Below, one piece after another: positions 1 to 64,000 of a stretch of 64,000 nt of DNA. The notes beneath the pieces are model-generated. The model was not told the DNA's origin. It searched no databases and saw nothing but the letters and a program-made list of their open reading frames with translations. The position numbers and the translations under genes are program-made. Source of the DNA: Natronococcus sp. A-GB1 (GTDB taxonomy: Archaea; Halobacteriota; Halobacteria; Halobacteriales; Natrialbaceae); the NCBI RefSeq assembly GCF_029688845.1, contig NZ_JARUKW010000006.1, positions 124,001 to 188,000 on the forward strand, written 5' to 3'. Positions within the stretch are counted from its first letter, which is position 1. Each line of letters opens with the position of its first letter.

Positions 1-566
1 TTCTCGAGGTCGGCGTGCAGGCGCCGGAGGATCACGTCGATGTTGTCCGAGATGTCCTCGGCGTCCATGTCCTCGGCACCGACGCGCGTGTGGAACGTGC
101 GGCGGTCCCGGGAGCGGATCTGCACGGTGTTTTTGAGCCGGTTGACGGTCTCGACGACGTCGTCGTCGGGACCGAGCGGGTCCGGCATCTTCCCTCGAGG
201 ACCCAGGACGGTACCCAGGTATCGAGCGATATCTTGCATCATCGCCTCCTCGGCGATGAAGAACTGAGTCTCGTCCGCGAGGTCTTTGGCCTCGTCGTCG
301 TCCAGATCGGCCACGTCGCTCTCCGAGAGTACCTCGTCCGCGACCTCTTCGGCGCGGACTGCGGTCTCGCCCTCGGCGATGACGACGATCTTGGTCTCTT
401 GGCCGGTTCCGGACGGCAGGACGACCGACTCATCGACACGGTTCGACGGTTCGTTCAGGTCGAGATCGCGCAGGTTAATCGCGAGGTCGACCGTCTCGGT
501 GAAGTTCCGATCGGGTGCGTCCTCGAGTGCGCGAGTGACTGCTGTTTGAATATCCGAATCTGCCAT
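1..566 (-). CDS. rpl1: Ribosomal protein L1 (3' part outside window)
   Basis: Large-subunit protein of the L1 stalk, which binds 23S rRNA and helps release deacylated tRNA; archaeal L1 also represses its own mRNA. The translation begins [18 protein letters not shown] and continues with family landmarks such as [19 protein letters not shown] and [13 protein letters not shown]. About 188 residues are present, against roughly 212 in haloarchaeal homologues, so only the C-terminus is lost at the window edge. The ATG at 564-566 is preceded by an unusually complete Shine-Dalgarno sequence (GGAGGTGA, complement of 570-577), which fixes the start. In haloarchaea L1 usually heads an L1-L10-L12 operon; those genes would lie beyond base 1. 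L11 lies about 5 kb away on the same strand as a separate unit. Confidence 0.96.
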
Positions 567-662
567 CGTTCACCTCCGTAGTACGCAGGAGTGCTCCTAC
601 GGGTCAGTGAAACAGGCTGCGCCTGTCTCTGTTGAACGAAGTGGGATGCCGGACTTAAACCC
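567..662 (-). promoter_or_regulatory. L1 mRNA leader with hairpin and promoter (probable L1 autoregulation site)
   Basis: On the minus strand a TATA-like GGTTTAAGTCC lies at about 652-662, predicting transcription from about 630 and a leader of 60-70 nt, unusual in a largely leaderless genome. The leader holds a perfect hairpin (6-bp arms 612-617 and 621-626, loop of three) followed by GTTTCACTGACCC, an imperfect inverted repeat around 586-603, and the strong SD at 570-577. L1 binding to its own leader, mimicking its 23S rRNA site, is established for Methanococcus and proposed for Halobacterium; assigning this hairpin to that role is inference. Confidence 0.55.
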
Positions 663-755
663 GTCGAACTGTCCTGCCCGTGTGTCTCCGGCCCGTAGCC
701 GGGCGACGAGCCCGCGCGCCGAAAGGCGTTTTTCCCTGCTTCCGGTACGTTCGGT

Positions 756-1136
756 ATGGCCGACCCCGCCGCCGACCTCGAGCTCGAGTCGCTCACACCG
801 ACCCACTGGGCGGCGATCGGACTGGCCGCGGTAACTGCCGCGGTCCACCTGCTCCTCGGCCTCTCCTTTCTCCCCCACTGGATGGGCGGCGCCTTCCTGG
901 TCGCGACCGCGGGGTTCCTGGTCGGACTCTGGTTCATCCTCACCGACCGCCGACGCCGTCTCGTCTATCTCGCCGGCATTTCCTTTACCGGCGCCCAGAT
1001 CGTCCTCTGGTACGTCGTCAACGAGCCGACGGGAATTGGCGACGTCACGGTCGCCGGCGCAGTCGACAAGGTCGCACAGACGCTGTTGATCGTCGCGCTC
1101 GTCGTTCTGCTGGTCCGTGGGGAGCGAGGGCCGTGA
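756..1136 (+). CDS. Small four-helix membrane protein, haloarchaeal, unknown function
   Basis: A 126-residue protein with a short acidic N-terminus (MADPAADLELESL) and about four hydrophobic stretches (residues about 18-40, 44-62, 70-86, 103-122), so an integral cytoplasmic-membrane protein. No catalytic motif is visible. It is transcribed divergently from rpl1, and its stop overlaps the GTG start of the next gene (GTGA at 1133-1136), which implies translational coupling with the CDP-alcohol phosphatidyltransferase. It may act in lipid or envelope metabolism, but that rests on position alone. Confidence 0.8.
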   Translation: MADPAADLELESLTPTHWAAIGLAAVTAAVHLLLGLSFLPHWMGGAFLVATAGFLVGLWFILTDRRRRLVYLAGISFTGAQIVLWYVVNEPTGIGDVTVAGAVDKVAQTLLIVALVVLLVRGERGP

Positions 1137-1882
1137 CGACCGATCCCCTCGAGCGACGACGCCGAACCATCCCCCAGTGGGGACGGGCCACGGCGGGCTG
1201 TGTCACGGCCGCGCTCCTCGCGCTGGTCGCCCTCGAGACGGTCTGGACAGACGGGCCGTCAATCGCCTTTCTGGGGGTCGTCACGGGCGTTCTCGTCCTC
1301 GAGTCCGTGCTGTTGTTCCGGACGATCGATCGCGCCAGCGCCCGGCCACTTACATCCGCGACGTGGGTGACCCTGACACGTGGCGGGGCGGTCGCGGTTC
1401 TGGCCGGGTTCCTCGTCGTCCCGACGCCCGACGGCCCCGCTGCGTGGGCGCCGGCGGTCCTCTTCGCGCTCGCGGCCGGGCTCGACGCCGTCGACGGCCT
1501 CATCGCGCGGGCGACCGACTCGGCGACCGAACTGGGCGCGCGACTCGATGTTGAGATGGACGGGCTGGTCGTCCTCGTCGGCTCGGTCGTCGCCGTCGTC
1601 GCCGACGCGGTTCCGCTCGCGTTTCTCGCCGTGGGCGCGGCCCGGTATCTGTTCGTGCTGGGCTCGTGGTGGCGACGGCGACGCGGCCGGTCCGTGCTCG
1701 AGTTGCCGCCCAGCCGGGTGCGGCGCCCGCTCGGCGCGCTGGCGATGATCGCCGTCTGGCTCGCGGTGGCGCCGGTTCCCGGTCGGCCGATCTCCTACGC
1801 GGTCGCCGCGGTCGTAACGGTGCCATTTCTTGCGAACTTCTGTCGGGACTGGCTCGCGGTCTGTGGCTACGACTTACCGTAG
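1133..1882 (+). CDS. CDP-alcohol phosphatidyltransferase family membrane protein
   Basis: This family transfers a substituted phosphate from a CDP-alcohol to an acceptor alcohol, making phospholipid headgroups or inositol-phosphate-type products. The full signature DGx2ARx8Gx3Dx3D is present at residues 121-143 (DGLIAR, then G135, D139, D143), so all metal-binding aspartates are intact. The protein has 249 residues and about six hydrophobic segments, normal for the family. The GTG start at 1133 overlaps the previous stop by four bases; no closer in-frame ATG fits. The substrate cannot be told from sequence. The downstream genes (dehydrogenase, pterin-synthase homologue, glycosyltransferase, methyltransferase) suggest one shared pathway. 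Confidence 0.88.
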   Translation: MTTDPLERRRRTIPQWGRATAGCVTAALLALVALETVWTDGPSIAFLGVVTGVLVLESVLLFRTIDRASARPLTSATWVTLTRGGAVAVLAGFLVVPTPDGPAAWAPAVLFALAAGLDAVDGLIARATDSATELGARLDVEMDGLVVLVGSVVAVVADAVPLAFLAVGAARYLFVLGSWWRRRRGRSVLELPPSRVRRPLGALAMIAVWLAVAPVPGRPISYAVAAVVTVPFLANFCRDWLAVCGYDLP

Positions 1883-1926
1883 CACGGACAACGACCAAGT
1901 ATCTTCCCGCGGAACCGTCCCGTACC

Positions 1927-2001
1927 GTGACCGATCGCTACGACGAACCGGACGCCTCCGTTGACGTCGATGCCGACGCTGACGCTCGAGGGAACGAATG
2001 A
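1927..2001 (+). CDS. Possible 24-residue acidic leader peptide
   Basis: A GTG-initiated frame encodes VTDRYDEPDASVDVDADADA and four more residues; its stop overlaps the ATG of the dehydrogenase (ATGA at 1998-2001). The composition is typical of haloarchaeal coding sequence, and the overlap is the pattern of translational coupling. No RBS is seen and the frame is short, so it may be spurious, an upstream peptide, or a remnant N-terminus of a larger lost gene. Confidence 0.25.
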   Translation: MTDRYDEPDASVDVDADADARGNE

Positions 2002-3011
2002 ACGCGCGTCGACTCTCCTTTACCGCCCCTGGCTCGGTAGCCGTTCGGACTGGCCCAGTTCCGGAACCCGGCCCCGACGAGGTGCGGGTCCGAACGATCG
2101 TCTCGGCGATCAGCGCGGGCACGGAGGGACTGCTCTACCGGGGTGAGGCGCCCGCCGATCTCGAAGCCGACGCCGAACTCGAGGCTCTCGACGGGGATCT
2201 CTCCTACCCGCTCTCCTACGGCTACGCCGCGGTCGGTACCGTGACTGCCGTCGGCGACCGAGTCCCCGAGGACTGGCTCGAGCGACGGGTCTTCGCGTAC
2301 AACCCTCATGAGAGCCACTTCTGTCGTTCCACCGACGAGCTGCTGTCGATTCCGGAGACCGTCGAGTCACGCAAGGCCGCGCTCTTCGCGACCCTCGAGA
2401 CGGCGACCACGTTCGTCCTCGACGGCCGTCCGCTGCTGGGCGAACGGGTAGCCGTATTCGGACAGGGGGTCGTCGGCCTCCTGACGACGGCGCTGCTCGC
2501 CCGCTTTCCACTCGAGGCGCTCGTCGTCTTCGACCGGCACGAGCGACGGCGCGACCTCGCGACGGCGTTCGGCGCGGACCGGGCGCTCGATCCCGAGGGC
2601 GGCGACGTCGCCGAACGGTTCGCCGAGGTCGCCGGTAGCCGGGCGGATCTCACCTACGAGCTGTCCGGCAACCCCGACGCGCTCGACGACGCGATCGCGA
2701 CGACGGGGTTCGACGGTCGGGTTCTCGTCGGCTCGTGGTACGGGACGAAGCCGGCGACGGTCGATCTCGGCGGTCGCTTTCACCGTAATCGGATCGACGT
2801 CCGGAGCAGCCAGGTGAGCACCCTCGCGCCCGCTCTCTCCGGGCGGTGGGACCGAGACCGGCGCCACGAGACAACCTGGGACCGACTTCGGGAGCTCGAG
2901 CTCTCCGGACTGATATCCCACGAGTTCCCGCTCGAGGACGCCGGCGAGGCCTACGAGCGCCTCGAACATCGGCCGGAGTCGACGACCCAGGTGCTGTTGA
3001 CGTACGGCTGA
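1998..3011 (+). CDS. Zinc-type medium-chain dehydrogenase/reductase
   Basis: A 337-residue MDR-superfamily oxidoreductase. The N-terminal GroES-like part contains ISAGTEGLLYRGE and YGYAAVGTVTAVGDRV; the Rossmann part contains VFGQGVVGLLTTALLARFP with an aspartate (VVFDRHERR) at the end of the second strand, suggesting NAD(H). The usual catalytic zinc ligands (GHE and C/H pairs) and the four-Cys structural lobe are not evident, as in the atypical MDR branch related to BchC and sorbitol-dehydrogenase-like proteins. It lies between the CDP-alcohol transferase and the pterin-synthase homologue on the same strand. The alcohol oxidised or reduced is unknown. Confidence 0.85.
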   Translation: MNARRLSFTAPGSVAVRTGPVPEPGPDEVRVRTIVSAISAGTEGLLYRGEAPADLEADAELEALDGDLSYPLSYGYAAVGTVTAVGDRVPEDWLERRVFAYNPHESHFCRSTDELLSIPETVESRKAALFATLETATTFVLDGRPLLGERVAVFGQGVVGLLTTALLARFPLEALVVFDRHERRRDLATAFGADRALDPEGGDVAERFAEVAGSRADLTYELSGNPDALDDAIATTGFDGRVLVGSWYGTKPATVDLGGRFHRNRIDVRSSQVSTLAPALSGRWDRDRRHETTWDRLRELELSGLISHEFPLEDAGEAYERLEHRPESTTQVLLTYG

Positions 3012-3107
3012 CGGTCGTCAACCGTGATGGCGATCGGCCCGGGTTCCGACGGCAAGCGGAGGCGTTCCGGCACAGCAGTTTACGGGATCCGCGTCGTACG
3101 CTATCGC

Positions 3108-3485
3108 ATGTACGCCGTCTCGGTCGACCGCTCGCTCGTCGCCCAGCACTACCTGACGGTTCCCGATCCGGGACCGGAAGGAGAACCCCACTCCCATCAC
3201 TTTACCGTCGAGGCAACCTTCCGGGGTCCGGAACTGAACCGCTTTGCGTACCTCGTCGACATCGACGCGGTGACGGCCACGATGGACGCCGTCGCCGACC
3301 ACTACCGGGACCGGCTGCTCAACGATCTGCCGGAGTTCGAGGACGTGAACCCGAGCGCCGAGCGGTTCGCCCGCGCGTTCGGCGACCGGCTGCTCGACGA
3401 GCTCGAGCCCGACGGTGCGACCGAGCTTCGGATCGAAATCGCCGAGGACGACGTCGCCCGCGTCGCCCACGAGCGGGCGCTGTAG
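3108..3485 (+). CDS. 6-pyruvoyl-tetrahydropterin synthase / QueD-like protein
   Basis: A 125-residue T-fold protein. The three zinc-binding histidines are recognisable: H14 in SLVAQHYL, and H28/H30 (possibly H31) in GEPHSHHF. The usual catalytic Cys before the HxH motif is absent; Glu24 and Glu26 occupy that region, as in atypical PTPS subfamilies, so the normal dihydroneopterin-triphosphate reaction may not apply. The ATG at 3108 is chosen because the family N-terminus (YAVSVDRSLVAQHY) begins there; upstream in-frame sequence does not resemble the family. The stop abuts the ATG of the glycosyltransferase (TAG then ATG at 3486), indicating one transcript. Confidence 0.85.
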   Translation: MYAVSVDRSLVAQHYLTVPDPGPEGEPHSHHFTVEATFRGPELNRFAYLVDIDAVTATMDAVADHYRDRLLNDLPEFEDVNPSAERFARAFGDRLLDELEPDGATELRIEIAEDDVARVAHERAL

Positions 3486-4562
3486 ATGGAGGTCGGACTC
3501 GTCGTTCCCGACGACCCGGAGACGACCTCCGGCGGATACCGGTACGATCGCCGGCTCATCGCCGAACTTCAGGCTCTGGGGGACGATGTCGAGGTAATCG
3601 TCCTCTCGGAGACGACCGGGGACGACCTCCGCTCCCGACTCGATCGTCGGTTCGACGTCCTCTTGCAGGACGAACTCTGCTACGACCGCCTCGCCGACTG
3701 CAGTTCGAGTCTCGAAGCGCCCGAGCTCGTCGTCTCGATCGTCCACAACCTCCAGTCCGACGATCCCTCGCTCGCGAGCCGGAAGCGAGAGCGGACCCGC
3801 GACCGAGAGGGTCGCTACCTCGAGACGGTCGACGCGGCCGTCTGTACGAGCGCCCACACTCGGGACCGGGTCGCCGAGCTGGCCGACCTGCCGACGACGG
3901 TCGCCCCACCCGCGGGTCGCCACGAGACGGTCCCGGTCGACCGTTCGGCGGTCGTCGCCCGCGCGAGAAGGGGCCCGCTGCGGATCGCGTTCGTCGGGAA
4001 CCTCGTTCCGCGGAAGGGTCTCGAGGCGCTGGTCGAGGCGGTTTCCCGACTCGAGGGCAACTGGGAGCTAACGGTGGTCGGTGACGAGGCCGATCCCGAG
4101 TACGCGACGGGGATGCGCGAACGGGCCGCCGCGCTCGAGGTCGCTGACAGGATCGAGTTCGCGGGACGCGTCCCGGACGACGCCCTCGAGTCGATCTACG
4201 AGCGGAGCCACGTGCTCGCGGTCCCCTCCCGACACGAGGCGTTCGGCATGGTCTACCTCGAGGGTATGGAGTACGGAACGGTTCCCATCGCCAGCCGAAA
4301 CGGAGGCGCGAGCGAGTTCGTCGCCGACGGCGAGAACGGCTTTCTCGTCGCGCCCGAAGCCCCCGATCGTCTCGCGGCCCGTCTCGAGGAACTCGCCGCC
4401 GACCGGGACCGGCTGGCGAGCCTCGGTGGCCGAGCGCTCGAGACTGCGGCCGCCCACCCCTGGTGGACCGAGACGGCGACGACGGTTCGGTCGTTCCTGC
4501 GACGCGGACTCGAGGAGGGGTTCGGATCACCCGCTGCCGAGAGCGGAGGGGCGAGCCCGTGA
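3486..4562 (+). CDS. Glycosyltransferase family 4
   Basis: A 358-residue GT-B glycosyltransferase. The N-terminal domain carries the flexible glycine site (TTSGGYRYDRRLIAEL). The C-terminal domain has IAFVGNLVPRKGLEALVEAV, VPSRHEAFGMVYLEGMEYG (the EX7E region) and GGASEFVADGENGFLV, which bind the nucleotide sugar. No signal peptide or membrane helix is seen, so it is cytosolic. It directly follows the PTPS homologue and overlaps the methyltransferase start by four bases, so a glycosylated pterin, polyol or lipid is a reasonable but unproven product. Confidence 0.9.
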   Translation: MEVGLVVPDDPETTSGGYRYDRRLIAELQALGDDVEVIVLSETTGDDLRSRLDRRFDVLLQDELCYDRLADCSSSLEAPELVVSIVHNLQSDDPSLASRKRERTRDREGRYLETVDAAVCTSAHTRDRVAELADLPTTVAPPAGRHETVPVDRSAVVARARRGPLRIAFVGNLVPRKGLEALVEAVSRLEGNWELTVVGDEADPEYATGMRERAAALEVADRIEFAGRVPDDALESIYERSHVLAVPSRHEAFGMVYLEGMEYGTVPIASRNGGASEFVADGENGFLVAPEAPDRLAARLEELAADRDRLASLGGRALETAAAHPWWTETATTVRSFLRRGLEEGFGSPAAESGGASP

Positions 4563-5494
4563 CCGACCAGCGAACGTACCTCGAAGTAAAACGAACCGTC
4601 GACGACCGGGCGCTGAACCGACGGGTGCTCGAGCGCTTCGTCGCGGAACTCGACGCGCGCTCGAGTCCGGTGCGGATCGTCGAGATCGGCGCCGGGATCG
4701 GCACGATGATCGCCCGACTGGCGGCGTGGGATTGCCTTCCGGAGGAGGTCGCCTACCGCGCCGTCGATCGGGATGACGAAAGCATTCGGCGCGCACGCGA
4801 GCGCGTCCCCGAGTGGCTCGAGGGGGCGGGCTACGCGGTCGAACGACCCGAGGACGAGCGGGGAGAGACGACGCTGCTCGCCCGCTCCGACACTACTCGG
4901 ATCGAGGTCACGCTCGAGGTCGCAGACGGGTTCGAGATCGAGGACCGGGCCGACGCCGTGATCGCGTCGGCGGTGCTTGACATCGTCGACCTCGAGCGGG
5001 CGATGCCGGCGATCGAGGGGCTGCTCGAGCCCGACGGCCTGCTGTACGCCCCGATCACGTTCGACGGCGGGACGACGTTCGCGCCGCGGGATCCGGTCGA
5101 CGACCGGATCGAACGCCGCTACCACCACCACATGGACGCGGTGCGATCGGCGGGCGGAAGTCGAGTCGGGCGCGAGCTCCTGTGGCGGCTCCCCGATGCC
5201 GGGTGGTCGGTGCTCGAGGCCGGCGGTTCGGACTGGGTGGTTCGGCCCCGCGCCGAGGGTTCGGGGGCGAAGACGGGATATCCCGACGGGGAACGGACGT
5301 TCCTCGAGGGCCTGCTCGAGACGATCGATGGCGCACTCGCCGAGCTCGCGGGCAACGAGCTCGACTCCGAGCTTGTGGACCTCGTACCCGGCGAGCGACG
5401 GCGCTGGCTCGAGCGACGACGGAATGAACTCGAGCGCGAGGAGTTGGTGTTCGTCGCGCACAACCTGGACGTCCTCGCGCGTCCGCCCGAGTAA
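4559..5494 (+). CDS. Class I SAM-dependent methyltransferase
   Basis: A 311-residue protein with the SAM-binding motif I VRIVEIGAGIGTMIARLAAW near residues 38-58, a post-I acidic residue (YRAVDRDDESI), and ADAVIASAVLDIVDLERAMP as the motif IV region. The C-terminal third is longer than in small methyltransferases and likely holds a specificity cap. The GTG at 4559 overlaps the glycosyltransferase stop (GTGA) and is followed by TDQRTYLEVKRTV, typical coding sequence. It ends the five-gene cluster and faces L11 convergently. The methyl acceptor is unknown. Confidence 0.88.
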   Translation: MTDQRTYLEVKRTVDDRALNRRVLERFVAELDARSSPVRIVEIGAGIGTMIARLAAWDCLPEEVAYRAVDRDDESIRRARERVPEWLEGAGYAVERPEDERGETTLLARSDTTRIEVTLEVADGFEIEDRADAVIASAVLDIVDLERAMPAIEGLLEPDGLLYAPITFDGGTTFAPRDPVDDRIERRYHHHMDAVRSAGGSRVGRELLWRLPDAGWSVLEAGGSDWVVRPRAEGSGAKTGYPDGERTFLEGLLETIDGALAELAGNELDSELVDLVPGERRRWLERRRNELEREELVFVAHNLDVLARPPE

Positions 5495-5553
5495 CGGACG
5501 GAGCCGATGCTACGGTGCGTCCACGAAGAACCGCAAAACGAAATCCGAGCGAC

Positions 5554-6030
5554 TTACGCCGACAGCGCGTCGTCGTACTCGCCGGCGTCGACCTTCTCCT
5601 TGAACTCGCGGGCGTCCTCGCCCTCGATGGTGACGCCCATCGAGGCGCAGGTGCCGACGACCTCCTTCGCGGCGTTTCGCGTGTCGTAAGCGAGCAGGTC
5701 GGGGTGTTTCTGCTCGGCGATCGTCTTCACCTGATCGATCGAGAGGTCGGCGACGAAGTCCTTCTGGGGTTCGCCGCTGCCGGTGTCGAAGCCGGCCTCG
5801 TCCTTGACCAGCGCGGCAGTCGGCGGGACGCCGACGTCGATCTCGAAGGAGCCGTCGTCGTCGTAGTCGACGGTGACGGGTACTTCAGTGCCGTCGAACG
5901 CTTCGGTCTGGTCGTTGATCTCCTGTACGACCGCCTGCACGTCGACGGGGGTCGGTCCGAGCTCGGGACCGAGCGGTGGGCCAGGGTTGGCCTGGCCACC
6001 CGGAACGAGCACTTCGATGGTTCCAGCCAT
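5554..6030 (-). CDS. rpl11: Ribosomal protein L11
   Basis: A 158-residue L11 that binds the GTPase-associated centre of 23S rRNA. The N-terminus MAGTIEVLVPGGQANPGPPLG contains the conserved GGQA-PGPPLGP signature; the C-terminal RNA-binding domain has KTIAEQKHPDLLAYD and VVGTCASMGVTIEG. The ATG at 6028-6030 is preferred over one three codons upstream because it matches the universal start. A TATA-like element at about 6052-6060 implies a leaderless message. In haloarchaea L11 is often transcribed apart from L1-L10-L12, as here. Confidence 0.97.
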   Translation of the reverse strand: MAGTIEVLVPGGQANPGPPLGPELGPTPVDVQAVVQEINDQTEAFDGTEVPVTVDYDDDGSFEIDVGVPPTAALVKDEAGFDTGSGEPQKDFVADLSIDQVKTIAEQKHPDLLAYDTRNAAKEVVGTCASMGVTIEGEDAREFKEKVDAGEYDDALSA

Positions 6031-6050
6031 ACCCGTCACAACCCGTGCGC

Positions 6051-6060
6051 GAGTTTTAAG
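6051..6060 (-). promoter_or_regulatory. TATA-like promoter of rpl11
   Basis: On the minus strand the sequence CTTAAAACTC is centred about 26 bases before the L11 ATG at 6030, the standard archaeal TBP distance, so transcription should begin at or next to the start codon. Confidence 0.5.
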
Positions 6061-6104
6061 GATTGCTTTTTCGGGTAGTCGAGCCTGTCACCGACTGGCG
6101 CACG

Positions 6105-6407
6105 CTACTCGACGCTGTCGGCGCGCCACTGGGCGAACGACTCGAGGACGTGCGCCTCGTCGAACCGCTCGATACAGGGGACGTCGTAGGGATGCAGCTC
6201 CCGAACGCGGTCGACGAGGTCGGCGTAGGCGTCGTCGGTCGTCTTGGCGAGCAGCACTACTTCTTCGTCGCGGTGGACCTCCCCTTCCCACCGGTAGGTC
6301 GACGTCGTCGATAACTCGTTGACGCAGGCTGCCAGTCGTTCCTCGAGCAGCGTTTCGGCGATCCGTTCGGCCGCCTCGGGCGGTGCCGTGACGTAGACGG
6401 TCGGCAT
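6105..6407 (-). CDS. cutA: Divalent cation tolerance protein CutA
   Basis: A 100-residue CutA1-fold protein, which forms stable trimers related to PII signalling proteins and is linked to copper tolerance in bacteria. It shows MPTVYVTAPPEAAERIAETL, LAACVNEL, STYRWEGEVHRDEEVVLL (the conserved Trp-containing strand) and LHPYDVPCIERF (the HPYEVP-like motif). The ATG at 6405-6407 gives the usual family length; a longer in-frame start at 6440 adds unrelated residues. It lies just upstream of L11 on the same strand, but L11 has its own promoter. Confidence 0.93.
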   Translation of the reverse strand: MPTVYVTAPPEAAERIAETLLEERLAACVNELSTTSTYRWEGEVHRDEEVVLLAKTTDDAYADLVDRVRELHPYDVPCIERFDEAHVLESFAQWRADSVE

Positions 6408-6483
6408 GCTCGTGAGTACGTCGGTGACGGACAAAAGCATGATCGATCGGCGATCTGGCTGGTCGAGGGCGGTCGAGACGCCC

Positions 6484-6651
6484 TCAGCTGTCGCCGTTTC
6501 CGACGACCGGATTGAACGTTCCGGTGATATCCCACTCGTGAATACAGTGGGGGTTGCCGACCCGTTTCTCCCCGTCTTCGAGAACCAGCTGCCACGCTCC
6601 GAGGTCTTCGTCCCATCGTTCTGCTCGTTCGCACGACTCGCATACTCGCAT
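6484..6651 (-). CDS. HEWD-family zinc-finger-like miniprotein
   Basis: A 55-residue haloarchaeal protein starting MRVCESCERAERW and containing PHCIHEWDITGTFNPV, the motif for which the family is named. Cysteines in CESC and the C/H residues of PHCIHEWD could bind one metal ion, which is inference from spacing. The start at 6651 matches family length; an upstream in-frame ATG at 6726 adds a stretch of less certain coding value. Function is unknown. Haloarchaea carry many such small single-domain zinc proteins. Confidence 0.7.
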   Translation of the reverse strand: MRVCESCERAERWDEDLGAWQLVLEDGEKRVGNPHCIHEWDITGTFNPVVGNGDS

Positions 6652-6885
6652 CGTCGGTTTCCGTACCTGTGCGTTCATTACCAGGTGTGCGAACTCGACG
6701 CACATAACGGTGTCTCTGCGCGGCAATTGCTGCCACTTGCTTCGAACTCGGACGGTACCGACGCCGTGACGGTACGAGCCCCGTAACTATACGTCTGAGC
6801 AGGGTTAACACGGGACAGTGAGAGCGGGTCGCGAACAGCCGCGGCTCGAGGTCGCAGTTATCGAAAAATTGTAATTCGAGCGTCG

Positions 6886-8445
6886 TCAGCAGGCGGTGGC
6901 TGCCTTCTCGTCGTCCGCATTAACGGGCTCCTCGAGGTCGTCGTTCTCGTCGATCGGCTCCTCTACGGGCTCTTCATCCGCCGGTTCCTCTGCGGGCTCT
7001 TCCTCAACCGGCTCCTCCTCAACCGGCTCCTCCTCTACAGGCTCTTCCTCAACCGGCTCCTCCTCGAGTTCGCCGGCGTCGACGATCATGACGACGATGG
7101 TCGCCTGTTCGATCGTCACCTGTAGCACGTCCTCGTCGGGCGCATCGACGGGTTCGTCATCGACATCGTTCTCGTCGGTCGGTTCCTCTACAGGCTCTTC
7201 ATCCGCCGGTTCCTCCGGGTCGACCGGTTCTTCGGGCTCAGCCGGTTCCTCTACGGGTTCTTCCTCGGCTTCGTCGTTCTCGTAGTCGTCAGCCTCGTCG
7301 TTAGCTTCATCGACCGGTTCATCCTCCACCGGTGCGTCCTGGTGGACGCCGAGGTCAACGATGGTCGCCTGTTCGATGGTTACCTCGATCGTTCCCTGGT
7401 AGACGAACATGCCGTCGTCCTCGTCGACGCCGTTATCATCGACGGGTTCGTCGTCAGCGTAGTCGTCGTCGACGCCGTTGTCCTCGAGTTCGTCTTCTTC
7501 GTCGATATCGTTCTCGTAGTCGTCGGCTTCGTCGTTCTCGTAATCGTCAGCCTCGTCGTTGTCGTCAGCGTAGTCGTCGTCGACGCCGTTGTCCTCGAGT
7601 TCGTCGTCTTCGACATCGTTCTCGTCGGCGTAGTCGTTCTCGATGTCGTTCTCGTCGATCTCGTCGGGGAGGTCGTCGACGTCTTCGACGATAACGAAGA
7701 TGGTCGCCTGATCGATCGTCACCTGCTGGTCGTCAGGTGCGTCGGCGGGGTCATCCTCGAGTTCGTCTTCTTCGTCGACACCGTTGTCGTAGTCGTCAGC
7801 CTCGTCGTTGTCGTAGTCGTCAGCCTCGTCGTTGTCGTAGTCGTCAGCCTCGTCGTTGTCGTAGTCGTCAGCCTCGTCGTTGTCGTAGTCGTCAGCCTCG
7901 TCAGCCGGTTCGTCCTCGAGTTCGTCCTCCTCATCGACCGGTTCCTCATCGACCGGATCCATTGCCGGCTCCTCCTCGAGGAGGACGAGCGCGGTCGCCT
8001 GGCCGATCGAGATCTCCTGGGCGTCGTCGATGTCGTTCTCGTCGACGCCGTTCTCTTCGAGATCGTTCTCGTCGATACCGTTGTCCTCGAGGTCGTTCTC
8101 GTCAATAGCATCGTTTTCATCGACCTCGTCGTCCGCGTAGTCGTCCTCGTCGATGGCGTCGTTCTCTTCGTCGGTCTCGTCGACGTCCTCATCGAGTTCG
8201 TCCTCCTCGTCAACCGGCTCCTCCTCGAGTTCGTCGGCATCCTCGATCAGGACGAAAACGGTCGCCTGTTCGATCGTCACCTGTAACGCTCCGTCGTCAG
8301 GCGCATCTGTCGGTTCTTCGTCGGCTTCGTCGTTCTCGTAGTCGTCGACGCTGGTTACAGCGGGACCCGCTGCAACGGCTGCGGCTCCGCCCGAGCCCAG
8401 CACCATCAGCGCGACAACTACGACGAGTATGTTACGTACGCTCAT
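6886..8445 (-). CDS. Secreted, extremely acidic repeat protein (novel architecture)
   Basis: A 519-residue protein with a Sec-type signal (MSVRNILVVVVALMVLGSGG, residues 1-27) and a mature part made almost wholly of Asp, Glu, Asn, Pro, Ala, Val and Tyr. Five short hydrophobic units of the form V-T-I-[ED]-Q-A-T recur at residues 54-68, 145-157, 241-254, 352-365 and 441-454, each possibly a beta-strand pair, separated by linkers of about 80-100 residues. The linkers consist of tandem YDNDEAD, DENDIE and EEPVE units. The C-terminus is AATAC, and no PGF or LPXTG-like anchor is present. It is probably a polyanion at the cell surface binding cations or water; no known family is recognised. The ATG at 8443-8445 follows a TATA-like TTTAAG at 8478-8483. 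Confidence 0.85.
   Translation of the reverse strand: MSVRNILVVVVALMVLGSGGAAAVAAGPAVTSVDDYENDEADEEPTDAPDDGALQVTIEQATVFVLIEDADELEEEPVDEEDELDEDVDETDEENDAIDEDDYADDEVDENDAIDENDLEDNGIDENDLEENGVDENDIDDAQEISIGQATALVLLEEEPAMDPVDEEPVDEEDELEDEPADEADDYDNDEADDYDNDEADDYDNDEADDYDNDEADDYDNGVDEEDELEDDPADAPDDQQVTIDQATIFVIVEDVDDLPDEIDENDIENDYADENDVEDDELEDNGVDDDYADDNDEADDYENDEADDYENDIDEEDELEDNGVDDDYADDEPVDDNGVDEDDGMFVYQGTIEVTIEQATIVDLGVHQDAPVEDEPVDEANDEADDYENDEAEEEPVEEPAEPEEPVDPEEPADEEPVEEPTDENDVDDEPVDAPDEDVLQVTIEQATIVVMIVDAGELEEEPVEEEPVEEEPVEEEPVEEEPAEEPADEEPVEEPIDENDDLEEPVNADDEKAATAC
7783..7902. repeat. Five tandem 24-bp repeats inside the acidic protein gene
   Basis: The unit gttgtcgtagtcgtcagcct plus cgtc repeats five times with no visible difference, encoding DDYDNDEA units. 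Identity at third positions indicates recent expansion by slippage or unequal recombination. Copy number may vary between strains. Confidence 0.9.
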
Positions 8446-8746
8446 GTCCCGCGTTCGTGATACGGGGAGTCGTAGCGCTTAAACTGGGACTGCCATTTCA
8501 GTGATAAATATTCCGTTCCGCCGGGTAACCCAGGCGCTATTGGCCACTGGCCGTAGAAAATACCAATTACGTTTACCTTTCCCGACCGACCGAATTTGGA
8601 TGATGGTGTCGCGACGAGCCGTCGAACGGCATCCCTAGTGTCTTCTTGCCGACGGCTCTGGTACGCCTCTCAGATCTTGTTTCCTTCATCGGTTCACGTC
8701 GATCAGTATTGATACAGATACCGAATCCTGAACGATAATGCGACGC
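8446..8746. promoter_or_regulatory. Intergenic region upstream of the acidic protein gene
   Basis: About 300 bases without a supported gene. Near the acidic protein start there is a minus-strand TATA-like TTTAAG (8478-8483) and a second AT-rich stretch AATATTTATCAC around 8501-8512. The remainder lies downstream of pckA. No RNA gene or repeat is recognised. Confidence 0.4.
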
Positions 8747-10258
8747 TCAGTACACCGACTCGAGGATCTCCGTGCGGAGTTTGTCGAACTGGGCGAGGTA
8801 GTCCCGTCGCTCCCGCCGTAGCTCCGCGAGGGCTGACTCGTAGTCGTCGACGTAGTCGGGGACGTAGTAGTCCTCGACGTCGATGCCGGGGACCGACTCG
8901 GGAATCGTTAGCCCGGTCGCGTCGTCGTCAGTCCACTCGACGGTTCCGCGGGCGGTTTCGGTGAGGATCGTCACCGACTCGGTGACGCCGACATCCTTCG
9001 CGTCGTCGCCGAGATATCCCGTGTTGAGCAGGTAGCAGTCGACCTCGAGCGCCTCGATGAGGTCCTTGAACAGGTTCCCCTCCTCGCCCTCGGGACCGAC
9101 GATGAAGGGGTTCGTCCCGACGACGCGGATCGACTCGCCGGCCCGCGATGGATCGCCGGCGCTGGTTTCGATCGACTCGCCGAGCATGAACGCCGCGGCG
9201 GCCTGGGCGGTCGAGAGCTTCGAGACCGGCGGCATCAGCGGGTTCCGAGTGATGAAGAAGACCTGGTCGACCCGGTCGAGGTCGATCTCGTCGGCCGCAC
9301 TCGAGAGCTCGTCGCGCTGGACGGTCGCGCGTGCGTTGGTCGTGTACCGAGGCTCGTCGAAGTCGACCGTCCCGTTGTCGTCGACGGCGACGTTCTCGAG
9401 AATCGCCGACTCGTCGGTCGCGGCGTCGTAGAGGGCGGGCTGTTCGTCCTCGCCGAGTCCGATCGTCTTGATGAACAGTCCCTTCCCCTCGCTGCCGGGA
9501 ACCGTCCCGTCGGGCAACAGCGCGCAGACGTCGTCCTGGAGCATGGTCGCGCCCTCCTCGCCCTCGAGCCAGCAGCCGTGGGCGGTCAGCGTCGACTTGC
9601 CGGTCGCCGACAGTCCCATGAAGAGCTGGCCGACGTCGCGCAGGTCGCCGTCGGCGTCGCGAACGCGGACATGTTTGCTCCCGGCGTGGAGCCCGAGTCC
9701 ACCCTGCTGTTTGATCCGGTACATGAACAGCCGGAGGAACGATTTCTTGGCCTCGCCGGTGTAGTCGCTACCCAGCACCGCGGTGAACCCCTCGTCGGGC
9801 AGGATCCGAATCGCGGTCTCGTCGTGGTCGGGTAGCTGTACCGTCTGGAGGTCCGGCTCGCGGCCGTCGCTGGGTTCGAACAGGCTCGCCCAGGCGAACG
9901 CGATCCGAGCGTGTTCGACGGGGACGTAGAGCCGACAGCAGAACGTCGCCTCCGGGTGACGTCCCATCAGGCGGTCCACACAGAGCAGCTCGCGGGTTTC
10001 GGTGGCCTCGACGGCGGTCTCGACCAGGTCGTGGTCGCGCTCGCCGAACGCGTGATCGACGGCGTTTTTCGTTCGATCGGAACTCCGCGAGCGAACGTCG
10101 CTGACGTACGACGGCGAGCCGAACTCCGTCGTCGTCTCCTCGTGTTCGGCGAGCTCGCGCAGCTCCTCGAGCGACGGATCGTACCGGACGTTCGATGCGG
10201 TCGCTGGGTCGGGAAGCGCTCGGCTCGGCGGACGCGGCTCCGCCCCGGTTTCGGACAT
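8747..10258 (-). CDS. pckA: Phosphoenolpyruvate carboxykinase (ATP)
   Basis: Converts oxaloacetate and ATP to PEP, CO2 and ADP, the first committed step of gluconeogenesis. The 503-residue protein has the kinase-1a P-loop GLSATGKSTLT near residue 225, the metal-binding GATMLQDDVCALLPDG just after it, and the conserved YTTNARATV and GTNPFIVGPEG segments. Its length is slightly below bacterial ATP-type enzymes (about 525-540). A minus-strand TATA box (TTTATA, 10285-10290) lies about 29 bases before the ATG at 10258, implying an almost leaderless mRNA under its own control. Confidence 0.93.
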   Translation of the reverse strand: MSETGAEPRPPSRALPDPATASNVRYDPSLEELRELAEHEETTTEFGSPSYVSDVRSRSSDRTKNAVDHAFGERDHDLVETAVEATETRELLCVDRLMGRHPEATFCCRLYVPVEHARIAFAWASLFEPSDGREPDLQTVQLPDHDETAIRILPDEGFTAVLGSDYTGEAKKSFLRLFMYRIKQQGGLGLHAGSKHVRVRDADGDLRDVGQLFMGLSATGKSTLTAHGCWLEGEEGATMLQDDVCALLPDGTVPGSEGKGLFIKTIGLGEDEQPALYDAATDESAILENVAVDDNGTVDFDEPRYTTNARATVQRDELSSAADEIDLDRVDQVFFITRNPLMPPVSKLSTAQAAAAFMLGESIETSAGDPSRAGESIRVVGTNPFIVGPEGEEGNLFKDLIEALEVDCYLLNTGYLGDDAKDVGVTESVTILTETARGTVEWTDDDATGLTIPESVPGIDVEDYYVPDYVDDYESALAELRRERRDYLAQFDKLRTEILESVY

Positions 10259-10560
10259 ACGGTTCGGTCATCATCTTCCTTATGTATAAACATGGTGGCC
10301 TTTGATTCGAGCGTGTCAGTTTCTATCGTACGACTGAGAGAGATAGGCCAAACCTACGTATTACTGGCCGAGGTGCCGAATACCGCACGGTCGGATAGTA
10401 GTAACATATCATACAACTATGGAAGTAAACTCGCCTAAGAAGTAATTCTAATTCGGTTTCGAACGAGGGTACTCCTGTAGAGACGAGAGTGACAGCTTAG
10501 CGAAATAGCGATCGAAGAAGCTCGTCGGTCGCGATCCAGTTCCAGTTCGTTGCCGTCCGG
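10259..10560. promoter_or_regulatory. Intergenic region with the pckA promoter
   Basis: About 300 bases. The minus-strand TTTATA at 10285-10290 is the likely pckA TATA box. The segment around 10393-10455 is AT-rich compared with its surroundings and holds no gene that can be supported. No RNA gene is seen. Confidence 0.45.
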
Positions 10561-10926
10561 CTACTCCTCGAGGATCCCGTCGTCCTCGACGTTTGGCGCG
10601 CCGACGACCAGCACTCGGCTCTCCTCGGCGGCTCTGAGCTGTCGCCACGACTCCGGCGGGACGACGAGCACCTCGCCGGGGGTGAGTTTGACGACGTCGC
10701 GTCGGTCCTCGCGTTCGATCGTAACGTCGACGGTCCCCTCGAGGACGACGTACAGCTCCTCCTGTTCGTCCTGACGGTGGTAGGCGTTCTCCTCGCCTTT
10801 CCGGTAGTGCCAGACGCTCGGCCGCATCCGCTCGGTGCCGAGTTCGGACCCCACGTCGAGCAGCGTCGGCGCCTCTCCGTCGAACTCGCGAGTGTCGGCG
10901 TTCTCGGGATCGATCAACGAGTACAT
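10561..10926 (-). CDS. Cupin-domain protein
   Basis: A 121-residue single cupin. Motif 1 is represented by AYHRQDEQEELYVVLEG (His, two or more Glu) and motif 2 by LTPGEVLVVPPESWRQL, in which the usual metal-ligand His is replaced by Ser/Trp, so metal binding may be altered or lost. The N-terminal part (TERMRPSVWHYRKGEE) is shared with haloarchaeal cupins. The start at 10926 removes an upstream extension with poor coding character. Neighbours give no pathway clue; it could be a sugar-isomerase-like or small-molecule binding protein. Confidence 0.8.
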   Translation of the reverse strand: MYSLIDPENADTREFDGEAPTLLDVGSELGTERMRPSVWHYRKGEENAYHRQDEQEELYVVLEGTVDVTIEREDRRDVVKLTPGEVLVVPPESWRQLRAAEESRVLVVGAPNVEDDGILEE

Positions 10927-11077
10927 GATCGCCGGTTCGAGGACCGAACGCAAAAAACCGATGCCGGCGGGGACGTGTTCCCGTGTCGCTCCCCCAGCAT
11001 CGCCCTGCAGAGGGGGTCGGCATCCGAACTCGAGTAGCGACCACGTTACCAATATTCTCTCGGGTCGAAGGTCGAGT

Positions 11078-11314
11078 ATGGACCCGTACTTCCCCAGTCC
11101 GAACCCACCCTGCGCCCCGAAACCCTGCCAGCGGTGTGGGACGCGCGTCGACGGCGACGAGACGGAGGGCTGGTGGCTCGAGCGCCGACAGTGGCAGGGG
11201 CCGAACTACTACCAGCTGCTGTGTCTCTCCTGTTGTGTCGTCGTGATGAACGAGGAGCCGATCCACCCCGACGTCGGCCACGAAGCTGACGCTCGAGACG
11301 CTCTCTACGACTGA
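11078..11314 (+). CDS. Small CxxC zinc-ribbon protein
   Basis: A 78-residue protein beginning MDPYFPSPNPPCAPKPCQRC with two knuckle-like pairs, CQRCG and CLSCC, separated by about 30 residues that include an aromatic-rich segment (WWLERRQWQGPNYYQL). This is the arrangement of a zinc ribbon with no other domain. The start is the ATG at 11078, divergent from the cupin gene. Haloarchaea keep many such proteins; its partner is unknown. Confidence 0.7.
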   Translation: MDPYFPSPNPPCAPKPCQRCGTRVDGDETEGWWLERRQWQGPNYYQLLCLSCCVVVMNEEPIHPDVGHEADARDALYD

Positions 11315-11369
11315 TCGGAACCGACGGGAGTGGGGGAACCGGGAAGTACCGGCGGCACTAATTCCCGCC

Positions 11370-11945
11370 ATGGGTTTTCACACGTTTCCGCTCGAACGCG
11401 CCGACGAACTCGAGGATCCCTCGCGATACCGGTACTGCTCGCGCGAGGAGCTGCTCGAACTCCTTGCGCCGACCGCCGAAGACGTCGTCGCCGATCTGGG
11501 TTCGGGAACCGGGTTCTACACCGACGACGTCGCGCCGTTCGCCGGAACGGTGTACGCGGTCGACGTCCAGTCGGCGATGCACGACCGGTACCGGGAGAAG
11601 GGCACGCCCGAGAACGTCGAGTTCGTGACCAGCGAGGTGTCGACGCTGCCGTTCGCCGAGGACGAACTCGACGGAGCGTTCTCGACGATGACCCACCACG
11701 AGTACGCGACCCCGCCAGGATCGGCGTCGCCGGACGACGCGCTCGAGGAACTCGCGCGGGTCCTCCGGCCCGGCGGTCGGCTCGTCACGGTCGACTGGTC
11801 CGGCGATGGGGACGGCGAGGACGGTCCCGCTCTCGAGGAGCGGTTCTCGCTTGAGGAAGCCGTCGACGGGCTCGAGGCGGCCGGCTTCGAGGTCGAAACC
11901 GCTCGAGGGCGTCCCGAGACGTTCGCGCTGGTCGCGGTCCGGTGA
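11370..11945 (+). CDS. Class I SAM-dependent methyltransferase (UbiE/type 11-like)
   Basis: A 191-residue methyltransferase with motif I VVADLGSGTGFYTDDVAPFA near residues 41-60, the acidic residue of motif II in VYAVDVQSAMHDRY, and the late motif ELARVLRPGGRLVTVDWSGD, typical of Methyltransf_11. The motif IV region contains STMTHHEYATPP. The small size suggests a soluble small-molecule or metalloid methyltransferase rather than an RNA enzyme; the substrate is not determinable. Confidence 0.88.
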   Translation: MGFHTFPLERADELEDPSRYRYCSREELLELLAPTAEDVVADLGSGTGFYTDDVAPFAGTVYAVDVQSAMHDRYREKGTPENVEFVTSEVSTLPFAEDELDGAFSTMTHHEYATPPGSASPDDALEELARVLRPGGRLVTVDWSGDGDGEDGPALEERFSLEEAVDGLEAAGFEVETARGRPETFALVAVR

Positions 11946-12063
11946 CGGAGAGGTTAGACATTCGGTCAGAACTATGCCTTCTTCCCTGGATATGAAGGCA
12001 TCACAATTCCCTTGGACAACACATACAGAGCACTTTTCCGCTCCGAGACGACTTTTCGTCCGC

Positions 12064-12201
12064 ATGGGTATCGATCCATACACGCCGACGGAACCGTCCT
12101 ACGAATGCCCTGGGTGCGGGTACAGAGGCGATACGGATTCGGGGCTGCTCTGCCCTGACTGCGGTGGGCAGCTCAGAAACATCGCCGTCGCTCGAGAGTA
12201 G
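12064..12201 (+). CDS. Rubrerythrin-like zinc-ribbon miniprotein
   Basis: A 45-residue protein of the haloarchaeal rubrerythrin-like type: MGIDPYTPTEPSYECPGCGY, then a CPDCGGQL knuckle and the conserved ending NIAVARE. Four cysteines in two CxxC pairs would bind one zinc or iron ion. The ATG at 12064 matches the usual start (MxxDPYTP). It is free-standing and has no diiron domain. Function is unknown. Confidence 0.75.
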   Translation: MGIDPYTPTEPSYECPGCGYRGDTDSGLLCPDCGGQLRNIAVARE

Positions 12202-12248
12202 CCCTTCGTCACTTCGAGGCACAGACCGTCGGGTTACAGCAAACCGTC

Positions 12249-12719
12249 TCAGTCGAAATCCGGCAGATCCTCGGGAGGTTCGTACTCGGCCTCCCAGTCG
12301 ATGTACTCCTCTTTGAGGATCACCGAGACGATCTGGCCGAACTCGGTCAGTTCGGCGTTGATCGCCGAGACGGTGCCCCAGGTGTCGAGTTCGGGGTGGT
12401 ACTCCCGCTCCTGCCAGTCCTCGGGGATACCGGGAGCGTGGTAGCCGACCCGGTCGGCGAAGTCGTCCCAGAAGAAGTCGAACTCGGCGAAGAGGTCGAG
12501 ATCCCGGGCGATCCCGTACTCACGGTCGTCGAGATCGGTATCCTCGCGCCACTCCGCGAACGCTTCCTCCCAGGCGCCCTCGCGGAGAAAGTCCTGTAGC
12601 TCCTCTCGTCGGTAATCGATCTCGGTCGGATCCTCGGCGCTGATCGTCGCGTCGTCGTACTCGTTCGGATCGACGAACGACAGCTCCGGCGGCTCCGGCG
12701 GATCGACCTCGAGTGCCAT
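12249..12719 (-). CDS. Conserved acidic haloarchaeal protein, unknown function
   Basis: A 156-residue soluble protein rich in Asp, Glu, Trp and Tyr, starting MALEVDPPEPPELSFVDPNE. It contains aromatic-acidic segments such as LDLFAEFDFFWDDFADRV and GYHAPGIPEDWQEREYHPEL. No known fold motif, Cys cluster or membrane segment is seen. The start at 12719 is chosen because the upstream in-frame extension (to 12758) is basic and atypical. It faces the rubrerythrin-like gene convergently. Confidence 0.65.
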   Translation of the reverse strand: MALEVDPPEPPELSFVDPNEYDDATISAEDPTEIDYRREELQDFLREGAWEEAFAEWREDTDLDDREYGIARDLDLFAEFDFFWDDFADRVGYHAPGIPEDWQEREYHPELDTWGTVSAINAELTEFGQIVSVILKEEYIDWEAEYEPPEDLPDFD

Positions 12720-12837
12720 AGCCGCCAGTACGGCTGGTCGTCGGATAAGGATTCCCACAGCGGATAGGATGCCGGTTTCCGGAGCGGCCCCCTGGACGGC
12801 TACACCCGCTCAGGGAAACCGATACAGCCAGCCCGTC

Positions 12838-13332
12838 TCAGACGATTCCGAGCGCGGAGAAGCCGGCGACCGAAGCGCCCGTCAGCACGACGGTCCAGAC
12901 GGCGATTCCGGCGGTCATCCAGGTCGCGACGAGCCGACCTCGGCTGCCGGCGAGCAGGGCCACGAGAGCGGCGATGTGGACTCCGGTCATTACCGGACCG
13001 GCAAGGGAGACGCCGGGGAGCCCGTATCGATCCCAGAGCCGACGGGCTCGTGCGTAGCGATCGCTGGGCTCGTCGTTCTCGGTACGGCTCTGCCACCACG
13101 CCAGCAGCCGTCGGTAGCTCAGGATCAGCGCGTACACCGAACCGACGTTGCCGGTGAAGGCGACGACGGCCGTCATCACCGGGTTCAGCCCGAGTCCGAT
13201 CGCGACCGGAACGACGACGAGGATCTCGACCACCGGGATCGCCGCGAACAGGAACACGAGCGCGTACTGGACGATACCCGTCGCTTCCTCGAGGGCGGTC
13301 CCGACGTCGACGAGCAGCGGTGTGAGCGACAT
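12838..13332 (-). CDS. Small multidrug export family membrane protein (COG2426-like)
   Basis: A 164-residue integral membrane protein with four to five hydrophobic segments. Family landmarks are AIPVVEILVVVPVAIGLGLNPV, in which a Pro-containing helix carries a buried Glu, and YGLPGVSLAGPVMTGVHIAALVAL. These match the Sm_multidrug_ex family, whose transport role was named on weak evidence. The start at 13332 (MSLTPLLVDVGTALEE) removes a Cys/His-rich upstream extension. No partner gene is adjacent. Confidence 0.75.
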   Translation of the reverse strand: MSLTPLLVDVGTALEEATGIVQYALVFLFAAIPVVEILVVVPVAIGLGLNPVMTAVVAFTGNVGSVYALILSYRRLLAWWQSRTENDEPSDRYARARRLWDRYGLPGVSLAGPVMTGVHIAALVALLAGSRGRLVATWMTAGIAVWTVVLTGASVAGFSALGIV

Positions 13333-13579
13333 CAGAACGTCTCTCGTCGAAGTAGGCCACGTGCTGATGAAATACCTGCCGTTGTAGTGACAACCGAAAC
13401 GTCCACACGCTCGCACAGCTGACGGCTCCCCCGTTCTCTGGCCGCGATGTCGCGGTTCTCGCTCACCTCGTGTTCGCGGGTCGCGTTCGCTCCCCGTCTG
13501 CTCGCGGGCGTCTAGCGCCCGCTCGCATTACAGCTCCCATATCCGAACACTCAACCCCGCCCTCACCGTACGCCCGGTG

Positions 13580-14359
13580 ATGACAGGCTACGAGGCGGCG
13601 ATCCTCGACGTCGATGGGACGATCGTTCGGGGGGAGCAGCTCCTTCCGGGCGCGACCGACGGGCTGGCGGCCCTCGACCGGGCCGGCTGCGACCGGTTAC
13701 TGTTCTCGAACAACCCGACGCGGGGCAGCGCCCACTACCGGGAGAAACTCGAGCCCCACGGAATCGCGGTCGAACCCGAGAACGTCCTGACGTCGGCAAC
13801 GGTCTCGGCGGAGTATCTCGCCGCGACCCACCCCGACGCGACGGTGTACCTGGTCGGTGACGACCGTCTCGAGTCGATCCTGGCCGACGCGAACGTCGCG
13901 CTCGCCGATGACCCCGAGTCGGCGGACGTCGTCGTCGGCTCGTTCGACAGCGACTTCTCCTACGGGACGCTGTGGGAGTCGCTGCGGGCCCTCGAGAACG
14001 GAACCGAGTTCTACGGGACCGACCCCGATACGACGATCCCGGTCGACGACGGGCTGATGCCGGGTTCGGGAGCGATCCTCGCGGCGATGGGCGCCGTCGC
14101 CGGCCGCGAACCCGACGCGATCCTTGGCAAGCCCTCGAGCGTCGCGGCCGAGGCGGCGATCGATCGGCTCGGCGTCGACCCGGCGGACGTGCTCGTCGTG
14201 GGGGACCGTCTCGACACCGACATCGAACTTGGCAACCGTGCTGGGATGGAGACCGCGCTCGTGCTCACCGGGATCACCGACGAGACGACCGTCGAGTCTG
14301 CGACCGTCGAACCAGACCACGTTCTCGATTCGCTGGCCGACGTCGAACGATTGCTGTAG
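13580..14359 (+). CDS. HAD-superfamily IIA phosphatase (NagD/PGP-like)
   Basis: A 259-residue phosphatase. Motif I is AAILDVDGTIVRGE with nucleophile and acid Asp; motif II is RLLFSNNPTRGS; the C-terminal part has the conserved Lys in DAILGKPSSVAAEAAIDRLG and motif IV in VLVVGDRLDTDIELGNRAG. The C2 cap between motifs II and III identifies subclass IIA, which includes phosphoglycolate and p-nitrophenyl phosphatases. GTG at 13577 and ATG at 13580 are consecutive candidate starts; ATG is chosen. Confidence 0.9.
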   Translation: MTGYEAAILDVDGTIVRGEQLLPGATDGLAALDRAGCDRLLFSNNPTRGSAHYREKLEPHGIAVEPENVLTSATVSAEYLAATHPDATVYLVGDDRLESILADANVALADDPESADVVVGSFDSDFSYGTLWESLRALENGTEFYGTDPDTTIPVDDGLMPGSGAILAAMGAVAGREPDAILGKPSSVAAEAAIDRLGVDPADVLVVGDRLDTDIELGNRAGMETALVLTGITDETTVESATVEPDHVLDSLADVERLL

Positions 14360-14360
14360 C

Positions 14361-14687
14361 CTACTCCTCCGGCGTCTCGAGGAGCTTCGCGACCGTGACG
14401 AACGCATCGAACTCTGGAGGAGAGCCGTTGATCTGGACGAGGTTTCGGGACGGGTCGTACTGGATGAACTCCACCTCGGCCGATTTCGGGAGGTGGACGT
14501 GTTGCAGCTCCAGCGCGATCTCGTCGACGGAATCGAGCTCGGGAGCCGTTCCTTCGTCTTCCCACTTCTCGACCGTCTCGACGAGTTCGTCGACCGAGAC
14601 GGGACCGTTCCGTTCGTAGAGATAGTACAGTGCGTACCTGCGGCGCTCCTCTCGCAGAAGCTCGAAGACCGTCTCCAGCTCGACCAT
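14361..14687 (-). CDS. DUF7344-like winged-helix protein
   Basis: A 108-residue protein matching the haloarchaeal winged-helix domain pattern: VFELLREERRRYALYYLYE, VSVDELVETVEKWE, then ELQHVHLPKSAEVEFIQYDP, ending in a short strand (LVQINGSP). The HVHLPK motif is the same as in the N-terminal domain of the sensor-kinase fusion at 34328-35560. Likely a DNA-binding regulator; its target is unknown. It ends one base after the HAD gene, so the two converge with almost no spacer. Confidence 0.75.
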   Translation of the reverse strand: MVELETVFELLREERRRYALYYLYERNGPVSVDELVETVEKWEDEGTAPELDSVDEIALELQHVHLPKSAEVEFIQYDPSRNLVQINGSPPEFDAFVTVAKLLETPEE

Positions 14688-14711
14688 GGGAGCGGTTGGC
14701 GCAGTAGCGGT

Positions 14712-15170
14712 TTAGCTCTTGTCGCTATTTCCGTCGGTTTCTCCCTCGAGCGCGTCCCAACGGAGCCGTTCCCCCGCCTCGCTGTCGACGGTCAGCTCCG
14801 GGACGGTCGTCGGCCGGTTCTCGTCGTCGATCGCGACGTAGACGAAGTACGACTCGGTGGTCTTCTCGCGGTCGCGGGTTCGCAGATCCTCGCGCTCGGT
14901 GATCAGACGCACCTTCACGCTCGAGGTGCCGGCATCGTAGACGTAGGCTGTGATGTAGGCGGTGTCGCCGACCGGAATCGGTCGTTCGAAGTCCATCCGG
15001 TCGACCCGGGCGGTGACGCAGGTTTCGCCAGAAAAGCGCATCGCCGACATCGCGCCCACCTCGTCCATCCACTTCATCACGTTACCCCCGTGGGCGACCG
15101 CGAGCATGTTCGCGTGGTTGGGCTGGACCATCTCACGGTTCTCGATCAGCGTCTCCAGTAGATCGGTCAT
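14712..15170 (-). CDS. Acyl-CoA thioesterase, hotdog fold
   Basis: Hydrolyses acyl-CoA thioesters. The 152-residue protein has the YciA/BFIT-type landmarks MVQPNHANMLAVAHGGNVMK (Asn and conserved His-Gly-Gly), a catalytic acid in WMDEVGAMSAMRFSGE, and VTARVDRMDFERPIPVGD. The last residues are an acidic haloarchaeal extension. The start at 15170 (MTDLLETLIENRE) matches homologues. It lies on the same strand as the DUF7344-like gene with a 24-base gap. Confidence 0.88.
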   Translation of the reverse strand: MTDLLETLIENREMVQPNHANMLAVAHGGNVMKWMDEVGAMSAMRFSGETCVTARVDRMDFERPIPVGDTAYITAYVYDAGTSSVKVRLITEREDLRTRDREKTTESYFVYVAIDDENRPTTVPELTVDSEAGERLRWDALEGETDGNSDKS

Positions 15171-15287
15171 CGAGAGGGAGTTGCCCGCGTCCGCAGTTAG
15201 GGGTACCGGGACTCCATTGCTGGCCGTGAACACGTCCCGTTCGAGCCTTCGATACTGGTAAAAGTCGGCGACGAGTTGGCACTCCTA

Positions 15288-17057
15288 ATGAGTGATGCAG
15301 GCGACGCCGACGTTCCGGAGCCCCCTACCCCGGATGAGGGGCGGGGCTCCGTCGACGTCCTCGGGACCGCCCACGTCTCGAAGGCGAGCGTCGACGAGGT
15401 CCACGAGACCGTCGACGAGCGGAAGCCGGACGTCGTTGCCGTCGAACTCGACGAGAACCGGTACCGCCAGATGCAGGGCGGCGCTCCGGACGATATCGAA
15501 GCGAAGGATCTGCTCTCGGGCAACACCGTCTTTCAGTTTCTGGCCTACTGGATGCTCTCGTACGTCCAGTCGCGACTCGGCAGCCGGTTCGACATCGAGC
15601 CCGGCGCGGACATGCGGGCCGCGATCGAGGCCGCCGAGCGAAACGCCAGCGGCGTTGCGCTGGTCGATCGGGACATCCAGATCACGATCCAGCGGTTCTG
15701 GACGCGGCTGTCGTTCGCCGAGAAGCTCAAGATGGTCGGCGGGCTCGCGCTCGGCGTCACCGATCCCCGGACGATCGGGCTCACCTTCGGCGCGGCGCTC
15801 GGCGCCTTTCTCGGACTCGTCTTCGGCGCCTTTCTCGCCCCGGCGTTCGGCCTCGGTGACCTGCTCGCCCTGGGGATCACCGATCCCGCGACCCTGCAGT
15901 ACGTCGGCGCTGGCGGGGTCGGGATCGTCGGCGGACTACTCGTCGGACTGATCTTCCTGCCTTCCCTCGAGTCGGCCGGCCGCTCCGCCGGCGGGCTCGT
16001 CAGCGGGTTCTCGCTGCGCTTGCTCGCCGGGGCCGTCCTCGGGGTCGTCGGCTGTCTCGCGCTGGTCGCGACGGGAACCGGGATCGGCCCGTTCTCCCCG
16101 GGGAGCTTCGAGAACTGGGGCGGGTACGCCGTCCGGGGCGGCGTCGGCGCCCTGGCGGGGCTGGGGATCGGCGTCTCGGTCGGCGCCGCCGTCGGCTTCG
16201 TCCTCGACGGGCTCGCCGAGGACACCGAGGAGCTAGACGAGATCGACATCGAGGAGATGACCGACGGCGACGTCGTCGCCGCGATGATGGAGGAGTTCCG
16301 CCGGTTCAGTCCCCGCGGGGCCGAGGCCCTGATCGACGAGCGCGACGCCTACATCGCCCACAAGCTCCACGGGCTCCGCGAGCAGGGGTACCACGTGGTC
16401 GCCGTCGTCGGCGCGGGCCACAAGGCCGGCATCGAGCGCTACCTCGAGAACCCCCGAGAGCTGCCGCCGATGGAGTCGCTGACCGGTACCGCGTCGGGCC
16501 GGCGGTTCTCGCCGGTGAAGATCGTCGGCTACCTGGTGATGTTCGCCTTCGTCGGCTTCTTCTTCCTGCTGATCATGGCTGGGGTCCAGAACACGTTCCT
16601 GCTCCAGCTGTTCCTGGCGTGGTTCGCGTTCAACGGGATCTTCGCGTTCGCGCTGGCCCGGCTGGCCGGCGCCCGCTGGATCAGCGCCGGCGTCGGCGGG
16701 TCGGTCGCCTGGCTCACGAGTATCAACCCGCTGCTGGCGCCGGGCTGGTTCGCCGGCTACGTCGAGCTCAAGTACCGTCCGGTCAACGTCCGGGACGTCC
16801 AGCAGCTCAACGAGATCATCGGCGACGCCGACCGTCCGATGGGCGAGGCCGTCGAGGAGATGTTCGACGTCCCGCTGTTCCGGCTGATCATGATCGTCGC
16901 GCTGACGAACATCGGGAGCATGATCGCCACGTTCCTGTTCTTCATCGTCGTCATCCCGTGGCTCGCACCCGAGATCGGCGGCGTCGATGCCCTGATGAAC
17001 GAGCTGATTCGGGGCGCCGAGAACAGCCTCGATCTCATCCGCGGGGTGGTGACGTGA
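15288..17057 (+). CDS. TraB/GumN-family protein with C-terminal membrane domain
   Basis: A 589-residue protein of the TraB/PrgY family (relatives inhibit peptide pheromones in Enterococcus; the fold resembles EreA/ChaN peptidase-like proteins). The N-terminal catalytic-like domain has LGTAHVSKASVDEV, VVAVELDENRYRQMQGG, and the late motif VVAVVGAGHKAGIERYL. Hydrophobic Gly-rich segments around residues 155-310 interrupt it, and the C-terminal third (about 405-589) has four to five membrane helices. The GTG of the M50 protease overlaps its stop, so the two are translationally coupled and may act together on membrane peptides. Confidence 0.87.
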   Translation: MSDAGDADVPEPPTPDEGRGSVDVLGTAHVSKASVDEVHETVDERKPDVVAVELDENRYRQMQGGAPDDIEAKDLLSGNTVFQFLAYWMLSYVQSRLGSRFDIEPGADMRAAIEAAERNASGVALVDRDIQITIQRFWTRLSFAEKLKMVGGLALGVTDPRTIGLTFGAALGAFLGLVFGAFLAPAFGLGDLLALGITDPATLQYVGAGGVGIVGGLLVGLIFLPSLESAGRSAGGLVSGFSLRLLAGAVLGVVGCLALVATGTGIGPFSPGSFENWGGYAVRGGVGALAGLGIGVSVGAAVGFVLDGLAEDTEELDEIDIEEMTDGDVVAAMMEEFRRFSPRGAEALIDERDAYIAHKLHGLREQGYHVVAVVGAGHKAGIERYLENPRELPPMESLTGTASGRRFSPVKIVGYLVMFAFVGFFFLLIMAGVQNTFLLQLFLAWFAFNGIFAFALARLAGARWISAGVGGSVAWLTSINPLLAPGWFAGYVELKYRPVNVRDVQQLNEIIGDADRPMGEAVEEMFDVPLFRLIMIVALTNIGSMIATFLFFIVVIPWLAPEIGGVDALMNELIRGAENSLDLIRGVVT

Positions 17058-17689
17058 GCTACTCGAGTCGGACGTCCGAGCTGACGTTCAGCGACAAGGA
17101 ACTGTTCGACCTCGCCGTGGCGTGGGTCGCCCTGAGCGTCGCGTTCGCGCTGTTGCTGGCGCCGATCCACCGCTTCGACATCGAACTCGGCTGGTTCCTC
17201 ACGATGATCGGGTTGAGCTTCGTCACCGTCGGCGTCGCCTTCCTGCTGCACGAGCTCGCCCACAAGGTCGTCGCGATCGAGCACGGCCAGACCGCGGAGT
17301 TTCGCGCCGACTACCAGATGCTATTTTTAGCGATCATGAGCGCCCTGATCGGCTTCCTCTTCGCCGCGCCGGGTGCAGTCTACCACCGCGGCCGGATCAC
17401 GGTCCGGGAGAACGGCCTCATCGCGCTCGCGGGACCGGTGACCAACCACCTGCTCGCGCTGTTGTTCCTCCCACTGATGCTGTTTCCGGGCATCATCGGA
17501 CTGGTTGGCCATCTCGGCGTGTTGATCAACCTCTTCCTGGCCGCGTTCAACATGATCCCGTTCGGGCCGCTGGACGGGAAGTCGGTCCTCGAGTGGCACA
17601 AGCCGATCTTCGGGGCCGTCTTCGGGCTGAGCCTGTTGTTGTTGGCGGGCTTTTACGTCGTCTTCGGCTTTCCGGCGCTGTTCGGATAA
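17054..17689 (+). CDS. Site-2-protease-like membrane metalloprotease (M50)
   Basis: A 211-residue intramembrane protease with the zinc motif HELAH (in VAFLLHELAHKVVAIEHG) and the second motif NMIPFGPLDG, which supplies the third metal ligand Asp. About five to six hydrophobic segments are present and no PDZ or CBS domain, so it belongs to the minimal M50 group. The GTG at 17054 overlaps the TraB stop by four bases (GTGA), implying coupled translation. Confidence 0.88.
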   Translation: MSYSSRTSELTFSDKELFDLAVAWVALSVAFALLLAPIHRFDIELGWFLTMIGLSFVTVGVAFLLHELAHKVVAIEHGQTAEFRADYQMLFLAIMSALIGFLFAAPGAVYHRGRITVRENGLIALAGPVTNHLLALLFLPLMLFPGIIGLVGHLGVLINLFLAAFNMIPFGPLDGKSVLEWHKPIFGAVFGLSLLLLAGFYVVFGFPALFG

Positions 17690-17746
17690 GCCCCTTCCTT
17701 TCCGGGGACCGGTGATCTTTTGCTCGCCCCACGCAGTCGTTGAGCC

Positions 17747-18742
17747 ATGACGGACCACGACGAGGACGGGAGCGAGGGGGACGAACTCACCTACGCCGAC
17801 ACCGGCGTCGACATCGAGGCCAGCGAGGACGCGACGGCGGCCTTGCTCGAGGCCTTTGGCAGCGACCTGACGACCGAGTACGCCGGTCTGCTGGACATCG
17901 GCGATCGGTACCTCGCGCTGGCGACCGACGGCGTCGGCACCAAGCTGCTCGTCGCCGAAGCGATCGAGGACTTCTCGACGATCGGAATCGACTGCATCGC
18001 GATGAACGTCAACGACCTGGTCGCGGCGGGAGTTGAGCCCGTCGCCTTCGTCGACTACCTCGCGATCGACGAGCCCGACGACGAGCTCACGAACGAGATC
18101 GGCGAGGGGCTCGCGGTGGGCCTCGAGCAGGCTGACCTCACGCTGCTCGGCGGCGAGACGGCCGTGATGCCCGAGGTCGTCACGGGCTTTGACCTCGCAG
18201 GGACCTGCGCCGGCCTCGCCGGAAAGGACGAGATCTTCGACGGCGAAGCGCAGGTCGGCGACGCGCTCGTCGGCTTCCCCTCGAACGGGATTCACTCGAA
18301 CGGGCTGACGCTGGCTCGAGAGGCCGTCACCCGCGACCACGAGTACGCGGAGCCGTTCCCGCTAAACCCCGAGGTATCGATCGGCAAGGAGCTGCTGCGG
18401 CCGACCCGGATCTACACCGACCTGCTCGAGCCGATGCATGACCACGACGTCCGCGCGGCGGCCCACGTCACCGGCGGCGGCTGGACCAACCTCTCGCGGA
18501 TGGGCGAGCGCCGGTACGTGATCGACGATCCGCTGCCGGCCCAGCCGATCTTCGAGTTCGTCCAGGAGGAAGGAGCGGTCTCCGACGAGGAGATGCACCG
18601 CACGTTCAACATGGGGACCGGGTTCGTCGTCGCGCTCCACGAAGAGCGAGCCGAGTCGCTGATCGCTGAAACCGACGGGAAGCTCATCGGACGCGTTGAG
18701 GAGGGCGACGCCGTCGAGATCCGCGGCCTCTCGCTGTCCTGA
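17747..18742 (+). CDS. purM: Phosphoribosylformylglycinamidine cyclo-ligase
   Basis: Closes the imidazole ring in purine synthesis (FGAM plus ATP to AIR). The 331-residue AIR synthetase has YADTGVDIEASEDA at the N-terminus, YLALATDGVGTKLLVAEAI, DCIAMNVNDLVAAGVEPVAF, LLGGETAVMPEVV and VGFPSNGIHSNGLTLAREAV, all family signatures. The acidic leader MTDHDEDGSEGDEL is a halophilic addition. It stands alone, with no other pur genes in the window. Confidence 0.96.
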   Translation: MTDHDEDGSEGDELTYADTGVDIEASEDATAALLEAFGSDLTTEYAGLLDIGDRYLALATDGVGTKLLVAEAIEDFSTIGIDCIAMNVNDLVAAGVEPVAFVDYLAIDEPDDELTNEIGEGLAVGLEQADLTLLGGETAVMPEVVTGFDLAGTCAGLAGKDEIFDGEAQVGDALVGFPSNGIHSNGLTLAREAVTRDHEYAEPFPLNPEVSIGKELLRPTRIYTDLLEPMHDHDVRAAAHVTGGGWTNLSRMGERRYVIDDPLPAQPIFEFVQEEGAVSDEEMHRTFNMGTGFVVALHEERAESLIAETDGKLIGRVEEGDAVEIRGLSLS

Positions 18743-18815
18743 ACGCAACCGCTCTCGAGGGGGCAGTTCGAGGCTCGAGGCCTCGGGCCGACCGTGATAC
18801 GATCGCGTCGACCGT

Positions 18816-19238
18816 TCAGACCGCCTGTACTGGAATCTCGGTCTGGCGAACGACCCGTTCGGTGACGCTGCCAAGCGGCGTTCGACGATCGTTGGTCGCC
18901 CCTCGTCGTCCCATCACGATCAGGTCGGCGTCGTCCCGCTCCGCGTAGCCGATGATCTCCTCCCAGGGGAGTCCGCGGCAACACTCACACTCCGCTTCGA
19001 GACCGACCTCGCGGGCGCGGTCGGCGATTCCCTCGAGCATCTCGACGGCCTCGTCCTCGATTTTCTCGTGTTCGGCCTCGACGCTGCCGAGCGCCGGCGG
19101 TCGTCCGTGACGCCGTTCGTCGACGACGTAGAGACACACTACCGACGCGTCGTACTGCTCGGCGAGGTTCAGCCCGTGATCGACGCCACGGGACGCCTGT
19201 TCGCTACCATCTGTCGGGACGAGGATCGTATCGTACAT
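18816..19238 (-). CDS. Universal stress protein (UspA family)
   Basis: A 140-residue Usp domain beginning MYDTILVPTDGSEQASRGVD. The nucleotide motif G2xG9xG(S/T) is present as GRRGATNDRRTPLGSVTERV, so ATP binding is expected. It differs from the other two Usp proteins of the window by a CECCRG segment in the middle. Haloarchaea have many Usp paralogues and its stimulus cannot be inferred. Confidence 0.88.
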   Translation of the reverse strand: MYDTILVPTDGSEQASRGVDHGLNLAEQYDASVVCLYVVDERRHGRPPALGSVEAEHEKIEDEAVEMLEGIADRAREVGLEAECECCRGLPWEEIIGYAERDDADLIVMGRRGATNDRRTPLGSVTERVVRQTEIPVQAV

Positions 19239-19356
19239 CTTCGTTCACCCATGTGTTACTTCGACGTCCTGTCTGGTAAAGACTGACAACGGTTCTCAGC
19301 GAGAGGGAATCCCCTCACCGGTCGGCTTCGCTCACACCCTGCTGTGACTCGATCGC

Positions 19357-19851
19357 CTACCCGGTCGCCGCTCGGATCGCGTCGTACTCCTCGTCGCTGT
19401 AGGCGATGAGCCAGACCTCCTCGAGCGAGTCGGGGTCGTAGCCGCCGATCTCCCCGCCGATAACCCCGGCGCCGTCCTCGAGGTCGAAGCCGGCGACGCC
19501 GCAGCCGAGCGCCGGCAGCACGAGCGACCGACAGCCCAGCTCGTCGGCCGTCTCGAGGGCGTTGCGGGTCGCCTCGCGGATGCTCTCTTCGCTCGCCCGT
19601 CCCTCGCCGTAGTGGGGCATCGCCGCGGCGTGAACGACGTAGTCGGCGTCGAGATCGTAGGCGTCGGTCGCGACGGCCTCTCCGAGGTCGATCGGCCCTT
19701 TCTCGGTGGCCGCCTCGTTGAGTTCCTCGCCGGCCCCGCGCCGGAGCGCGCCGGCGACGCCCGACCCCATCTCGAGGCTCGTGCCGGCGGCGTTGACGAG
19801 CGCGTCGGCGGACTGTTCGGCGATGTCACCCTGAACGACGTCGAACTCCAT
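19357..19851 (-). CDS. Macro-domain (ADP-ribose-binding) protein
   Basis: A 164-residue single macro domain. The N-terminus MEFDVVQGDIAEQSADALVN is the standard first strand with its Asp; AGTSLEMGSGVAGALRRGAG is loop 1, and LGCRSLVLPALGCGVAGFDL is the distal glycine loop. Such proteins bind ADP-ribose or hydrolyse O-acetyl-ADP-ribose or ADP-ribosylated targets. No ADP-ribosyltransferase gene is adjacent. It starts 130 bases from the divergent small gene with the palindromic operator. Confidence 0.9.
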   Translation of the reverse strand: MEFDVVQGDIAEQSADALVNAAGTSLEMGSGVAGALRRGAGEELNEAATEKGPIDLGEAVATDAYDLDADYVVHAAAMPHYGEGRASEESIREATRNALETADELGCRSLVLPALGCGVAGFDLEDGAGVIGGEIGGYDPDSLEEVWLIAYSDEEYDAIRAATG

Positions 19852-19932
19852 ACGCGCGCTTACGACGGTATCGGGCTTGAAAGTACGCCCGACCGGGAGA
19901 ACGCTCCTCGAGGTGTCATCGTCCCCACGGTC

Positions 19933-19971
19933 TTAGGTCGACCAAAACCTTTTATATTTAGGTCTACCTAA
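19933..19971 (+). promoter_or_regulatory. Paired TTAGGT-N2-ACCTAA palindromes flanking a TATA box
   Basis: Site 1 (19933-19946) reads TTAGGTCGACCAAA, one mismatch from a 6+6 palindrome. Site 2 (19958-19971) reads TTAGGTCTACCTAA, a perfect one. They are centred 25 bases apart on either side of the TATA element TTTTATATTT (19950-19959), which lies at the right distance for a leaderless start at 19981. The half-site resembles those of DtxR/IdeR/SirR-type metal regulators. Occupancy would block TBP/TFB, so metal-dependent repression is the natural reading. Confidence 0.65.
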
Positions 19972-19980
19972 TCCCTCGTA

Positions 19981-20148
19981 ATGGACGTACCCGCCCGCAG
20001 GGAGGAGACGGATACCGAGGAACCGACCGAAGAGCCGCCCGCAGTCGTTTCCAGTCACGAACCCCGCCCAGGCAAGCTCGTAATCACCGAACGCGACAAC
20101 AAAGAGGGCTGGATCGCGACCGACTGCGCCGTCGACCTCGAACCGTAA
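19981..20148 (+). CDS. 55-residue haloarchaeal protein, possibly metal-regulated
   Basis: MDVPARREETDTEEPTEEPP leads into a short conserved-looking core, PGKLVITERDNKEGWIATD, ending CAVDLEP. It has no membrane segment or Cys pair. The ATG directly follows the double TTAGGT palindrome promoter, so the message should be leaderless and probably controlled by a DtxR-like regulator. The iron-storing dpsA gene lies 110 bases downstream on the other strand. It resembles small haloarchaeal proteins of unknown function. Confidence 0.7.
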   Translation: MDVPARREETDTEEPTEEPPAVVSSHEPRPGKLVITERDNKEGWIATDCAVDLEP

Positions 20149-20258
20149 CGGCTCCGACTCTCTCGTCGACCGAGCTGTCGAGAGCGGGCTCTCTCCTTCT
20201 GACGGGCGCAAAAAGCAAAAGTGAACGCGAGTACCGTCGCCGTTCCGTCGTTCGGCCG

Positions 20259-20804
20259 TTACTTCGTCGCCTCTTCGAGCACGAGGGTGTCGTCCTCGAG
20301 GTAGTGCTCGAAGTGGTGACCGTCGTCCTCCAGGGTCACGAGAATCTCGCGGAGGATCTCGGCGGTCGCGTAGTCGCCGAGGTTCTCGGCGAGTTCGATG
20401 CTGTCGCGCATCGACTCGATGATGTCGCCGTACATCTCGAGGTCGTTCTGGAACATCGTGCGGACGTCGTAGACGTCCTCGCCTTCGAACTCGACGGTCG
20501 CACGGGCTTCCTGGTTCGACGGCCCGGAGACGGGAACGCCGCCCAGCGCCTGGGCGCGCTCGGCGATGACGTCGGCACCTTCCTCGACGTGTTCGTACGC
20601 CTCCTCGAGGAACTCGTGGAGCGGGAGGAACTCCGCACCCTCGACGACCCAGTGGTGTTTTTTGAGCTGGTGGTACAGTACGTACGCGTTCGCCAGCTCC
20701 GTGTTCAGCGCCTCGACGACCTGCTCGGCCTTCTCCTGGTCGAGCCGAAGCTCGTTCTCCTCGACGACATCTGCCTGCTGACGGACGGTCTTCTGGGTGC
20801 TCAT
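20259..20804 (-). CDS. dpsA: Dps-like ferritin DpsA
   Basis: Dodecameric ferritin that oxidises and stores iron and protects DNA during oxidative stress. The 181-residue protein shows the Dps ferroxidase motif LYHQLKKHHWVVEGAEFLPLH continuing into FLEEAYEHVEEGADVIAERA, plus the C-terminal helix with EDDGHHFEHYLEDD. The start MSTQKTVRQQADVVEENELR matches halobacterial DpsA; longer in-frame starts lie in AT-rich promoter sequence. A TATA-like TTTAAGA (20831-20837) sits about 30 bases upstream. Confidence 0.93.
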   Translation of the reverse strand: MSTQKTVRQQADVVEENELRLDQEKAEQVVEALNTELANAYVLYHQLKKHHWVVEGAEFLPLHEFLEEAYEHVEEGADVIAERAQALGGVPVSGPSNQEARATVEFEGEDVYDVRTMFQNDLEMYGDIIESMRDSIELAENLGDYATAEILREILVTLEDDGHHFEHYLEDDTLVLEEATK

Positions 20805-20830
20805 CGTACTACAGGATACAGTCGCCTCGC

Positions 20831-20861
20831 TCTTAAAGCTTACCCATGCAAAAATATTTTT
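20831..20861 (-). promoter_or_regulatory. dpsA promoter with AAAAATATTTTT palindrome
   Basis: The minus-strand TATA-like TTTAAGA at 20831-20837 is 30 bases from the dpsA ATG. Thirteen bases further upstream a 12-bp A/T palindrome (20850-20861) stands out in GC-rich surroundings. It may be the BRE-proximal part of the promoter or a regulator site; no TTAGGT motif is seen here. Confidence 0.45.
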
Positions 20862-21016
20862 TGTGATTGTGGAAAGATAACTTCCCAGTTTCCCCTCCAT
20901 ACGGAGGGTCCGGGCGGCTCGGATCGGGCCGGTGGGGATGCTCGAGGCCCCTACGCACACCGCAGGCAGTCAGTGCAAGCGGGTGATCTTTCACCCCTCG
21001 AGCGGATTCGTACCGT

Positions 21017-22135
21017 ATGTCCGGCGATACCCAGGGTGCTGTCCCGTTTGCGAAATCGGTCGTAACGGGGATTCAGGAGAAAAACGTTCCGTTCATGGCC
21101 GCGAGCATCGCGTACCACGCGTTCATCTCGTTGATTCCGTTGCTCGTCTTGCTGTTCTTTCTCGTCTCGCTGCTCGGGGACGAACAGCTCGCGGCCGACG
21201 TCGCCGCGACGACCGAGGACGTCCTCCCCGAGAGCGGCCAGATCATGCTCGAGGACGCCCTCACGGAGTCGCCGGCGACGGCCGGCGCGTCGATCATCGG
21301 GCTCGTCACGCTCGTCTGGGGATCGCTGAAGATCTTCCGTGGGATCGACACCGCGTTCTCCGAGATCTACGGAACGACCGCGGAGAGCTCCCTGCTCGGT
21401 GAGGTTCGTGACGGGATCATCGTCCTCGGTGCGATCACCCTGGCGCTGGTGGCCGCGTCGGCGGCGACGATCGCCTTCGCGATCCTGCCGGACGTGCCGT
21501 TTCTCGGGCTGATAAACCCGCTCCTGTTGATCGTGGGGCTCTCGATCGCGTTCATGCCGATGTACTACTTTTTCCCCAAAATGGAGGTCACTGTCCGCGA
21601 GATCCTTCCCGGGGTCGTCGTCGCCGCGGTCGGCTGGGCCGCGCTCCAGTCGCTGTTCCAGGTGTACGTCTCGCTGGCGGCCGACTCCGAGTCGGCGGGT
21701 GCGATCGGTGCCATCCTCCTGTTGCTCACCTGGCTGTACTTCGGGGGCATGATCCTGCTCGTGGGCGCCGTCGTCAACGCGACCCGATCGGACGAGGTCG
21801 CACTCGCCGAAGACGACGACGAGCTCACCGTCCAGAAGCGGAAGTTCGACCGGAGTCGGCGCACCAACGAGCGCCTCCGTTCGGAACTCGAGGAGCTCCG
21901 CCGCGAACGAACCAAGCTTCGCCAGGACCTCGAGGCCCACCGGAGCCGACGGTACGACCTCGAGGATCGGGTCGACGTCCTCGAGGACCGGACTCGAACC
22001 CTCGAGGACGAGAACGAACGGCTCCGGGCGGAACTCGAGGTGCGCGAGGAGCCCGAGTGGAAGCAGGCGGTTCGGGCGGCGGCGTCCCAAGTCGAGACGA
22101 TCAACGTCGGCACGGTTCGCGACCGACGACGGTAG
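21017..22135 (+). CDS. YihY/BrkB family membrane protein with coiled-coil tail
   Basis: A 372-residue protein. Residues about 1-262 form the YihY/BrkB membrane domain with five to six helices and family features KNVPFMAASIAYHAFISLIP, LVWGSLKIFRGIDTAF and LLTWLYFGGMILLVGAVVNA. Once called ribonuclease BN, the family is now regarded as a membrane protein of uncertain role. Residues about 275-350 are a highly charged heptad-like coiled coil (RSELEELRRERTKLRQDL), probably cytoplasmic. It is monocistronic. Confidence 0.87.
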   Translation: MSGDTQGAVPFAKSVVTGIQEKNVPFMAASIAYHAFISLIPLLVLLFFLVSLLGDEQLAADVAATTEDVLPESGQIMLEDALTESPATAGASIIGLVTLVWGSLKIFRGIDTAFSEIYGTTAESSLLGEVRDGIIVLGAITLALVAASAATIAFAILPDVPFLGLINPLLLIVGLSIAFMPMYYFFPKMEVTVREILPGVVVAAVGWAALQSLFQVYVSLAADSESAGAIGAILLLLTWLYFGGMILLVGAVVNATRSDEVALAEDDDELTVQKRKFDRSRRTNERLRSELEELRRERTKLRQDLEAHRSRRYDLEDRVDVLEDRTRTLEDENERLRAELEVREEPEWKQAVRAAASQVETINVGTVRDRRR

Positions 22136-22168
22136 CACGCGAAAGTCGTGAGAGCTTAGTGGGAGCCC

Positions 22169-22594
22169 GTGGCAGTGACGGTCGTGTCTCACCCCGTCCG
22201 GGCGACCCGACGCCGGATCCAGCGCGAGTGGGGAGCCGTCGTCGAGGGCGTCGACGACTGTGCGGATCTGGTCGCCGAGCCCTGGGATACCTCCCGGACG
22301 ACGAACGCCGATCGGGTCGTCGTCCCACTGCGAGCGGCCCTCGAGTCGGCCGGCCTGCTCGAGCAGCTGTCGGCCCTGCTGGTCGACGCCGTCGACGCGA
22401 CCGGCTGCGAGCTCGGCGCGAGCCCGGTTCCCGCCCCGCCGTACGTCACTGTCACCAGTCGGGGACCGATCCTCCGGGCGACGATCGATCCCGGACGCCT
22501 CGTGATCCGGTTCGACGCGTTCGAGGTCGTCCGCGACCCGGGTCCCGCCTACCGACGGCTCGACGGCGTCCGCCTCGATGTCTCGCTCGAGTAG
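22169..22594 (+). CDS. Conserved hypothetical protein
   Basis: A 141-residue soluble protein starting at GTG (AVTVVSHPVRATRRRIQREW). It has a Val/Arg-rich beta-like C-terminus (VVRDPGPAYRRLDGVRLDV) and a central PVPAPPYVTVTSRGPILRAT segment. No family motif, membrane helix or metal site is recognised. It lies between the YihY gene and the YbaK-type deacylase on the same strand, with gaps of about 35-50 bases. Codon use is typical of the chromosome. Confidence 0.65.
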   Translation: MAVTVVSHPVRATRRRIQREWGAVVEGVDDCADLVAEPWDTSRTTNADRVVVPLRAALESAGLLEQLSALLVDAVDATGCELGASPVPAPPYVTVTSRGPILRATIDPGRLVIRFDAFEVVRDPGPAYRRLDGVRLDVSLE

Positions 22595-22643
22595 CGGGTC
22601 CCCGTCCGACGACTTTTTGTCGCGCGTCTCGGTGGTGTAGCGC

Positions 22644-23120
22644 ATGCATCCGCGCGCAGCGACGTTCGCCGAACGGGCCCACGAGGATTACGGGTTCGAG
22701 CCCGATGTCGAGGAGTTTCCGGAAGGGACGAAGACTGCGGAGGACGCGGCCGACGCCGTCGGTTGCGACGTCGCCCAGATCGCCAGCTCGCTGGCCTTCG
22801 ACGTCGGCGGCTCGCTGGTCGTCTGCGTCACCAGCGGCGCAAACCGCGTCGACGAGTCGGCTCTTGGCGCCGTTTCCGACGCGTCAGCCGGGGACGTCGA
22901 GATGGCCGACCCCGGTCGGATCAGGGAGACCCTCGGCTGGTCGATCGGCGGCGTTCCGCCCTTTTGTCACGACCGGGAGGTTCCCGTCGTGATCGACGAA
23001 ACGCTGCTCGAGTTCGACACCGTCTGGGCGGCAGCGGGGACGCCGACAGCGGTCTTCCCGATCGATCCCGACCGACTGTGCCGGTACGCCGACGCCGAGC
23101 CGGCTGCCGTCGCCGACTGA
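22644..23120 (+). CDS. YbaK/EbsC-type aminoacyl-tRNA deacylase
   Basis: A 158-residue protein of the YbaK/ProX superfamily, which hydrolyses mischarged tRNA (Cys-tRNAPro, Ala-tRNAPro and others). Features are TAEDAADAVGCDVAQIASSL, a conserved core Asn (SGANRVDESAL), and GWSIGGVPPFCHDREVPVVI, the family GGVPPFGH-like loop, with Cys in place of Gly. The C-terminal segment VWAAAGTPTAVFPIDPDRL is also typical. It is free-standing, not fused to a tRNA synthetase. Confidence 0.88.
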   Translation: MHPRAATFAERAHEDYGFEPDVEEFPEGTKTAEDAADAVGCDVAQIASSLAFDVGGSLVVCVTSGANRVDESALGAVSDASAGDVEMADPGRIRETLGWSIGGVPPFCHDREVPVVIDETLLEFDTVWAAAGTPTAVFPIDPDRLCRYADAEPAAVAD

Positions 23121-23335
23121 GACGGTCTCCCGTTCGCCATCTCCGAAGCGATCCCGAGCCGCCTGCAGCCACTCCGGGCGCTCGTCATTTCAGCGGAGCG
23201 TACGAACCGTCCGGAGCCGCCGTCGCCGTACCCGAAAGCACTTGAGTTGGTGGTAATTCAGACATCTAGTAATGAATCCGGATTCGTCGCCAGCTGATCG
23301 GCCCCTCGATCACCCCCGCCGAGACGCCACGAGCG

Positions 23336-23818
23336 ATGGCGACTGAACGGACCCGGCGAGCGGTGCTCGCGGCGTCCGGCTCTCTCGCGACGCTCGGACT
23401 CGCCGGCTGTTTCGGCGACGACGACGGGGACGACGAGGAGTACGTCGCCGTCGAGGCGCTTACCCTCACGGATCCCGAGACGGGAGAGTCGCTCACCGCG
23501 ATTGACGGGGACGGATGGGAGGTCGAACCGCTTCTCGTCCCGCTCGAGGGACGGCTTCCGGTCGGCGCTCGAGTCGAGGACACGAACGGGGAGTTGCCAC
23601 TCGGCGAGGACGGGAGCTACCACGTCGGTGCCGTTGCCGTCGAGGAGGGTGACGAAACTGTCGCGATCGAACCCGACGGCGACCGCGTCGGTCTGGTCGG
23701 TCGATCGGCGGGAAAGACCGAGATCACCGTCGAGCTCTGGGACGGCGATCGGTTCGGGTGGGACTCCCCGCCGCTCGAGGTCGAGGTCGTCGACGACTTC
23801 GAGGGGCCGGTTGCGTAG
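23336..23818 (+). CDS. Tat lipoprotein with the shared zinc-locus domain (His-poor version)
   Basis: A 160-residue secreted lipoprotein. The signal has a twin-Arg motif (RTRRAVLAASG) and lipobox LAGC with Cys25, so it is lipid-anchored outside the membrane. Residues about 36-155 form one beta-rich domain with landmarks DPETGESLTAIDGDGW, LLVPLEG, LGEDGSY, AIEPDGDRVGLVG and WDSPPLEVEVVDDF. The same landmarks occur in the next gene and inside the SBP at 24886-26265. The His of the other copies (HDDHW) is replaced by GDGW, so metal binding is probably lost or altered. It may bind another ligand or form a complex with the His-rich copy. Confidence 0.82.
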   Translation: MATERTRRAVLAASGSLATLGLAGCFGDDDGDDEEYVAVEALTLTDPETGESLTAIDGDGWEVEPLLVPLEGRLPVGARVEDTNGELPLGEDGSYHVGAVAVEEGDETVAIEPDGDRVGLVGRSAGKTEITVELWDGDRFGWDSPPLEVEVVDDFEGPVA

Positions 23819-23996
23819 CGGTTCGGCTCGTCGGCGCTGTCTCCCCCCGAGCCCGACTATGGGTGCCTTGTCGCACTCTACGGATCTTTGTGTCTTCTGT
23901 TACGCGCTACCACTATCGTTCGATCGCCGCCCCATCGATTAATAATATCGCCAGGTTCATTATCAACCCCTCTCACTCTACGAGTGGTATCTAACA

Positions 23997-24695
23997 ATGA
24001 CGATCGATCGCACCAGCTCGACCCGTCGGAAGCTGCTCGCTGCGTCCAGTTCCCTCGCGGTACTCGGTCTCGCCGGCTGTGTCGGCGACGACGACGAGGA
24101 CGACGAAGCAGGCGCTGATGACGGTGACGACGATCAGGACGACCACGACGACGATCATGATGATGATGACGACGATCACCACATGGACGTCGAGGAGTTC
24201 GAACTGCTCGACCACGAGTCCGGCGAGCAGCTCGCGTACGTCCACGACGACCACTGGGATCACGGTCCGCTGTACGTCCCGCTCGAGGACGGCGTCGCCG
24301 TCGAGGCCCACGCCGAGGACGCCGACGGCGAGGAGATCGACTTCGGCGAGGACGAGGAGTACCAGCTCGAGGCCGAGGTGGCCGAGGGTGCCGAGGAGAA
24401 CGTCGAGATCGAGTCCCACGGCGACCACGTCGAGCTAACCGGCGAGGAGGAAGGAATCACCGAGGTTATCTTCCAGATCTGGCACGACGACCACTCCGAC
24501 TGGGATTCACCGGAGCTCGAGGTCGAGGTTGTCGAGGACTTTGACGCCGAAGAGAACCACGCCGACGGCGACTACCACGACGACGATCACGACCACGATC
24601 ACGACGACCACGACGACGACCACCACGACGACGACCACCACGACGACGACCACCACGACGACGACCACCACGACGACGACCACCACGACGACTAG
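23997..24695 (+). CDS. Tat lipoprotein with His-rich linker, shared zinc-locus domain and (HDDDH)n tail
   Basis: A 232-residue extracytoplasmic lipoprotein: twin-Arg signal (STRRKLLAASSSL), lipobox LAGC with Cys28, an Asp/His linker (31-62), one copy of the shared domain (about 64-181, with EFELLDHESGEQLAYVHDDH, VPLEDG, FGEDEEY, EIESHGDHVEL and WDSPELEVEVVEDF), and a C-terminal tail (188-232) of repeated HDDDH. The tail could bind several Zn2+ ions weakly, like the His-rich loop of bacterial ZnuA or the ZinT/AztD chaperones. Lying directly upstream of the zinc-type SBP, it probably captures or buffers metal outside the membrane; that role is inference. Confidence 0.85.
   Translation: MTIDRTSSTRRKLLAASSSLAVLGLAGCVGDDDEDDEAGADDGDDDQDDHDDDHDDDDDDHHMDVEEFELLDHESGEQLAYVHDDHWDHGPLYVPLEDGVAVEAHAEDADGEEIDFGEDEEYQLEAEVAEGAEENVEIESHGDHVELTGEEEGITEVIFQIWHDDHSDWDSPELEVEVVEDFDAEENHADGDYHDDDHDHDHDDHDDDHHDDDHHDDDHHDDDHHDDDHHDD
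24578..24690 (+). repeat. 15-bp tandem repeats encoding the HDDDH tail
   Basis: The unit cacgacgacgaccac repeats almost perfectly in the second half of this stretch, with shorter CAC/GAC variants before it. Near-identity at third codon positions suggests recent expansion, so tail length may differ between strains. Confidence 0.88.
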
Positions 24696-24823
24696 CGACT
24701 CGGCCCCGCCCTCCGCACCCGCAACCGACTCTCGTGTCTTTCCCGTTTCGCCCGCCCACGATCCCCTTTTAATCCGCGCTCGAGATCGCCGCCCGTTGTT
24801 ATCACACAGCCGGTCGCTGCAAC

Positions 24824-24857
24824 GAGTTATTAACCAACCTCGGCCACATAATAACTC
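24824..24857 (+). promoter_or_regulatory. 9-bp perfect inverted repeat at the SBP promoter
   Basis: GAGTTATTA (24824-24832) and TAATAACTC (24849-24857) are exact inverse complements separated by 16 bases. The right arm lies where the TATA box of the SBP gene (ATG at 24886) should be. A zinc-responsive repressor acting here would block TBP. Loosely similar AT-rich words followed by CAACC occur upstream of the 23997 gene, and in reverse orientation upstream of the 23336 gene. Confidence 0.55.
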
Positions 24858-24885
24858 TTTTACCCACCCGCTCGTATCTCCCTGT

Positions 24886-26265
24886 ATGACACGGTCACGC
24901 CGCGCAGTGTTGCGCTCGAGCGCCGGTGCGCTCTCCCTCGGCGTTCTCGCGGGCTGTCTGAGCGAGCCCGACGACGAGGGTGGGGACGCGGACGAGGGGT
25001 ACGCCGCCTTCTTCACGCTCGCCGACTGGACGGAACAGATCGTCGGCGACGAACTGACGATCGAGAACCCGGTCGAAACCGGAGAGATGGGCCACGGCTG
25101 GGAGCCGCCGGTCGACCTCCAGCGCGAGATCACGGAGTCGGCGTTTTTCGTCTACCTCGATTCGCCCGAGTTCGCCTGGGCACAGGACGTCGCGGCCGAC
25201 CTCGAGAACGAGGACGTCGAGCTGATCGACGCCCTCGAGACCGTTGAGGACCAGCTGATCCCGATGGACCGCGAGACCGACGAGGATCGCGACCCCGTCG
25301 AGGAGTACGACGACGACCCGGCCGCCGTCGAGATCGCCGAGTTCGAACTCTACGACGGACGCACCGGCGAGGAGGTCGCCTACTGGCACGACGACCACTG
25401 GCACGGTGGGGTTCCAGACGTCCCGCTCGACGGACAGCTCGCGATCGAGGGCGTCTTCGAGGACGCGGAGGGACGCGTCCTCCCGTTAGGCGAGGACGAG
25501 CCGTTCGCACTCGAGGCCACGATCCCCGACGGCGCGGATGAGGACGCCATCGAGATCGAGTCGCAGGGGGACCACGTCGAGTTCCACGGCCTCGAGGAGG
25601 GTCGAACGATGGTGGTCTTCGAACTCGTCGCCGACGGCAAGGTCGTCTGGGACACGAGCGCGGACAACCTCTCGGTCGCGGTCGCCGAGGACGACGACGA
25701 GGAAGCGACGGAGTTCGCCGACCCCCACGTCTGGGTCGACCCCGTGCTCGCTCAGGAGATGGTCGAGACGATCGCAGCCGAGTTGGGCGAGATCGATCCG
25801 GACAACGCCGACACCTACGAGGAAAACGCCGCCGACTACACCGATCGGATGGACGACGTCCACCGAGAGCTCGAGGAGGTCGCCGAGAACGCAACCCGGG
25901 ACGTCGCGGTTCTGGCGGGCCACCAGTCGTTCGGCTACCTCGAGGAGCGTTACGACTTCGAGATCCGAACCCCCGTCGGCGTCTCGCCCGACGCCGTCGA
26001 GTCGAGCGAGGACGTCTCGGAGCTGATCGAGGCGATCGAGGCCGAGGACATCGACACGATCCTCTACGACCCCTTCGAGAGCACCGACAGCGACGTTCCG
26101 CAGATGGTCGAGGTGCTGCTCGACGAGACCGATGCAACGGACGCCGAACCGGTCACGCCCGCGGAGGGAACGACCGAAGAGTGGAACGAACAGGGGTACG
26201 GCTGGATCGAGCAGCTAGAGGAAATCACCGTACCGTCGCTCGCGAAAGCACTCGGCGCCGAGTAG
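24886..26265 (+). CDS. znuA: Zinc-type ABC transporter substrate-binding lipoprotein with an inserted domain
   Basis: A 459-residue cluster A-I binding protein (Zn/Mn family), larger than the usual 300-340. It has a Tat-type signal (RSRRAVLRSSAGALS) and lipobox LAGC (Cys24). Metal ligands by family position are H70 (TGEMGHGWEPP), H281 (ADPHVWVDP), H346 (LAGHQSFGYLEERY) and probably D395. Residues about 147-267, just before the DPHxW motif, are an inserted copy of the domain found in the two preceding lipoproteins (EFELYDGRTGEEVAYWHDDH, WH, VPLDG, LGEDEPF, EIESQGDHVEFHG). Other ZnuA proteins carry their His-rich loop at this place. The C-terminal GYGWIEQLEEITVPSLAKAL is standard. Genes for ATPase and permease follow. 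Confidence 0.9.
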   Translation: MTRSRRAVLRSSAGALSLGVLAGCLSEPDDEGGDADEGYAAFFTLADWTEQIVGDELTIENPVETGEMGHGWEPPVDLQREITESAFFVYLDSPEFAWAQDVAADLENEDVELIDALETVEDQLIPMDRETDEDRDPVEEYDDDPAAVEIAEFELYDGRTGEEVAYWHDDHWHGGVPDVPLDGQLAIEGVFEDAEGRVLPLGEDEPFALEATIPDGADEDAIEIESQGDHVEFHGLEEGRTMVVFELVADGKVVWDTSADNLSVAVAEDDDEEATEFADPHVWVDPVLAQEMVETIAAELGEIDPDNADTYEENAADYTDRMDDVHRELEEVAENATRDVAVLAGHQSFGYLEERYDFEIRTPVGVSPDAVESSEDVSELIEAIEAEDIDTILYDPFESTDSDVPQMVEVLLDETDATDAEPVTPAEGTTEEWNEQGYGWIEQLEEITVPSLAKALGAE

Positions 26266-26321
26266 AACGCCGAAATGGAAGACATAAGCATATCCGCGTT
26301 CGATACGCGAGTGAGAGTTCC

Positions 26322-27062
26322 GTGAGTTCGATCGTCGACATGGAGCACGTGACGTTTTCCTACGGCGAGACCGTCGCCATCAGAGATGTCTCGCTGACGA
26401 TCGAGGCGGGCGACTTCCTCGGACTGGTCGGGCCGAACGGCTCGGGGAAGACCACCCTATTGCACCTGATGCTCGGCCTGCATAGTCCCGACAGCGGACG
26501 GATCGAGCTCTTTGGCCAGCCCGTCGACGAGTTCGACCAGGGCGGACGCATCGGCTACGTCTCTCAGAAGGCCACCAGTCGGGGCGGAACGATGCCCGTC
26601 ACCGTCCGCGAGGCGGTCACGATGGGACGGTTCGCCCACGCCGGCCACTCGCGGCTGACCGACGACGACCGCGAGATTGTCGACGACTCCCTCGAGACGG
26701 TCGGCATTACCGACCTCTCGGACCGACGGATCAACGAGCTCTCGGGCGGCCAACGCCAGCGCGCCTACATCGCGCGGGCGCTGGCCTCCGAGGCCGACCT
26801 GCTGGCGCTGGACGAACCCACCGTCGGGGTCGACGCCGAGTCCCGGGACGCGTTCTACAAGCTGCTTGACTCGCTCAACGACGCCGGGATCACGATCGTC
26901 CTGATCGAACACGACATCGGCGTCGTCACCGATCGGGCCGATCGGGTCGCCTGCATCAACACGGAGCTATTCCACCACGGGGATACCGAATCGTTCGTCG
27001 AAAGCGACGCCTTGGAGCAGGCGTACGGATCGACCGGACAGGTCGTCCACCACCACCACTGA
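26322..27062 (+). CDS. znuC: Zinc-type ABC transporter ATP-binding protein
   Basis: A 246-residue ATPase with Walker A GLVGPNGSGKTTLL, Q-loop VSQKATSRGG, signature ELSGGQRQRAYIARALA, Walker B LLALDEPTVGVD and H-loop VLIEHDIGVV. It powers import through the permease encoded next. Its last residues are HHHH, a possible regulatory metal site. The GTG at 26322 (VSSIVDMEHVTFSYG) is chosen; the ATG at 26340 would remove six residues. It lies 56 bases after the SBP and overlaps the permease by one base. Confidence 0.92.
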   Translation: MSSIVDMEHVTFSYGETVAIRDVSLTIEAGDFLGLVGPNGSGKTTLLHLMLGLHSPDSGRIELFGQPVDEFDQGGRIGYVSQKATSRGGTMPVTVREAVTMGRFAHAGHSRLTDDDREIVDDSLETVGITDLSDRRINELSGGQRQRAYIARALASEADLLALDEPTVGVDAESRDAFYKLLDSLNDAGITIVLIEHDIGVVTDRADRVACINTELFHHGDTESFVESDALEQAYGSTGQVVHHHH

Positions 27063-28078
27063 TGGAGCGGACAACAAGACGCCACCTCGAGCGGGTCGGG
27101 ATCGCGCTCACGGGGCTGTTCGCCGTCGTGATGATGCTCTTTCTGGCCCTCGAGTGGCTTCAGGAGTACCCCTACGCGGGGACGCTGTACGACCAGTACA
27201 CGGTCGCCGGAATGTGGCTCGACTACTACCTCGGAACGAGCGTCTTCGGCTACTCGTTTATGCTGCGGTCGATCGCGACGGGCGTCCTCGTCGGGATCGC
27301 CGCCCCGCTGGTCGGTACGTACCTCGTCCATCGGGAGATGGCCCTGATCGGCGAGACCCTCGCTCACACCGCGTTCGCGGGGGTCGCCATCGGGCTGCTC
27401 TTTAGCGCGACGACCGACTGGGACGGCTCCCTGCTCGCCGCCGCGCTCGTCGTCGCCGTGATCGGCGCCCTGCTCGTCCAGTTTCTGTCCGAACGGACGA
27501 ACACCTACGGCGACGTGCCGATCGCGATCATGCTCACCGGGAGCTTCGCCGTCGGGACGCTGATCATCAGCTACGGCCGTGGCGGCTTCTCGGGGGTCAG
27601 CATCGAGGACTACCTGTTCGGGAGCGCGGCCGTCATCCCCGCCGAGGGCGCGCGGCTGGTCGCGATCCTGACCGTCGCGGTCGTCGCCGTCGTCGCGATC
27701 ACCTACAAGCAGCTGCTCTTTATTACGTTCGACGAGCAGGCCGCCCGGGTTGCCCGCCTCAACGTCACCTGGTACAACACGCTTTTGATCGTGATGACCG
27801 CCGTCGTCGTCGTCGGCGCCATGCAGATCATGGGCGTGATCCTCGTCGCCGCGATGCTCGTCATCCCGGTCGCGGCCGCCTCCCAGGTCGCCCACGGCTT
27901 TCGCGAGACGCTCTCACTGTCGATCCTGTTCGGACAGCTGTCGGTGCTCGGCGGGTTCGGCTTCGCGATCTCGCAGGGGCTCCCCCCCGGCGGCTCGATC
28001 GTCGTCGTCGCGATCGCGATCTACGGGCTGGCGATCCTCGCCTCGAGCCGCTCGGGGAATGCGATCTCGATGCACTAG
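27062..28078 (+). CDS. znuB: Zinc-type ABC transporter permease (ABC-3 family)
   Basis: A 338-residue membrane protein with about eight to nine helices. ABC-3 family landmarks are GIAAPLVGTYLVHREMALIG, ETLAHTAFAGVAIGLL, SIEDYLFGSAAVI and AMQIMGVILVAAMLVIPVAA. The N-terminus has an extra helix (ALTGLFAVVMMLFLALEWL) relative to short bacterial ZnuB. Its ATG overlaps the last base of the ATPase stop, so the two are coupled. It completes the importer; manganese or iron remain possible substrates. Confidence 0.92.
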   Translation: MERTTRRHLERVGIALTGLFAVVMMLFLALEWLQEYPYAGTLYDQYTVAGMWLDYYLGTSVFGYSFMLRSIATGVLVGIAAPLVGTYLVHREMALIGETLAHTAFAGVAIGLLFSATTDWDGSLLAAALVVAVIGALLVQFLSERTNTYGDVPIAIMLTGSFAVGTLIISYGRGGFSGVSIEDYLFGSAAVIPAEGARLVAILTVAVVAVVAITYKQLLFITFDEQAARVARLNVTWYNTLLIVMTAVVVVGAMQIMGVILVAAMLVIPVAAASQVAHGFRETLSLSILFGQLSVLGGFGFAISQGLPPGGSIVVVAIAIYGLAILASSRSGNAISMH

Positions 28079-28138
28079 GTTCCCGGGCTGCGGGACCACG
28101 CTATACCTTTAACCAACTGGTGGGCAAACATCCAGGCG

Positions 28139-30235
28139 ATGGGACGGTTATCCGACCTCTTTGCACCCGAGACCGTCGCCGTGGTCGGCGCCACCGACCG
28201 CGAGGGCGCCGTCGGTCGGGCGATCCTCGAGAACCTGCGAGACGAGTTCGCAGGCGAGGTGATCCCGGTCAACCCTACCCGCGACGAGGTTCTCGGGCTC
28301 GAGTGTTACCGCGACGTACAGGCCGCACCGTCGATCGACTTGGCGGTGATCGTCGTTCCGCCGACGGCCGTGATCGACGCGATCGAGGACGTCGCCGAGG
28401 CGGGCACCGACGACGTCGTCGTCATCACCGCCGGCTTCTCGGAGACCGGCGGTGAGGGCGCCGAGCGCGAACGGCGCCTCCGCGAACTCGCCGCCGAGTA
28501 CGACCTCAACGTCGTCGGCCCGAACAGCCTCGGCGTGATGTCGACCGCGAGCGGGATGAACGCGACTTTCGGCCCCGAGAACGCCCTCGAGGGCTCGATC
28601 TCCTTTATGAGCCAGTCGGGAGCGTTCATCACTGCCGTGCTCGACTGGGCCAACGAGCAGGGAATCGGCTTCCAGGACATCGTCTCGCTCGGTAACAAGA
28701 CCGTGCTCGACGAGACCGACTTCGTCCGCGAGTGGGGCCAAGACCCCGACACCGACGTCATCATCGGCTACCTCGAGGACATCGACGACGGGCAGGGGTT
28801 CGTCCGTGCGGTCCGCGAGGTGACCGACGACACGCCAATCGTGCTCGTCAAGTCCGGCCGAACCGACGCCGGGGCGCAGGCCGCCTCCTCGCACACGGGG
28901 GCGATCGCCGGCAGCGAACGCGCCTACGAGGCCGGCCTCGAACAAGCGGGCGTCGTGCGGGCGACGTCAGTCCAGGAGCTCTTCGACTACGCTCGAGCGC
29001 TGTCGGGACTCCCGCAACCGGACTCCGACGGCGTCGCCGTCGTTACCAACGCTGGCGGTCCGGGCGTACTCACGACCGACGCGGTCGGGGACTCCTCGCT
29101 TCGGATGGCCGACTTCACCGACGAGACGATCGACGCGCTCGCCGAGGCGATGCCCGACGAGGCCAACGTTTACAACCCGATCGACGCCATCGGCGACGCC
29201 GACATCGAGCGCTTTCGCGAGGCGCTCGACATCGCGCTCGAGGATCCGAACGTCGGGAGCGCGGTCGTCGTCAGCGCGCCGACCGCCGTACTGCAGTACG
29301 ACAAACTCGCCGAGGTCGTCATCGAGAAACGGGAGGAACACGGCAAGCCGGTCGTCACCTGTATGATGGGCGGCGATCGCGCACGGGCCGCCGAGGAGGT
29401 GCTGCGGGAGTTCGGCATTCCGAACTACTTCGATCCCTCCCGCGCGGTCGCGGGACTCGACGCGCTGGCTCGCCACCGGGACATCAGCGACCGACCGATC
29501 GACGAACCGACCGAGTTCGACGTCGACCGCGAGCGCGCCCGGGAGATCCTGGAGCGGGCCCGCGACCGCGACGACAACCGCCTCGGCGTGGAGTCGATGG
29601 ACCTGCTCGAGGCCTACGGCATCCCGACGCCAGAGGGGGAGATCGTCGACGACCCCGACCGGGCCCGGGACGTCGCCGAATCGATCGAGGGCGACGTCGT
29701 GATGAAGATCGTCAGCCCCGACATCTCCCACAAGAGCGACATCGGCGGCGTCAAGATCGGGGTCAGCGACGAGGACGTCTACGACGCCTACGAGGACGTC
29801 GTCGCGCGGGCGCGTAACTACCAGCCCGACGCGACGATCCTCGGCGTCCAGGTCCAGGAGCTACTCGATCTCGAGGAGTCGACCGAAACGATCGTCGGCA
29901 TGAACCGCGATCCGCAGTTCGGCCCCCTGCTGCTCTTTGGCCTGGGCGGCATCTTCGTCGAGATCCTGGAGGATACCTCGGTCCGGGTCGCCCCGATCGG
30001 CGACGGCCAGGCCCGGGAGATGGTCGACGAGATTCGGGCGGCGCCGCTGTTGCGCGGCGCCCGCGGGCGCGAGCCGGCCGACGTCGACGGCGTCGTCGAG
30101 ACGATCCAGCGGCTCTCCCAGCTCGTGACCGACTTCCCGTCGATCCTCGAACTCGACGTGAACCCGCTCGTGGCCGGCCCCGATGGCGTACAGGCGATCG
30201 ACCTCCGACTCACCGTCGACACCGACGAACTATGA
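28139..30235 (+). CDS. acd: Acetyl-CoA synthetase (ADP-forming), fused alpha-beta type
   Basis: Converts acyl-CoA, ADP and phosphate to acid, CoA and ATP, the archaeal route for acetate formation. The 698-residue protein has the CoA-binding domain (VAVVGATDREGAVGRAILEN), the ligase domain with the phospho-His loop SSHTGAIAGSERAYEAG near residue 250, and a C-terminal ATP-grasp beta part (YGIPTPEGEIV, VMKIVSPDISHKSDIGGVKI). Alpha and beta are in one chain, as usual in haloarchaea. Its stop overlaps the ATG of the next gene. Confidence 0.94.
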   Translation: MGRLSDLFAPETVAVVGATDREGAVGRAILENLRDEFAGEVIPVNPTRDEVLGLECYRDVQAAPSIDLAVIVVPPTAVIDAIEDVAEAGTDDVVVITAGFSETGGEGAERERRLRELAAEYDLNVVGPNSLGVMSTASGMNATFGPENALEGSISFMSQSGAFITAVLDWANEQGIGFQDIVSLGNKTVLDETDFVREWGQDPDTDVIIGYLEDIDDGQGFVRAVREVTDDTPIVLVKSGRTDAGAQAASSHTGAIAGSERAYEAGLEQAGVVRATSVQELFDYARALSGLPQPDSDGVAVVTNAGGPGVLTTDAVGDSSLRMADFTDETIDALAEAMPDEANVYNPIDAIGDADIERFREALDIALEDPNVGSAVVVSAPTAVLQYDKLAEVVIEKREEHGKPVVTCMMGGDRARAAEEVLREFGIPNYFDPSRAVAGLDALARHRDISDRPIDEPTEFDVDRERAREILERARDRDDNRLGVESMDLLEAYGIPTPEGEIVDDPDRARDVAESIEGDVVMKIVSPDISHKSDIGGVKIGVSDEDVYDAYEDVVARARNYQPDATILGVQVQELLDLEESTETIVGMNRDPQFGPLLLFGLGGIFVEILEDTSVRVAPIGDGQAREMVDEIRAAPLLRGARGREPADVDGVVETIQRLSQLVTDFPSILELDVNPLVAGPDGVQAIDLRLTVDTDEL

Positions 30236-31347
30236 CTGACACCGACACCGACACCGACACGGACAGCGAACCGACCGCCGACAGCTCACAGCCGCCGATC
30301 CTCGTCGCCTCGCTCGAGGAGAGCACCGGAAAGACGGCGATCGCGCTGGCACTCGCTAGCCTCGCCCGCGAGCGCGGCGAGGATGTCGGCTACATGAAAC
30401 CCAAGGGCACCCGCCTGCAGAGCAACGTCGGAAAGACCTTGGACGAGGATCCGATGCTCGCCAAGGAGTTGCTCGAACTCGAGGCCGAGATCCACGACCT
30501 CGAGCCCGTGGTCTACTCGCCGACGTTCGTCGAGCAGGCGATCCGCGGCCGCGAGCAGCCCGACGAGATCCGCGAGCGCGTCCGGGAGGCGTTCGACGAG
30601 CTTGCGGCCGACCACGACCGGTTGATCCTCGAGGGCGGCGGCAGCTACGACGTGGGCGAGATCGTCGAACTCGCCGACGCCGACCTCGCGGAGCTGCTCG
30701 ACGCCCGGGTTCTGCTCGTCGCGCCCTACGAGGTCCCCGGCGACGCCGACGACGTGCTCGCGGCGGCTCGGACGTTCGGCGACCGGCTCGCGGGTGTCGT
30801 CTTCAACAACGTTTCCGACGCGGCCTACGACGGGCTCGAAACCGACGTCGTTCCCTTCCTTGAGGGTCGGGGAATCCCGGTCCACGGCGTGATCCCGAGC
30901 GAGCGGACGCTGTCGGGCGTCACCGTCGCCGAGTTGGCGAACGAACTCGGTGCGTCGACGCTCGTCGACGCGGGTGACGACGCCTACGTCGAGCGCTTTA
31001 CCGTCGGGGCGATGGGCGCCGACAGCGCCTTGCGACACTTCCGACGGACGAAAGACGCCGCAGTCATCACCGGCGGCGACCGCGCCGAGATCCACACGGC
31101 CGCCCTCGAGGCGCCCGGCGTCCGCTGTCTCATCCTCACGGGCGGACACCGCCCCTCGGGAGCGATCGTCGGGCAGGCGACCGAAAAGGAGATGCCGATC
31201 CTCTCGGTCCAGACGGACACCCTGGCGACGGTCGAGCGAGCGGAGGACGTCGTCAGGAGCGGACGCACCCGCGACGCCGAGACGGTCGAGCGGATGGCGG
31301 AGCTGCTGGCCGATCACGCGACCGTCGACGAGCTCCTCGAGGAGTAA
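30232..31347 (+). CDS. Phosphotransacetylase-family regulator-like protein (BioD-like plus DRTGG domain)
   Basis: A 371-residue protein. The N-terminal BioD-like NTPase domain has a P-loop variant LVASLEESTGKTAIALALAS and RLILEGGGSYDVGEIVELAD; a DRTGG domain lies at about 225-330 (FTVGAMGADSALRHFRRTKD, ILTGGHRPSG). These are the N-terminal regions of bacterial long-form Pta without its catalytic domain. ATGA overlap with the acetyl-CoA synthetase gene indicates a partner or sensor in acetate metabolism. The first residues are a (TD)n run from a GACACC microsatellite. Confidence 0.87.
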   Translation: MTDTDTDTDTDSEPTADSSQPPILVASLEESTGKTAIALALASLARERGEDVGYMKPKGTRLQSNVGKTLDEDPMLAKELLELEAEIHDLEPVVYSPTFVEQAIRGREQPDEIRERVREAFDELAADHDRLILEGGGSYDVGEIVELADADLAELLDARVLLVAPYEVPGDADDVLAAARTFGDRLAGVVFNNVSDAAYDGLETDVVPFLEGRGIPVHGVIPSERTLSGVTVAELANELGASTLVDAGDDAYVERFTVGAMGADSALRHFRRTKDAAVITGGDRAEIHTAALEAPGVRCLILTGGHRPSGAIVGQATEKEMPILSVQTDTLATVERAEDVVRSGRTRDAETVERMAELLADHATVDELLEE

Positions 31348-31415
31348 CGCCCCCGGTCGGTGCCACTCAACTCGTCTGACCAAGAGTTAAGAGTCACGCC
31401 TGCATCCCACCTATC

Positions 31416-31712
31416 ATGGACGACACACACCAGGAGGTCACCTCGCTCGTCGGCCGCGAGGTGTACTCGAACAACGGCGTTTTCGTCGGCGAGGTTGAGG
31501 ATCTCCAGCTCAACATCAGCGAGGAGACGATCGAGGGACTCGCGCTCGGCCAGCTGAACGAGGAGCTGTTCCCGGAGGAGTCTCGCGCCAGAAAAGGCGT
31601 CATCGTCCCCTACCGATGGGTCCGGTCGGTCGGCGACGTCATCCTGATCAACGACGTCGTCGAGCGCGTTCGCGACCCCGACGACGAGGAAGAGGACGAG
31701 ATCGTCGCCTGA
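31416..31712 (+). CDS. PRC-barrel domain protein
   Basis: A 98-residue single PRC-barrel, a small beta-barrel found in RimM, photosynthetic reaction centre H subunit and many archaeal proteins. The pattern LVGREVYSNNGVFVGEVEDL, then GLALGQLN, and VPYRWVRSVGDVILIND is characteristic. The acidic end (DPDDEEEDEIVA) is halophilic. Archaeal members may act in RNA processing or division; no specific role can be given. Its stop touches the end of the DHH gene on the other strand. Confidence 0.87.
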   Translation: MDDTHQEVTSLVGREVYSNNGVFVGEVEDLQLNISEETIEGLALGQLNEELFPEESRARKGVIVPYRWVRSVGDVILINDVVERVRDPDDEEEDEIVA

Positions 31713-33164
31713 TCAGTTTCCGTTCGATCCTTCGCTCCCGTCGACGCCCATCGCGTCGAACAGCGTCCGCTTGACCGCTTCTTCGGTGAGCTCGAGCAGG
31801 GTGTCTCGAGTGCCCTCCGAAATTTCGATCCCGGTAAAGATACCCAGCGGAATCTCCGCGCTGGCCTGCGTGGAGTGGCCCGCCGTCTCGCCCATCTCGC
31901 CGTAGGCGTCGTCGAGGACCTTTCCGATGTTGATGCGGATGTCCTTCGAGCGACCCGCGAGGAAGATCGTCTCGTCGGCGATACCGAAGACGGCGGTCGT
32001 CGTCACGCCCTCGAGATCGAGCAGGTGGCCCGCGGCCTGGGTCAGCGCCTCGCGGTCCCGGACGAAGCCGGCGTTCGAGACGAGGTGGCTCCCCTGGACG
32101 TCCCGGTTGGTGATCGCCTCGGCGAGGACGTCCAGCGTCTCGGGGGACATCGACGGCGATTCGACCTGCTCTAAGGTGTCGTGGTTCGCGAACGGGTAGA
32201 GGTAGGCGGCAGCGGTGAGGTCGGCGGGGGTAGTGTCGCGTTTGAAATCCAGGGTCTCCGCGCGGATCCCGTACAGCAAGGCGGTGGCGACCTCCTCGGA
32301 GACGTTCATATCGAACTCCTGGATGTACTTCGTCATGATCGTCGATGTCGAGGACATGTTCGGGCGGATGTCGACGAACTCGGGGTCGTAGGTCTCCTCG
32401 GCCTCGTGGTGGTCGATGACGATGTCGATCTCGAGGTTCATCTCGGAGGAGGTCGCGTGATCGACCAGCGCGACCGTGTCGTACACCCCGGGGTCGTCAA
32501 TCTCGTCCCACTGAACCAGATCGATTCCCAGCAGGTTGACGAACGCCCTGTTTTCCTGGTGGCCGACGTCGCCGAGGTAGACGATGTCGGCCTCGACTTC
32601 GAGGTGGTCGGCGATTGCCTGCAGGGCGGCGGCGCTGGCGATCGAGTCCGGATCCGGGCTGTCCTGGGTGAGGATCGCCATCCGCGAACCGGTCTCCTCG
32701 ACCAGCCGGGCGAGTTTCCCCGCGTTGTACTCGAGTTCGCCCGACTCGAGCGCCCGCAGGGCGGACTCGGCAATCACCGACGAGGGATTGATGACGATGT
32801 CGGCACCGAGCTCGGAGAGCTCGTCGCCCGAAACGGGGTCGCTCGCGCGCGCGACGAGGAACTGACTCTCGTCGTTTTTCGTGCGGATATGCTCGACGGC
32901 GGCCTTGTTTGCCTCGACGTCGGAGGCGAGAATCAGGACGACGTCTCGCTCGGCGACGAGGTCGGCGGCCTCGGGTTCGCGGATGTCGGCGGTGCGAGCG
33001 TCCAGATCCTGGTCGCGCAGGGATTCGACACGGCTCTCGTCGCGATCGATGATCACGACGTCCTTCCCCTGCTCGACGAGTTCTTCGGCGACGGCGTAGC
33101 CGACGCTCCCGCAGCCGAGAATCGCATAGTCCGAGATCGACGAAATAGTAACCCCCGTGCTCAT
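31713..33164 (-). CDS. DHH-family phosphoesterase with N-terminal TrkA-N domain
   Basis: A 483-residue protein. Residues about 12-130 are a Rossmann TrkA-N/RCK domain (YAILGCGSVGYAVAEELVEQ, VVIIDRDESRVESL). Residues about 160-320 are a DHH domain (LTQDSPDPDSIASAAALQAI, VIDHHEAEETYDPEFVDI). A DHHA1 domain follows with AGHSTQASAEIPLGIFTG. This combination is typical of archaeal NrnA/RecJ-like proteins, in which a nucleotide or NAD may gate phosphodiesterase activity, possibly on nanoRNA or cyclic dinucleotides. The metal-binding DHH is intact. Confidence 0.9.
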   Translation of the reverse strand: MSTGVTISSISDYAILGCGSVGYAVAEELVEQGKDVVIIDRDESRVESLRDQDLDARTADIREPEAADLVAERDVVLILASDVEANKAAVEHIRTKNDESQFLVARASDPVSGDELSELGADIVINPSSVIAESALRALESGELEYNAGKLARLVEETGSRMAILTQDSPDPDSIASAAALQAIADHLEVEADIVYLGDVGHQENRAFVNLLGIDLVQWDEIDDPGVYDTVALVDHATSSEMNLEIDIVIDHHEAEETYDPEFVDIRPNMSSTSTIMTKYIQEFDMNVSEEVATALLYGIRAETLDFKRDTTPADLTAAAYLYPFANHDTLEQVESPSMSPETLDVLAEAITNRDVQGSHLVSNAGFVRDREALTQAAGHLLDLEGVTTTAVFGIADETIFLAGRSKDIRINIGKVLDDAYGEMGETAGHSTQASAEIPLGIFTGIEISEGTRDTLLELTEEAVKRTLFDAMGVDGSEGSNGN

Positions 33165-33297
33165 GTGAGAGTGTGGTCGAACCGACCGTACTTAACGGTC
33201 CCGAAGATTGGAACGTCGGCATACGCTCGAGGAGAAGTCGATTCGACACGGCTCTCGTCGCTTTGGAGACGCCTGACACGGCGCCTCCCAAGGGAAA

Positions 33298-33308
33298 CGT
33301 ATATTTAT
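33298..33308 (+). promoter_or_regulatory. TATA box of tRNA-Lys
   Basis: CGTATATTTAT is centred about 30 bases before the first base of the mature tRNA, with a purine-rich BRE-like GGGAAA just upstream, a standard archaeal stable-RNA promoter. Confidence 0.6.
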
Positions 33309-33332
33309 CCAGGTCCGAAACTCGGAGGTACA

Positions 33333-33406
33333 GGGCCGGTAGCTCAGTCCGGCAGAGCGTCTGACTCTTAATCAGACGGTCGCGTGTTCAAATCGCGCCC
33401 GGCCCG
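33333..33406 (+). tRNA. tRNA-Lys (anticodon CTT)
   Basis: The acceptor stem GGGCCGG (33333-33339) pairs with CCGGCCC (33399-33405), with G33406 as discriminator. The anticodon stem TCTGA/TCAGA encloses the loop CTCTTAA, giving anticodon CTT. The T arm (stem 33382-33386 with 33394-33398) holds the loop TTCAAAT. No intron is seen. CCA is not encoded, as expected in haloarchaea. Confidence 0.95.
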
Positions 33407-33499
33407 CTTTTGCGACGAACGGTTTTGTGAGGAGCAAAGCGGCTAGAGCGATTTGAAAAAGACCAGAAAGGCGCAGCGGAGCGAGCAGTTCTGGACGTA

Positions 33500-33521
33500 G
33501 TTCACAATCGCGCCCGGTCCG
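33500..33521 (+). repeat. Degenerate copy of the tRNA-Lys 3' end (possible att scar)
   Basis: GTTCACAATCGCGCCCGGTC and the next two bases (CG) match the tRNA segment ending at 33406 with one inserted base and one substitution. It lies 94 bases after the tRNA end. Integrases often use tRNA 3' ends and leave such a direct duplication after an element is lost. The intervening stretch has no gene. Confidence 0.5.
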
Positions 33522-33590
33522 TCTTCCTCGAGAACCATCCCTCGAGCGCTCCGCAAGAGCGATATCGGTTCCGGCGAAGTGAACGGATGC

Positions 33591-34253
33591 ATGAGTATCA
33601 TCGCGGAGTTCACCGTCCCGTCCTCGGAGTTCGTCTTCGGCGACGTCTTCACCGAGGCGCCAGACACCACCATCGAACTCGAGCGAATTGTTCCGGCGAC
33701 GGGGTCGATGATGCCGTACTTCTGGGTTCGGTGTGAGGATCCAGAGGAGGTCGAGCGGGCGATCAGAACGCATCCGGCGGTCCACGATCTGACGCGGCTG
33801 GATTCGGTCGACGATTACGCGCTCTACCGAGCGAGCTGGGACGGCGACGTCCACGACCTGCTGTATGGGATCGGCGAAGCCGATGGGGTGATTCTCGAGG
33901 CCTACAGCACCGATAGCTGGTTTTTTCGGCTGCGGTTCCCGAACCACGACGCGCTCGCAGGATTCTACAACTTCTGTACGGATCACGAGATTTCGGTTCA
34001 CCTCGAGCGGGTGTACTCGCTGTCCGAGCACGTCAACTCGGGGCGACAGCTGGGACTGACGCCCGAACAACGCACGGCGCTCGTACTCGCGCTCAATCGA
34101 GGGTACTTCGACACGCCGAGCGAGGCCTCCCTGTCGGAGCTCGGCGCCGAACTCGGAATCACCCAGCAGGCGATGTCCAAACGGATCCGGGGTGGGACCA
34201 GGCAGGTCCTCATGACAGTGTTGCTCGATTCGGTCGATCGGGCTCCGAGATAG
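33591..34253 (+). CDS. HTH-10 (Bat-type) transcriptional regulator
   Basis: A 220-residue regulator starting MSIIAEFTVPSSEFVFGDVF, the usual N-terminal beta sensor of haloarchaeal Bat-like proteins. The C-terminal HTH-10 domain has LTPEQRTALVLALNRGYFDT, EASLSELGAELGITQQAMSK and RIRGGTRQVL. No PAS or GAF domain is present, so the ligand-sensing part is the short N-terminal domain. Its targets are unknown. The start at 33591 was preferred to one four codons earlier. Confidence 0.88.
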   Translation: MSIIAEFTVPSSEFVFGDVFTEAPDTTIELERIVPATGSMMPYFWVRCEDPEEVERAIRTHPAVHDLTRLDSVDDYALYRASWDGDVHDLLYGIGEADGVILEAYSTDSWFFRLRFPNHDALAGFYNFCTDHEISVHLERVYSLSEHVNSGRQLGLTPEQRTALVLALNRGYFDTPSEASLSELGAELGITQQAMSKRIRGGTRQVLMTVLLDSVDRAPR

Positions 34254-34327
34254 CTCCCCGGTTATAATTCCGTTGTTCGGACCACCCCCCATACTATTTT
34301 GGTTTGTGCCGGACGCGTTCGTACGGA

Positions 34328-35560
34328 ATGAGTGGCACCCACCCCGCCGATGTCGGCGTCGAACCGCCCGTCTCCCGTCCCCACCGACGGATACTCCGAC
34401 TCCTTCGCTCGAGGGACAAGCCCCTATCCGTAACCGACCTCGCGACGCGTTTCGCCATGAGGACCCCATCGTGCGAACTCGAGGACGGGTCGCCCGAGCG
34501 GATGCGAGTCGCCCTCGTTCACGTTCACCTCCCAAAGCTGGCGGATTCCGGGCTCGTCGAGTGGGATCGTGAACGTCAGGTGGTCCGGGCGGCGGACGCT
34601 CGAGAGTGTGCCGATGATGCCGGAGACGACACGGATCAAGACCACGGGCAGCCCTTCGACGGGCGTCAGCTCGGGGCGTGGCTGTGCTGTCCGAGCTGTG
34701 GCCGCCGCGACGTAACCCGCGTTCGCGTGGGCGCCGACCTCGAACTCGAGTGTCACGACTGCGGACGCGATGAGACGCTCTCGCTCGAGCGACGGCCCGA
34801 GGGACAGTCCGGCGATTCCGAGTCGAACCCGTCCACGGGTGGCGACAGAAACGCTCGCGAGCGGGCGCTCAAGGCGTCGAACGAGCGGTTAGAGCAGTTC
34901 GCCTACGCCGCCAGTCACGACCTCCAGGAGCCGCTGCGGATGGTTTCGGGGTACCTGCAGCTGATCGAGGGGCGCTACGGGGACGAACTCGACGCCGACG
35001 GCGAGGAGTTTCTGGCGTACGCGGTCGACGGCGCCGACCGGATGCGCGAGATGATCGACGGGCTGCTCGCGTACTCGAGGATCGAGACGCAGGGAACCGC
35101 GTTCGAACCGGTCGCCCTCGAGGCGGTGCTCGAGGACGTGCGCAAGGATCTGGAGGTTCGAATCGAGGAGACCGACGCGGACGTGACGATCGGATCGCTG
35201 CCCCGCGTCGAGGGCGACGAGACACAGCTACGCCAGCTCTTTCAGAATCTCGTCTCGAACGCCCTCGAGTACAGCGGCGACGACCGACCGATCGTTCGGG
35301 TCGAGGCCGAACGCGACGGCTCCGAGTGGCTCGTCGCCGTTCGCGACGAGGGGATCGGGATCGAATCGACGAACCAGGAGCGGATCTTCGACGTCTTCGA
35401 GCGGCTTCACGGTGACCACGAACGGCGGGGGACGGGGATCGGGCTCGCGATCTGCGAACGGATCGCCGAGCGCCACGGCGGCGAGATTCGGGTCGACTCC
35501 GAGCCCGGCGAGGGGGCGGCGTTCGTACTGACGCTGCCGGCACTCGGATGCCGTCCGTGA
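34328..35560 (+). CDS. Fusion of DUF7344-like HTH, zinc ribbon and histidine kinase
   Basis: A 410-residue protein with an unusual order. Residues about 18-92 are a winged-helix domain (RPHRRILRLLRSRDKPLSVT, VALVHVHLPKLADSGLVEWD). Residues about 120-150 hold two CxxC pairs (CCPSCGRRD, CHDCGRDE), a zinc ribbon. Residues about 178-405 are HisKA plus HATPase_c with phospho-acceptor His197 (QFAYAASHDLQEPLRMVSGY), N box FQNLVSNALEYSG, G1 VRDEGIGI and G2 GTGIGLAI. It has no membrane segment, so it is a cytosolic kinase that may bind DNA directly. No response regulator is adjacent. Confidence 0.87.
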   Translation: MSGTHPADVGVEPPVSRPHRRILRLLRSRDKPLSVTDLATRFAMRTPSCELEDGSPERMRVALVHVHLPKLADSGLVEWDRERQVVRAADARECADDAGDDTDQDHGQPFDGRQLGAWLCCPSCGRRDVTRVRVGADLELECHDCGRDETLSLERRPEGQSGDSESNPSTGGDRNARERALKASNERLEQFAYAASHDLQEPLRMVSGYLQLIEGRYGDELDADGEEFLAYAVDGADRMREMIDGLLAYSRIETQGTAFEPVALEAVLEDVRKDLEVRIEETDADVTIGSLPRVEGDETQLRQLFQNLVSNALEYSGDDRPIVRVEAERDGSEWLVAVRDEGIGIESTNQERIFDVFERLHGDHERRGTGIGLAICERIAERHGGEIRVDSEPGEGAAFVLTLPALGCRP

Positions 35561-35681
35561 TCGTCTCCTCGACCGAACCGCGATCGAGTGAAATCGAACC
35601 CGAACGGCTATTGTCGAACGGCGACCACGTCCGCGCGTGAACGCTGATAGCCCACGAACGACTCCCACCGAGGAGACGGCT

Positions 35682-36205
35682 ATGAGAGTCGTCTCTCTCA
35701 CGGGACCGAGCGACTCGGGGAAGCGACGCTCGTCGAGAAGCTCGTTCCGCGACTGGCCGAGTCGGGTCGAGTCGCGACCGTCAAGTCGATCCACCACGAT
35801 ATCGAGATCGACACACCGGGTGCCGACACCTACCGTCATCGAACCGCGGGTGCCGAAGCGGTCGTCGGCGTGACGCCCAAGCTCACCTTCGACATCACCG
35901 CTCGAGGGAAGCGCGCCCCGCCCGACGAACCCGGCGAGGTGTTCTTCCGGACGGACAACCCCGAACTTCGGGCGCTCTCGAGTACCCTCGGCCGACTCGA
36001 GCGCCGCGGCTACGACATCGTCGTCGTCGAGGGGTTCCCAGCGGCGCCGCTGCCGACGATCCTCGTCGGCGACCGGGATCCCGAGGCGGTCGGCGGTGAG
36101 GTCGTCGGCACGGGGAGCGAGGACCTTGCCGGGCTCGTCGAGACGGTGCGCGGCCTCGAGCCCCTCGCGACGCGTGTGGAGTCCTCGGACGCAGGCGAGA
36201 CCTGA
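35682..36205 (+). pseudogene. mobB: mobB (molybdopterin-guanine dinucleotide synthesis), frameshifted in the P-loop
   Basis: The reading frame starts MRVVSLTGPSDSGK (ATG at 35682; a GTG 45 bases upstream is also in frame) and would continue TTLVEKLVPRLAESGRVATV if one A were restored after base 35723, where AAGCGACG stands for expected AAGACGACG. Beyond the shift the other frame runs open to 36205 with VKSIHHDIEIDTPGADTYRH, ITARGKRAPP and GYDIVVVEGFP, all MobB features. Only this one lesion is seen, so it is either a very recent pseudogene or a base-calling error. MobB aids insertion of the GMP moiety into molybdenum cofactor. Confidence 0.8.
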
Positions 36206-36323
36206 TTCGCCCGGTCGCCGATCCCGAAGATGGGACTGGGGCATGTCCCACCGATGCTGTTGGCTTTCGCGGACCGCTATGCTCGCAGCCGTCGTCGATC
36301 GGCTTCGTTCGTTCCGTCTCCCA

Positions 36324-36356
36324 AACTATAGATAAATCAGACTATTATCTATAGTT
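36324..36356. promoter_or_regulatory. 12-bp perfect inverted repeat upstream of HTH-10 gene
   Basis: AACTATAGATAA (36324-36335) and TTATCTATAGTT (36345-36356) are exact inverse complements with a 9-base spacer, in an AT-rich stretch within GC-rich sequence. It lies about 80 bases before the ATG of the regulator at 36434, with a TATA-like GATAAATTT at 36379-36387 between them. The position suits an operator, possibly autoregulatory. Confidence 0.6.
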
Positions 36357-36433
36357 GATTTTCACTTCAGTAGATGCTGATAAATTTGGAAGTGCGGTTA
36401 TTGTGTTTCCTCCTGTATCTGTGAGTGAGAACA

Positions 36434-37102
36434 ATGACATCCATTGCGGACCTCGAGATTCCGGGCGACGGAACCGGACTGGCCGAGCTGTTCGACGCCG
36501 TCCCATCGCTCACCTGCGAGATGGAGCAGGTCATCGCCTCGAGCGGCCACGGACTGTGGCTGTCCGGTCCCTCGAAGGAGGAGATCGAAGCCGCGATGGC
36601 GGACGCTGCCGCGATCGAGGACTACTCGCTGATCAGCAGCGACGACGACCGCTGGCTGTACGACATCGAGTTCGATCCCGGGACGGTCGACCCCCTCGAG
36701 CTCGTCCTCGAGGAGGACGGCACCGTCCTCAGCGCGTCGGCCTCGGGCGGCTCCTGGCTTCTGAGCGTACGCGTCCTCGAGCGCGAGGACGTGAGCTCGC
36801 TGTACGACCGCCTCGTCGACAACGACGTGACGCCGACGATCGTCCGCCTGTTCGACGTCGCCGACGAGAGCCACTCCCAGTGTGGCCTCACCCAGCGCCA
36901 GTACGAGACGCTGGTCGCGGCGATCGACCACGGCTACTTCGAGATCCCCCGCGAGGTCTCGATGCAGGAGCTCTCCGAGGAGCTCGGCATCTCCCACCAG
37001 GCGCTCTCCGAGCGCCTGCGCCGGGCCTACCGGGCGCTGGTCACCTCCGAACTCAACGTCGCTGAGGAGGAGGCGACCGCCCCGCCAGTCCCGTCCGACT
37101 GA
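36434..37102 (+). CDS. HTH-10 (Bat-type) transcriptional regulator
   Basis: A 222-residue regulator with a divergent N-terminal sensor (MTSIADLEIPGDGTGLAELF) and a C-terminal HTH-10 domain (LTQRQYETLVAAIDHGYFEI, VSMQELSEELGISHQALSER). It is the second such regulator within 3 kb. Its upstream region carries the 12-bp inverted repeat at 36324-36356, the best candidate for its binding site. The ATG at 36434 is preferred over an in-frame GTG at 36425. Confidence 0.88.
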   Translation: MTSIADLEIPGDGTGLAELFDAVPSLTCEMEQVIASSGHGLWLSGPSKEEIEAAMADAAAIEDYSLISSDDDRWLYDIEFDPGTVDPLELVLEEDGTVLSASASGGSWLLSVRVLEREDVSSLYDRLVDNDVTPTIVRLFDVADESHSQCGLTQRQYETLVAAIDHGYFEIPREVSMQELSEELGISHQALSERLRRAYRALVTSELNVAEEEATAPPVPSD

Positions 37103-37236
37103 CGACAGCACCGTCCCCGGCCGGCTCTCGAGTTCTGCCCCTCGCGTTTTGCCGTAACGGCCGCGCAACTGACCACACCGCGTACCGAACCGACCACACC
37201 GCGTACTGTTATTAGCCGTCCGCGACGTGTTGGCGT

Positions 37237-38004
37237 ATGCACGTCGATACCGATGATGGCGTCCTCGAGATCAGGTTCGATCGACCCGGCGTTCTCAACG
37301 CGATGAGTCAGGCGGTCGCCACGGAACTGGCCGAAACGATCGAGCGGGCCGATCCCGACGACCACCACGCGATCGTCATCTCAGGAGAGGGCGACGCGTT
37401 CAGCGCCGGCGGGGACATCGAGGCGATGGCCGAACCGCCCAGCCCACCTCGTGAGTCCTACGAGGAGGTCACCGAGACGTTCGGCCGAGTCGTCGAGGCG
37501 ATGCTCGAGTCACCGGTGCCGATCGTCGCGAAGGTAAACGGCGACGCCATCGGGGCCGGGCTGGCCGTCGTCGCCCTCTCGGATATCGCCTACGCCAGCG
37601 AGGACGCCACCTTCTCCTGTGCGTTCGTCAGGGTCGGGCTCATCCCCGACACCGGCGGCACGTTCATGCTGCCTCACATCGTCGGCCTGCGGGCCGCCAA
37701 GAAGCTCGCGTTCACCGGGGAGTTCTTCGACGCCAGCAGAGCGGCCGACCTCGAGTTGGTCAACGAGGCCGTTCCCGCGGACGAACTCGACGACCGGGTC
37801 CGAGAGACGGTCGAGCGACTCGGACGCCGGCCAACCGACGTGATCGGGATGACCAAGCAGGCGCTCCACGAGAACATGGCCCGCCACTGGCGGGAAGCCG
37901 CCGACTACGAGAACACCCTCCAGGTCCAGGCCCGGGGCTCGGACTCCCACGAGGAGGGGGTCGCGGCCTTCCTCGAGGGGCGTGAACCGGAGTTCAACGA
38001 ATGA
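37237..38004 (+). CDS. Enoyl-CoA hydratase/isomerase family protein
   Basis: A 255-residue crotonase-fold enzyme. MHVDTDDGVLEIRFDRPGVL is the typical N-terminus; the oxyanion-hole segments are SGEGDAFSAGGDIEAMA and GDAIGAGLAVVALSDIAYAS; SCAFVRVGLIPDTGGTFMLP has Asp in the place of one catalytic acid. It acts on a CoA thioester, probably in fatty or amino acid degradation. The stop codon (38002-38004) directly abuts the conserved end of the IS element, so its last residues could have been affected by the insertion, although EGREPEFNE resembles the usual ending. Confidence 0.88.
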   Translation: MHVDTDDGVLEIRFDRPGVLNAMSQAVATELAETIERADPDDHHAIVISGEGDAFSAGGDIEAMAEPPSPPRESYEEVTETFGRVVEAMLESPVPIVAKVNGDAIGAGLAVVALSDIAYASEDATFSCAFVRVGLIPDTGGTFMLPHIVGLRAAKKLAFTGEFFDASRAADLELVNEAVPADELDDRVRETVERLGRRPTDVIGMTKQALHENMARHWREAADYENTLQVQARGSDSHEEGVAAFLEGREPEFNE

Positions 38005-38160
38005 CATCCTCCCCGCCGTGAACGGCGGGGTTTCCTCGCGCTGGGGGGTATCGACTACCGGCCCACGGAGGCAACTTGCGGGTTCGTATGCTCCTCGTTG
38101 GGACGGGGGGAGCGTGATGACTCCAACCATTCGTGGTTGTCCCACTTGAGGCATACAGGC
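38005..38160 (-). ncRNA. Probable omega-RNA (sotRNA) at the tnpB 3' end
   Basis: TnpB proteins use a guide RNA made from the 3' end of their own gene and the element end; in Halobacterium such sense-overlapping transcripts (sotRNAs) of IS1341 genes are known. Here the minus-strand scaffold would end with the hairpin at 38011-38030 and AGGATGTCA, so the guide would continue below 38004, into the antisense of the enoyl-CoA hydratase 3' end (TTCGTTGAACTCCGG). The 5' limit is a guess. Confidence 0.5.
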
Positions 38161-39332
38161 CGTGCCATCGACCGTGTTACCGCTGTCTGCCGTCTCAAGA
38201 ACGTCTCTGACGCCACGAGGTCGGCGTGCCCCTCGAAGCCACACGGACACGTCAGAGTGTCTCTGTGACGTGTCGTGTCCTCTGTCGAACCGCAGTTCGG
38301 ACACTCCTGACTCGTCCACGCCTCAGACCGTACTTCTACCGAGATACCGTATTCCTCAGCGGTACACGCCAGTCGATTCACGAACGCTCTAAACGCCCAG
38401 AAATTGTGCGTCTTGGCGTTCGTCTCTACCGACCAGTGCGTCTCAAGCACGTCCGTCAGCGCCCCGACGTACACTGTCGAAACACCCTCGTCGTACAGAC
38501 GTTCGATGAGGTCACGCGCGAGTGCGTCTTGAGCGTGGTCACGTCGCTTGGTGCGCCGGTCGTACAGGCGTCGGATTCGGTGACTGCTGTATCGACCGTC
38601 TTCCAAGAGTGATTGGAGGCGGGCAATTTCTCGCGTGGTTTCGCGGAATCGTTTGAACAGGTCTCGTCCTTTGTACAGGTATTGCTGGCCGGTTGTAGTT
38701 GTGCAGGCGACGAGGGTGTTTGCACCGATGTCCAGAGCGGCTTCTTCCGAAGCCAGTGGTTGTGCCAGTCGAGAATCATCGACGGTGACTGGCTGAAAGG
38801 CCCTGAATGCCTGTGCTTGCTCGTCGTAGAACAACTCCAACCGGCCCTGCTTCTCGTACTCCTTCCAATTGGGGTCGCCTCGAACTTCAAGGAGGAGACG
38901 TTCGCGGTGTCCCAACCCGTATTCGTCTTTCAGGTCTTGACCGACGAGAATTTCGAGGCGGGAGTATTCACCCCATTCGACAGAGTACGATGTGTTTCGG
39001 ATATACGTGCGGAGTTCTCGCCCTTCATCTGCGTTACCCCAGAATCCGGGCTTACCGTTGGCTTCACCCGTCTTCTTGAGGCTGAAGAACGATTTCCACG
39101 CTTCGCGGTTCTTGCGTTCGATTTGCTGAACCGTGGACGCGCCGAGAACCCCGCCATAGCGACCGCGATACTCGCTGATTTCCCACACGTCGGCGTCTGG
39201 GTCTTCATAGTTCTCGCGGCGCTCGTAGTTGAGTTCGTTCCAGAGAGCGGCAGAAGCGTCCAAGAGGCGTCGAAGCAACTCCTCGTCCTCGTCGGACTGC
39301 GGAATCACCTCGAACGTGTTGGCTCGCTTCAT
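38055..39332 (-). CDS. tnpB: TnpB-type RNA-guided nuclease homologue, RuvC Glu replaced
   Basis: A 425-residue TnpB. The RuvC-I Asp is D201 ([11 protein letters not shown]), and the RuvC-III Asp is D371 (GHADLVASE). The zinc finger has C344/C347 (CPNC) and C362/C364 (CPC). At the RuvC-II strand, where active nucleases read V-x-E-D-L, the sequence is [11 protein letters not shown]: Gly290-Ala291 instead of Glu-Asp. Unless E297 substitutes, DNA cleavage should be lost, as in naturally dead TnpB-derived regulators. The N-terminus [20 protein letters not shown] is intact, and the frame is uninterrupted. Confidence 0.88.
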
Positions 39333-39354
39333 CGGCTACTGTTTGTATCGGAAC

Positions 39355-39379
39355 ACACATAAAAATGTGGTTTATGTGT
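39355..39379. promoter_or_regulatory. Inverted repeat in the tnpB / small-gene divergent promoter
   Basis: ACACATAAA (39355-39363) and TTTATGTGT (39371-39379) are exact inverse complements with a 7-base spacer, within the 53 bases between the two divergent start codons. Both start codons are so close that one bound regulator would affect both genes. The ribbon-helix-helix-like product of the plus-strand gene is a candidate binder. Confidence 0.5.
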
Positions 39380-39385
39380 TACTGT

Positions 39386-39523
39386 ATGGTCGAAGTTCGC
39401 ATCGAGTTCGATGACGATGAACAGTACGAGCGGTTGAAAGAACTGAAGACGCACCGTGGATTAACGTGGAAGGGATTGCTCCTTGAGGGCGAAAAGAAAG
39501 TCCGAGAGGATACCCCGGAGTAA
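39386..39523 (+). CDS. 45-residue RHH-like protein associated with tnpB
   Basis: MVEVRIEFDDDEQYERLKEL is followed by KTHRGLTWKGLLLEGEKKVR and ends EDTPE. One beta-strand followed by two helices is the layout of ribbon-helix-helix (CopG/MetJ-type) DNA-binding proteins, with LTWKGLLLEG as the turn to the second helix. It is divergent from tnpB, lies inside the IS ends, and probably regulates the element. The assignment comes from predicted secondary structure only. Confidence 0.7.
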   Translation: MVEVRIEFDDDEQYERLKELKTHRGLTWKGLLLEGEKKVREDTPE

Positions 39524-39698
39524 TCGTCGAGCGTGGATTGTGAAGTGGAGTGTCGGATTCACGCCCGCCCTAAAGGGCGGGACTCTCTCCTTGAGTCAGG
39601 TAGTTGACCGACGCCCGATTTCGCCCGCGAGAACACTCGAGTCGCAAGCCACCGCAAGCAACACCATTGTACGGTTCTTCGTCGTGTTTCAAATCGCA

Positions 39699-40421
39699 AT
39701 GTCCCCAGAGTTTACCGACGACGACATCGGAAAGACAGTGATCAACGCCGACGGCGAGGAGGTCGGTCTCGTCGCCGACGTCGAACACGGCACCGCACAC
39801 GTAGAGCCGGACCCCGGAATCACGGACACGATCAAGGCGAAACTCGGCTGGGGCGACACCGACGAGAACGCCTACCCGCTCCAGGAGCCCGCGGTCGCCG
39901 AGGTAACCGACGACGAGATTCACCTCGAGCGCGACCTCGAATCCAGCTCCGGGGTGGACACCGGCGCGGCCGGTGCCGGGACGACGGCGGGTGCCGAATC
40001 GACGACCGGCGCCACCGACACGGCGGATCGAGGCGACGACGACCTCATCGGCGACGACGACGACGAATTCGTCGACGACGATGATGACGACCTGATCGGT
40101 GACGACGACGATGACGATCTGATCGGTGATGACGACGATGACGATCTGATCGGTGATGACGACGATGACGATCTGATCGGTGATGACGATGATGACGATC
40201 TGATCGGTGATGACGATGATGACGATCTGATCGGTGATGATGACGACGACCTCATCGGTGACGACGATGACGACGACCTCATCGGTGACGACGATGATGA
40301 CGACCTCGTTGGCGACGATGACGACGACCTCATCGGTGACGACGATGATGACGACCTCGTTGGCGACGATGACGACGACCTCATCGGTGACGACGATGAT
40401 GGCGCCCGCGACACGCGATAG
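39699..40421 (+). CDS. PRC-barrel-like protein with long Asp-rich repeat tail
   Basis: A 240-residue protein. Residues about 1-85 resemble a PRC-barrel (FTDDDIGKTVINADGEEVGL, HVEPDPGITDTIKAKLGWGD, EVTDDEIHLERDL). A Gly/Ala/Thr linker (about 88-112) follows, then about thirteen repeats of D3-6-(L/F)-(I/V)-G (residues 114-235), giving extreme negative charge. No signal peptide is present, so it is cytosolic. The start at 39699 (MSPEFTDDD) is chosen because upstream in-frame residues belong to the IS border. The tail may bind divalent cations or basic proteins; function is unknown. Confidence 0.82.
   Translation: MSPEFTDDDIGKTVINADGEEVGLVADVEHGTAHVEPDPGITDTIKAKLGWGDTDENAYPLQEPAVAEVTDDEIHLERDLESSSGVDTGAAGAGTTAGAESTTGATDTADRGDDDLIGDDDDEFVDDDDDDLIGDDDDDDLIGDDDDDDLIGDDDDDDLIGDDDDDDLIGDDDDDDLIGDDDDDLIGDDDDDDLIGDDDDDDLVGDDDDDLIGDDDDDDLVGDDDDDLIGDDDDGARDTR
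40078..40404 (+). repeat. 24-27-bp tandem repeats encoding DDDLIGDDD
   Basis: Units of the form gacgatctgatcggtgatga occur about twelve times, with GAT/GAC and ATC/GTT variants that fall into blocks (gatctgatcggt in the first half, gacctcatcggt or gacctcgttggc in the second). This suggests successive duplications of different ages. Confidence 0.88.
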
Positions 40422-40549
40422 CGCCGCTGGCCGACTCTTCGCTCGAGCGAAGAGTCGACTTTCCCGATCGCTCGCCGTTCGGAGTATCGATCAGTAGTAG
40501 AGGGGACGTTTCGAACTCGAGAACCGCGTTCCGGGGACGGATGGCCGTC

Positions 40550-40984
40550 TCACGCCTCGAGGCGGTGTCGAACCGTCAACACCGGCACGTCCGAGAGCCG
40601 AACGACTTTCTCCGTAACACTCCCGACCAGGTATCGGTCCAGCCCCGTTCGACCGTGCGTTCCCATCACGATCAGGTCGATGTCGTGGTTCTTCGCGTAG
40701 GAGAGAATACCGTCGTGGGGACGGCCGTGGACGACCGCGCCGACGATCCGTTCGTGGCCCTGATCGCGGAGTCGCTCGACGAGGCTATCGACGGTTGCCG
40801 ACCCGGTTTGCTCGGCCTGCTCGAGCGCGGGTCCCGTCTCGACGTCCGCGGAGACCCTCGTCGTGTCGACAACGGTGAGGACGTGGAGTTCCGCCTCGTA
40901 CCGTTCGGCGATGTCGAGTGTGGCCTCGAGCGCCCGCTCCGGGGGTTCGCCGACGTCGGTCGGGAACAGCACGCGCTCGTACAC
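40550..40984 (-). CDS. Universal stress protein (UspA family)
   Basis: A 144-residue Usp domain starting at GTG (VYERVLFPTDVGEPPERALE), with the ATP-binding motif GTHGRTGLDRYLVGSVTEKV. A longer in-frame start at 41035 would add 17 residues (MMTTNTPLLVLGIEPEF) ahead of the first family strand; the shorter form is preferred because it matches the other Usp protein at 58688. The signal it answers is unknown. Confidence 0.85.
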   Translation of the reverse strand: MYERVLFPTDVGEPPERALEATLDIAERYEAELHVLTVVDTTRVSADVETGPALEQAEQTGSATVDSLVERLRDQGHERIVGAVVHGRPHDGILSYAKNHDIDLIVMGTHGRTGLDRYLVGSVTEKVVRLSDVPVLTVRHRLEA

Positions 40985-41097
40985 GAACTCGGGTTCGATC
41001 CCGAGGACCAAAAGTGGTGTGTTAGTTGTCATCACTGTACGGTCTCGAAATCGGACGTCGACTCCCGTCGCCGGGTGTCGATCCCCCCGGAGTCCGA

Positions 41098-41934
41098 TCA
41101 GGTGCCGTCGGGATCCCCGTGGGTGACGCCGTCGCGCTCGTCCGCGCTGCGGCGGCGCAACGCGGCTCGGGCGTTCGACGCCTGATAGCCAAAAAAGACG
41201 TTTTCTCCGTAGGCCTCGGCGACCTCCGTCGCGTGGATCAGATTGTCGACGTCGACGTCGACGGCGTATAACTCGATGCTAAACGGCGTCTCGAGCGCGC
41301 TCTTGAACCCCTTCGCGATCGTCTCGAGCCAGTAGGTCGTCCCGTAGGCCGTATCGTACAGGGGCACGACGAACTCATCGACGTACTCCTCGAGGGCCTC
41401 GAGGTCGATCCCGGCGCGCTCGTAGAGGTGGCCGGGGTAGGGATCCGGATACAGCGTCATGTAGACCCGACCGGGGATGTACTCGACGGCTTCCGCGACG
41501 AACTCGGTGATGACGCTGGCGCGCCACTCGAGACGGTCGTCGTACTCGCTCTCCTGAAAGTTCTGTTCGCAAACGCCACAGCGACAGTACTCCTCACGGG
41601 GGAAGCCGATGTCATCTAACCGTACGTCCTCGTTGGCCGCGGCGCAGTCGTCGATGATCTCGAGCAACCCCTCGCGATAGTCCTCGCGGGAGGGACAGAC
41701 GTACGCCCAGTCGAAGTACTTCCGATCACGCGTGGCGGGCCGACCCAGGTCGTCGACGGGGACGAGCGACGGATCGGCGTCGGCGGCGGCGTTGTCGCCG
41801 AAACACGAGACCATGTTCACCGCGTCTTCGATCGGTTCGGCGGACCTCCCGGTGACGTCTTTGACCTCGTAGAAGCCGCGGTCGAACTCCGGCCACCGTA
41901 CCTCCTCCTCGTTTCGGGTGACGACGCCGTGCAT
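41098..41934 (-). CDS. Putative TIM-barrel (glycosidase-like) protein with Cys cluster
   Basis: A 278-residue protein not assigned to a named family. It has a catalytic-looking strand end LDDIGFPREEYCRCGVCEQNF, a segment YVCPSREDYREGLLEIIDDC resembling a glycoside-hydrolase barrel, and GRVYMTLYPDPYPGHLYERA and EYVDEFVVPLYDTAYGTTYW that could be further barrel strands. The Cys trio CRCxxC may bind metal. No signal peptide is visible. Similar arrangements occur in hypothetical glycosidase-like families; the function is inferred weakly. Confidence 0.65.
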   Translation of the reverse strand: MHGVVTRNEEEVRWPEFDRGFYEVKDVTGRSAEPIEDAVNMVSCFGDNAAADADPSLVPVDDLGRPATRDRKYFDWAYVCPSREDYREGLLEIIDDCAAANEDVRLDDIGFPREEYCRCGVCEQNFQESEYDDRLEWRASVITEFVAEAVEYIPGRVYMTLYPDPYPGHLYERAGIDLEALEEYVDEFVVPLYDTAYGTTYWLETIAKGFKSALETPFSIELYAVDVDVDNLIHATEVAEAYGENVFFGYQASNARAALRRRSADERDGVTHGDPDGT

Positions 41935-41977
41935 ACGAACGGTGTACGGCTACGGGGCCGTAAGCCGTTCGGATCGA

Positions 41978-42088
41978 CTACCGCTCCGGTTCGTACTCGT
42001 ACTCGACGTCCGAGGAGCCGCCGAAGGCGACCTTCCAGACGAGCGCGGCGACGAACGTGGCGATCAGGATGGTGCGTACGCGGGACAT
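41978..42088 (-). CDS. 36-residue single-helix membrane protein
   Basis: MSRVRTILIATFVAALVWKV is followed by AFGGSSDVEYEYEPER. It has one N-terminal transmembrane helix and an acidic tail, with a positive N-terminus that would stay inside. The length is near the detection limit, but composition and the clean ATG (42086-42088) and TAG support it. Neighbouring genes do not suggest a partner. Confidence 0.6.
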   Translation of the reverse strand: MSRVRTILIATFVAALVWKVAFGGSSDVEYEYEPER

Positions 42089-42241
42089 AGTCACCCGAAG
42101 GGTCGAACGGCGCTCACTTATCGATTTCGGGCGTCCGGCTCGTGATCGATCAACCGTCTCGGCCGGCCTGCTATCAGTCGGTACCGACGCACCCGGGAGC
42201 CGTTCGTCGGGTGCGCCGGTAACCGGTTACAGCGGACCGTC

Positions 42242-42721
42242 TCAGTGTTCGATCAGGGACGCGATCCCCTCGCGGACGATCGTTCCGCAGTACGAACACC
42301 GGACGCCGTCGTCGACGACCTCGAACCGCGAGTCGACGGGCTCGTCGCCGGTCGAGATACAGCCGTCGTTCGGACAGGAGAGGACGCCCACGACGACCTC
42401 GGGGCGCTCGACCCGATGTTTCTCGACGACGTCGTACTCCCGGACGATGTTGATCGTCGCGTCGGGCGCGATCAGCGAGAGCACGTCTACCTCGTCCTGG
42501 CTCAGCTCCCGCCCCTCGACCTTAACGATGTCCTTGCGCGCGAGCCGATCGGAGGGGACGTTCATCCCGACCGAGATCTCCTCGCCCTGGCTGCCGTCGA
42601 TGCCGAGGATCGCGAGGACGTTCAGCGCCTGTCCCCCGTTGATGTGGTCGATGACGGTTCCGTTGTGAATCTTGCTGACTCGCAGTTCGTGCTCGCTGCG
42701 GTCGTCGCCCTCGTCACTCAT
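42242..42721 (-). CDS. pyrI: Aspartate carbamoyltransferase regulatory subunit
   Basis: Binds nucleotide effectors and, through its zinc domain, the catalytic PyrB trimer. The 159-residue protein has [20 protein letters not shown] and the zinc ligands CPNDGC and CSYC. The ATG at 42721 overlaps the end of pyrB by eight bases, so translation is coupled. An in-frame ATG three codons earlier is possible. The first step of pyrimidine synthesis is therefore allosterically controlled here as in enteric bacteria. Confidence 0.95.
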
Positions 42722-43652
42722 CGCTGCCACCTCCGTCCTCGCTCAACAGGAGATCGAGCAGCGCCATCCGAACCGGGACCCCGTTGTGGGCCTGCTCGAA
42801 GTAGGCCGCGTACTCCGTGTCGTCGACCTCGGGCGCGATCTCGTCGACCCGCGGCAGCGGGTGCATCACCGTCAGGTCGTCGCTCGCGGCCTCGAGCGTC
42901 TCCCTGTCGATCTGATACTCGCCCGCAACCTTCCGGTACTCCGATTCGTCGGGGAACCGCTCGCGTTGGATCCGGGTCACGTAGAGGACGTCCAGATCGC
43001 CGAGCACCGCCTCGAGGCGCTGGTGTTCGCGGATTCCCGTCCGACCGCCCTGTTGCTGGTGGAGGTCGTAGACGACCTCTCGGGGGAGCTGCAGGCTCTC
43101 CGGACTGATAAAGTGCTGGCGGGTGTCGAAGTTCGACAGCGCGTAGGCAAGCGAGTGGACGGTTCGACCGTACTTCAGATCCCCCATAATCCCGATCGTG
43201 AGGTCGTCGAGCCCGGCGTTCTCCCGAATCGTGTACAGATCGAGCAGGGTCTGTGTCGGGTGCTGTCCGGCCCCGTCGCCGGCGTTCAGCAGCGGAACGT
43301 CGACGAACTCGCTGGCCATCGTCGCGGCGCCCTCCTTGGGGTGGCGCAGGACGAGCGCGTCTGTGTAGCCTTCGATCACCCGAACGGTGTCGGCGAGGGT
43401 TTCGCCCTTCGTGACGCTCGAGGACTCGACCGAACCCATGTCGACGACGTCCCCGCCCAGACGTTTCATCGCCGTCTCGAAGCTCAGCTTCGTTCGCGTG
43501 CTCGGCTCGAAAAAGAGCAGGCCGAGCAACGCCCCGGCGTGGCGATCTGCGACGGCCGACGGATCGGCGGCGATCTCGGCCGCTCGGTCGAGAACGGTCT
43601 CGACGTCCGCCCGCGAGAGGTGTTTGCTCGTGATCACGTGGTCGTGGCGCAT
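42714..43652 (-). CDS. pyrB: Aspartate carbamoyltransferase catalytic subunit
   Basis: Joins carbamoyl phosphate and aspartate to carbamoyl aspartate. The 312-residue protein has the carbamoyl-phosphate motif [58 protein letters not shown] (the GxGxxxHPTQ loop) and [16 protein letters not shown]. All substrate-binding residues look intact. It overlaps pyrI to form the pyrBI operon; its start at 43652 lies about 110 bases from the divergent RecA-like gene. Confidence 0.97.
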
Positions 43653-43760
43653 CTCGTTGGATACGGGGCCTGCAACCCCCTTGAATCTCCCTGTTCGCCG
43701 AAGGTGGGTTCGTCAGCGGATAAAGAGTTATGCCGTGGCTGTGACAACGTCGCCGATCGT

Positions 43761-44381
43761 ATGGTCGATCGGCTTCGGACCGGAATCGACGCGCTGGATC
43801 GCAGACTCGAGGGCGGCCTTCCGAGGGGAGCGCTCGTCGCCTACACCGCCGAGCCGGCCAGCCAGTCCGAACGCCTGCTGTACGAACTGATGGCCGCGTG
43901 CGAGACACGGTACCTCTCCACCGAACGGTCGATCCGGGCCGTCCGGTCGTCGCTCGAGGCCGCCCCCGCAACGGTCTCCGAGACGCAGGTCGAGCGGCTC
44001 TCGGCCAAACGACTCGAGGACGCGACCCGAACCGTCGCCGACCTGTCCGAGGAGCGGCTCCTGATCGTCGACACGGCCGATCGTCTCGAGCGATCCGATC
44101 CGGACGACTACGTCGCCTTCCTGAACGAACTGAAGGAGACGCTGCTCGAGATTGACGGGGTCGCGGTTCTGCACTGCTTGCGCGGCACGGAACCCAGCAA
44201 TCGAATCCGAACCCTCCACGCTGCCGACGCGGTCTTCGAGCTCCATACCGACCGCGTAGGGGGTCGTCTCGAGACCACTCTCGCGATACCGAAGTTTCGC
44301 TACGACGGCCAGCCCGTCGAGGCGATCACGCTCGAGTTGACCGACGGAGTCGCAATCGACACCAGCCGGGACATCGCCTGA
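43761..44381 (+). CDS. RecA/KaiC-like protein with degenerate P-loop
   Basis: A 206-residue protein starting MVDRLRTGIDALDRRLEGGL, the RadA/KaiC-type lead-in (G-D-x-L-L-x-G-G-x-P). Where the Walker A GxxGxGKT should be, it has AYTAEPASQSERLLYELMAA, so nucleotide binding is doubtful. A Walker B-like strand EERLLIVDTADRLE is retained. Related haloarchaeal proteins are annotated as RAD55-like ATPases. It may be a non-catalytic scaffold or regulator. A longer in-frame extension upstream overlaps pyrB antisense and is rejected. Confidence 0.75.
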   Translation: MVDRLRTGIDALDRRLEGGLPRGALVAYTAEPASQSERLLYELMAACETRYLSTERSIRAVRSSLEAAPATVSETQVERLSAKRLEDATRTVADLSEERLLIVDTADRLERSDPDDYVAFLNELKETLLEIDGVAVLHCLRGTEPSNRIRTLHAADAVFELHTDRVGGRLETTLAIPKFRYDGQPVEAITLELTDGVAIDTSRDIA

Positions 44382-44585
44382 TCACCGTCGACGCCCACTC
44401 GCTCGCTCTCGAACCGGGGCCGTCACCGCTCTCGGTCGCGGCTCGCGGTCCTCGCCGAAAAACAGCGCGATCGGTGCGAGGCCGGACCAGTCGGTCCGGG
44501 AAACGGTCACGCGTGTACGGTTGTTCAACGAACGAACGTACCTGGAAACGTGGATTTATGACCCCTCTCGTACAGGCACGGTAAC

Positions 44586-45686
44586 ATGGACCGAAGGGTG
44601 GTGACTCGACGCGCCACACTCGCGGCGATCGGGGGAACTGCGATCGGACTGACAGCCGGCTGTCTCGGCGGAACCGACGACGAGGACGTCCTCGGGGACC
44701 CGGAGTATGTGGAGGGACGTTCGGACCCCGGCGGGGTATCGATGGAGGACCTACCCGACCTGAGCGGCGAGCTGACGGTGTACTCCGGCCGGAGCGAGCC
44801 CAGAATCGGCGAACTGATGGAGTACATCGAGTCGGAGTACGACGACTTCTCGCTCGAGGTGCGCTACGACGATACCGCCGACCTCGTCGGTGCGATCGAG
44901 GCCGAGGCCGAGACGCCGGCGGACGTCTTCTACGGGAGCGAGAGCCAGTCGATGACCGACCTCAAGAACGACGGGTACACGGTCGAACTCTCCGACGACG
45001 TCCTCGATCGCGTCGGCGACGGCTCCCGCGATTCCGACGGTCACTGGATCGGGTTCACGAGGCGGTATCGTGCGATTGCGTACAACACAGAGGCGTACGA
45101 CGCCGACGACCTCCCGGACGATATCTTCGCCTACGCCGAGGACGACCGGTTCGCCGGCGACGTCATGTGGGCTCCCGATCAGGGATCGACCCAGGCGTTC
45201 CTGACGGCGATGATCGTCATCCACGGCGAGGACGAGACCCGGGAGTGGGTCGAGACGCTGACCGAGGGCCAAGACGCCGAGATCTCCCCGGGCGGGGACA
45301 GCGGGCTGGCGCAGGCGGTCACCGACGGCGAGGTTAGCGTCGGGCTGACAAACCACTACACGCTTGCCGACAGCCCCGGCGACGCTTACGACATCACGTT
45401 CACGAGCGGCGACGCCGGCGCGATGTACAACGTCACCGGCGGGGCCGTCATGGCCGACAGCGACGACCAGTCGACCGCGGAGTCGTTCGTCGAACACCTC
45501 GTCTCGGCGGAGGCCCAGGAGTACTTCGCGACGACGACCTGGGAGTATCCGACGATCGACGGCGTCGAGCCGATCGAGGAGGTGCCGGGGACCGACGAGT
45601 TCGAACCCCCGGAGTTCGACCTCAACGAGCTGGCCGACCCCGAACCGGCCCAGGAGATCCTGCGGGACGTGGGCGTGCCGTTCTGA
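44586..45686 (+). CDS. Iron-type ABC transporter substrate-binding lipoprotein
   Basis: A 366-residue extracellular binding protein of the FbpA/thiamine-type cluster. The signal has twin Arg (TRRATLAAIGGTAIG) and lipobox TAGC. The mature part shows LSGELTVYSGRSEPRIGELM, YDDTADLVGAIEAEAETPAD, VFYGSESQSM and FTRRYRAIAYNTEAY, as in ferric-ion binding proteins. Its stop is 15 bases from the fused permease-ATPase gene. Iron is the most likely substrate, but thiamine, phosphonate or spermidine cannot be excluded. Confidence 0.88.
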   Translation: MDRRVVTRRATLAAIGGTAIGLTAGCLGGTDDEDVLGDPEYVEGRSDPGGVSMEDLPDLSGELTVYSGRSEPRIGELMEYIESEYDDFSLEVRYDDTADLVGAIEAEAETPADVFYGSESQSMTDLKNDGYTVELSDDVLDRVGDGSRDSDGHWIGFTRRYRAIAYNTEAYDADDLPDDIFAYAEDDRFAGDVMWAPDQGSTQAFLTAMIVIHGEDETREWVETLTEGQDAEISPGGDSGLAQAVTDGEVSVGLTNHYTLADSPGDAYDITFTSGDAGAMYNVTGGAVMADSDDQSTAESFVEHLVSAEAQEYFATTTWEYPTIDGVEPIEEVPGTDEFEPPEFDLNELADPEPAQEILRDVGVPF

Positions 45687-45701
45687 GCACTGTCGCTTCC
45701 C

Positions 45702-48578
45702 ATGTCCTCGCTTTCCCCCTTCGAGACCGTCGATGACTACCCGGACGAAGAGCACCGACGACACGAGGACGACCCCGACGAGGACGACGACAAGCGGACG
45801 CCGGTCGGGCTCACGCTTCTGGCCGGCGCGGTCGCCGCGACGGTCGTGGTCCCGGTGGTCTGGATCGGCGTCGTCGCCCTGAGCGTCGACCTCGATCGGG
45901 CGGCCTCCATCGTCCTTCGGCGAGGGATGCTCGACGTGTTGCTCAACACGGTCGTCCTGATCGTCGCGGTGACGACGCTGTCGGTGCTGATCGCGGTGCC
46001 GCTCGCCTTTCTCACCGTTCTCACCGACCTGCCGTTCAAGCGGTTCTGGATCGTCGCGCTCTCCCTGCCGCTCGTGGTTCCCAGCTTCGTCTCCGCGTTC
46101 TCGTTCGTCTCCGTCTGGGGACCTCAAGGCCGGCTGCAGTCGGTTCTCGCGCCCTTCGGCGTCGAATCCCTCCCCGAAATATACGGCATGCCGGGGACCG
46201 TGTTCGTCCTCACGCTGTACAACTACCCGTTCGTCTACCTCACGACGATCGCGGGGCTCCGGGCGCTCGACAAGACCTACGTCGACGCCGCCCGGAGCCT
46301 CGAGACCGGGATCCGGGGCGTGTTCGTCCGAATCGTCCTCCCGATGGTGAAACCGGCTATCGCGGCCGGTGCGTTGCTCACCGCCCTCGAGACCGCCGGC
46401 GACTTCGGCGTTCCGGCGATCCTCCGGCTCAGCGTGTTCACCCGGCAGATCTACCTCGAGTACAACGCGCTCGCTCACGACTACGCGGCGATGCTCTCCC
46501 TACATCTCGTGGCCATCACGCTCGTGATCCTCCTCGTCGAGTCCCAGGTCCGCAGCCACGAGCGGATCCACGGCAGCGCCCGCGGGAACTCGGGGCCGTA
46601 CACGATCCGGCTCGGCCGCTGGCGCTGGCCCGCGCTGATCGTCCCCGCCGTGATCGTCGCGCTCGCGATTCTCGTTCCGGTCGGGTTTCTGTTCTCCTGG
46701 CTGGTCACCGGGCCCGACGCCTACGCCGGCAGCTTCGGGTTCGAGCCGGGGTACGCGATCAACTCCGTCTACGTCTCCGCGCTGGCCGCGGCCGTCGCCG
46801 CCTGCCTCGCGCTCCCGGTGGCGTACCTCGCCGCGCGACACCCCGCCCCGCTCTCGGGGACCCTCGAGCGGGCGACCTACGTCGGCTTCGCCGTCCCCGG
46901 GGTCGTCATCGGGCTCAGCCTCGTTTACTTCGCCACCCGCTATCTCCCCTCGGTTTACCAGACGGTGCCGCTCGTGGTCTTCGCCTACGTCGTGCTCTAC
47001 CTGCCACTGGCCGTCGGCTCGACCCGGGCGGCGATCCTCTACGTCAACCCGCAGTTCGTCGAGGCCGCCCGATCGCTTGGCAACACGCCGTTCCAGGCGT
47101 TTCGCCGAATCACGCTCCCGCTCGTGTTTCCCGGGGTGATCGCCGGCGCGGCGCTGGTCTTCCTCCACGGGATGAAGGAGCTGCCCGCAACGCTGTTGCT
47201 CCGGCCGATCGGGTTCGACACGCTCGCGACGTTCATCTGGGCCGCGGAGCGAAACGCCTACTACGGCTACGCCGCCGTGCCGGCGCTGGTGCTCGTCTTC
47301 ATCTCCGGGCTCTCGATCCTCGGTGTGGTCTCCCGGGAGTACCCCGACACGCTGGCGGCCCTCCGCAAGTGGCGCCGGAACCGCGGTGACGCCACGAACG
47401 TCGGGGAAGAACCGTTTTCCGGCCCGGACAGAACGGGTGACCGGGCCGTGATGGACGGCGGGACGACCGTCGACGCCGCGAGAACCGGCTCGAGCGCGGG
47501 CAGTGCGGACGATGAAGACGCCTCCGGGGAACGGGAGGTCGTCCTCGAGCTCGAGGGCGTTCGCAAGCGCTACGACGGCCGCCCCGCGGTCGACGGGATC
47601 TCGCTGTCGGTGCGCCGCGGCGAAATCCTCACCCTCCTCGGGCCGTCGGGCTGCGGGAAGACGACGACCCTGCGGCTGATCGACGGACTCGAGCGCCCCG
47701 GCGGCGGGACGATCCGAATCGACGGGGAGACGGTCGCGGACGAAGAGACCTACCGCCCCGCCGAGGAGCGCGACGTCGGTATCGTCTTCCAGGAGTTCGC
47801 GCTCTTTCCTCACAAGACGATCGCGGAGAACGTCGCCTTCGGACTCGAGGATGCCGGCAACGAGGAGCGGGCCGACACGGTCGCGGAGCTGCTCGAGCTG
47901 GTCGGCCTCTCGGCGTACCGCGACAGCTACCCCGACGAGCTCTCGGGCGGGCAGAAACAGCGGGTCGCGCTGGCCCGGTCGCTCGCGCCCCGCCCCGAGG
48001 TGTTGCTGCTCGACGAGCCGCTGTCGAACCTCGACGCCGGGCTCCGTGCCCGGATGCGAAACAGCGTTCAGCGAATCCTCGAGGAGGTCGACGTCACCGC
48101 GGTCTGGGTCACGCACAACCAGGAGGAGGCGCTCTCGGTCGGCGACCGGACGGCCGTGATGAACGCCGGGCGGATCGAACAGCTCGCGTCACCCCGAGCG
48201 CTGTACATGGAGCCTGACTCGCGGATGGTCGCCGACTTCCTCGGTCGGGGCGACTACCTCTCCGGGCGTCTCGCGGACGGGGTCGTCGAGACACCCCTCG
48301 GCGCGTTCGACGCCGACCGCATCTCCCTGCCCGAGACCGAACGGGCACTCGAGGTCCTCGTCCGCCCCGACGACGTCGCGATAACGCCGTCGTCGACCGG
48401 CGACGGACGGGTCGTCGGCCGCCAGTTCAACGGGGAGACGGTCCGCTACCGGATCGAGCTCGAGGGCGGCGAACGGGTCTCGAGTCGCCAGTCTCACGAC
48501 GACTGGTACGACGTGGGAACGTCGGTCGACGTCTCGGTGACGGCGACTCACGCGCTGCCGGCGTTCCCCCGGGAGTAG
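45702..48578 (+). CDS. Fused ABC permease and ATPase (iron-type importer)
   Basis: A 958-residue polypeptide that joins two usually separate proteins. Residues about 35-555 are a double BPD-permease (about twelve helices) with two EAA-type loops (YVDAARSLETGIRGVFVRIV and FVEAARSLGNTPFQAFRRIT). Residues 556-614 are a charged linker. Residues about 615-958 are a PotA/FbpC-type ATPase with Walker A LLGPSGCGKTTTLR (near 646), signature ELSGGQKQRVALARSLA (near 746), Walker B LLLDEPLSNLDA and a TOBE-like end. No stop or frameshift separates the halves; an internal ATG at 47452 (residue 584) could yield a free ATPase. Confidence 0.92.
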   Translation: MSSLSPFETVDDYPDEEHRRHEDDPDEDDDKRTPVGLTLLAGAVAATVVVPVVWIGVVALSVDLDRAASIVLRRGMLDVLLNTVVLIVAVTTLSVLIAVPLAFLTVLTDLPFKRFWIVALSLPLVVPSFVSAFSFVSVWGPQGRLQSVLAPFGVESLPEIYGMPGTVFVLTLYNYPFVYLTTIAGLRALDKTYVDAARSLETGIRGVFVRIVLPMVKPAIAAGALLTALETAGDFGVPAILRLSVFTRQIYLEYNALAHDYAAMLSLHLVAITLVILLVESQVRSHERIHGSARGNSGPYTIRLGRWRWPALIVPAVIVALAILVPVGFLFSWLVTGPDAYAGSFGFEPGYAINSVYVSALAAAVAACLALPVAYLAARHPAPLSGTLERATYVGFAVPGVVIGLSLVYFATRYLPSVYQTVPLVVFAYVVLYLPLAVGSTRAAILYVNPQFVEAARSLGNTPFQAFRRITLPLVFPGVIAGAALVFLHGMKELPATLLLRPIGFDTLATFIWAAERNAYYGYAAVPALVLVFISGLSILGVVSREYPDTLAALRKWRRNRGDATNVGEEPFSGPDRTGDRAVMDGGTTVDAARTGSSAGSADDEDASGEREVVLELEGVRKRYDGRPAVDGISLSVRRGEILTLLGPSGCGKTTTLRLIDGLERPGGGTIRIDGETVADEETYRPAEERDVGIVFQEFALFPHKTIAENVAFGLEDAGNEERADTVAELLELVGLSAYRDSYPDELSGGQKQRVALARSLAPRPEVLLLDEPLSNLDAGLRARMRNSVQRILEEVDVTAVWVTHNQEEALSVGDRTAVMNAGRIEQLASPRALYMEPDSRMVADFLGRGDYLSGRLADGVVETPLGAFDADRISLPETERALEVLVRPDDVAITPSSTGDGRVVGRQFNGETVRYRIELEGGERVSSRQSHDDWYDVGTSVDVSVTATHALPAFPRE

Positions 48579-48723
48579 CCGTAGTACCAGACCATTCGAT
48601 CGAAGAACCGGCGATCGTATCAGTAGTTAGTAATGCGGCTTGTTTATCCGTCTGGTTTGTGAGTCTGAACCGGTCGAAGTATTACGTCAATGCCCCCTCT
48701 TTCAGCAAGTGAACTACCCCTGC

Positions 48724-48945
48724 CTACTCACTCACGGCTTTCGCCGTTCGTTCCTTGAGGCAGGGGCAGGGGCTTCCTGTTTCAACGACGCGACTTGCAG
48801 ACACGGTAAGTGTATCCACAGCGGTCGCAGTCTCCGCAGGCGTGTCTTCGGAGTGAACCACTCCTAGCCGATTCCAACCACGTTTTTCGACGTTGAACGC
48901 AGCGTTCCAGTCACGGTCTATTTCGAATCCACACGATGGACACGA
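48724..48945 (-). pseudogene. 3' remnant of another TnpB/OrfB gene
   Basis: Reading the minus strand to the TAG at 48724-48726 gives FLKNSCPSCGFEIDRDWNAA, then FNVEKRGWNRLGVVHSEDTP and an ending KERTAKAVSE. This is the C-terminal zinc knuckle, RuvC-III DxNAA motif and tail of a common haloarchaeal OrfB family. The rest of the gene is missing; upstream sequence (to about 49160) is open but unlike the family. So only about 70 codons of a decayed insertion sequence remain. The surrounding 48579-49177 holds no intact gene. Confidence 0.75.
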
Positions 48946-49177
48946 ATTTTGAGGAAGTCGTGCTGAATACAGCGCGCGAATGTGGCACGGTCGACCGGTT
49001 CCTCGCTCCCCTCGTTGCGGGACTGCGCTCTCCCTGCGTTCACGGACCGAGGGAAGATCAATGCGGAGGTCGAACGTTCAGTACAGGCGAACGATCGGCT
49101 GATGACCATGACTCGCCTACGGCGGTTACAACTCGTGGGCGAAATCTCTTGTCCCCGCAAGCTAAGGCATAGACAGT

Positions 49178-49594
49178 ATGGACGCCAGTTATTTTCTCGT
49201 CCGCCTGAAACGACCGTTGCTCTACGTGATGGCCTCGATTTATATCATCGCCGGAGTAATCCATTTCATCATCCCGGAAGCGTTCGCACAGATTGTCCCC
49301 CCAATGCTTCCCTATCCGCTTGCGATTGCGTATCTCTCGGGCGTCGCCGAGATCGCCCTTGGCGTCGGGTTGTTGTTCTCACAGACGCGAAAACTCGCTG
49401 CCTGGGGAATTATTGCCCTTCTGATTGCCATCTTCCCGGCAAACATCTATATGGCCGTCAGTGACGTGACGGTGACGGGTGTGTTTGGTCGGACGCTCGA
49501 CCCATCTCCAGCCGTCCAATGGGGTCGGCTTCCGCTGCAAGGCGTCCTCATTCTGTGGTCGTGGTGGTACACGCGCCCGATGCCTGAGAAGTAA
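49178..49594 (+). CDS. DoxX-like membrane protein
   Basis: A 138-residue protein with four hydrophobic helices. YVMASIYIIAGVIHFIIPEA and YLSGVAEIALGVGLLFSQTR match the DoxX/MauE family (including DUF4267/YphA relatives), whose members support quinone or thiol redox systems or act with unknown partners. The conserved acid in the second helix is E58 (SGVAEIALG). Base composition is lower in GC than the neighbours, in line with its position beside IS remnants, so recent acquisition is possible. Confidence 0.82.
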   Translation: MDASYFLVRLKRPLLYVMASIYIIAGVIHFIIPEAFAQIVPPMLPYPLAIAYLSGVAEIALGVGLLFSQTRKLAAWGIIALLIAIFPANIYMAVSDVTVTGVFGRTLDPSPAVQWGRLPLQGVLILWSWWYTRPMPEK

Positions 49595-49637
49595 AAGCAA
49601 CTGTTACGTATAGGCGGAGTATGTAGCGGGGCCTCTC

Positions 49638-49856
49638 TCACCGTTCTTGTAGACCTTCCATGAACAGATAATAAATCCAATAGGCTGCGACTCCGGCAAC
49701 TACTATTCCAACGATGCCAAATAATAGATGTCCTCCGGTGAGGGCTTCCATGACCCCAGCAAGCCCTACAATCCCGGCTATTGCGAGTAATGCACCAAGT
49801 ATTGAGCGATGGATTGAAGCAATGAACTTCCCGCCATCGGATTTGTTCTGGCTCAT
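49638..49856 (-). CDS. Small two-helix membrane protein
   Basis: A 72-residue protein, MSQNKSDGGKFIASIHRSIL followed by two hydrophobic helices (LGALLAIAGIVGLAGVMEAL and LLFGIVGIVVAGVAAYWIYY) and the end LFMEGLQER. No family is recognised. It converges with the DoxX gene, and codon use is AT-richer than most of the window, suggesting the two came together as accessory sequence. Confidence 0.65.
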   Translation of the reverse strand: MSQNKSDGGKFIASIHRSILGALLAIAGIVGLAGVMEALTGGHLLFGIVGIVVAGVAAYWIYYLFMEGLQER

Positions 49857-50457
49857 ATGTAACAGTTCTAACCCTATCATCAATAAGTTTCCCCGTTCAG
49901 TATACTTGCGTATGGACCATCTGGCAATGAGTCTGCAGCCCTGACTGACCACCGCTGGGTGGGACTGAAAGGGGCTGGCCGGCTCGGGGAGCGAGGCGAC
50001 GCAAGCACCGACCGACCGGAGCGAGGGAGGCGCGCAGCGAGCCGCAGCCCTCGAGCCGGCCAGGGGCTTTCGCGGTAATACCGACGAGGAGGAGGTCTGC
50101 TCGCACGAACACAGGGGATTGCCACGCCCTCCCCAGCCGACTCGCTCGCTGCGCTCGCTCGTCCACTGGCAGAGCAAGCTCTGCCAAGCCATTCGCTCGT
50201 GTTACTCGCGAAGACCTCGCACAGTGTCGTCGACCGTCCTCTCTAGCGTTCGGCCGGCTGACAGCGCGCGCCACCGCAGGAAGAACGGTCAAACCGAACT
50301 GATACATGACCCGCTTATACGTAACACGAGTTTCACTCCTCACTCTGGATAACGAAATCGTGTTCCTGTCTACTGGCTGTGACGGCTCGAGTCGCCCGAA
50401 CCGAACGAACAGCGATGCGTCTGGACAGGGTTTACGAAAACCGCAAAAGCGGAGCCG
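49857..50457. other. Gene-free stretch with a long-stem structured element
   Basis: About 600 bases with no supported gene. At 49943-50080 there is a palindromic element: CTGGCCGGCTCGGGG (49975-49989) pairs with CCCTCGAGCCGGCCAG (50048-50063), with outer GAAAG/CTTTC (49967-49971 and 50067-50071), enclosing about 58 purine-rich bases with GCGAGG-type repeats. The sequence GGTGGGACTGAAAG precedes the stem. The remainder includes repeated CGCTCGCT words (50140-50165) and the downstream flank of the FKBP gene. It may be a mobile palindromic repeat or an RNA. Confidence 0.5.
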
Positions 50458-51423
50458 TTACTCCTCGGCGCCTTCGAGCTCCTCGACGATCTCGTCGGCG
50501 TCGACGTCGGCCTCCTCGAGGGCCTCTTCGATGTCGGCCTCGGCGCCAGCGCCGCCGCCCATGCCGCCCATCATGCCGGGCATACCCATACCGCCCATGC
50601 CGTCGATAACCTCCTGGACGATGACGCGGTCGACGCCCAGCTTGTCGATGACGTCCTGGCCGATCTGCTGTTTGCCCATCATCCACTGCTGGTTCATCGT
50701 CATCTGGGGCGTGGCCTCGAGGTAGAGCGTCTCCTTCTCGACGACCTCGGTTTCGAACTCGGGCTCGCTGTCCTCGTCCTCGTCCTCGTCGGACTCGACG
50801 GGGACCTCCTCTTCGACCTCGTCGGTCTCGATCCAGAGGTCGGGCTCCATCCCGAGGTACATCTCGAACAGGCCGGCGGCCTGCTGTTCGATGTCGTCGA
50901 CCTCCTCGACGACCTCGTACTCGTACTCGACGTCCTCACCCGCGAGCGGGTGGTTGAAGTCGACGCGGGCGCGGCCGCCGACGATCGTGCTGATGTAGCC
51001 CTGCTTGCCGTCGATCTGGACGTTCGCGCCGGGGTAGCGGTCGTCCTCGTCGATCTTCTCGGCGCTGACGGTCTGGACGTCGTCCGGATCGTACTCGCCG
51101 AAGGCGTCCTCGGCGGAGATCGTGACGGAGCCGGAGTCGCCGACCTCGCCGCCGATGATGGCGTCTTCGACCTCGTCAAAGATGTGGCCCTCGCCGAGGA
51201 CGAGCGTCCGCGGCTCGAACTCCTCGGCCTGGTCGGCGACGCCCTCCTCCTCGGCGACCTCGGGGTCGGTCGTGTCGACCAGCTGGTCGTCCTCGGTGGT
51301 GTAGGCGGTGTAGGCGAGCGTTACGAAGTCGCCGGCCTGAAGCCCCTCGGCTTCGTTGGCGTCTTCGTTCTCGTCGACGTCATCGGCCTGCGCTTCGGCT
51401 TCGGCTTCCTCTTCCTCGGTCAT
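50458..51423 (-). CDS. FKBP/SlyD-type peptidyl-prolyl isomerase with Gly-Met tail
   Basis: A 321-residue isomerase-chaperone. After an acidic leader (MTEEEEAEAEAQADD), the FKBP core has DFVTLAYTAYTTEDDQLVDT and LVLGEGHIFDEVEDAIIGGE, with the inserted IF chaperone domain (FNHPLAGEDVEYEYEVVEEV) as in SlyD. The C-terminal region is longer than in other FKBPs: an acidic segment, then a Gly/Met-rich stretch (residues about 275-295, IDGMGGMGMPGMMGG) recalling the disordered tails of thermosome subunits, and a final acidic helix (DIEEALEEADVDADEI) that looks like a UBA/NAC-type end. The start at 51423 follows family usage. Confidence 0.9.
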   Translation of the reverse strand: MTEEEEAEAEAQADDVDENEDANEAEGLQAGDFVTLAYTAYTTEDDQLVDTTDPEVAEEEGVADQAEEFEPRTLVLGEGHIFDEVEDAIIGGEVGDSGSVTISAEDAFGEYDPDDVQTVSAEKIDEDDRYPGANVQIDGKQGYISTIVGGRARVDFNHPLAGEDVEYEYEVVEEVDDIEQQAAGLFEMYLGMEPDLWIETDEVEEEVPVESDEDEDEDSEPEFETEVVEKETLYLEATPQMTMNQQWMMGKQQIGQDVIDKLGVDRVIVQEVIDGMGGMGMPGMMGGMGGGAGAEADIEEALEEADVDADEIVEELEGAEE

Positions 51424-51511
51424 ACGTTGTACGTCCGCCCGTCCACATTTAAGTACGACGTTTTCTCCCGAGAGCGACCGATACTTAGGATCCGTTCGCC
51501 TTTTCGGACGT

Positions 51512-52057
51512 ATGTACGAGGTCGAGGTCAAAGTGCCCGCCGATCTCGAGGCCGTCCGCGCTCGGCTGGACGGCCTCGAGGCGACGGCCACGGGCGCCGT
51601 CGTCCAGGCGGACACCTACTACGACGCGCCCCATCGTTCGTTCCCCGAGACCGACGAGGCGCTACGCATCCGCACGGAACGACTCGAGGACGACCCCGAC
51701 GAGACCCGGCTCACCTACAAGGGGCCCCTCGTCGACGACGCCTCGAAGAGCCGCGAGGAGGTCGAGACCGCCGTCGGCGACGGCGAGAAGGTCGACGCCG
51801 TCCTGACGAAGCTCGGGTTCGAGCCCGCCGCGACGGTCCGCAAAGAGCGCGAGCGATTCGAACTCGAGGGGTACACGATCACCCTCGACTCGGTCGACGA
51901 CGTCGGCGAGTACGTCGAGGTCGAGACGGAGGTCGACGACGAGAGCGAGCTCGAGAACGCCCGCGAGGGCGCGTTCGACGTCCTCGAGCGACTCGGGCTC
52001 GATTCCGACGACCAGCTTCGGACGTCGTATCTGGAGCTGTTGCTCGAGTCCGGATAG
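51512..52057 (+). CDS. CYTH-domain protein (CyaB-like)
   Basis: A 181-residue triphosphate-tunnel protein of the class IV adenylate cyclase/thiamine triphosphatase superfamily. The hallmark E-x-E-x-K is MYEVEVKVP at the N-terminus; further charged strands are ADTYYDAPHRSF, ALRIRTERLEDDPDETRLTY and YVEVETEVDDE. Members hydrolyse inorganic or organic triphosphates; in archaea cAMP synthesis is seldom shown. The ATG at 51512 starts exactly with the motif. Confidence 0.9.
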   Translation: MYEVEVKVPADLEAVRARLDGLEATATGAVVQADTYYDAPHRSFPETDEALRIRTERLEDDPDETRLTYKGPLVDDASKSREEVETAVGDGEKVDAVLTKLGFEPAATVRKERERFELEGYTITLDSVDDVGEYVEVETEVDDESELENAREGAFDVLERLGLDSDDQLRTSYLELLLESG

Positions 52058-52210
52058 GCGACTCGCTGAACGTCACGTCGAAGGGGCAACCCGTCGCGAC
52101 CACCAGGATCGGTCATCGGTGTACAGCATCCGACAGTATTACCCCTCAGCATTTTCTGGTCGGAATCTGTTTCCGCAAGTTATAGAACCACGCTCGGTCA
52201 ACTCCCAGTA

Positions 52211-53416
52211 ATGAGTCAGCGGAATATTCGGGTCGAGCCGATCGACCGCCAGGCAGTAGAGGACCAGGAGGTCGAAATCGTCGAGCGAAAGGGGATCGGC
52301 CACCCCGACTCGATCTGTGACGGCGTCGCCGAGAGCGTCGCGGGAGCGCTCGCCCGCGAGTACATCGACCGCGTCGGCGAAGTGTTGCACTTCAACACCG
52401 ACGAAACCCAGCTGGTCGCCGGCGAGGCCGCGCCCGCCTTCGGCGGCGGCGAGGTCGTCGATCCCATCTACCTGCTGATCGTCGGCCGCGCGACCAAGCG
52501 CTACGAGGGCCAGGCGATCCCCGCCGAGACGATCGCGCTGCGGGCCGCCCGCGAGTATCTCGAGGAGACGATCCCACAGCTCACCTACGGCGAGGACATC
52601 GTCGTCGACGTCAAGCTCGGCGAGGGCAGCGGCGACCTCCAGGAAGTCTTCGGCGAGGACGAGGTGAGCGTTCCGATGGCCAACGACACCAGCTTCGGCG
52701 TCGGCCACGCGCCGCTCACGGAGACCGAGCAGATCGTCCTCGAGGCCGAGCGACGGCTCAACGGCGAGTACGCGAGCACTCACCCCGAACTCGGCCCCGA
52801 CGTGAAGATTATGGGCAAACGCGAGGGCGATAAGATCGATGTCACCGTCGCCGCGGCGATGGTCGACGAGTACATCGCCGACATCGACGAGTACGCTGAC
52901 GCGGTCGAGTCGGTTCGCGAGTTCGTCGGCGAGGTCGCGGACGAACACACCGACCGCGAGGTCGACGTTCACGTCAACACCGCCGACGACTACGAGGAAG
53001 GGTCGATCTATCTCACCGTCACCGGAACCTCCGCCGAGCAGGGCGACGACGGCTCCGTCGGTCGGGGCAACCGCGCGAACGGCCTCATCACGCCCAACCG
53101 GTCGATGTCGATGGAGGCGACCAGCGGGAAAAACCCCGTCAACCACATCGGGAAGATCTACAACCTGCTCTCGACGTCGATCGCCGAGTCGGTCGTCGAC
53201 GACGTCGACGGCATCCGCGACCTGCGCGTGCGGCTGCTCTCCCAGATCGGTCGTCCGATCGACCAGCCCCACGTCGCCGACGTCCACGTCGTCACCGACG
53301 AGGGCGTCGCCCTCGAGGACGTCGAAGAAGACGTCGAGACGATCGTCGACGCCGAACTCGGCGACGTCACCGAGATCACCCGTCAGGTGATCAACGGCGA
53401 GCTGACCACGTTCTAG
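52211..53416 (+). CDS. mat: S-adenosylmethionine synthetase, archaeal type
   Basis: Makes SAM from methionine and ATP. The 401-residue enzyme has the archaeal-type markers [60 protein letters not shown], and [20 protein letters not shown]. Archaeal MATs share only low identity with bacterial ones. The segment AGTTATAG just upstream (about 52178-52185) serves as a TATA-like element. It supplies SAM to the several methyltransferases of the window, but has no operon partner. Confidence 0.96.
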
Positions 53417-53529
53417 CGCTGTTTCGCTTTCGGCCGTCGTTTTCCGCCATCCGATACCGGCACGAGCACCGGGCTTCGGAATAGTCAAGAACCGGTCCGG
53501 CCTATCGAGTTACGAATCGAAACACTGGC

Positions 53530-54834
53530 ATGTCAGAAGCGTCCTCTGACTCGAGCGAACCACTCGACGTCTCCCCCCGTTCGGTCGTCCTCGCCGTCGT
53601 CGTGAGCACCTTCTTCGTCGGCTTCGGCGGCGGCGTCATCTTCCCGATCCTGCCGAATCTCGGGGAAGTACTCGGAATTTCGGCGTTCATGGTCGGAGCG
53701 ATCCTCGCGGCCAACCGCTGGACCAGGCTGGTCGCGAACGCGCCCGCAGGCGTGCTCGTTGACCGAATCGGCACGCGAACGCCGTTCATCGCGGGGCTGG
53801 CGATCGAGGGCGTCGCGACCTTCGGCTACGTCGTCGCCCTGCTCGCCGCCCATCCGTCGCTGTGGTTCCTGCCGGACGTCCCCGAAGCCTGGTTCATGGT
53901 TGCTCGAGTCATGTGGGGCGTCGGCAGCGCGCTCGTGTTTGCGACGGCGTACACGATTACGGCCGACGTTAGCGACTCCGGTTCGCGGGGGACGAGCATG
54001 GGCATCGTCCGCGCGGGGATCACGTTCGGCTTCCCCGCGGGGCTCGTGCTGGGCGGACTCGTCAGCGAGACCTATGGCAACGCCGAGGCGTTCGTTCTCG
54101 CCGCCGCCTTCGCCGGGCTGGCGAGTATCATCGCCTACTTCGTCGTCCCCGAGACTCACGTTGAGGAGCGCGACTCCTCGGTCAAGCCGTGGGACCTCGA
54201 GCTAACCGTCCCCGCGCTCACCGTCGGGCTGGTCAACTTCGGGCTCTACTTCGCGTACGTCGGCGTCCTGTTCTCGACGCTCGTGCTCTACCTGCAGATC
54301 GAGGCGCTGACTATTTCCGCGACGGCGTTCGGCTACGACCTCGAGTACGGCGCGCAGGGAACGTCGGGGATGCTGATGGCGGTTTCGGTGCTGGCCGGTG
54401 CGGTGTTTACGATCGTCGGCGGCGCGCTGAGCGACTCCGTCGGCGCACGGGTTCCGATTCTCGTCGTCTTCCTGGTTACGGCCTGTGTCGGCTTCGCGGT
54501 CCTGACGGTGGCGCCCTCGCTACCCGCCGTCGTGCTCGCCTGTGCGCTGATCGGGGCGGGGCAAGGCGGCGTCGGCGGTCCGCTGACCGCCCTGCTGGCG
54601 GATCTCACAGAAGAGGATCGGATGGGACGGGCGATGGGGACGAACAACGTTCTCGGCGACGTCGGCGGCGGACTCGGACCGATGATCGCGGTGCCGTTCG
54701 CCGAGACGATCGGGTTCGAAGTGATGTACGCGGTGAGCACCGTCGTTCCTCTACTGGCCGGCGTCGTCCTCGTCGCCGGCGTCTACAGCCACACCGGGAG
54801 CCTGAGCCCGACCGTCGAGGAGTCGGCGGCCTGA
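53530..54834 (+). CDS. MFS transporter
   Basis: A 434-residue major facilitator with twelve predicted helices. The N-terminal half has GGGVIFPILPNLGEVLGISA and the loop 2-3 motif (ANRWTRLVANAPAGVLVDRI, resembling G-x-L-a-D-r-x-G-r). A second half-repeat has GGALSDSVGARVPILVVFLV. A helix 5 motif, GITFGFPAGLVLGGLV, hints at the drug:proton antiporter group. The substrate cannot be predicted. Confidence 0.9.
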   Translation: MSEASSDSSEPLDVSPRSVVLAVVVSTFFVGFGGGVIFPILPNLGEVLGISAFMVGAILAANRWTRLVANAPAGVLVDRIGTRTPFIAGLAIEGVATFGYVVALLAAHPSLWFLPDVPEAWFMVARVMWGVGSALVFATAYTITADVSDSGSRGTSMGIVRAGITFGFPAGLVLGGLVSETYGNAEAFVLAAAFAGLASIIAYFVVPETHVEERDSSVKPWDLELTVPALTVGLVNFGLYFAYVGVLFSTLVLYLQIEALTISATAFGYDLEYGAQGTSGMLMAVSVLAGAVFTIVGGALSDSVGARVPILVVFLVTACVGFAVLTVAPSLPAVVLACALIGAGQGGVGGPLTALLADLTEEDRMGRAMGTNNVLGDVGGGLGPMIAVPFAETIGFEVMYAVSTVVPLLAGVVLVAGVYSHTGSLSPTVEESAA

Positions 54835-54891
54835 TCCCCGGGGTATCGCCGCGAGGGCAACGATTTTTACGCGAGCGATACTGCCCCCTCC

Positions 54892-55782
54892 ATGGACCTT
54901 CACGACGCACTCAGCGGGATCACCTGTCCGACCGTCACGCCGTTCGACGACGGCGAGATCGACGAAGCCGCGCTCGTCGACCTGCTCGCACACCTCCGGG
55001 AGGGTGGGATCGATAGCATCTTCGCCTGTGGTACCTCCGGCGAGTTCCCGAGTCTCGGTCCCGAGGAGCGCCGTCGCGTGATCGAGTTGACCGTCGACCA
55101 CGCCGACGGCCCGGTGATCGCCTGCTCGGGTGCGACCAGCGTCGACGAGGCCGTCGCTCACGTCGACAACGCTGCCGACGCCGGCGCGGACGCGGCCGCG
55201 CTGGTCCCGCCCTATTTTACCCCGGCGAACGCCCCTCGAGGGAACGAACGGTTCTTCGAGCGGATCGGCGAGGAGACGACCATACCGATCGTGCTGTACA
55301 ACATCCCCCAGTACACGGGCCAGCGGATCGAGCCCGAGACGGTCGCGGCCCTCGCCGAACGGGACGAGTTCGTCGGGATCAAGGACTCGAGCGGGGATCT
55401 GACCTACTTCCAGTCGCTCGTCCGGGAGACATCCGAGGAGTTCCTGTGTCTGATGGGCTACGACTCCCTGCTCGTGCCGTCGATCCGGCTTGGCGGCGAC
55501 GGCGGGATCAACGCGCTCTCGAACGTCGTTCCGCGGACGTTCAGCGAGGCGGTCGAGACGGCCGGAACCGACCGCGGGCAGGAGCTGCAGTCGGAGGCGA
55601 TCGCCCCGCTGTTCGAGACCTGCGCGACCCACGGCTTCGCCCAGGCGACGAAGACGGGACTGGTCCACCGGGACGTACTCCCCTCCGACGAGGTCCGACC
55701 CCCGCTGGTCTCGACCGACGACGCGGCCGCTGACGAGATTCGAACGGCTCTCGAGCGAGCGCTCGCGGTCGCCGAGCGCTGA
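54892..55782 (+). CDS. Dihydrodipicolinate synthase family aldolase
   Basis: A 296-residue TIM-barrel Schiff-base aldolase. GITCPTVTPFDDGEIDEAAL is the family start, CGTSGEFPSLGPEERRRVIE the substrate-carboxylate loop, LYNIPQYTGQRI carries the catalytic Tyr, and the Schiff-base Lys is K164 in FVGIKDSSGDLTY. It could be DapA, an N-acetylneuraminate or KDG-type aldolase. No lysine or sugar genes are next to it, so its substrate remains open. Confidence 0.86.
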   Translation: MDLHDALSGITCPTVTPFDDGEIDEAALVDLLAHLREGGIDSIFACGTSGEFPSLGPEERRRVIELTVDHADGPVIACSGATSVDEAVAHVDNAADAGADAAALVPPYFTPANAPRGNERFFERIGEETTIPIVLYNIPQYTGQRIEPETVAALAERDEFVGIKDSSGDLTYFQSLVRETSEEFLCLMGYDSLLVPSIRLGGDGGINALSNVVPRTFSEAVETAGTDRGQELQSEAIAPLFETCATHGFAQATKTGLVHRDVLPSDEVRPPLVSTDDAAADEIRTALERALAVAER

Positions 55783-55831
55783 CGCTTCCGGCTCGTAATC
55801 CCCTTATACTCGCACCCGGCTACGATTCGGT

Positions 55832-57010
55832 ATGCACCCGCCGGGAGCCGATACCGTCCTCGTCCGCCACGGGGACATCAACACCAAGAGCAACACCGTC
55901 AGGCGGTACATGGAGGACCTCCTCGCGGAGAACCTCGAGGCGATCCTCGACGACCGATCGGTTCCCGGGGAGGTCGAGCGCCGGTGGAGCCGACTGCTGA
56001 TCCACACGACCGAGGAGGCCGTCGAAGACGCGACGGCCGCAGCGGCCGACACGTTCGGCGTCGTCTCCGCCAGTCCGTGTCTGACAGTCAGCACCGAAAA
56101 GGAGCTGATCCTCGACGCGCTTGAGGAGATCGCACGCGCCCGCTACGACGGCGGCAGCTTCGCCGTCGACGCGCGACGAGCCGACAAGGAGTTGCCCTAC
56201 GACAGCGAGGACCTCGCCCGAGAGGGCGGATCGACCGTCTGGGAGACCGTCGCAGACGAGTTCGAGCCCGAAGTCGACCTCGAGGATCCCGACCTTACCT
56301 TCGGCGTCGAGGTTCGCCGGGAGGGTACCTTCCTCTCCCTCGAGAAGCGATCCGGTCCGGGCGGACTTCCGCTCGGCGCCCAGGAGCCCGTAATCGCGAT
56401 GGTCAGCGGCGGGATCGACTCGCCCGTCGCGGCCTACGAGATGATGAAACGCGGGAGTCCGATCGTCCCGGTGTACGTCGATCTGGGCCCGTTCGGCGGG
56501 ATCGACCACGAGGCCCGCGCGATGGAGACGGTTCGAGTGCTCTCGCGGTACGCCCCGAACTTCGACATGCAGGTCTACAAGGTTCCCGGCGGGGAGACCA
56601 TCTCCGCCCTCGTCGAGGAGATGGAGGAAGGACGGATGCTCTCGATGCGACGCTTCTTCTACCGAGCCGCGGAGGTGCTGGCCGAGCGCGTCGACGCCCA
56701 CGGGATCGTCACCGGCGAGGCCGCTGGCCAGAAGTCGAGCCAGACGGTCCAGAACCTCGGCGTCACGAGCCGCGCGACCCGCCTGCCGATCCATCGGCCG
56801 CTTCTGACTCGAGACAAAAACGAGATCGTCGCCCAGGCCCGCGAGATCGGCACCTTCGCCGAGTCGACGATCGATGCCGGCTGTAACCGCGTCGCGCCCG
56901 ACAGGGCCGAGACCAACGCCCGGCTCGAGCCCCTGCTCGCGGCCGAACCCGACGATCTGTTCGAGCGAGCCGAGGAGGCTGCCCGAAACGCGGAACTGGT
57001 CGAGCCGTAG
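55832..57010 (+). CDS. thiI: tRNA 4-thiouridine sulfurtransferase
   Basis: Introduces s4U at tRNA position 8 and in some organisms supports thiamine synthesis. The 392-residue enzyme has an N-terminal ferredoxin-like and THUMP part (VLVRHGDINTKSNTVRRYME, DLTFGVEVRREGTFLS), then the PP-loop ATPase IAMVSGGIDSPVAAYEMMKR (near residue 192) and VTGEAAGQKSSQTVQNLGVT. No rhodanese domain is present, as usual for archaea, so the sulfur relay depends on other proteins. Confidence 0.95.
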   Translation: MHPPGADTVLVRHGDINTKSNTVRRYMEDLLAENLEAILDDRSVPGEVERRWSRLLIHTTEEAVEDATAAAADTFGVVSASPCLTVSTEKELILDALEEIARARYDGGSFAVDARRADKELPYDSEDLAREGGSTVWETVADEFEPEVDLEDPDLTFGVEVRREGTFLSLEKRSGPGGLPLGAQEPVIAMVSGGIDSPVAAYEMMKRGSPIVPVYVDLGPFGGIDHEARAMETVRVLSRYAPNFDMQVYKVPGGETISALVEEMEEGRMLSMRRFFYRAAEVLAERVDAHGIVTGEAAGQKSSQTVQNLGVTSRATRLPIHRPLLTRDKNEIVAQAREIGTFAESTIDAGCNRVAPDRAETNARLEPLLAAEPDDLFERAEEAARNAELVEP

Positions 57011-57272
57011 CGGTCTACCGAGAGCAGTTGTCTTGCTCTCATACGGTTGCTGTACCGATGTCCCGGCGCAACCGCCGCACGGGTCGCGGGTACGCCGGTA
57101 CTGACGTACAGTATCAAACCGTTCGACCGCCCTGGTAGTAAATAAACAGCCCCGTTCGAAATCGATCCTGGCTCCACAACTACGGCGTCTCGAAGGCCTG
57201 CTTCAATTCTATACTATATTCAAATAATGAAATATACCAAAATAACTAATATGAAACTTTCCGATTAGAATC
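57011..57272. promoter_or_regulatory. AT-rich intergenic region before the LVIVD-repeat gene
   Basis: The last 70 bases (about 57205-57272) are strikingly AT-rich (runs such as ATACTATATTCAAATAATG and ATATACCAAAATAACTAATA) in a GC-rich chromosome. Several TATA-like words lie 25-50 bases before the ATG at 57273. No gene or clear palindrome is supported. Confidence 0.4.
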
Positions 57273-58514
57273 ATGGTCATGGTAGTTAATAGGGAGGCAG
57301 TTCGGCGGCGAACGGTACTGAAAACGATCGGTGCGGTCGGTGCAATCGGAAGCGCGAGCGGCATTGCTTCGGCGAACGGGCGGGGGAATCGTAGTCCGAA
57401 GCTGGAACTCGTCGGCCACTCGACGCTCGGGGTACGAGACGGGGCGAACACCCACGCCGCGGTGAACGAGGATCTCGAGCTCGCAGCAGTGGGATCGTTC
57501 GCTTCGGTCGATCCCGAGGTTCGGATCGTCGATATCTCAGATCCGTCCGATCCCGAGATGACTGGGGTGACAGACGTCGGTCGGGGTAACGACGTTCGAA
57601 ACTCCGACATCCACCCCACGGAGCCGTACGTGTTCACCGCCAACGAGGGCGGCCCGGACGCTGGCTGGGCGGTCGTCGACGCCAGCGACAGGGCGGATCC
57701 GGAACTCCTTACCCACGTCAGCGTCGAGGGCGCTGGCGCCGGCGTTCACAACGTCCAGACCTTCGGCGAGGACTATCTCATCTGTGCGCTCCACCACGGC
57801 GATCGAGGAATTGTCGTCTACGACATCTCCGAACCCGGAGCACCCGAGGAGGTTTCGGAGTTTCAGGTCGACGACCACATGGTCCACGCCGCGCACGTCC
57901 GCGACGAGTACGTTTTCCTCGCCCACTGGAACGCTGGGCTGTACATCCTCGATATGAGCGACCCCACCGATCCCGTTGAACTCGCCCGGTTTGACTACCG
58001 CGAGGAGGAGGCCGACGTCCCACTCCGGAACTGCCACCACACGGTTCCGCATCCCTCGAGAGATATCGTCTTGCTCGGCGAGGAGGTCGGCAGCAGCGAA
58101 CCCGGGTACAAACACATCGTCGAGTTCAACCTCGACGACGGCGAGACCGAACTGCTCTCGTCGTTCCAGTTCCCGCAACACGCCAACCAGACCGACTCCA
58201 CGACGTTCTGGTGGACCGGTCACTTCTCGGATTGGGGCGTCGACGACCAGGAGGACGTCGTCTTCAGCGGCGACTACAAGGCCGGCGTCCAGGCGTTCGA
58301 CGTCTCGGATCCCGAGGACCCAGTTCGCATTTCCCAGTACATGCCGAACGAGGGCGTCGGCGAGGTCCGGCGCGAGGACCCGGTTCGCTCGGATCTGCTC
58401 GATCACGTCCCATTCACCTGGGGCGCGGAAAGTCAGCTCGCGGGAGACAGCGGATACATCTACGCGGCCGACGCCACCACCGGGTTCTACGTCCTGGAAC
58501 TCGAGGGGTACTGA
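57273..58514 (+). CDS. Secreted LVIVD-repeat (beta-propeller-like) protein
   Basis: A 413-residue protein with a Tat-type signal (RRRTVLKTIGAVGAIGSASG) and cleavage expected near SANG, without a lipobox. The mature part contains repeated units ending V-x-[DI]-[IV]-[SD]-D-P-x-D-P (VRIVDISDPSDPEM, LYILDMSDPTDPVE, VQAFDVSDPEDPVR), the LVIVD repeat, which builds a beta-propeller at the cell surface. His-rich patches (ICALHHGDRG, NCHHTVPHPS) may bind metal. Second ATG at 57279 is an alternative start. Function is unknown. Confidence 0.88.
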   Translation: MVMVVNREAVRRRTVLKTIGAVGAIGSASGIASANGRGNRSPKLELVGHSTLGVRDGANTHAAVNEDLELAAVGSFASVDPEVRIVDISDPSDPEMTGVTDVGRGNDVRNSDIHPTEPYVFTANEGGPDAGWAVVDASDRADPELLTHVSVEGAGAGVHNVQTFGEDYLICALHHGDRGIVVYDISEPGAPEEVSEFQVDDHMVHAAHVRDEYVFLAHWNAGLYILDMSDPTDPVELARFDYREEEADVPLRNCHHTVPHPSRDIVLLGEEVGSSEPGYKHIVEFNLDDGETELLSSFQFPQHANQTDSTTFWWTGHFSDWGVDDQEDVVFSGDYKAGVQAFDVSDPEDPVRISQYMPNEGVGEVRREDPVRSDLLDHVPFTWGAESQLAGDSGYIYAADATTGFYVLELEGY

Positions 58515-58687
58515 CGGCGTTGCGCCGTCGGAACCTCAGTTTGGCACACGATTCGTCGCGCCCCGGCCTGACGGTCCGTCCGGACGTGCTGAGGACCCGC
58601 GAAACGTGGCCGATACCGACTGCGGGTCCCCCCGCTGTGCACACGCAGGAGGGATCGTTTTCCTGCTCGAGGAACACACAACGGAAC

Positions 58688-59125
58688 GTGTACGAGCGGG
58701 TTCTCTGTCCGACCGACGGCAGCGACAACGCCGAACTGGCCGCGAAGCGAGCCCTGCGGATGGCAAAGCAGTACGACGCTGAGTTGCACGTGCTCTACGT
58801 CGTCGAGAAGTCTCGCGAGGATCCGGAGCAGAAGGGACTGGAGGAGAAGATCGCCGAGGAGCGAAAAACGGCCCGGAGCGTCATCGAACGGATCGAACGC
58901 GACGCGGCCGACGCCGGGATTGCGGTCGAGTCGACCGTGACAACTGGCGTCCCGCGAACGACGATCGAAACCTACGCCGAGGACCACGATATCGACGTGA
59001 TCGTCATCGGCTCGACCGGCGCGGACGGCGTGTCGGAAAAGCTCCTCGGCACCGCCTCGAAGTACGTCGTCAACGAAGCGCCCGCTGACGTACTGGTCGT
59101 CAGACGCGACTCCAAGATCGAGTGA
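58688..59125 (+). CDS. Universal stress protein (UspA family)
   Basis: A 145-residue Usp domain starting at GTG (VYERVLCPTDGSDNAELAAK). The ATP-binding motif is GSTGADGVSEKLLGTASKYV, close to G2xG9xG(S/T), and the last strand is NEAPADVLVVRR. Sequence upstream is open in frame for nearly 480 bases but covers the 3' end of the previous gene in another frame, so the family start at 58688 is used. Confidence 0.87.
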   Translation: MYERVLCPTDGSDNAELAAKRALRMAKQYDAELHVLYVVEKSREDPEQKGLEEKIAEERKTARSVIERIERDAADAGIAVESTVTTGVPRTTIETYAEDHDIDVIVIGSTGADGVSEKLLGTASKYVVNEAPADVLVVRRDSKIE

Positions 59126-59179
59126 CGGCTCCGTCGGGAGACGAAACGCCCATTATTGCGATCCGCCAACACCCCGGCA

Positions 59180-59698
59180 GTGACTCGCGTCTGTCTCGTC
59201 GGCGATCCCGAGGTGAACCTCCAGTACGAACTGCTCTCGAGGGAAACCTCCCGCGAGGCGCTCGCGACTTACGACCTCGAGCGGCCGTTCGAGAACGCCC
59301 TCGCCGTTCGAACCGTCAGCATCGGCGCGGCGGTCTCGTTGTTGAACGATCTCGACTGGTATCTCACCCGATTCGTCGACGAGGCGCTCGTCCAGGAGCC
59401 CTCGGTCAGCGAGACAGAGTGGCTCTCGCGGTCGCTGGCGACCGAGCTTCGAAACGGTGACCTCGAGGCCGGCGACACCGGGGAGTTCTGCAAGATCTAC
59501 GGGCTCGAGCGCCCGGAGGAACCCGAGGCGAATCAGGACGACGAGACGACAGACGGCACCGAGAACACCCCGACGAGACCGCGGCTCGTCGAGCCGCTGT
59601 ACGTTCGTCGCACGAACGGCGAACTCCCGGAGTACGACCTCCGGGACGTCGCGGACACGCTGGTCGTCCGACTGACCGAAGCGGAGCACTCGCCGTAG
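59180..59698 (+). CDS. DUF5804 family protein
   Basis: A 172-residue haloarchaeal protein starting at GTG (VTRVCLVGDPEVNLQYELLS). Family features are SREALATYDLERPFENALAV, AAVSLLNDLDWYLTRFVDEA, SVSETEWLSRSLATELRN and the ending VEPLYVRRTNGELPEYDLRD. It is a soluble protein with an acidic linker (about 118-137). No catalytic motif is evident and its role is unknown. The GTG is preferred over an in-frame ATG eight codons upstream because VCLVGD opens the family. Confidence 0.82.
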   Translation: MTRVCLVGDPEVNLQYELLSRETSREALATYDLERPFENALAVRTVSIGAAVSLLNDLDWYLTRFVDEALVQEPSVSETEWLSRSLATELRNGDLEAGDTGEFCKIYGLERPEEPEANQDDETTDGTENTPTRPRLVEPLYVRRTNGELPEYDLRDVADTLVVRLTEAEHSP

Positions 59699-59726
59699 CC
59701 GACGGTCTCGAGTCCCGATCGATCGC

Positions 59727-60416
59727 TTACCCGTCGGCGCCGAGCTCGAACTCGTGGGCGTCGCCGCCGCGGTCGACGATCGTTGCGGATCCCTCACCGA
59801 CCGGATCGCCGTCGTCGGAGACCCGAACCAGCCGACCCACCGTCACCTCCTGTTGTGCGCAGCCGCCGTCGTCGTCGCCGTCGTCAGCGACCGCCTCGAG
59901 CCGGATCGCTCCCGCCTCGAGTTCCGCCGCCTCGAGACCGAGTTCGTAACAGAGGTTCGGCCCGCGGGCCTCGAGCACAACGAGCGAGGCGTCGTCGAAG
60001 GCGGTCTCCTCGAGGAACGCCTCGGCTTCCTCGTCGACGTCTCGGTCCTCGAGCCACGCGTCGGCGTCCTCCCGGTCGGCCAGCAGCGTCGCGGCCGGCT
60101 TCGAGCGCGGCTGAGTGGTGGTAAATGGCGCGTCCTCGATCGACTTCGTCCCGGCGCCGTCCTCGTCGTCGGCTTCCTCGTCGTCGGTCTCTTCGCCGTC
60201 GGTTTCCTCACCGTCGTCCGCCCCGGTATCTTCGTTCTCGCCGTCTTCCGCATCGTCCTCGCTCTCCCCGTCGTCGGTCGAGGTCCCGTCGTCTACGGTT
60301 CCATCCTCGTCAGTCCCGTTATCAGCGTCCGACGGGTCGTCACCGATACAGCCAGCGAAAAGGGCGATTGCGCCAGCCGTCCCGGTCAACAGTCCGCGTC
60401 TCGAGTGACTTTTCAT
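59727..60416 (-). CDS. Tat lipoprotein with long acidic linker, unknown function
   Basis: A 229-residue lipoprotein: MKSHSRRGLLTGTAGAIALF gives a twin-Arg-like signal, and the lipobox is FAGC. Residues about 28-95 are an Asp/Glu/Gly spacer. The C-terminal domain (about 96-229) has two Cys (NLCYELGLE and GGCAQQEVTVG), possibly a disulfide, and a beta-rich composition (VGRLVRVSDDG, SATIVDRGGDAHEFEL). No family is recognised. It is the first gene of no evident operon. Confidence 0.75.
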   Translation of the reverse strand: MKSHSRRGLLTGTAGAIALFAGCIGDDPSDADNGTDEDGTVDDGTSTDDGESEDDAEDGENEDTGADDGEETDGEETDDEEADDEDGAGTKSIEDAPFTTTQPRSKPAATLLADREDADAWLEDRDVDEEAEAFLEETAFDDASLVVLEARGPNLCYELGLEAAELEAGAIRLEAVADDGDDDGGCAQQEVTVGRLVRVSDDGDPVGEGSATIVDRGGDAHEFELGADG

Positions 60417-60560
60417 ACATCGAACCGATGTGGAGTGAGATAAAGAGCGTTCGCCAAGGTGAAAGAGCGACTGTAGTCTCATACGGACCGTTGTAGTTCT
60501 TTCCCGGCGATCGCTGTCCTCGTCCGAGCGATCACCGGTAAAACGCTACAACGATCCGTA

Positions 60561-61538
<978 letters not shown>

Positions 61539-61633
61539 TGCGAGCGCGTAGGAAGCCGAGACGTAAACCCGTACTGGCCCTCGCAGGACGTGCCGGTGTC
61601 GGCAACCGGGAGCGAGCGAACTGGCTCGACGGA

Positions 61634-62692
61634 CTACGGCCGCGGCACCGACTGCGCCTCGCCGTCGGCGCCCGCGATCCGCTCTTTGGCGTAGGCTTCG
61701 GCCGCCTCGAGAACGGTCGTCCCCTCCTCGTCGGCGCGCTCGATCATCCCGCGCAGCCGTCCCTCGATCGCCTCGGCCTCCGCGTAGGCCTCCTCGTAGG
61801 TCCCTCCGAAGTGGTCCTTCGCCACGGTGACCAGTCCGCCGGCGTTGATCACGTAGTCGGGCGCGTACAGGATTCCGCGCTCGCGAAGCGCCTCGGCGTG
61901 GCGTCGTTCGGCCAGCACATTGTTCGCCGCACCCGCGACGATCTCACACTCCAGCGTGGGGATCGTCTCGTCGTTGAGAATCCCGCCGACCGCACACGGT
62001 GCGAAGACGTCGCAGGGCTGTTCGTACACCGCGTCGGGCTCGATGGCGTTGGCGCCGTGTTCGGCCGCGAACGCCTCCGTCGCTTCCCGGTCGACGTCCG
62101 AGACCGTCACCGCGGCGCCGGCCTCGAGAAGCTCCTCGGCCAGCGATTGCCCGACCTTGCCCAGTCCCTGAACGACGACATCGAGTCCCTCGAGGTCGTC
62201 CACGCCGTAGACGTGGTCGACGCAGGCCCGAATCCCGCAGAACACCCCGTGTGCCGTCACTCCCGACGGATTCTCCAGCCCGTCGCTCGCGCCGACGACG
62301 TGGTCGGTGTCCCGGGCGACGACGTCCATCTCCGCGGCGCTCGAGTTGATGTCAACTGACGTGATGTACCGCCCGCCCAGGCGGTCGACCGCGCGGCCGT
62401 AGGCCTCGAGGGTCGCCTCGGTTCTGACCTCGTCGGGGTCGCCGAGGATCACGGCCTTTCCGCCGCCAAGCGGGAGGTCCGCGGCCGCTGCCTTGTACGT
62501 CATCGCGTGGGAGAGTCGGAGCACGTCCTCGAGCGCGTCGGCCTCGGAGTCGTAATCGAGGATCCGCGTACCGCCCAAGGAGGGCCCGAGCGTCGTGTCG
62601 TGGATCGCGACGATCGCTCGCAGCCCCGTCTCCGTATCGGTGAAGTACGACACCTGCTCGTGGCCGCGGTTGCCGATCGAGTCGAATACCAT
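61634..62692 (-). CDS. ldh: Leucine/phenylalanine/valine dehydrogenase
   Basis: Oxidatively deaminates branched-chain or aromatic amino acids with NAD. The 352-residue protein has the substrate-binding K67 and catalytic K79 in MTYKAAAADLPLGGGKAVIL, and the Rossmann motif VVVQGLGKVGQSLAEELLEA. The segment VSDVDREATEAFAAEHGANA marks NAD preference. The start at 62692 (MVFDSIGNRGHEQVSYF) gives the family length. The symbol is the one used for leucine dehydrogenase. Confidence 0.88.
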   Translation of the reverse strand: MVFDSIGNRGHEQVSYFTDTETGLRAIVAIHDTTLGPSLGGTRILDYDSEADALEDVLRLSHAMTYKAAAADLPLGGGKAVILGDPDEVRTEATLEAYGRAVDRLGGRYITSVDINSSAAEMDVVARDTDHVVGASDGLENPSGVTAHGVFCGIRACVDHVYGVDDLEGLDVVVQGLGKVGQSLAEELLEAGAAVTVSDVDREATEAFAAEHGANAIEPDAVYEQPCDVFAPCAVGGILNDETIPTLECEIVAGAANNVLAERRHAEALRERGILYAPDYVINAGGLVTVAKDHFGGTYEEAYAEAEAIEGRLRGMIERADEEGTTVLEAAEAYAKERIAGADGEAQSVPRP

Positions 62693-62816
62693 GTCATATA
62701 CGTGTTTTGCTTCCCGTAAAAATACTACCGGCTCGCAATCGTTATATGCGTGATTCCGTCTCCCACACGGTCGTGGCCGCCAGTGGCTTTTTGCGAAACG
62801 GCGACGACGCACCGGT

Positions 62817-63146
62817 ATGGACGGAATCGTCTTCTTCGGAACCGAGCGCCGCGAGGCCGTCGTCTCGTTCTACCGCGACCTCGGTGCGACCGTCTGGCGC
62901 GAGCAGCCGGACTGTACGATCCTGCAGGCAAGCGGGTTCCGGTTTGGCTTCTGTGAGCGCGAGCCGGCCGACACCGAGGGGATCGTCACGTTCGTCTTCG
63001 ACGATCGCGCCGGCGTCGACGACGCTTTCGATCGGTTCGCCAATGAGAGCGACGAGCCGCCGCGGTTGAACGAGACGTACGACATTTACCAGTTTTTCAC
63101 GACGGACCCGGAGGGACGAGCCGTCGAGTTCCAGACCTTCGAGTGA
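62817..63146 (+). CDS. VOC (glyoxalase-fold) protein
   Basis: A 109-residue single VOC module. MDGIVFFGTERREAVVSFYR opens the first beta-alpha unit, then FRFGFCEREPADTEGIVTFV and the end YQFFTTDPEGRAVEFQTFE, typical of glyoxalase/bleomycin-resistance proteins. The final Glu and the first-strand residues would ligate metal in active members; the His usual in the first strand is missing (GIVFFG). A dimer is likely. The substrate is unknown. Confidence 0.84.
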   Translation: MDGIVFFGTERREAVVSFYRDLGATVWREQPDCTILQASGFRFGFCEREPADTEGIVTFVFDDRAGVDDAFDRFANESDEPPRLNETYDIYQFFTTDPEGRAVEFQTFE

Positions 63147-63194
63147 GACGCCGGAAGCATGGCGGTTAAGCCGCTGACCACGTAACCCGTTCGT

Positions 63195-63581
63195 ATGAGT
63201 CTCGAAACCATGCGACCGAACCCGACGTGGGACGCCGCCTCCTACGAGGAGAGCGTCGACACGCTCGCAGCCCACCGCAACGAACTGACCTACCTCGTTT
63301 GGGCGGGCGACTGGTGCAAGGATTGCCGAGCGCTGCTTCCCGATTTCGCCGCGGCGCTCGAGGCAGCCGAGATACCCAACGACCGAATCGAAGAGATCAG
63401 CCTCGACGAGAACAAGGAGGGGCCGAAGGTCGACGCCTACGACGTCGAGTACATTCCGACGATCGTCGTCGAGGACGACGACGGCGAGGAGATCACCCGA
63501 TTCGTCGAGGAAGAGCGCATCCCGCCGGCCGTCTGGCTCGCACAACAGCTCGAGTCCGAACTCGAGACCGAAACGGTCTGA
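63195..63581 (+). CDS. Thioredoxin-family protein
   Basis: A 128-residue thioredoxin fold: LTYLVWAGDWCKDCRALLPD holds the active-site WCKDC (C-x-x-C), and the cis-Pro loop is VEYIPTIVVEDDDGEEITRF. The N-terminus MSLETMRPNPTWDAASYEES lacks a signal, so it is cytosolic. It converges on the DUF255/YyaL-type gene with only four bases between stops. Confidence 0.87.
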   Translation: MSLETMRPNPTWDAASYEESVDTLAAHRNELTYLVWAGDWCKDCRALLPDFAAALEAAEIPNDRIEEISLDENKEGPKVDAYDVEYIPTIVVEDDDGEEITRFVEEERIPPAVWLAQQLESELETETV

Positions 63582-63585
63582 GTCC

Positions 63586-64000
63586 TCAGAAGGGAACGTC
63601 GTCGGTGTCGTCGCCCAGTTCTCCGCCCGTCTCCGACGCCGCGAGCCACTCGAGGGCCTCGTCGGCGTCGTGGGTCGGTGGCGAGCAGGTTCGATTTCTG
63701 CAGACGTACAGCGTCGGCTCGCCGTCGCGAGCCTCGCGACCGGCCCAGATCGGGGGTGCGTCCTCGAGTTCCAGCGCCGCGAGCCACTCCTCGAGCCCCT
63801 CGGCCGTCGGCGGACGGAGCGCGAACTGCCGATCGGGCAGGTACCGCGAGCCGAACGCCTCGCGCCACTCTTTCGGAACCTCGTCGGCCGCGACCGTGAT
63901 CTCGAGCGCTCCCGACTCGAGGCGGTCGGCGGCCAGACACAGCGTGACGTGCTGGAGCGCGTTCGACTCGAGGCGGCCGGCGTGGGTCCGCAGGACCGAC
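63586..64000 (-). CDS. DUF255/YyaL-type thioredoxin-domain protein, C-terminus only
   Basis: The minus-strand frame ending with TGA (63586-63588) gives, in the available 138 codons, LQHVTLCLAADRLESGALEI, GSRYLPDRQFALRPPTAEGL, APPIWAGREARDGEPTLYVC and RNRTCSPPTHDADEALEWL, ending GDDTDDVPF. These are the C-terminal hallmarks of the YyaL/SSP411 family (thioredoxin-like plus six-hairpin glycosidase fold), including the C-x5-C-x-P-P motif. The N-terminal part, about 550-600 residues, lies beyond the window. Confidence 0.82.
   Translation of the reverse strand, partial: SVLRTHAGRLESNALQHVTLCLAADRLESGALEITVAADEVPKEWREAFGSRYLPDRQFALRPPTAEGLEEWLAALELEDAPPIWAGREARDGEPTLYVCRNRTCSPPTHDADEALEWLAASETGGELGDDTDDVPF

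Follow-up and report, generated by a model that had tools for sequence, protein, structure and literature searches.

An Ig-like domain shared by two haloarchaeal lipoproteins and the ZnuA-type binding protein encoded beside them: a candidate metal-capture module

Why should two lipoproteins and the binding protein (SBP) of a metal importer, encoded side by side in the archaeon Natronococcus sp. A-GB1, carry the same extracytoplasmic domain? We consider it probable that this domain is an Ig-like metal-capture module with an HxxHxH motif, which serves one zinc-type importer in fused and in free form and under a shared operator. The reading builds on observed homology, a predicted fold, the insertion site, histidine conservation, a shared operator sequence and gene neighbourhoods; metal binding, metal transfer, the identity of the metal and the direction of regulation are what we infer from them.

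In the window (the whole stretch of 64,000 nucleotides that was analysed) the genes follow each other on the + strand in the order P1, P2, SBP, ABC ATPase and ABC-3 permease. The ORFs of the three secreted proteins (P1, P2 and SBP) lie where a sequence-only reading of this DNA had put them.

23336..23818, +, P1 lipoprotein, 160 aa; one domain copy, candidate metal ligands lost
23438..23800, +, domain copy of P1, from hhalign against the P2 and SBP profiles
23938..23967, +, operator-like element 5' of P2, ATTAATAAT-12-ATTATCAAC; 1 mismatch to RTTANTAAY-N12-RNTANTAAY
23997..24695, +, P2 lipoprotein, 232 aa; one domain copy with HxxHWD and GDH, a His-rich linker and an (HDDDH)n tail
24177..24542, +, domain copy of P2, modelled (AlphaFold pLDDT 96.6, pTM 0.90)
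24826..24855, +, operator-like element 5' of the SBP gene, GTTATTAAC-12-CATAATAAC
24886..26265, +, ZnuA-type metal SBP with inserted domain, 459 aa (PF01297 E 1e-42; model matches AdcA/AztC/YcdH)
25321..25695, +, inserted domain copy of the SBP, at the ZnuA/AdcA His-loop site
26340..27062, +, importer ABC ATPase (PF00005 E 2.4e-33; start codon inferred)
27062..28078, +, importer ABC-3 family permease (PF00950 E 2.7e-55)

One domain in three secreted proteins

The domain is about 122 residues long. BLASTP already connects its three carriers in pairs (P1/P2 4e-34, signal peptide included; P2/SBP 4e-29; P1/SBP 2e-11). The sequence-only reading had staked its claim of one common domain on profile-to-profile comparison. 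With one profile per gene, each built from the gene's own orthologues, hhalign finds significant matches between P1 and P2 (99.9%, E 1.6e-31), P1 and the SBP insert (99.1%, E 3.8e-19) and P2 and the SBP insert (99.9%, E 2.7e-36). Judged by these profile matches, P1 too is a member of the family. In the SBP the domain occupies about residues 146–270, close to the 147–267 proposed earlier.

AlphaFold, given an alignment of 117 diverse copies, predicts for the P2 domain an Ig-like all-beta sandwich of 11 strands. In the model of the SBP (pLDDT 89.9) the same 11 strands recur one for one and in order, shifted by about 122 residues relative to P2, as expected if insert and free domain have one fold. 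The nearest solved structure is a domain of the S-layer protein SbsC (Z 9.3 over 91 residues, 3.2 Å), and further structural matches are bacterial Ig-like domains. Because Z values of about 8 are common for such folds, this match says only that the P2 domain is "Ig-like". Sequence searches of Pfam, NCBIfam and the PDB gave matches at chance level only, and no Pfam or NCBIfam family covers the domain. It is a real family with fused and free forms that is unlisted in both collections. The two forms probably belong to one zinc regulon.

The SBP itself belongs to the ZnuA type (cluster A-I) by profile as well as by fold, the top Foldseek matches being AdcA, YcdH and AztC. Its alignment retains the metal ligand set of H, DPH, H and an acidic residue, in GHGWEP, DPHVW, AGH and LYD. 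When the SBP is aligned with AdcA from the PDB, the alignment breaks at an acidic, His-containing loop of AdcA and resumes at DPHVW; the insert lies between the AdcA stretch ending EEEEGDHDHGEE and DPHVW. This is exactly the site of the ZnuA His-rich loop, where the insertion had been suspected. In other insert-bearing SBPs the PF01297 match breaks mostly at about profile position 97–101, which is again the His-rich loop. The genome also encodes a second SBP with an insert (C55) and one SBP without (C12).

Distribution and history of the insertion

Our survey for homologues combined a single scan of genome contigs, with P2 as the query, and genome searches centred on archaea and a Mollicutes-like group. 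Of 341 Halobacteria genomes, 61 encode the domain; it is also present in three genomes from a further archaeal family in the same phylum and, among 61 relatives of an Izimaplasma/Mollicutes MAG, in 10. It occurs in none of the others among 295 genomes drawn from the phylum of that MAG, and tblastn found no copy in a plasmid collection. The three archaeal genomes probably belong to methanogens, since cobalamin genes and CbiM are among the neighbours of the domain. The idea of a purely haloarchaeal domain therefore has to be given up. Two of three bacterial MAG names bear the sample codes CSSed and B1Sed, and the code CSSed10 appears in a study of soda-lake sediments (PMC6146748); as a link to soda-lake habitats this is suggestive only.

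Among 141 non-redundant ORFs, 65 are SBPs with one insert, 2 are SBPs with two and 1 is an SBP with three; one further archaeal SBP with two inserts lies beyond this set. Free proteins adjoin ABC genes in 48 cases (1–2 copies of the domain) and lie away from them in 25 (1–3 copies). The domain thus exists fused and free, as had been proposed, and its free form is found with and without an ABC importer next to it. Free copies adjoin ZnuABC in dozens of loci, often directly upstream of the SBP gene. A Mollicutes ZnuABC locus repeats the gene order of the window and adds a Fur-like gene: two-domain lipoprotein, insert-bearing SBP, ABC ATPase, permease and Fur-like gene, the ATPase and the Fur-like gene having been named by eye from sequence. 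That the domain turns up in halophilic archaea, in a lineage of methanogens and again in Mollicutes-like bacteria suggests that it is a reusable part with which cells catch scarce metals. Some domain proteins, solo or large and secreted, are encoded away from any importer and without the operator described below.

How often did the domain enter an SBP? In a tree of SBP bodies, built after the insert had been cut out, archaeal and bacterial SBPs separate (support 99), and in archaea as in bacteria the insert-bearing SBPs are nested among insert-free relatives. The AU test rejects a single clade that would unite every insert-bearing SBP (p 4e-54), and likewise one that would unite the archaeal ones (p 3e-4). 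In the tree of the domain itself the archaeal zinc-type inserts form one group (support 99). One clade of all inserts is rejected there (p 0.018), whereas archaeal zinc-type inserts may join in one clade either with the bacterial inserts (p 0.11) or with the urease-type inserts (p 0.46) without rejection. Since the body of the bacterial insert-bearing SBPs belongs to another lineage, repeated insertion at one loop is likely, and the trees are most simply read as independent entries at that loop. One early gain followed by many losses, or exchange between copies, may also have produced this pattern.

A candidate operator, candidate ligands and a possible role

The sequence RTTANTAAY stands upstream of zinc-type SBP genes and of free genes linked to ABC importers, frequently as two copies, near −60 and −39, with a spacing of 21 bp. 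In the window the paired form precedes both P2 and the SBP gene, with 0.01 matches expected per window. The half-site is found before 43/50 SBP genes, 23/31 ABC-linked free genes and 67/814 other genes of the loci, and the paired site before 21/50, 13/31 and 10/814, respectively; the motif was derived post hoc from these same, related sequences, so that p-values for such counts are nominal. No half-site precedes any of the 14 solo paralogues, the P1-type genes or four urease-type SBP genes.

A genome-wide search provides an independent test. With at most one mismatch, the genome of Natronococcus sp. A-GB1 contains 5 forward paired sites and 1 site of the reversed pattern, and the sums over 31 family genomes are 73 and 25; only sites with 0–1 mismatch are used, as at 2 mismatches the motif is nearly as frequent as its reversed control. 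Two of the five sites are those at P2 and the SBP gene. The other three lie at C1:407909-414888, next to a COG0523 GTPase gene (cobW PF02492 and CobW_C), a FeoB-like GTPase gene and genes for FAD enzymes. COG0523 GTPases are classic zinc-starvation genes. The motif is also found at the COG0523 locus of six other family genomes, and it precedes ZnuA operons that lack the insert. An operator common to P2, the SBP and the COG0523 locus would make this a regulon of the zinc-starvation type; at the level of sequence, it is our best evidence and points to a window operon that answers to zinc.

Within the domain, the best candidate for a metal ligand is the HxxHxH triad (HxxHxD in P2). Across 117 copies H23 is conserved in 92%, H26 in 91%, W27 in 99% and H28 in 78%; where H23 is missing, H26 tends to be missing as well. 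All three histidines of HxxHxH are present in 87 of the 117 non-redundant copies, and HxxHx[HDE] is found in 37/37 archaeal zinc-type SBP inserts and 7/7 urease-type inserts. In a set of 52 archaeal and bacterial SBPs, H145, H148 and W149 do not vary. A GDHxH strand (81–86) is strong in the free copies and weaker in the inserts. About one in two free copies linked to ABC genes has a His-rich C-terminal tail, and P2 indeed carries the (HDDDH)n tail that had been noticed on one of the stand-alone proteins.

The other stand-alone copy, P1, does lack the histidines, with D, G and E at H23, H26 and position 28. It is 60–88% identical among Natronococcus-like genomes, and a dN/dS of 0.19–0.39 indicates purifying selection, hence a conserved His-less copy. 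Nevertheless, P1 is not simply the His-less partner it had been taken for, because the shared operator is absent and the protein is seen only in Natronococcus-like genomes.

We propose that the extracytoplasmic module would capture a divalent metal through the triad (HxxHxD in many free copies), aided by the GDHxH strand. Within the SBP, the tethered copy sits at the loop that overlies the metal cleft and would there load the metal site or act as its gate. The free lipoprotein with its His-rich tail could collect zinc, or buffer it, at the cell surface and pass it on to the SBP. Zinc limitation would lead to joint derepression of P2 and the SBP via the shared palindromic operator, and paralogous SBPs and other importers may reuse the module for nickel or cobalt. 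Capture of metal by the domain is likely in our view; its delivery to the SBP is plausible.

One could also argue that the free copies store or sequester zinc at the surface without handing it over, and that the insert merely raises the local metal concentration. The frequent His-rich tails would suit this role, and in Corynebacterium diphtheriae lacking znuAECB the cell-wall proteins ZnuF and ZnuG behave as sequestering proteins would (PMC12445094). However, the homology of free domain and SBP insert speaks for a common partner or a relay, and the free copy is often encoded directly 5' of the SBP gene. We regard storage without hand-over as unlikely.

It is rather improbable that the main metal is nickel, cobalt or another divalent ion instead of zinc. 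About 6 kb separate urease alpha (C55:40647-41006) from the other SBP of the genome that bears an insert (C55:46577-47833). This SBP is one of 7 that make up a DAKFF-like subfamily, in which the DPH histidine has been lost; in 5/7 genomes, including this one, the SBP is encoded close to genes for urease or a urea transporter, and in one of them it lies between the two. For this urease-linked SBP, nickel is probably the substrate. Furthermore, a two-domain protein adjoins CbiM among cobalamin genes in the probable methanogens, and a divergent branch of paralogues shares its gene cassette with DUF7405 and a DUF7350/Iron_transport protein. Yet the SBP of the window retains its DPHVW ligand set and, with P2, shares an operator with the COG0523 gene, whereas the urease-type SBPs have neither the DPH histidine nor the paired operator. 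Zinc, the metal originally proposed, hence fits the window, but it is not the only metal to which the family points.

The domain might also be a structural or docking module that spaces or anchors the SBP and the lipoproteins at the S-layer, in which case its histidines would be incidental. Its closest folds (the SbsC domain and bacterial Ig-like domains) and the conservation of P1 without His are compatible with this idea, to which we nevertheless give little credence: HxxHx[HDE] is kept in 105/117 copies, most strictly in the SBP inserts, and similarity of fold at Z 9 is no proof of function. Equally doubtful is a gate or sensor that, like the ZnuA His-loop or the AztC loops, closes the site or slows import at high zinc, since the insert does sit exactly at the His-rich loop site but free homologues under the same operator are left unexplained.

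Metal capture in the service of an importer, our preferred reading, can be extended. Possibly, although we would not put it quite at even chances, an undescribed Ig-like metal module was inserted independently at the same His-loop of at least two and perhaps three SBP lineages (archaeal zinc-type, archaeal urease-type and bacterial) while circulating as free surface proteins of 1–3 domains. It would then be a general plug-in to capture zinc, nickel or cobalt in metal-poor saline and soda-lake habitats, under an unrecognised archaeal zinc-limitation operator in Natrialbaceae.

The family, new to Pfam and NCBIfam, offers a testable accessory component of haloarchaeal zinc acquisition, for which we found no report beyond ZnuABC in the literature searched. 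It also exemplifies how a single domain has come to occupy the same loop in SBP lineages that are separate, archaeal and bacterial, and a candidate operator of a zinc-limitation regulon in archaea comes with it. Because the free lipoprotein is directly homologous to the SBP insert, one small domain is enough to test whether metal is handed over to an importer.

Comparison with known zinc-handling systems

The sequence-only reading had likened the domain to ZinT and AztD while calling it unrelated to them in sequence. The lack of detectable similarity stands. AztD, a larger beta-propeller, did not appear up to E 5 in a PDB hmmsearch with the 117-row profile, which makes this a comparison by sequence, and ZinT (PF09223) was absent from Pfam scans of the domain proteins at E <= 1. 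AdcA, a ZnuA-ZinT fusion, and stand-alone ZinT resemble our family in that an accessory metal domain of an SBP is both fused and free; in AdcA, however, ZinT is fused at the C-terminus, whereas here the domain lies inside the SBP. AztD is described as a secreted protein that hands zinc to AztC, the SBP of an ABC importer (PMC6689063). Likewise, P2 would be a secreted accessory to an importer SBP, with transfer as its putative function.

The streptococcal Pht proteins, with a repeated HxxHxH zinc motif, are located at the surface and proposed to deliver zinc to AdcAII (PMC12445094). Motif and surface location recur in our family, and the histidine-triad (Pht) model has no match to the domain proteins at E <= 1. 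Anabaena secretes ZepA, a zinc protein under Zur control that contains an Ig-like domain (PMC10957091). Compared by description only, it is alike in being secreted and Ig-like, but it is a two-domain protein with PEP-CTERM and is reported to be absent from Archaea.

The nearest functional analogue is neither ZinT nor AztD but the actinobacterial "anchored repeat" Znu system (TIGR03772 SBP; ZnuAECB, ZnuF, ZnuG and CmrA of C. diphtheriae), in which surface neighbours carry 1–3 copies of a shared domain. There, a Zn-regulated ABC importer is flanked by surface proteins with 1–3 copies of a His-motif domain, and a related motif is reported from the SBP (PMC12445094). The HxD/HxH motif of that system differs in that its parts are about 150 residues apart, and it is reversed and shorter in ZnuA (PMC12445094). 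TIGR03769 and TIGR03773 have no match in 13 domain proteins at E <= 1, and the match of P0003 to TIGR03772 is confined to the SBP C-lobe. We therefore do not file the family as a member of this system, although the architecture is similar, with a related domain in the SBP and at least one copy in adjacent surface proteins. Membership in none of these systems is established; by analogy, the domain may work like ZnuE/F/G of C. diphtheriae, AdcA-ZinT, AztD and Pht.

The paired operator at other loci

The paired RTTANTAAY operator that precedes the P2 lipoprotein and SBP genes of the window recurs on contig C1 of the same genome (G000), at C1:407909, 412453 and 414859, and the operator also lies upstream at a locus where a free domain lipoprotein neighbors an SBP.

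G000:C1:402000-421000 (L237), locus of a COG0523 GTPase, a FeoB-like GTPase and FAD enzymes
L286:5496-7625, free domain lipoprotein adjoining a ZnuA SBP without insert

The first arrangement, with its paired operator, is kept in several Natrialbaceae genomes, and we regard loci of this type as a candidate archaeal zinc-limitation regulon.

Variation among the SBPs

One haloarchaeal SBP carries another domain in the loop that holds the Ig-like domain, with His-rich stretches on either side; this insert does not match the profile of the Ig-like domain.

L214:5236-6789, minus strand, ZnuA-type SBP with another inserted domain

Two or three tandem inserts occur in the SBPs of L117 (946-3042, minus strand), L118, L124 and L215, whose hosts are bacteria and one haloarchaeon. 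In five insert-bearing ZnuA-type SBPs (L055 on G000:C55, L058, L086, L109 and L041) DAKFF replaces DPHxW, and urease or urea transporter genes lie close by. These are probably nickel SBPs.

The domain in other proteins

Large secreted haloarchaeal proteins (785-972 aa; L056, L059, L060, L096, L098) contain copies of the domain together with a second repeat, LLxETxVDxxHACxHG...FYTADG, which matches no Pfam family. At L065, L069, L070, L079, L080 and L083, a divergent paralogue shares a cassette, perhaps linked to iron or copper, with genes for a DUF7405 protein and for a lipoprotein of the DUF7350/Iron_transport type. Two further proteins come from hosts that are probably methanogens.

L142:8447-9619, minus strand, domain joined to an N-terminal part
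L140:8597-12475, two-domain protein adjoining CbiM genes and a cluster of cobalamin genes

The N-terminal part of the former has no Pfam match and looks FmdE-like by eye; formate dehydrogenase-like genes lie nearby.
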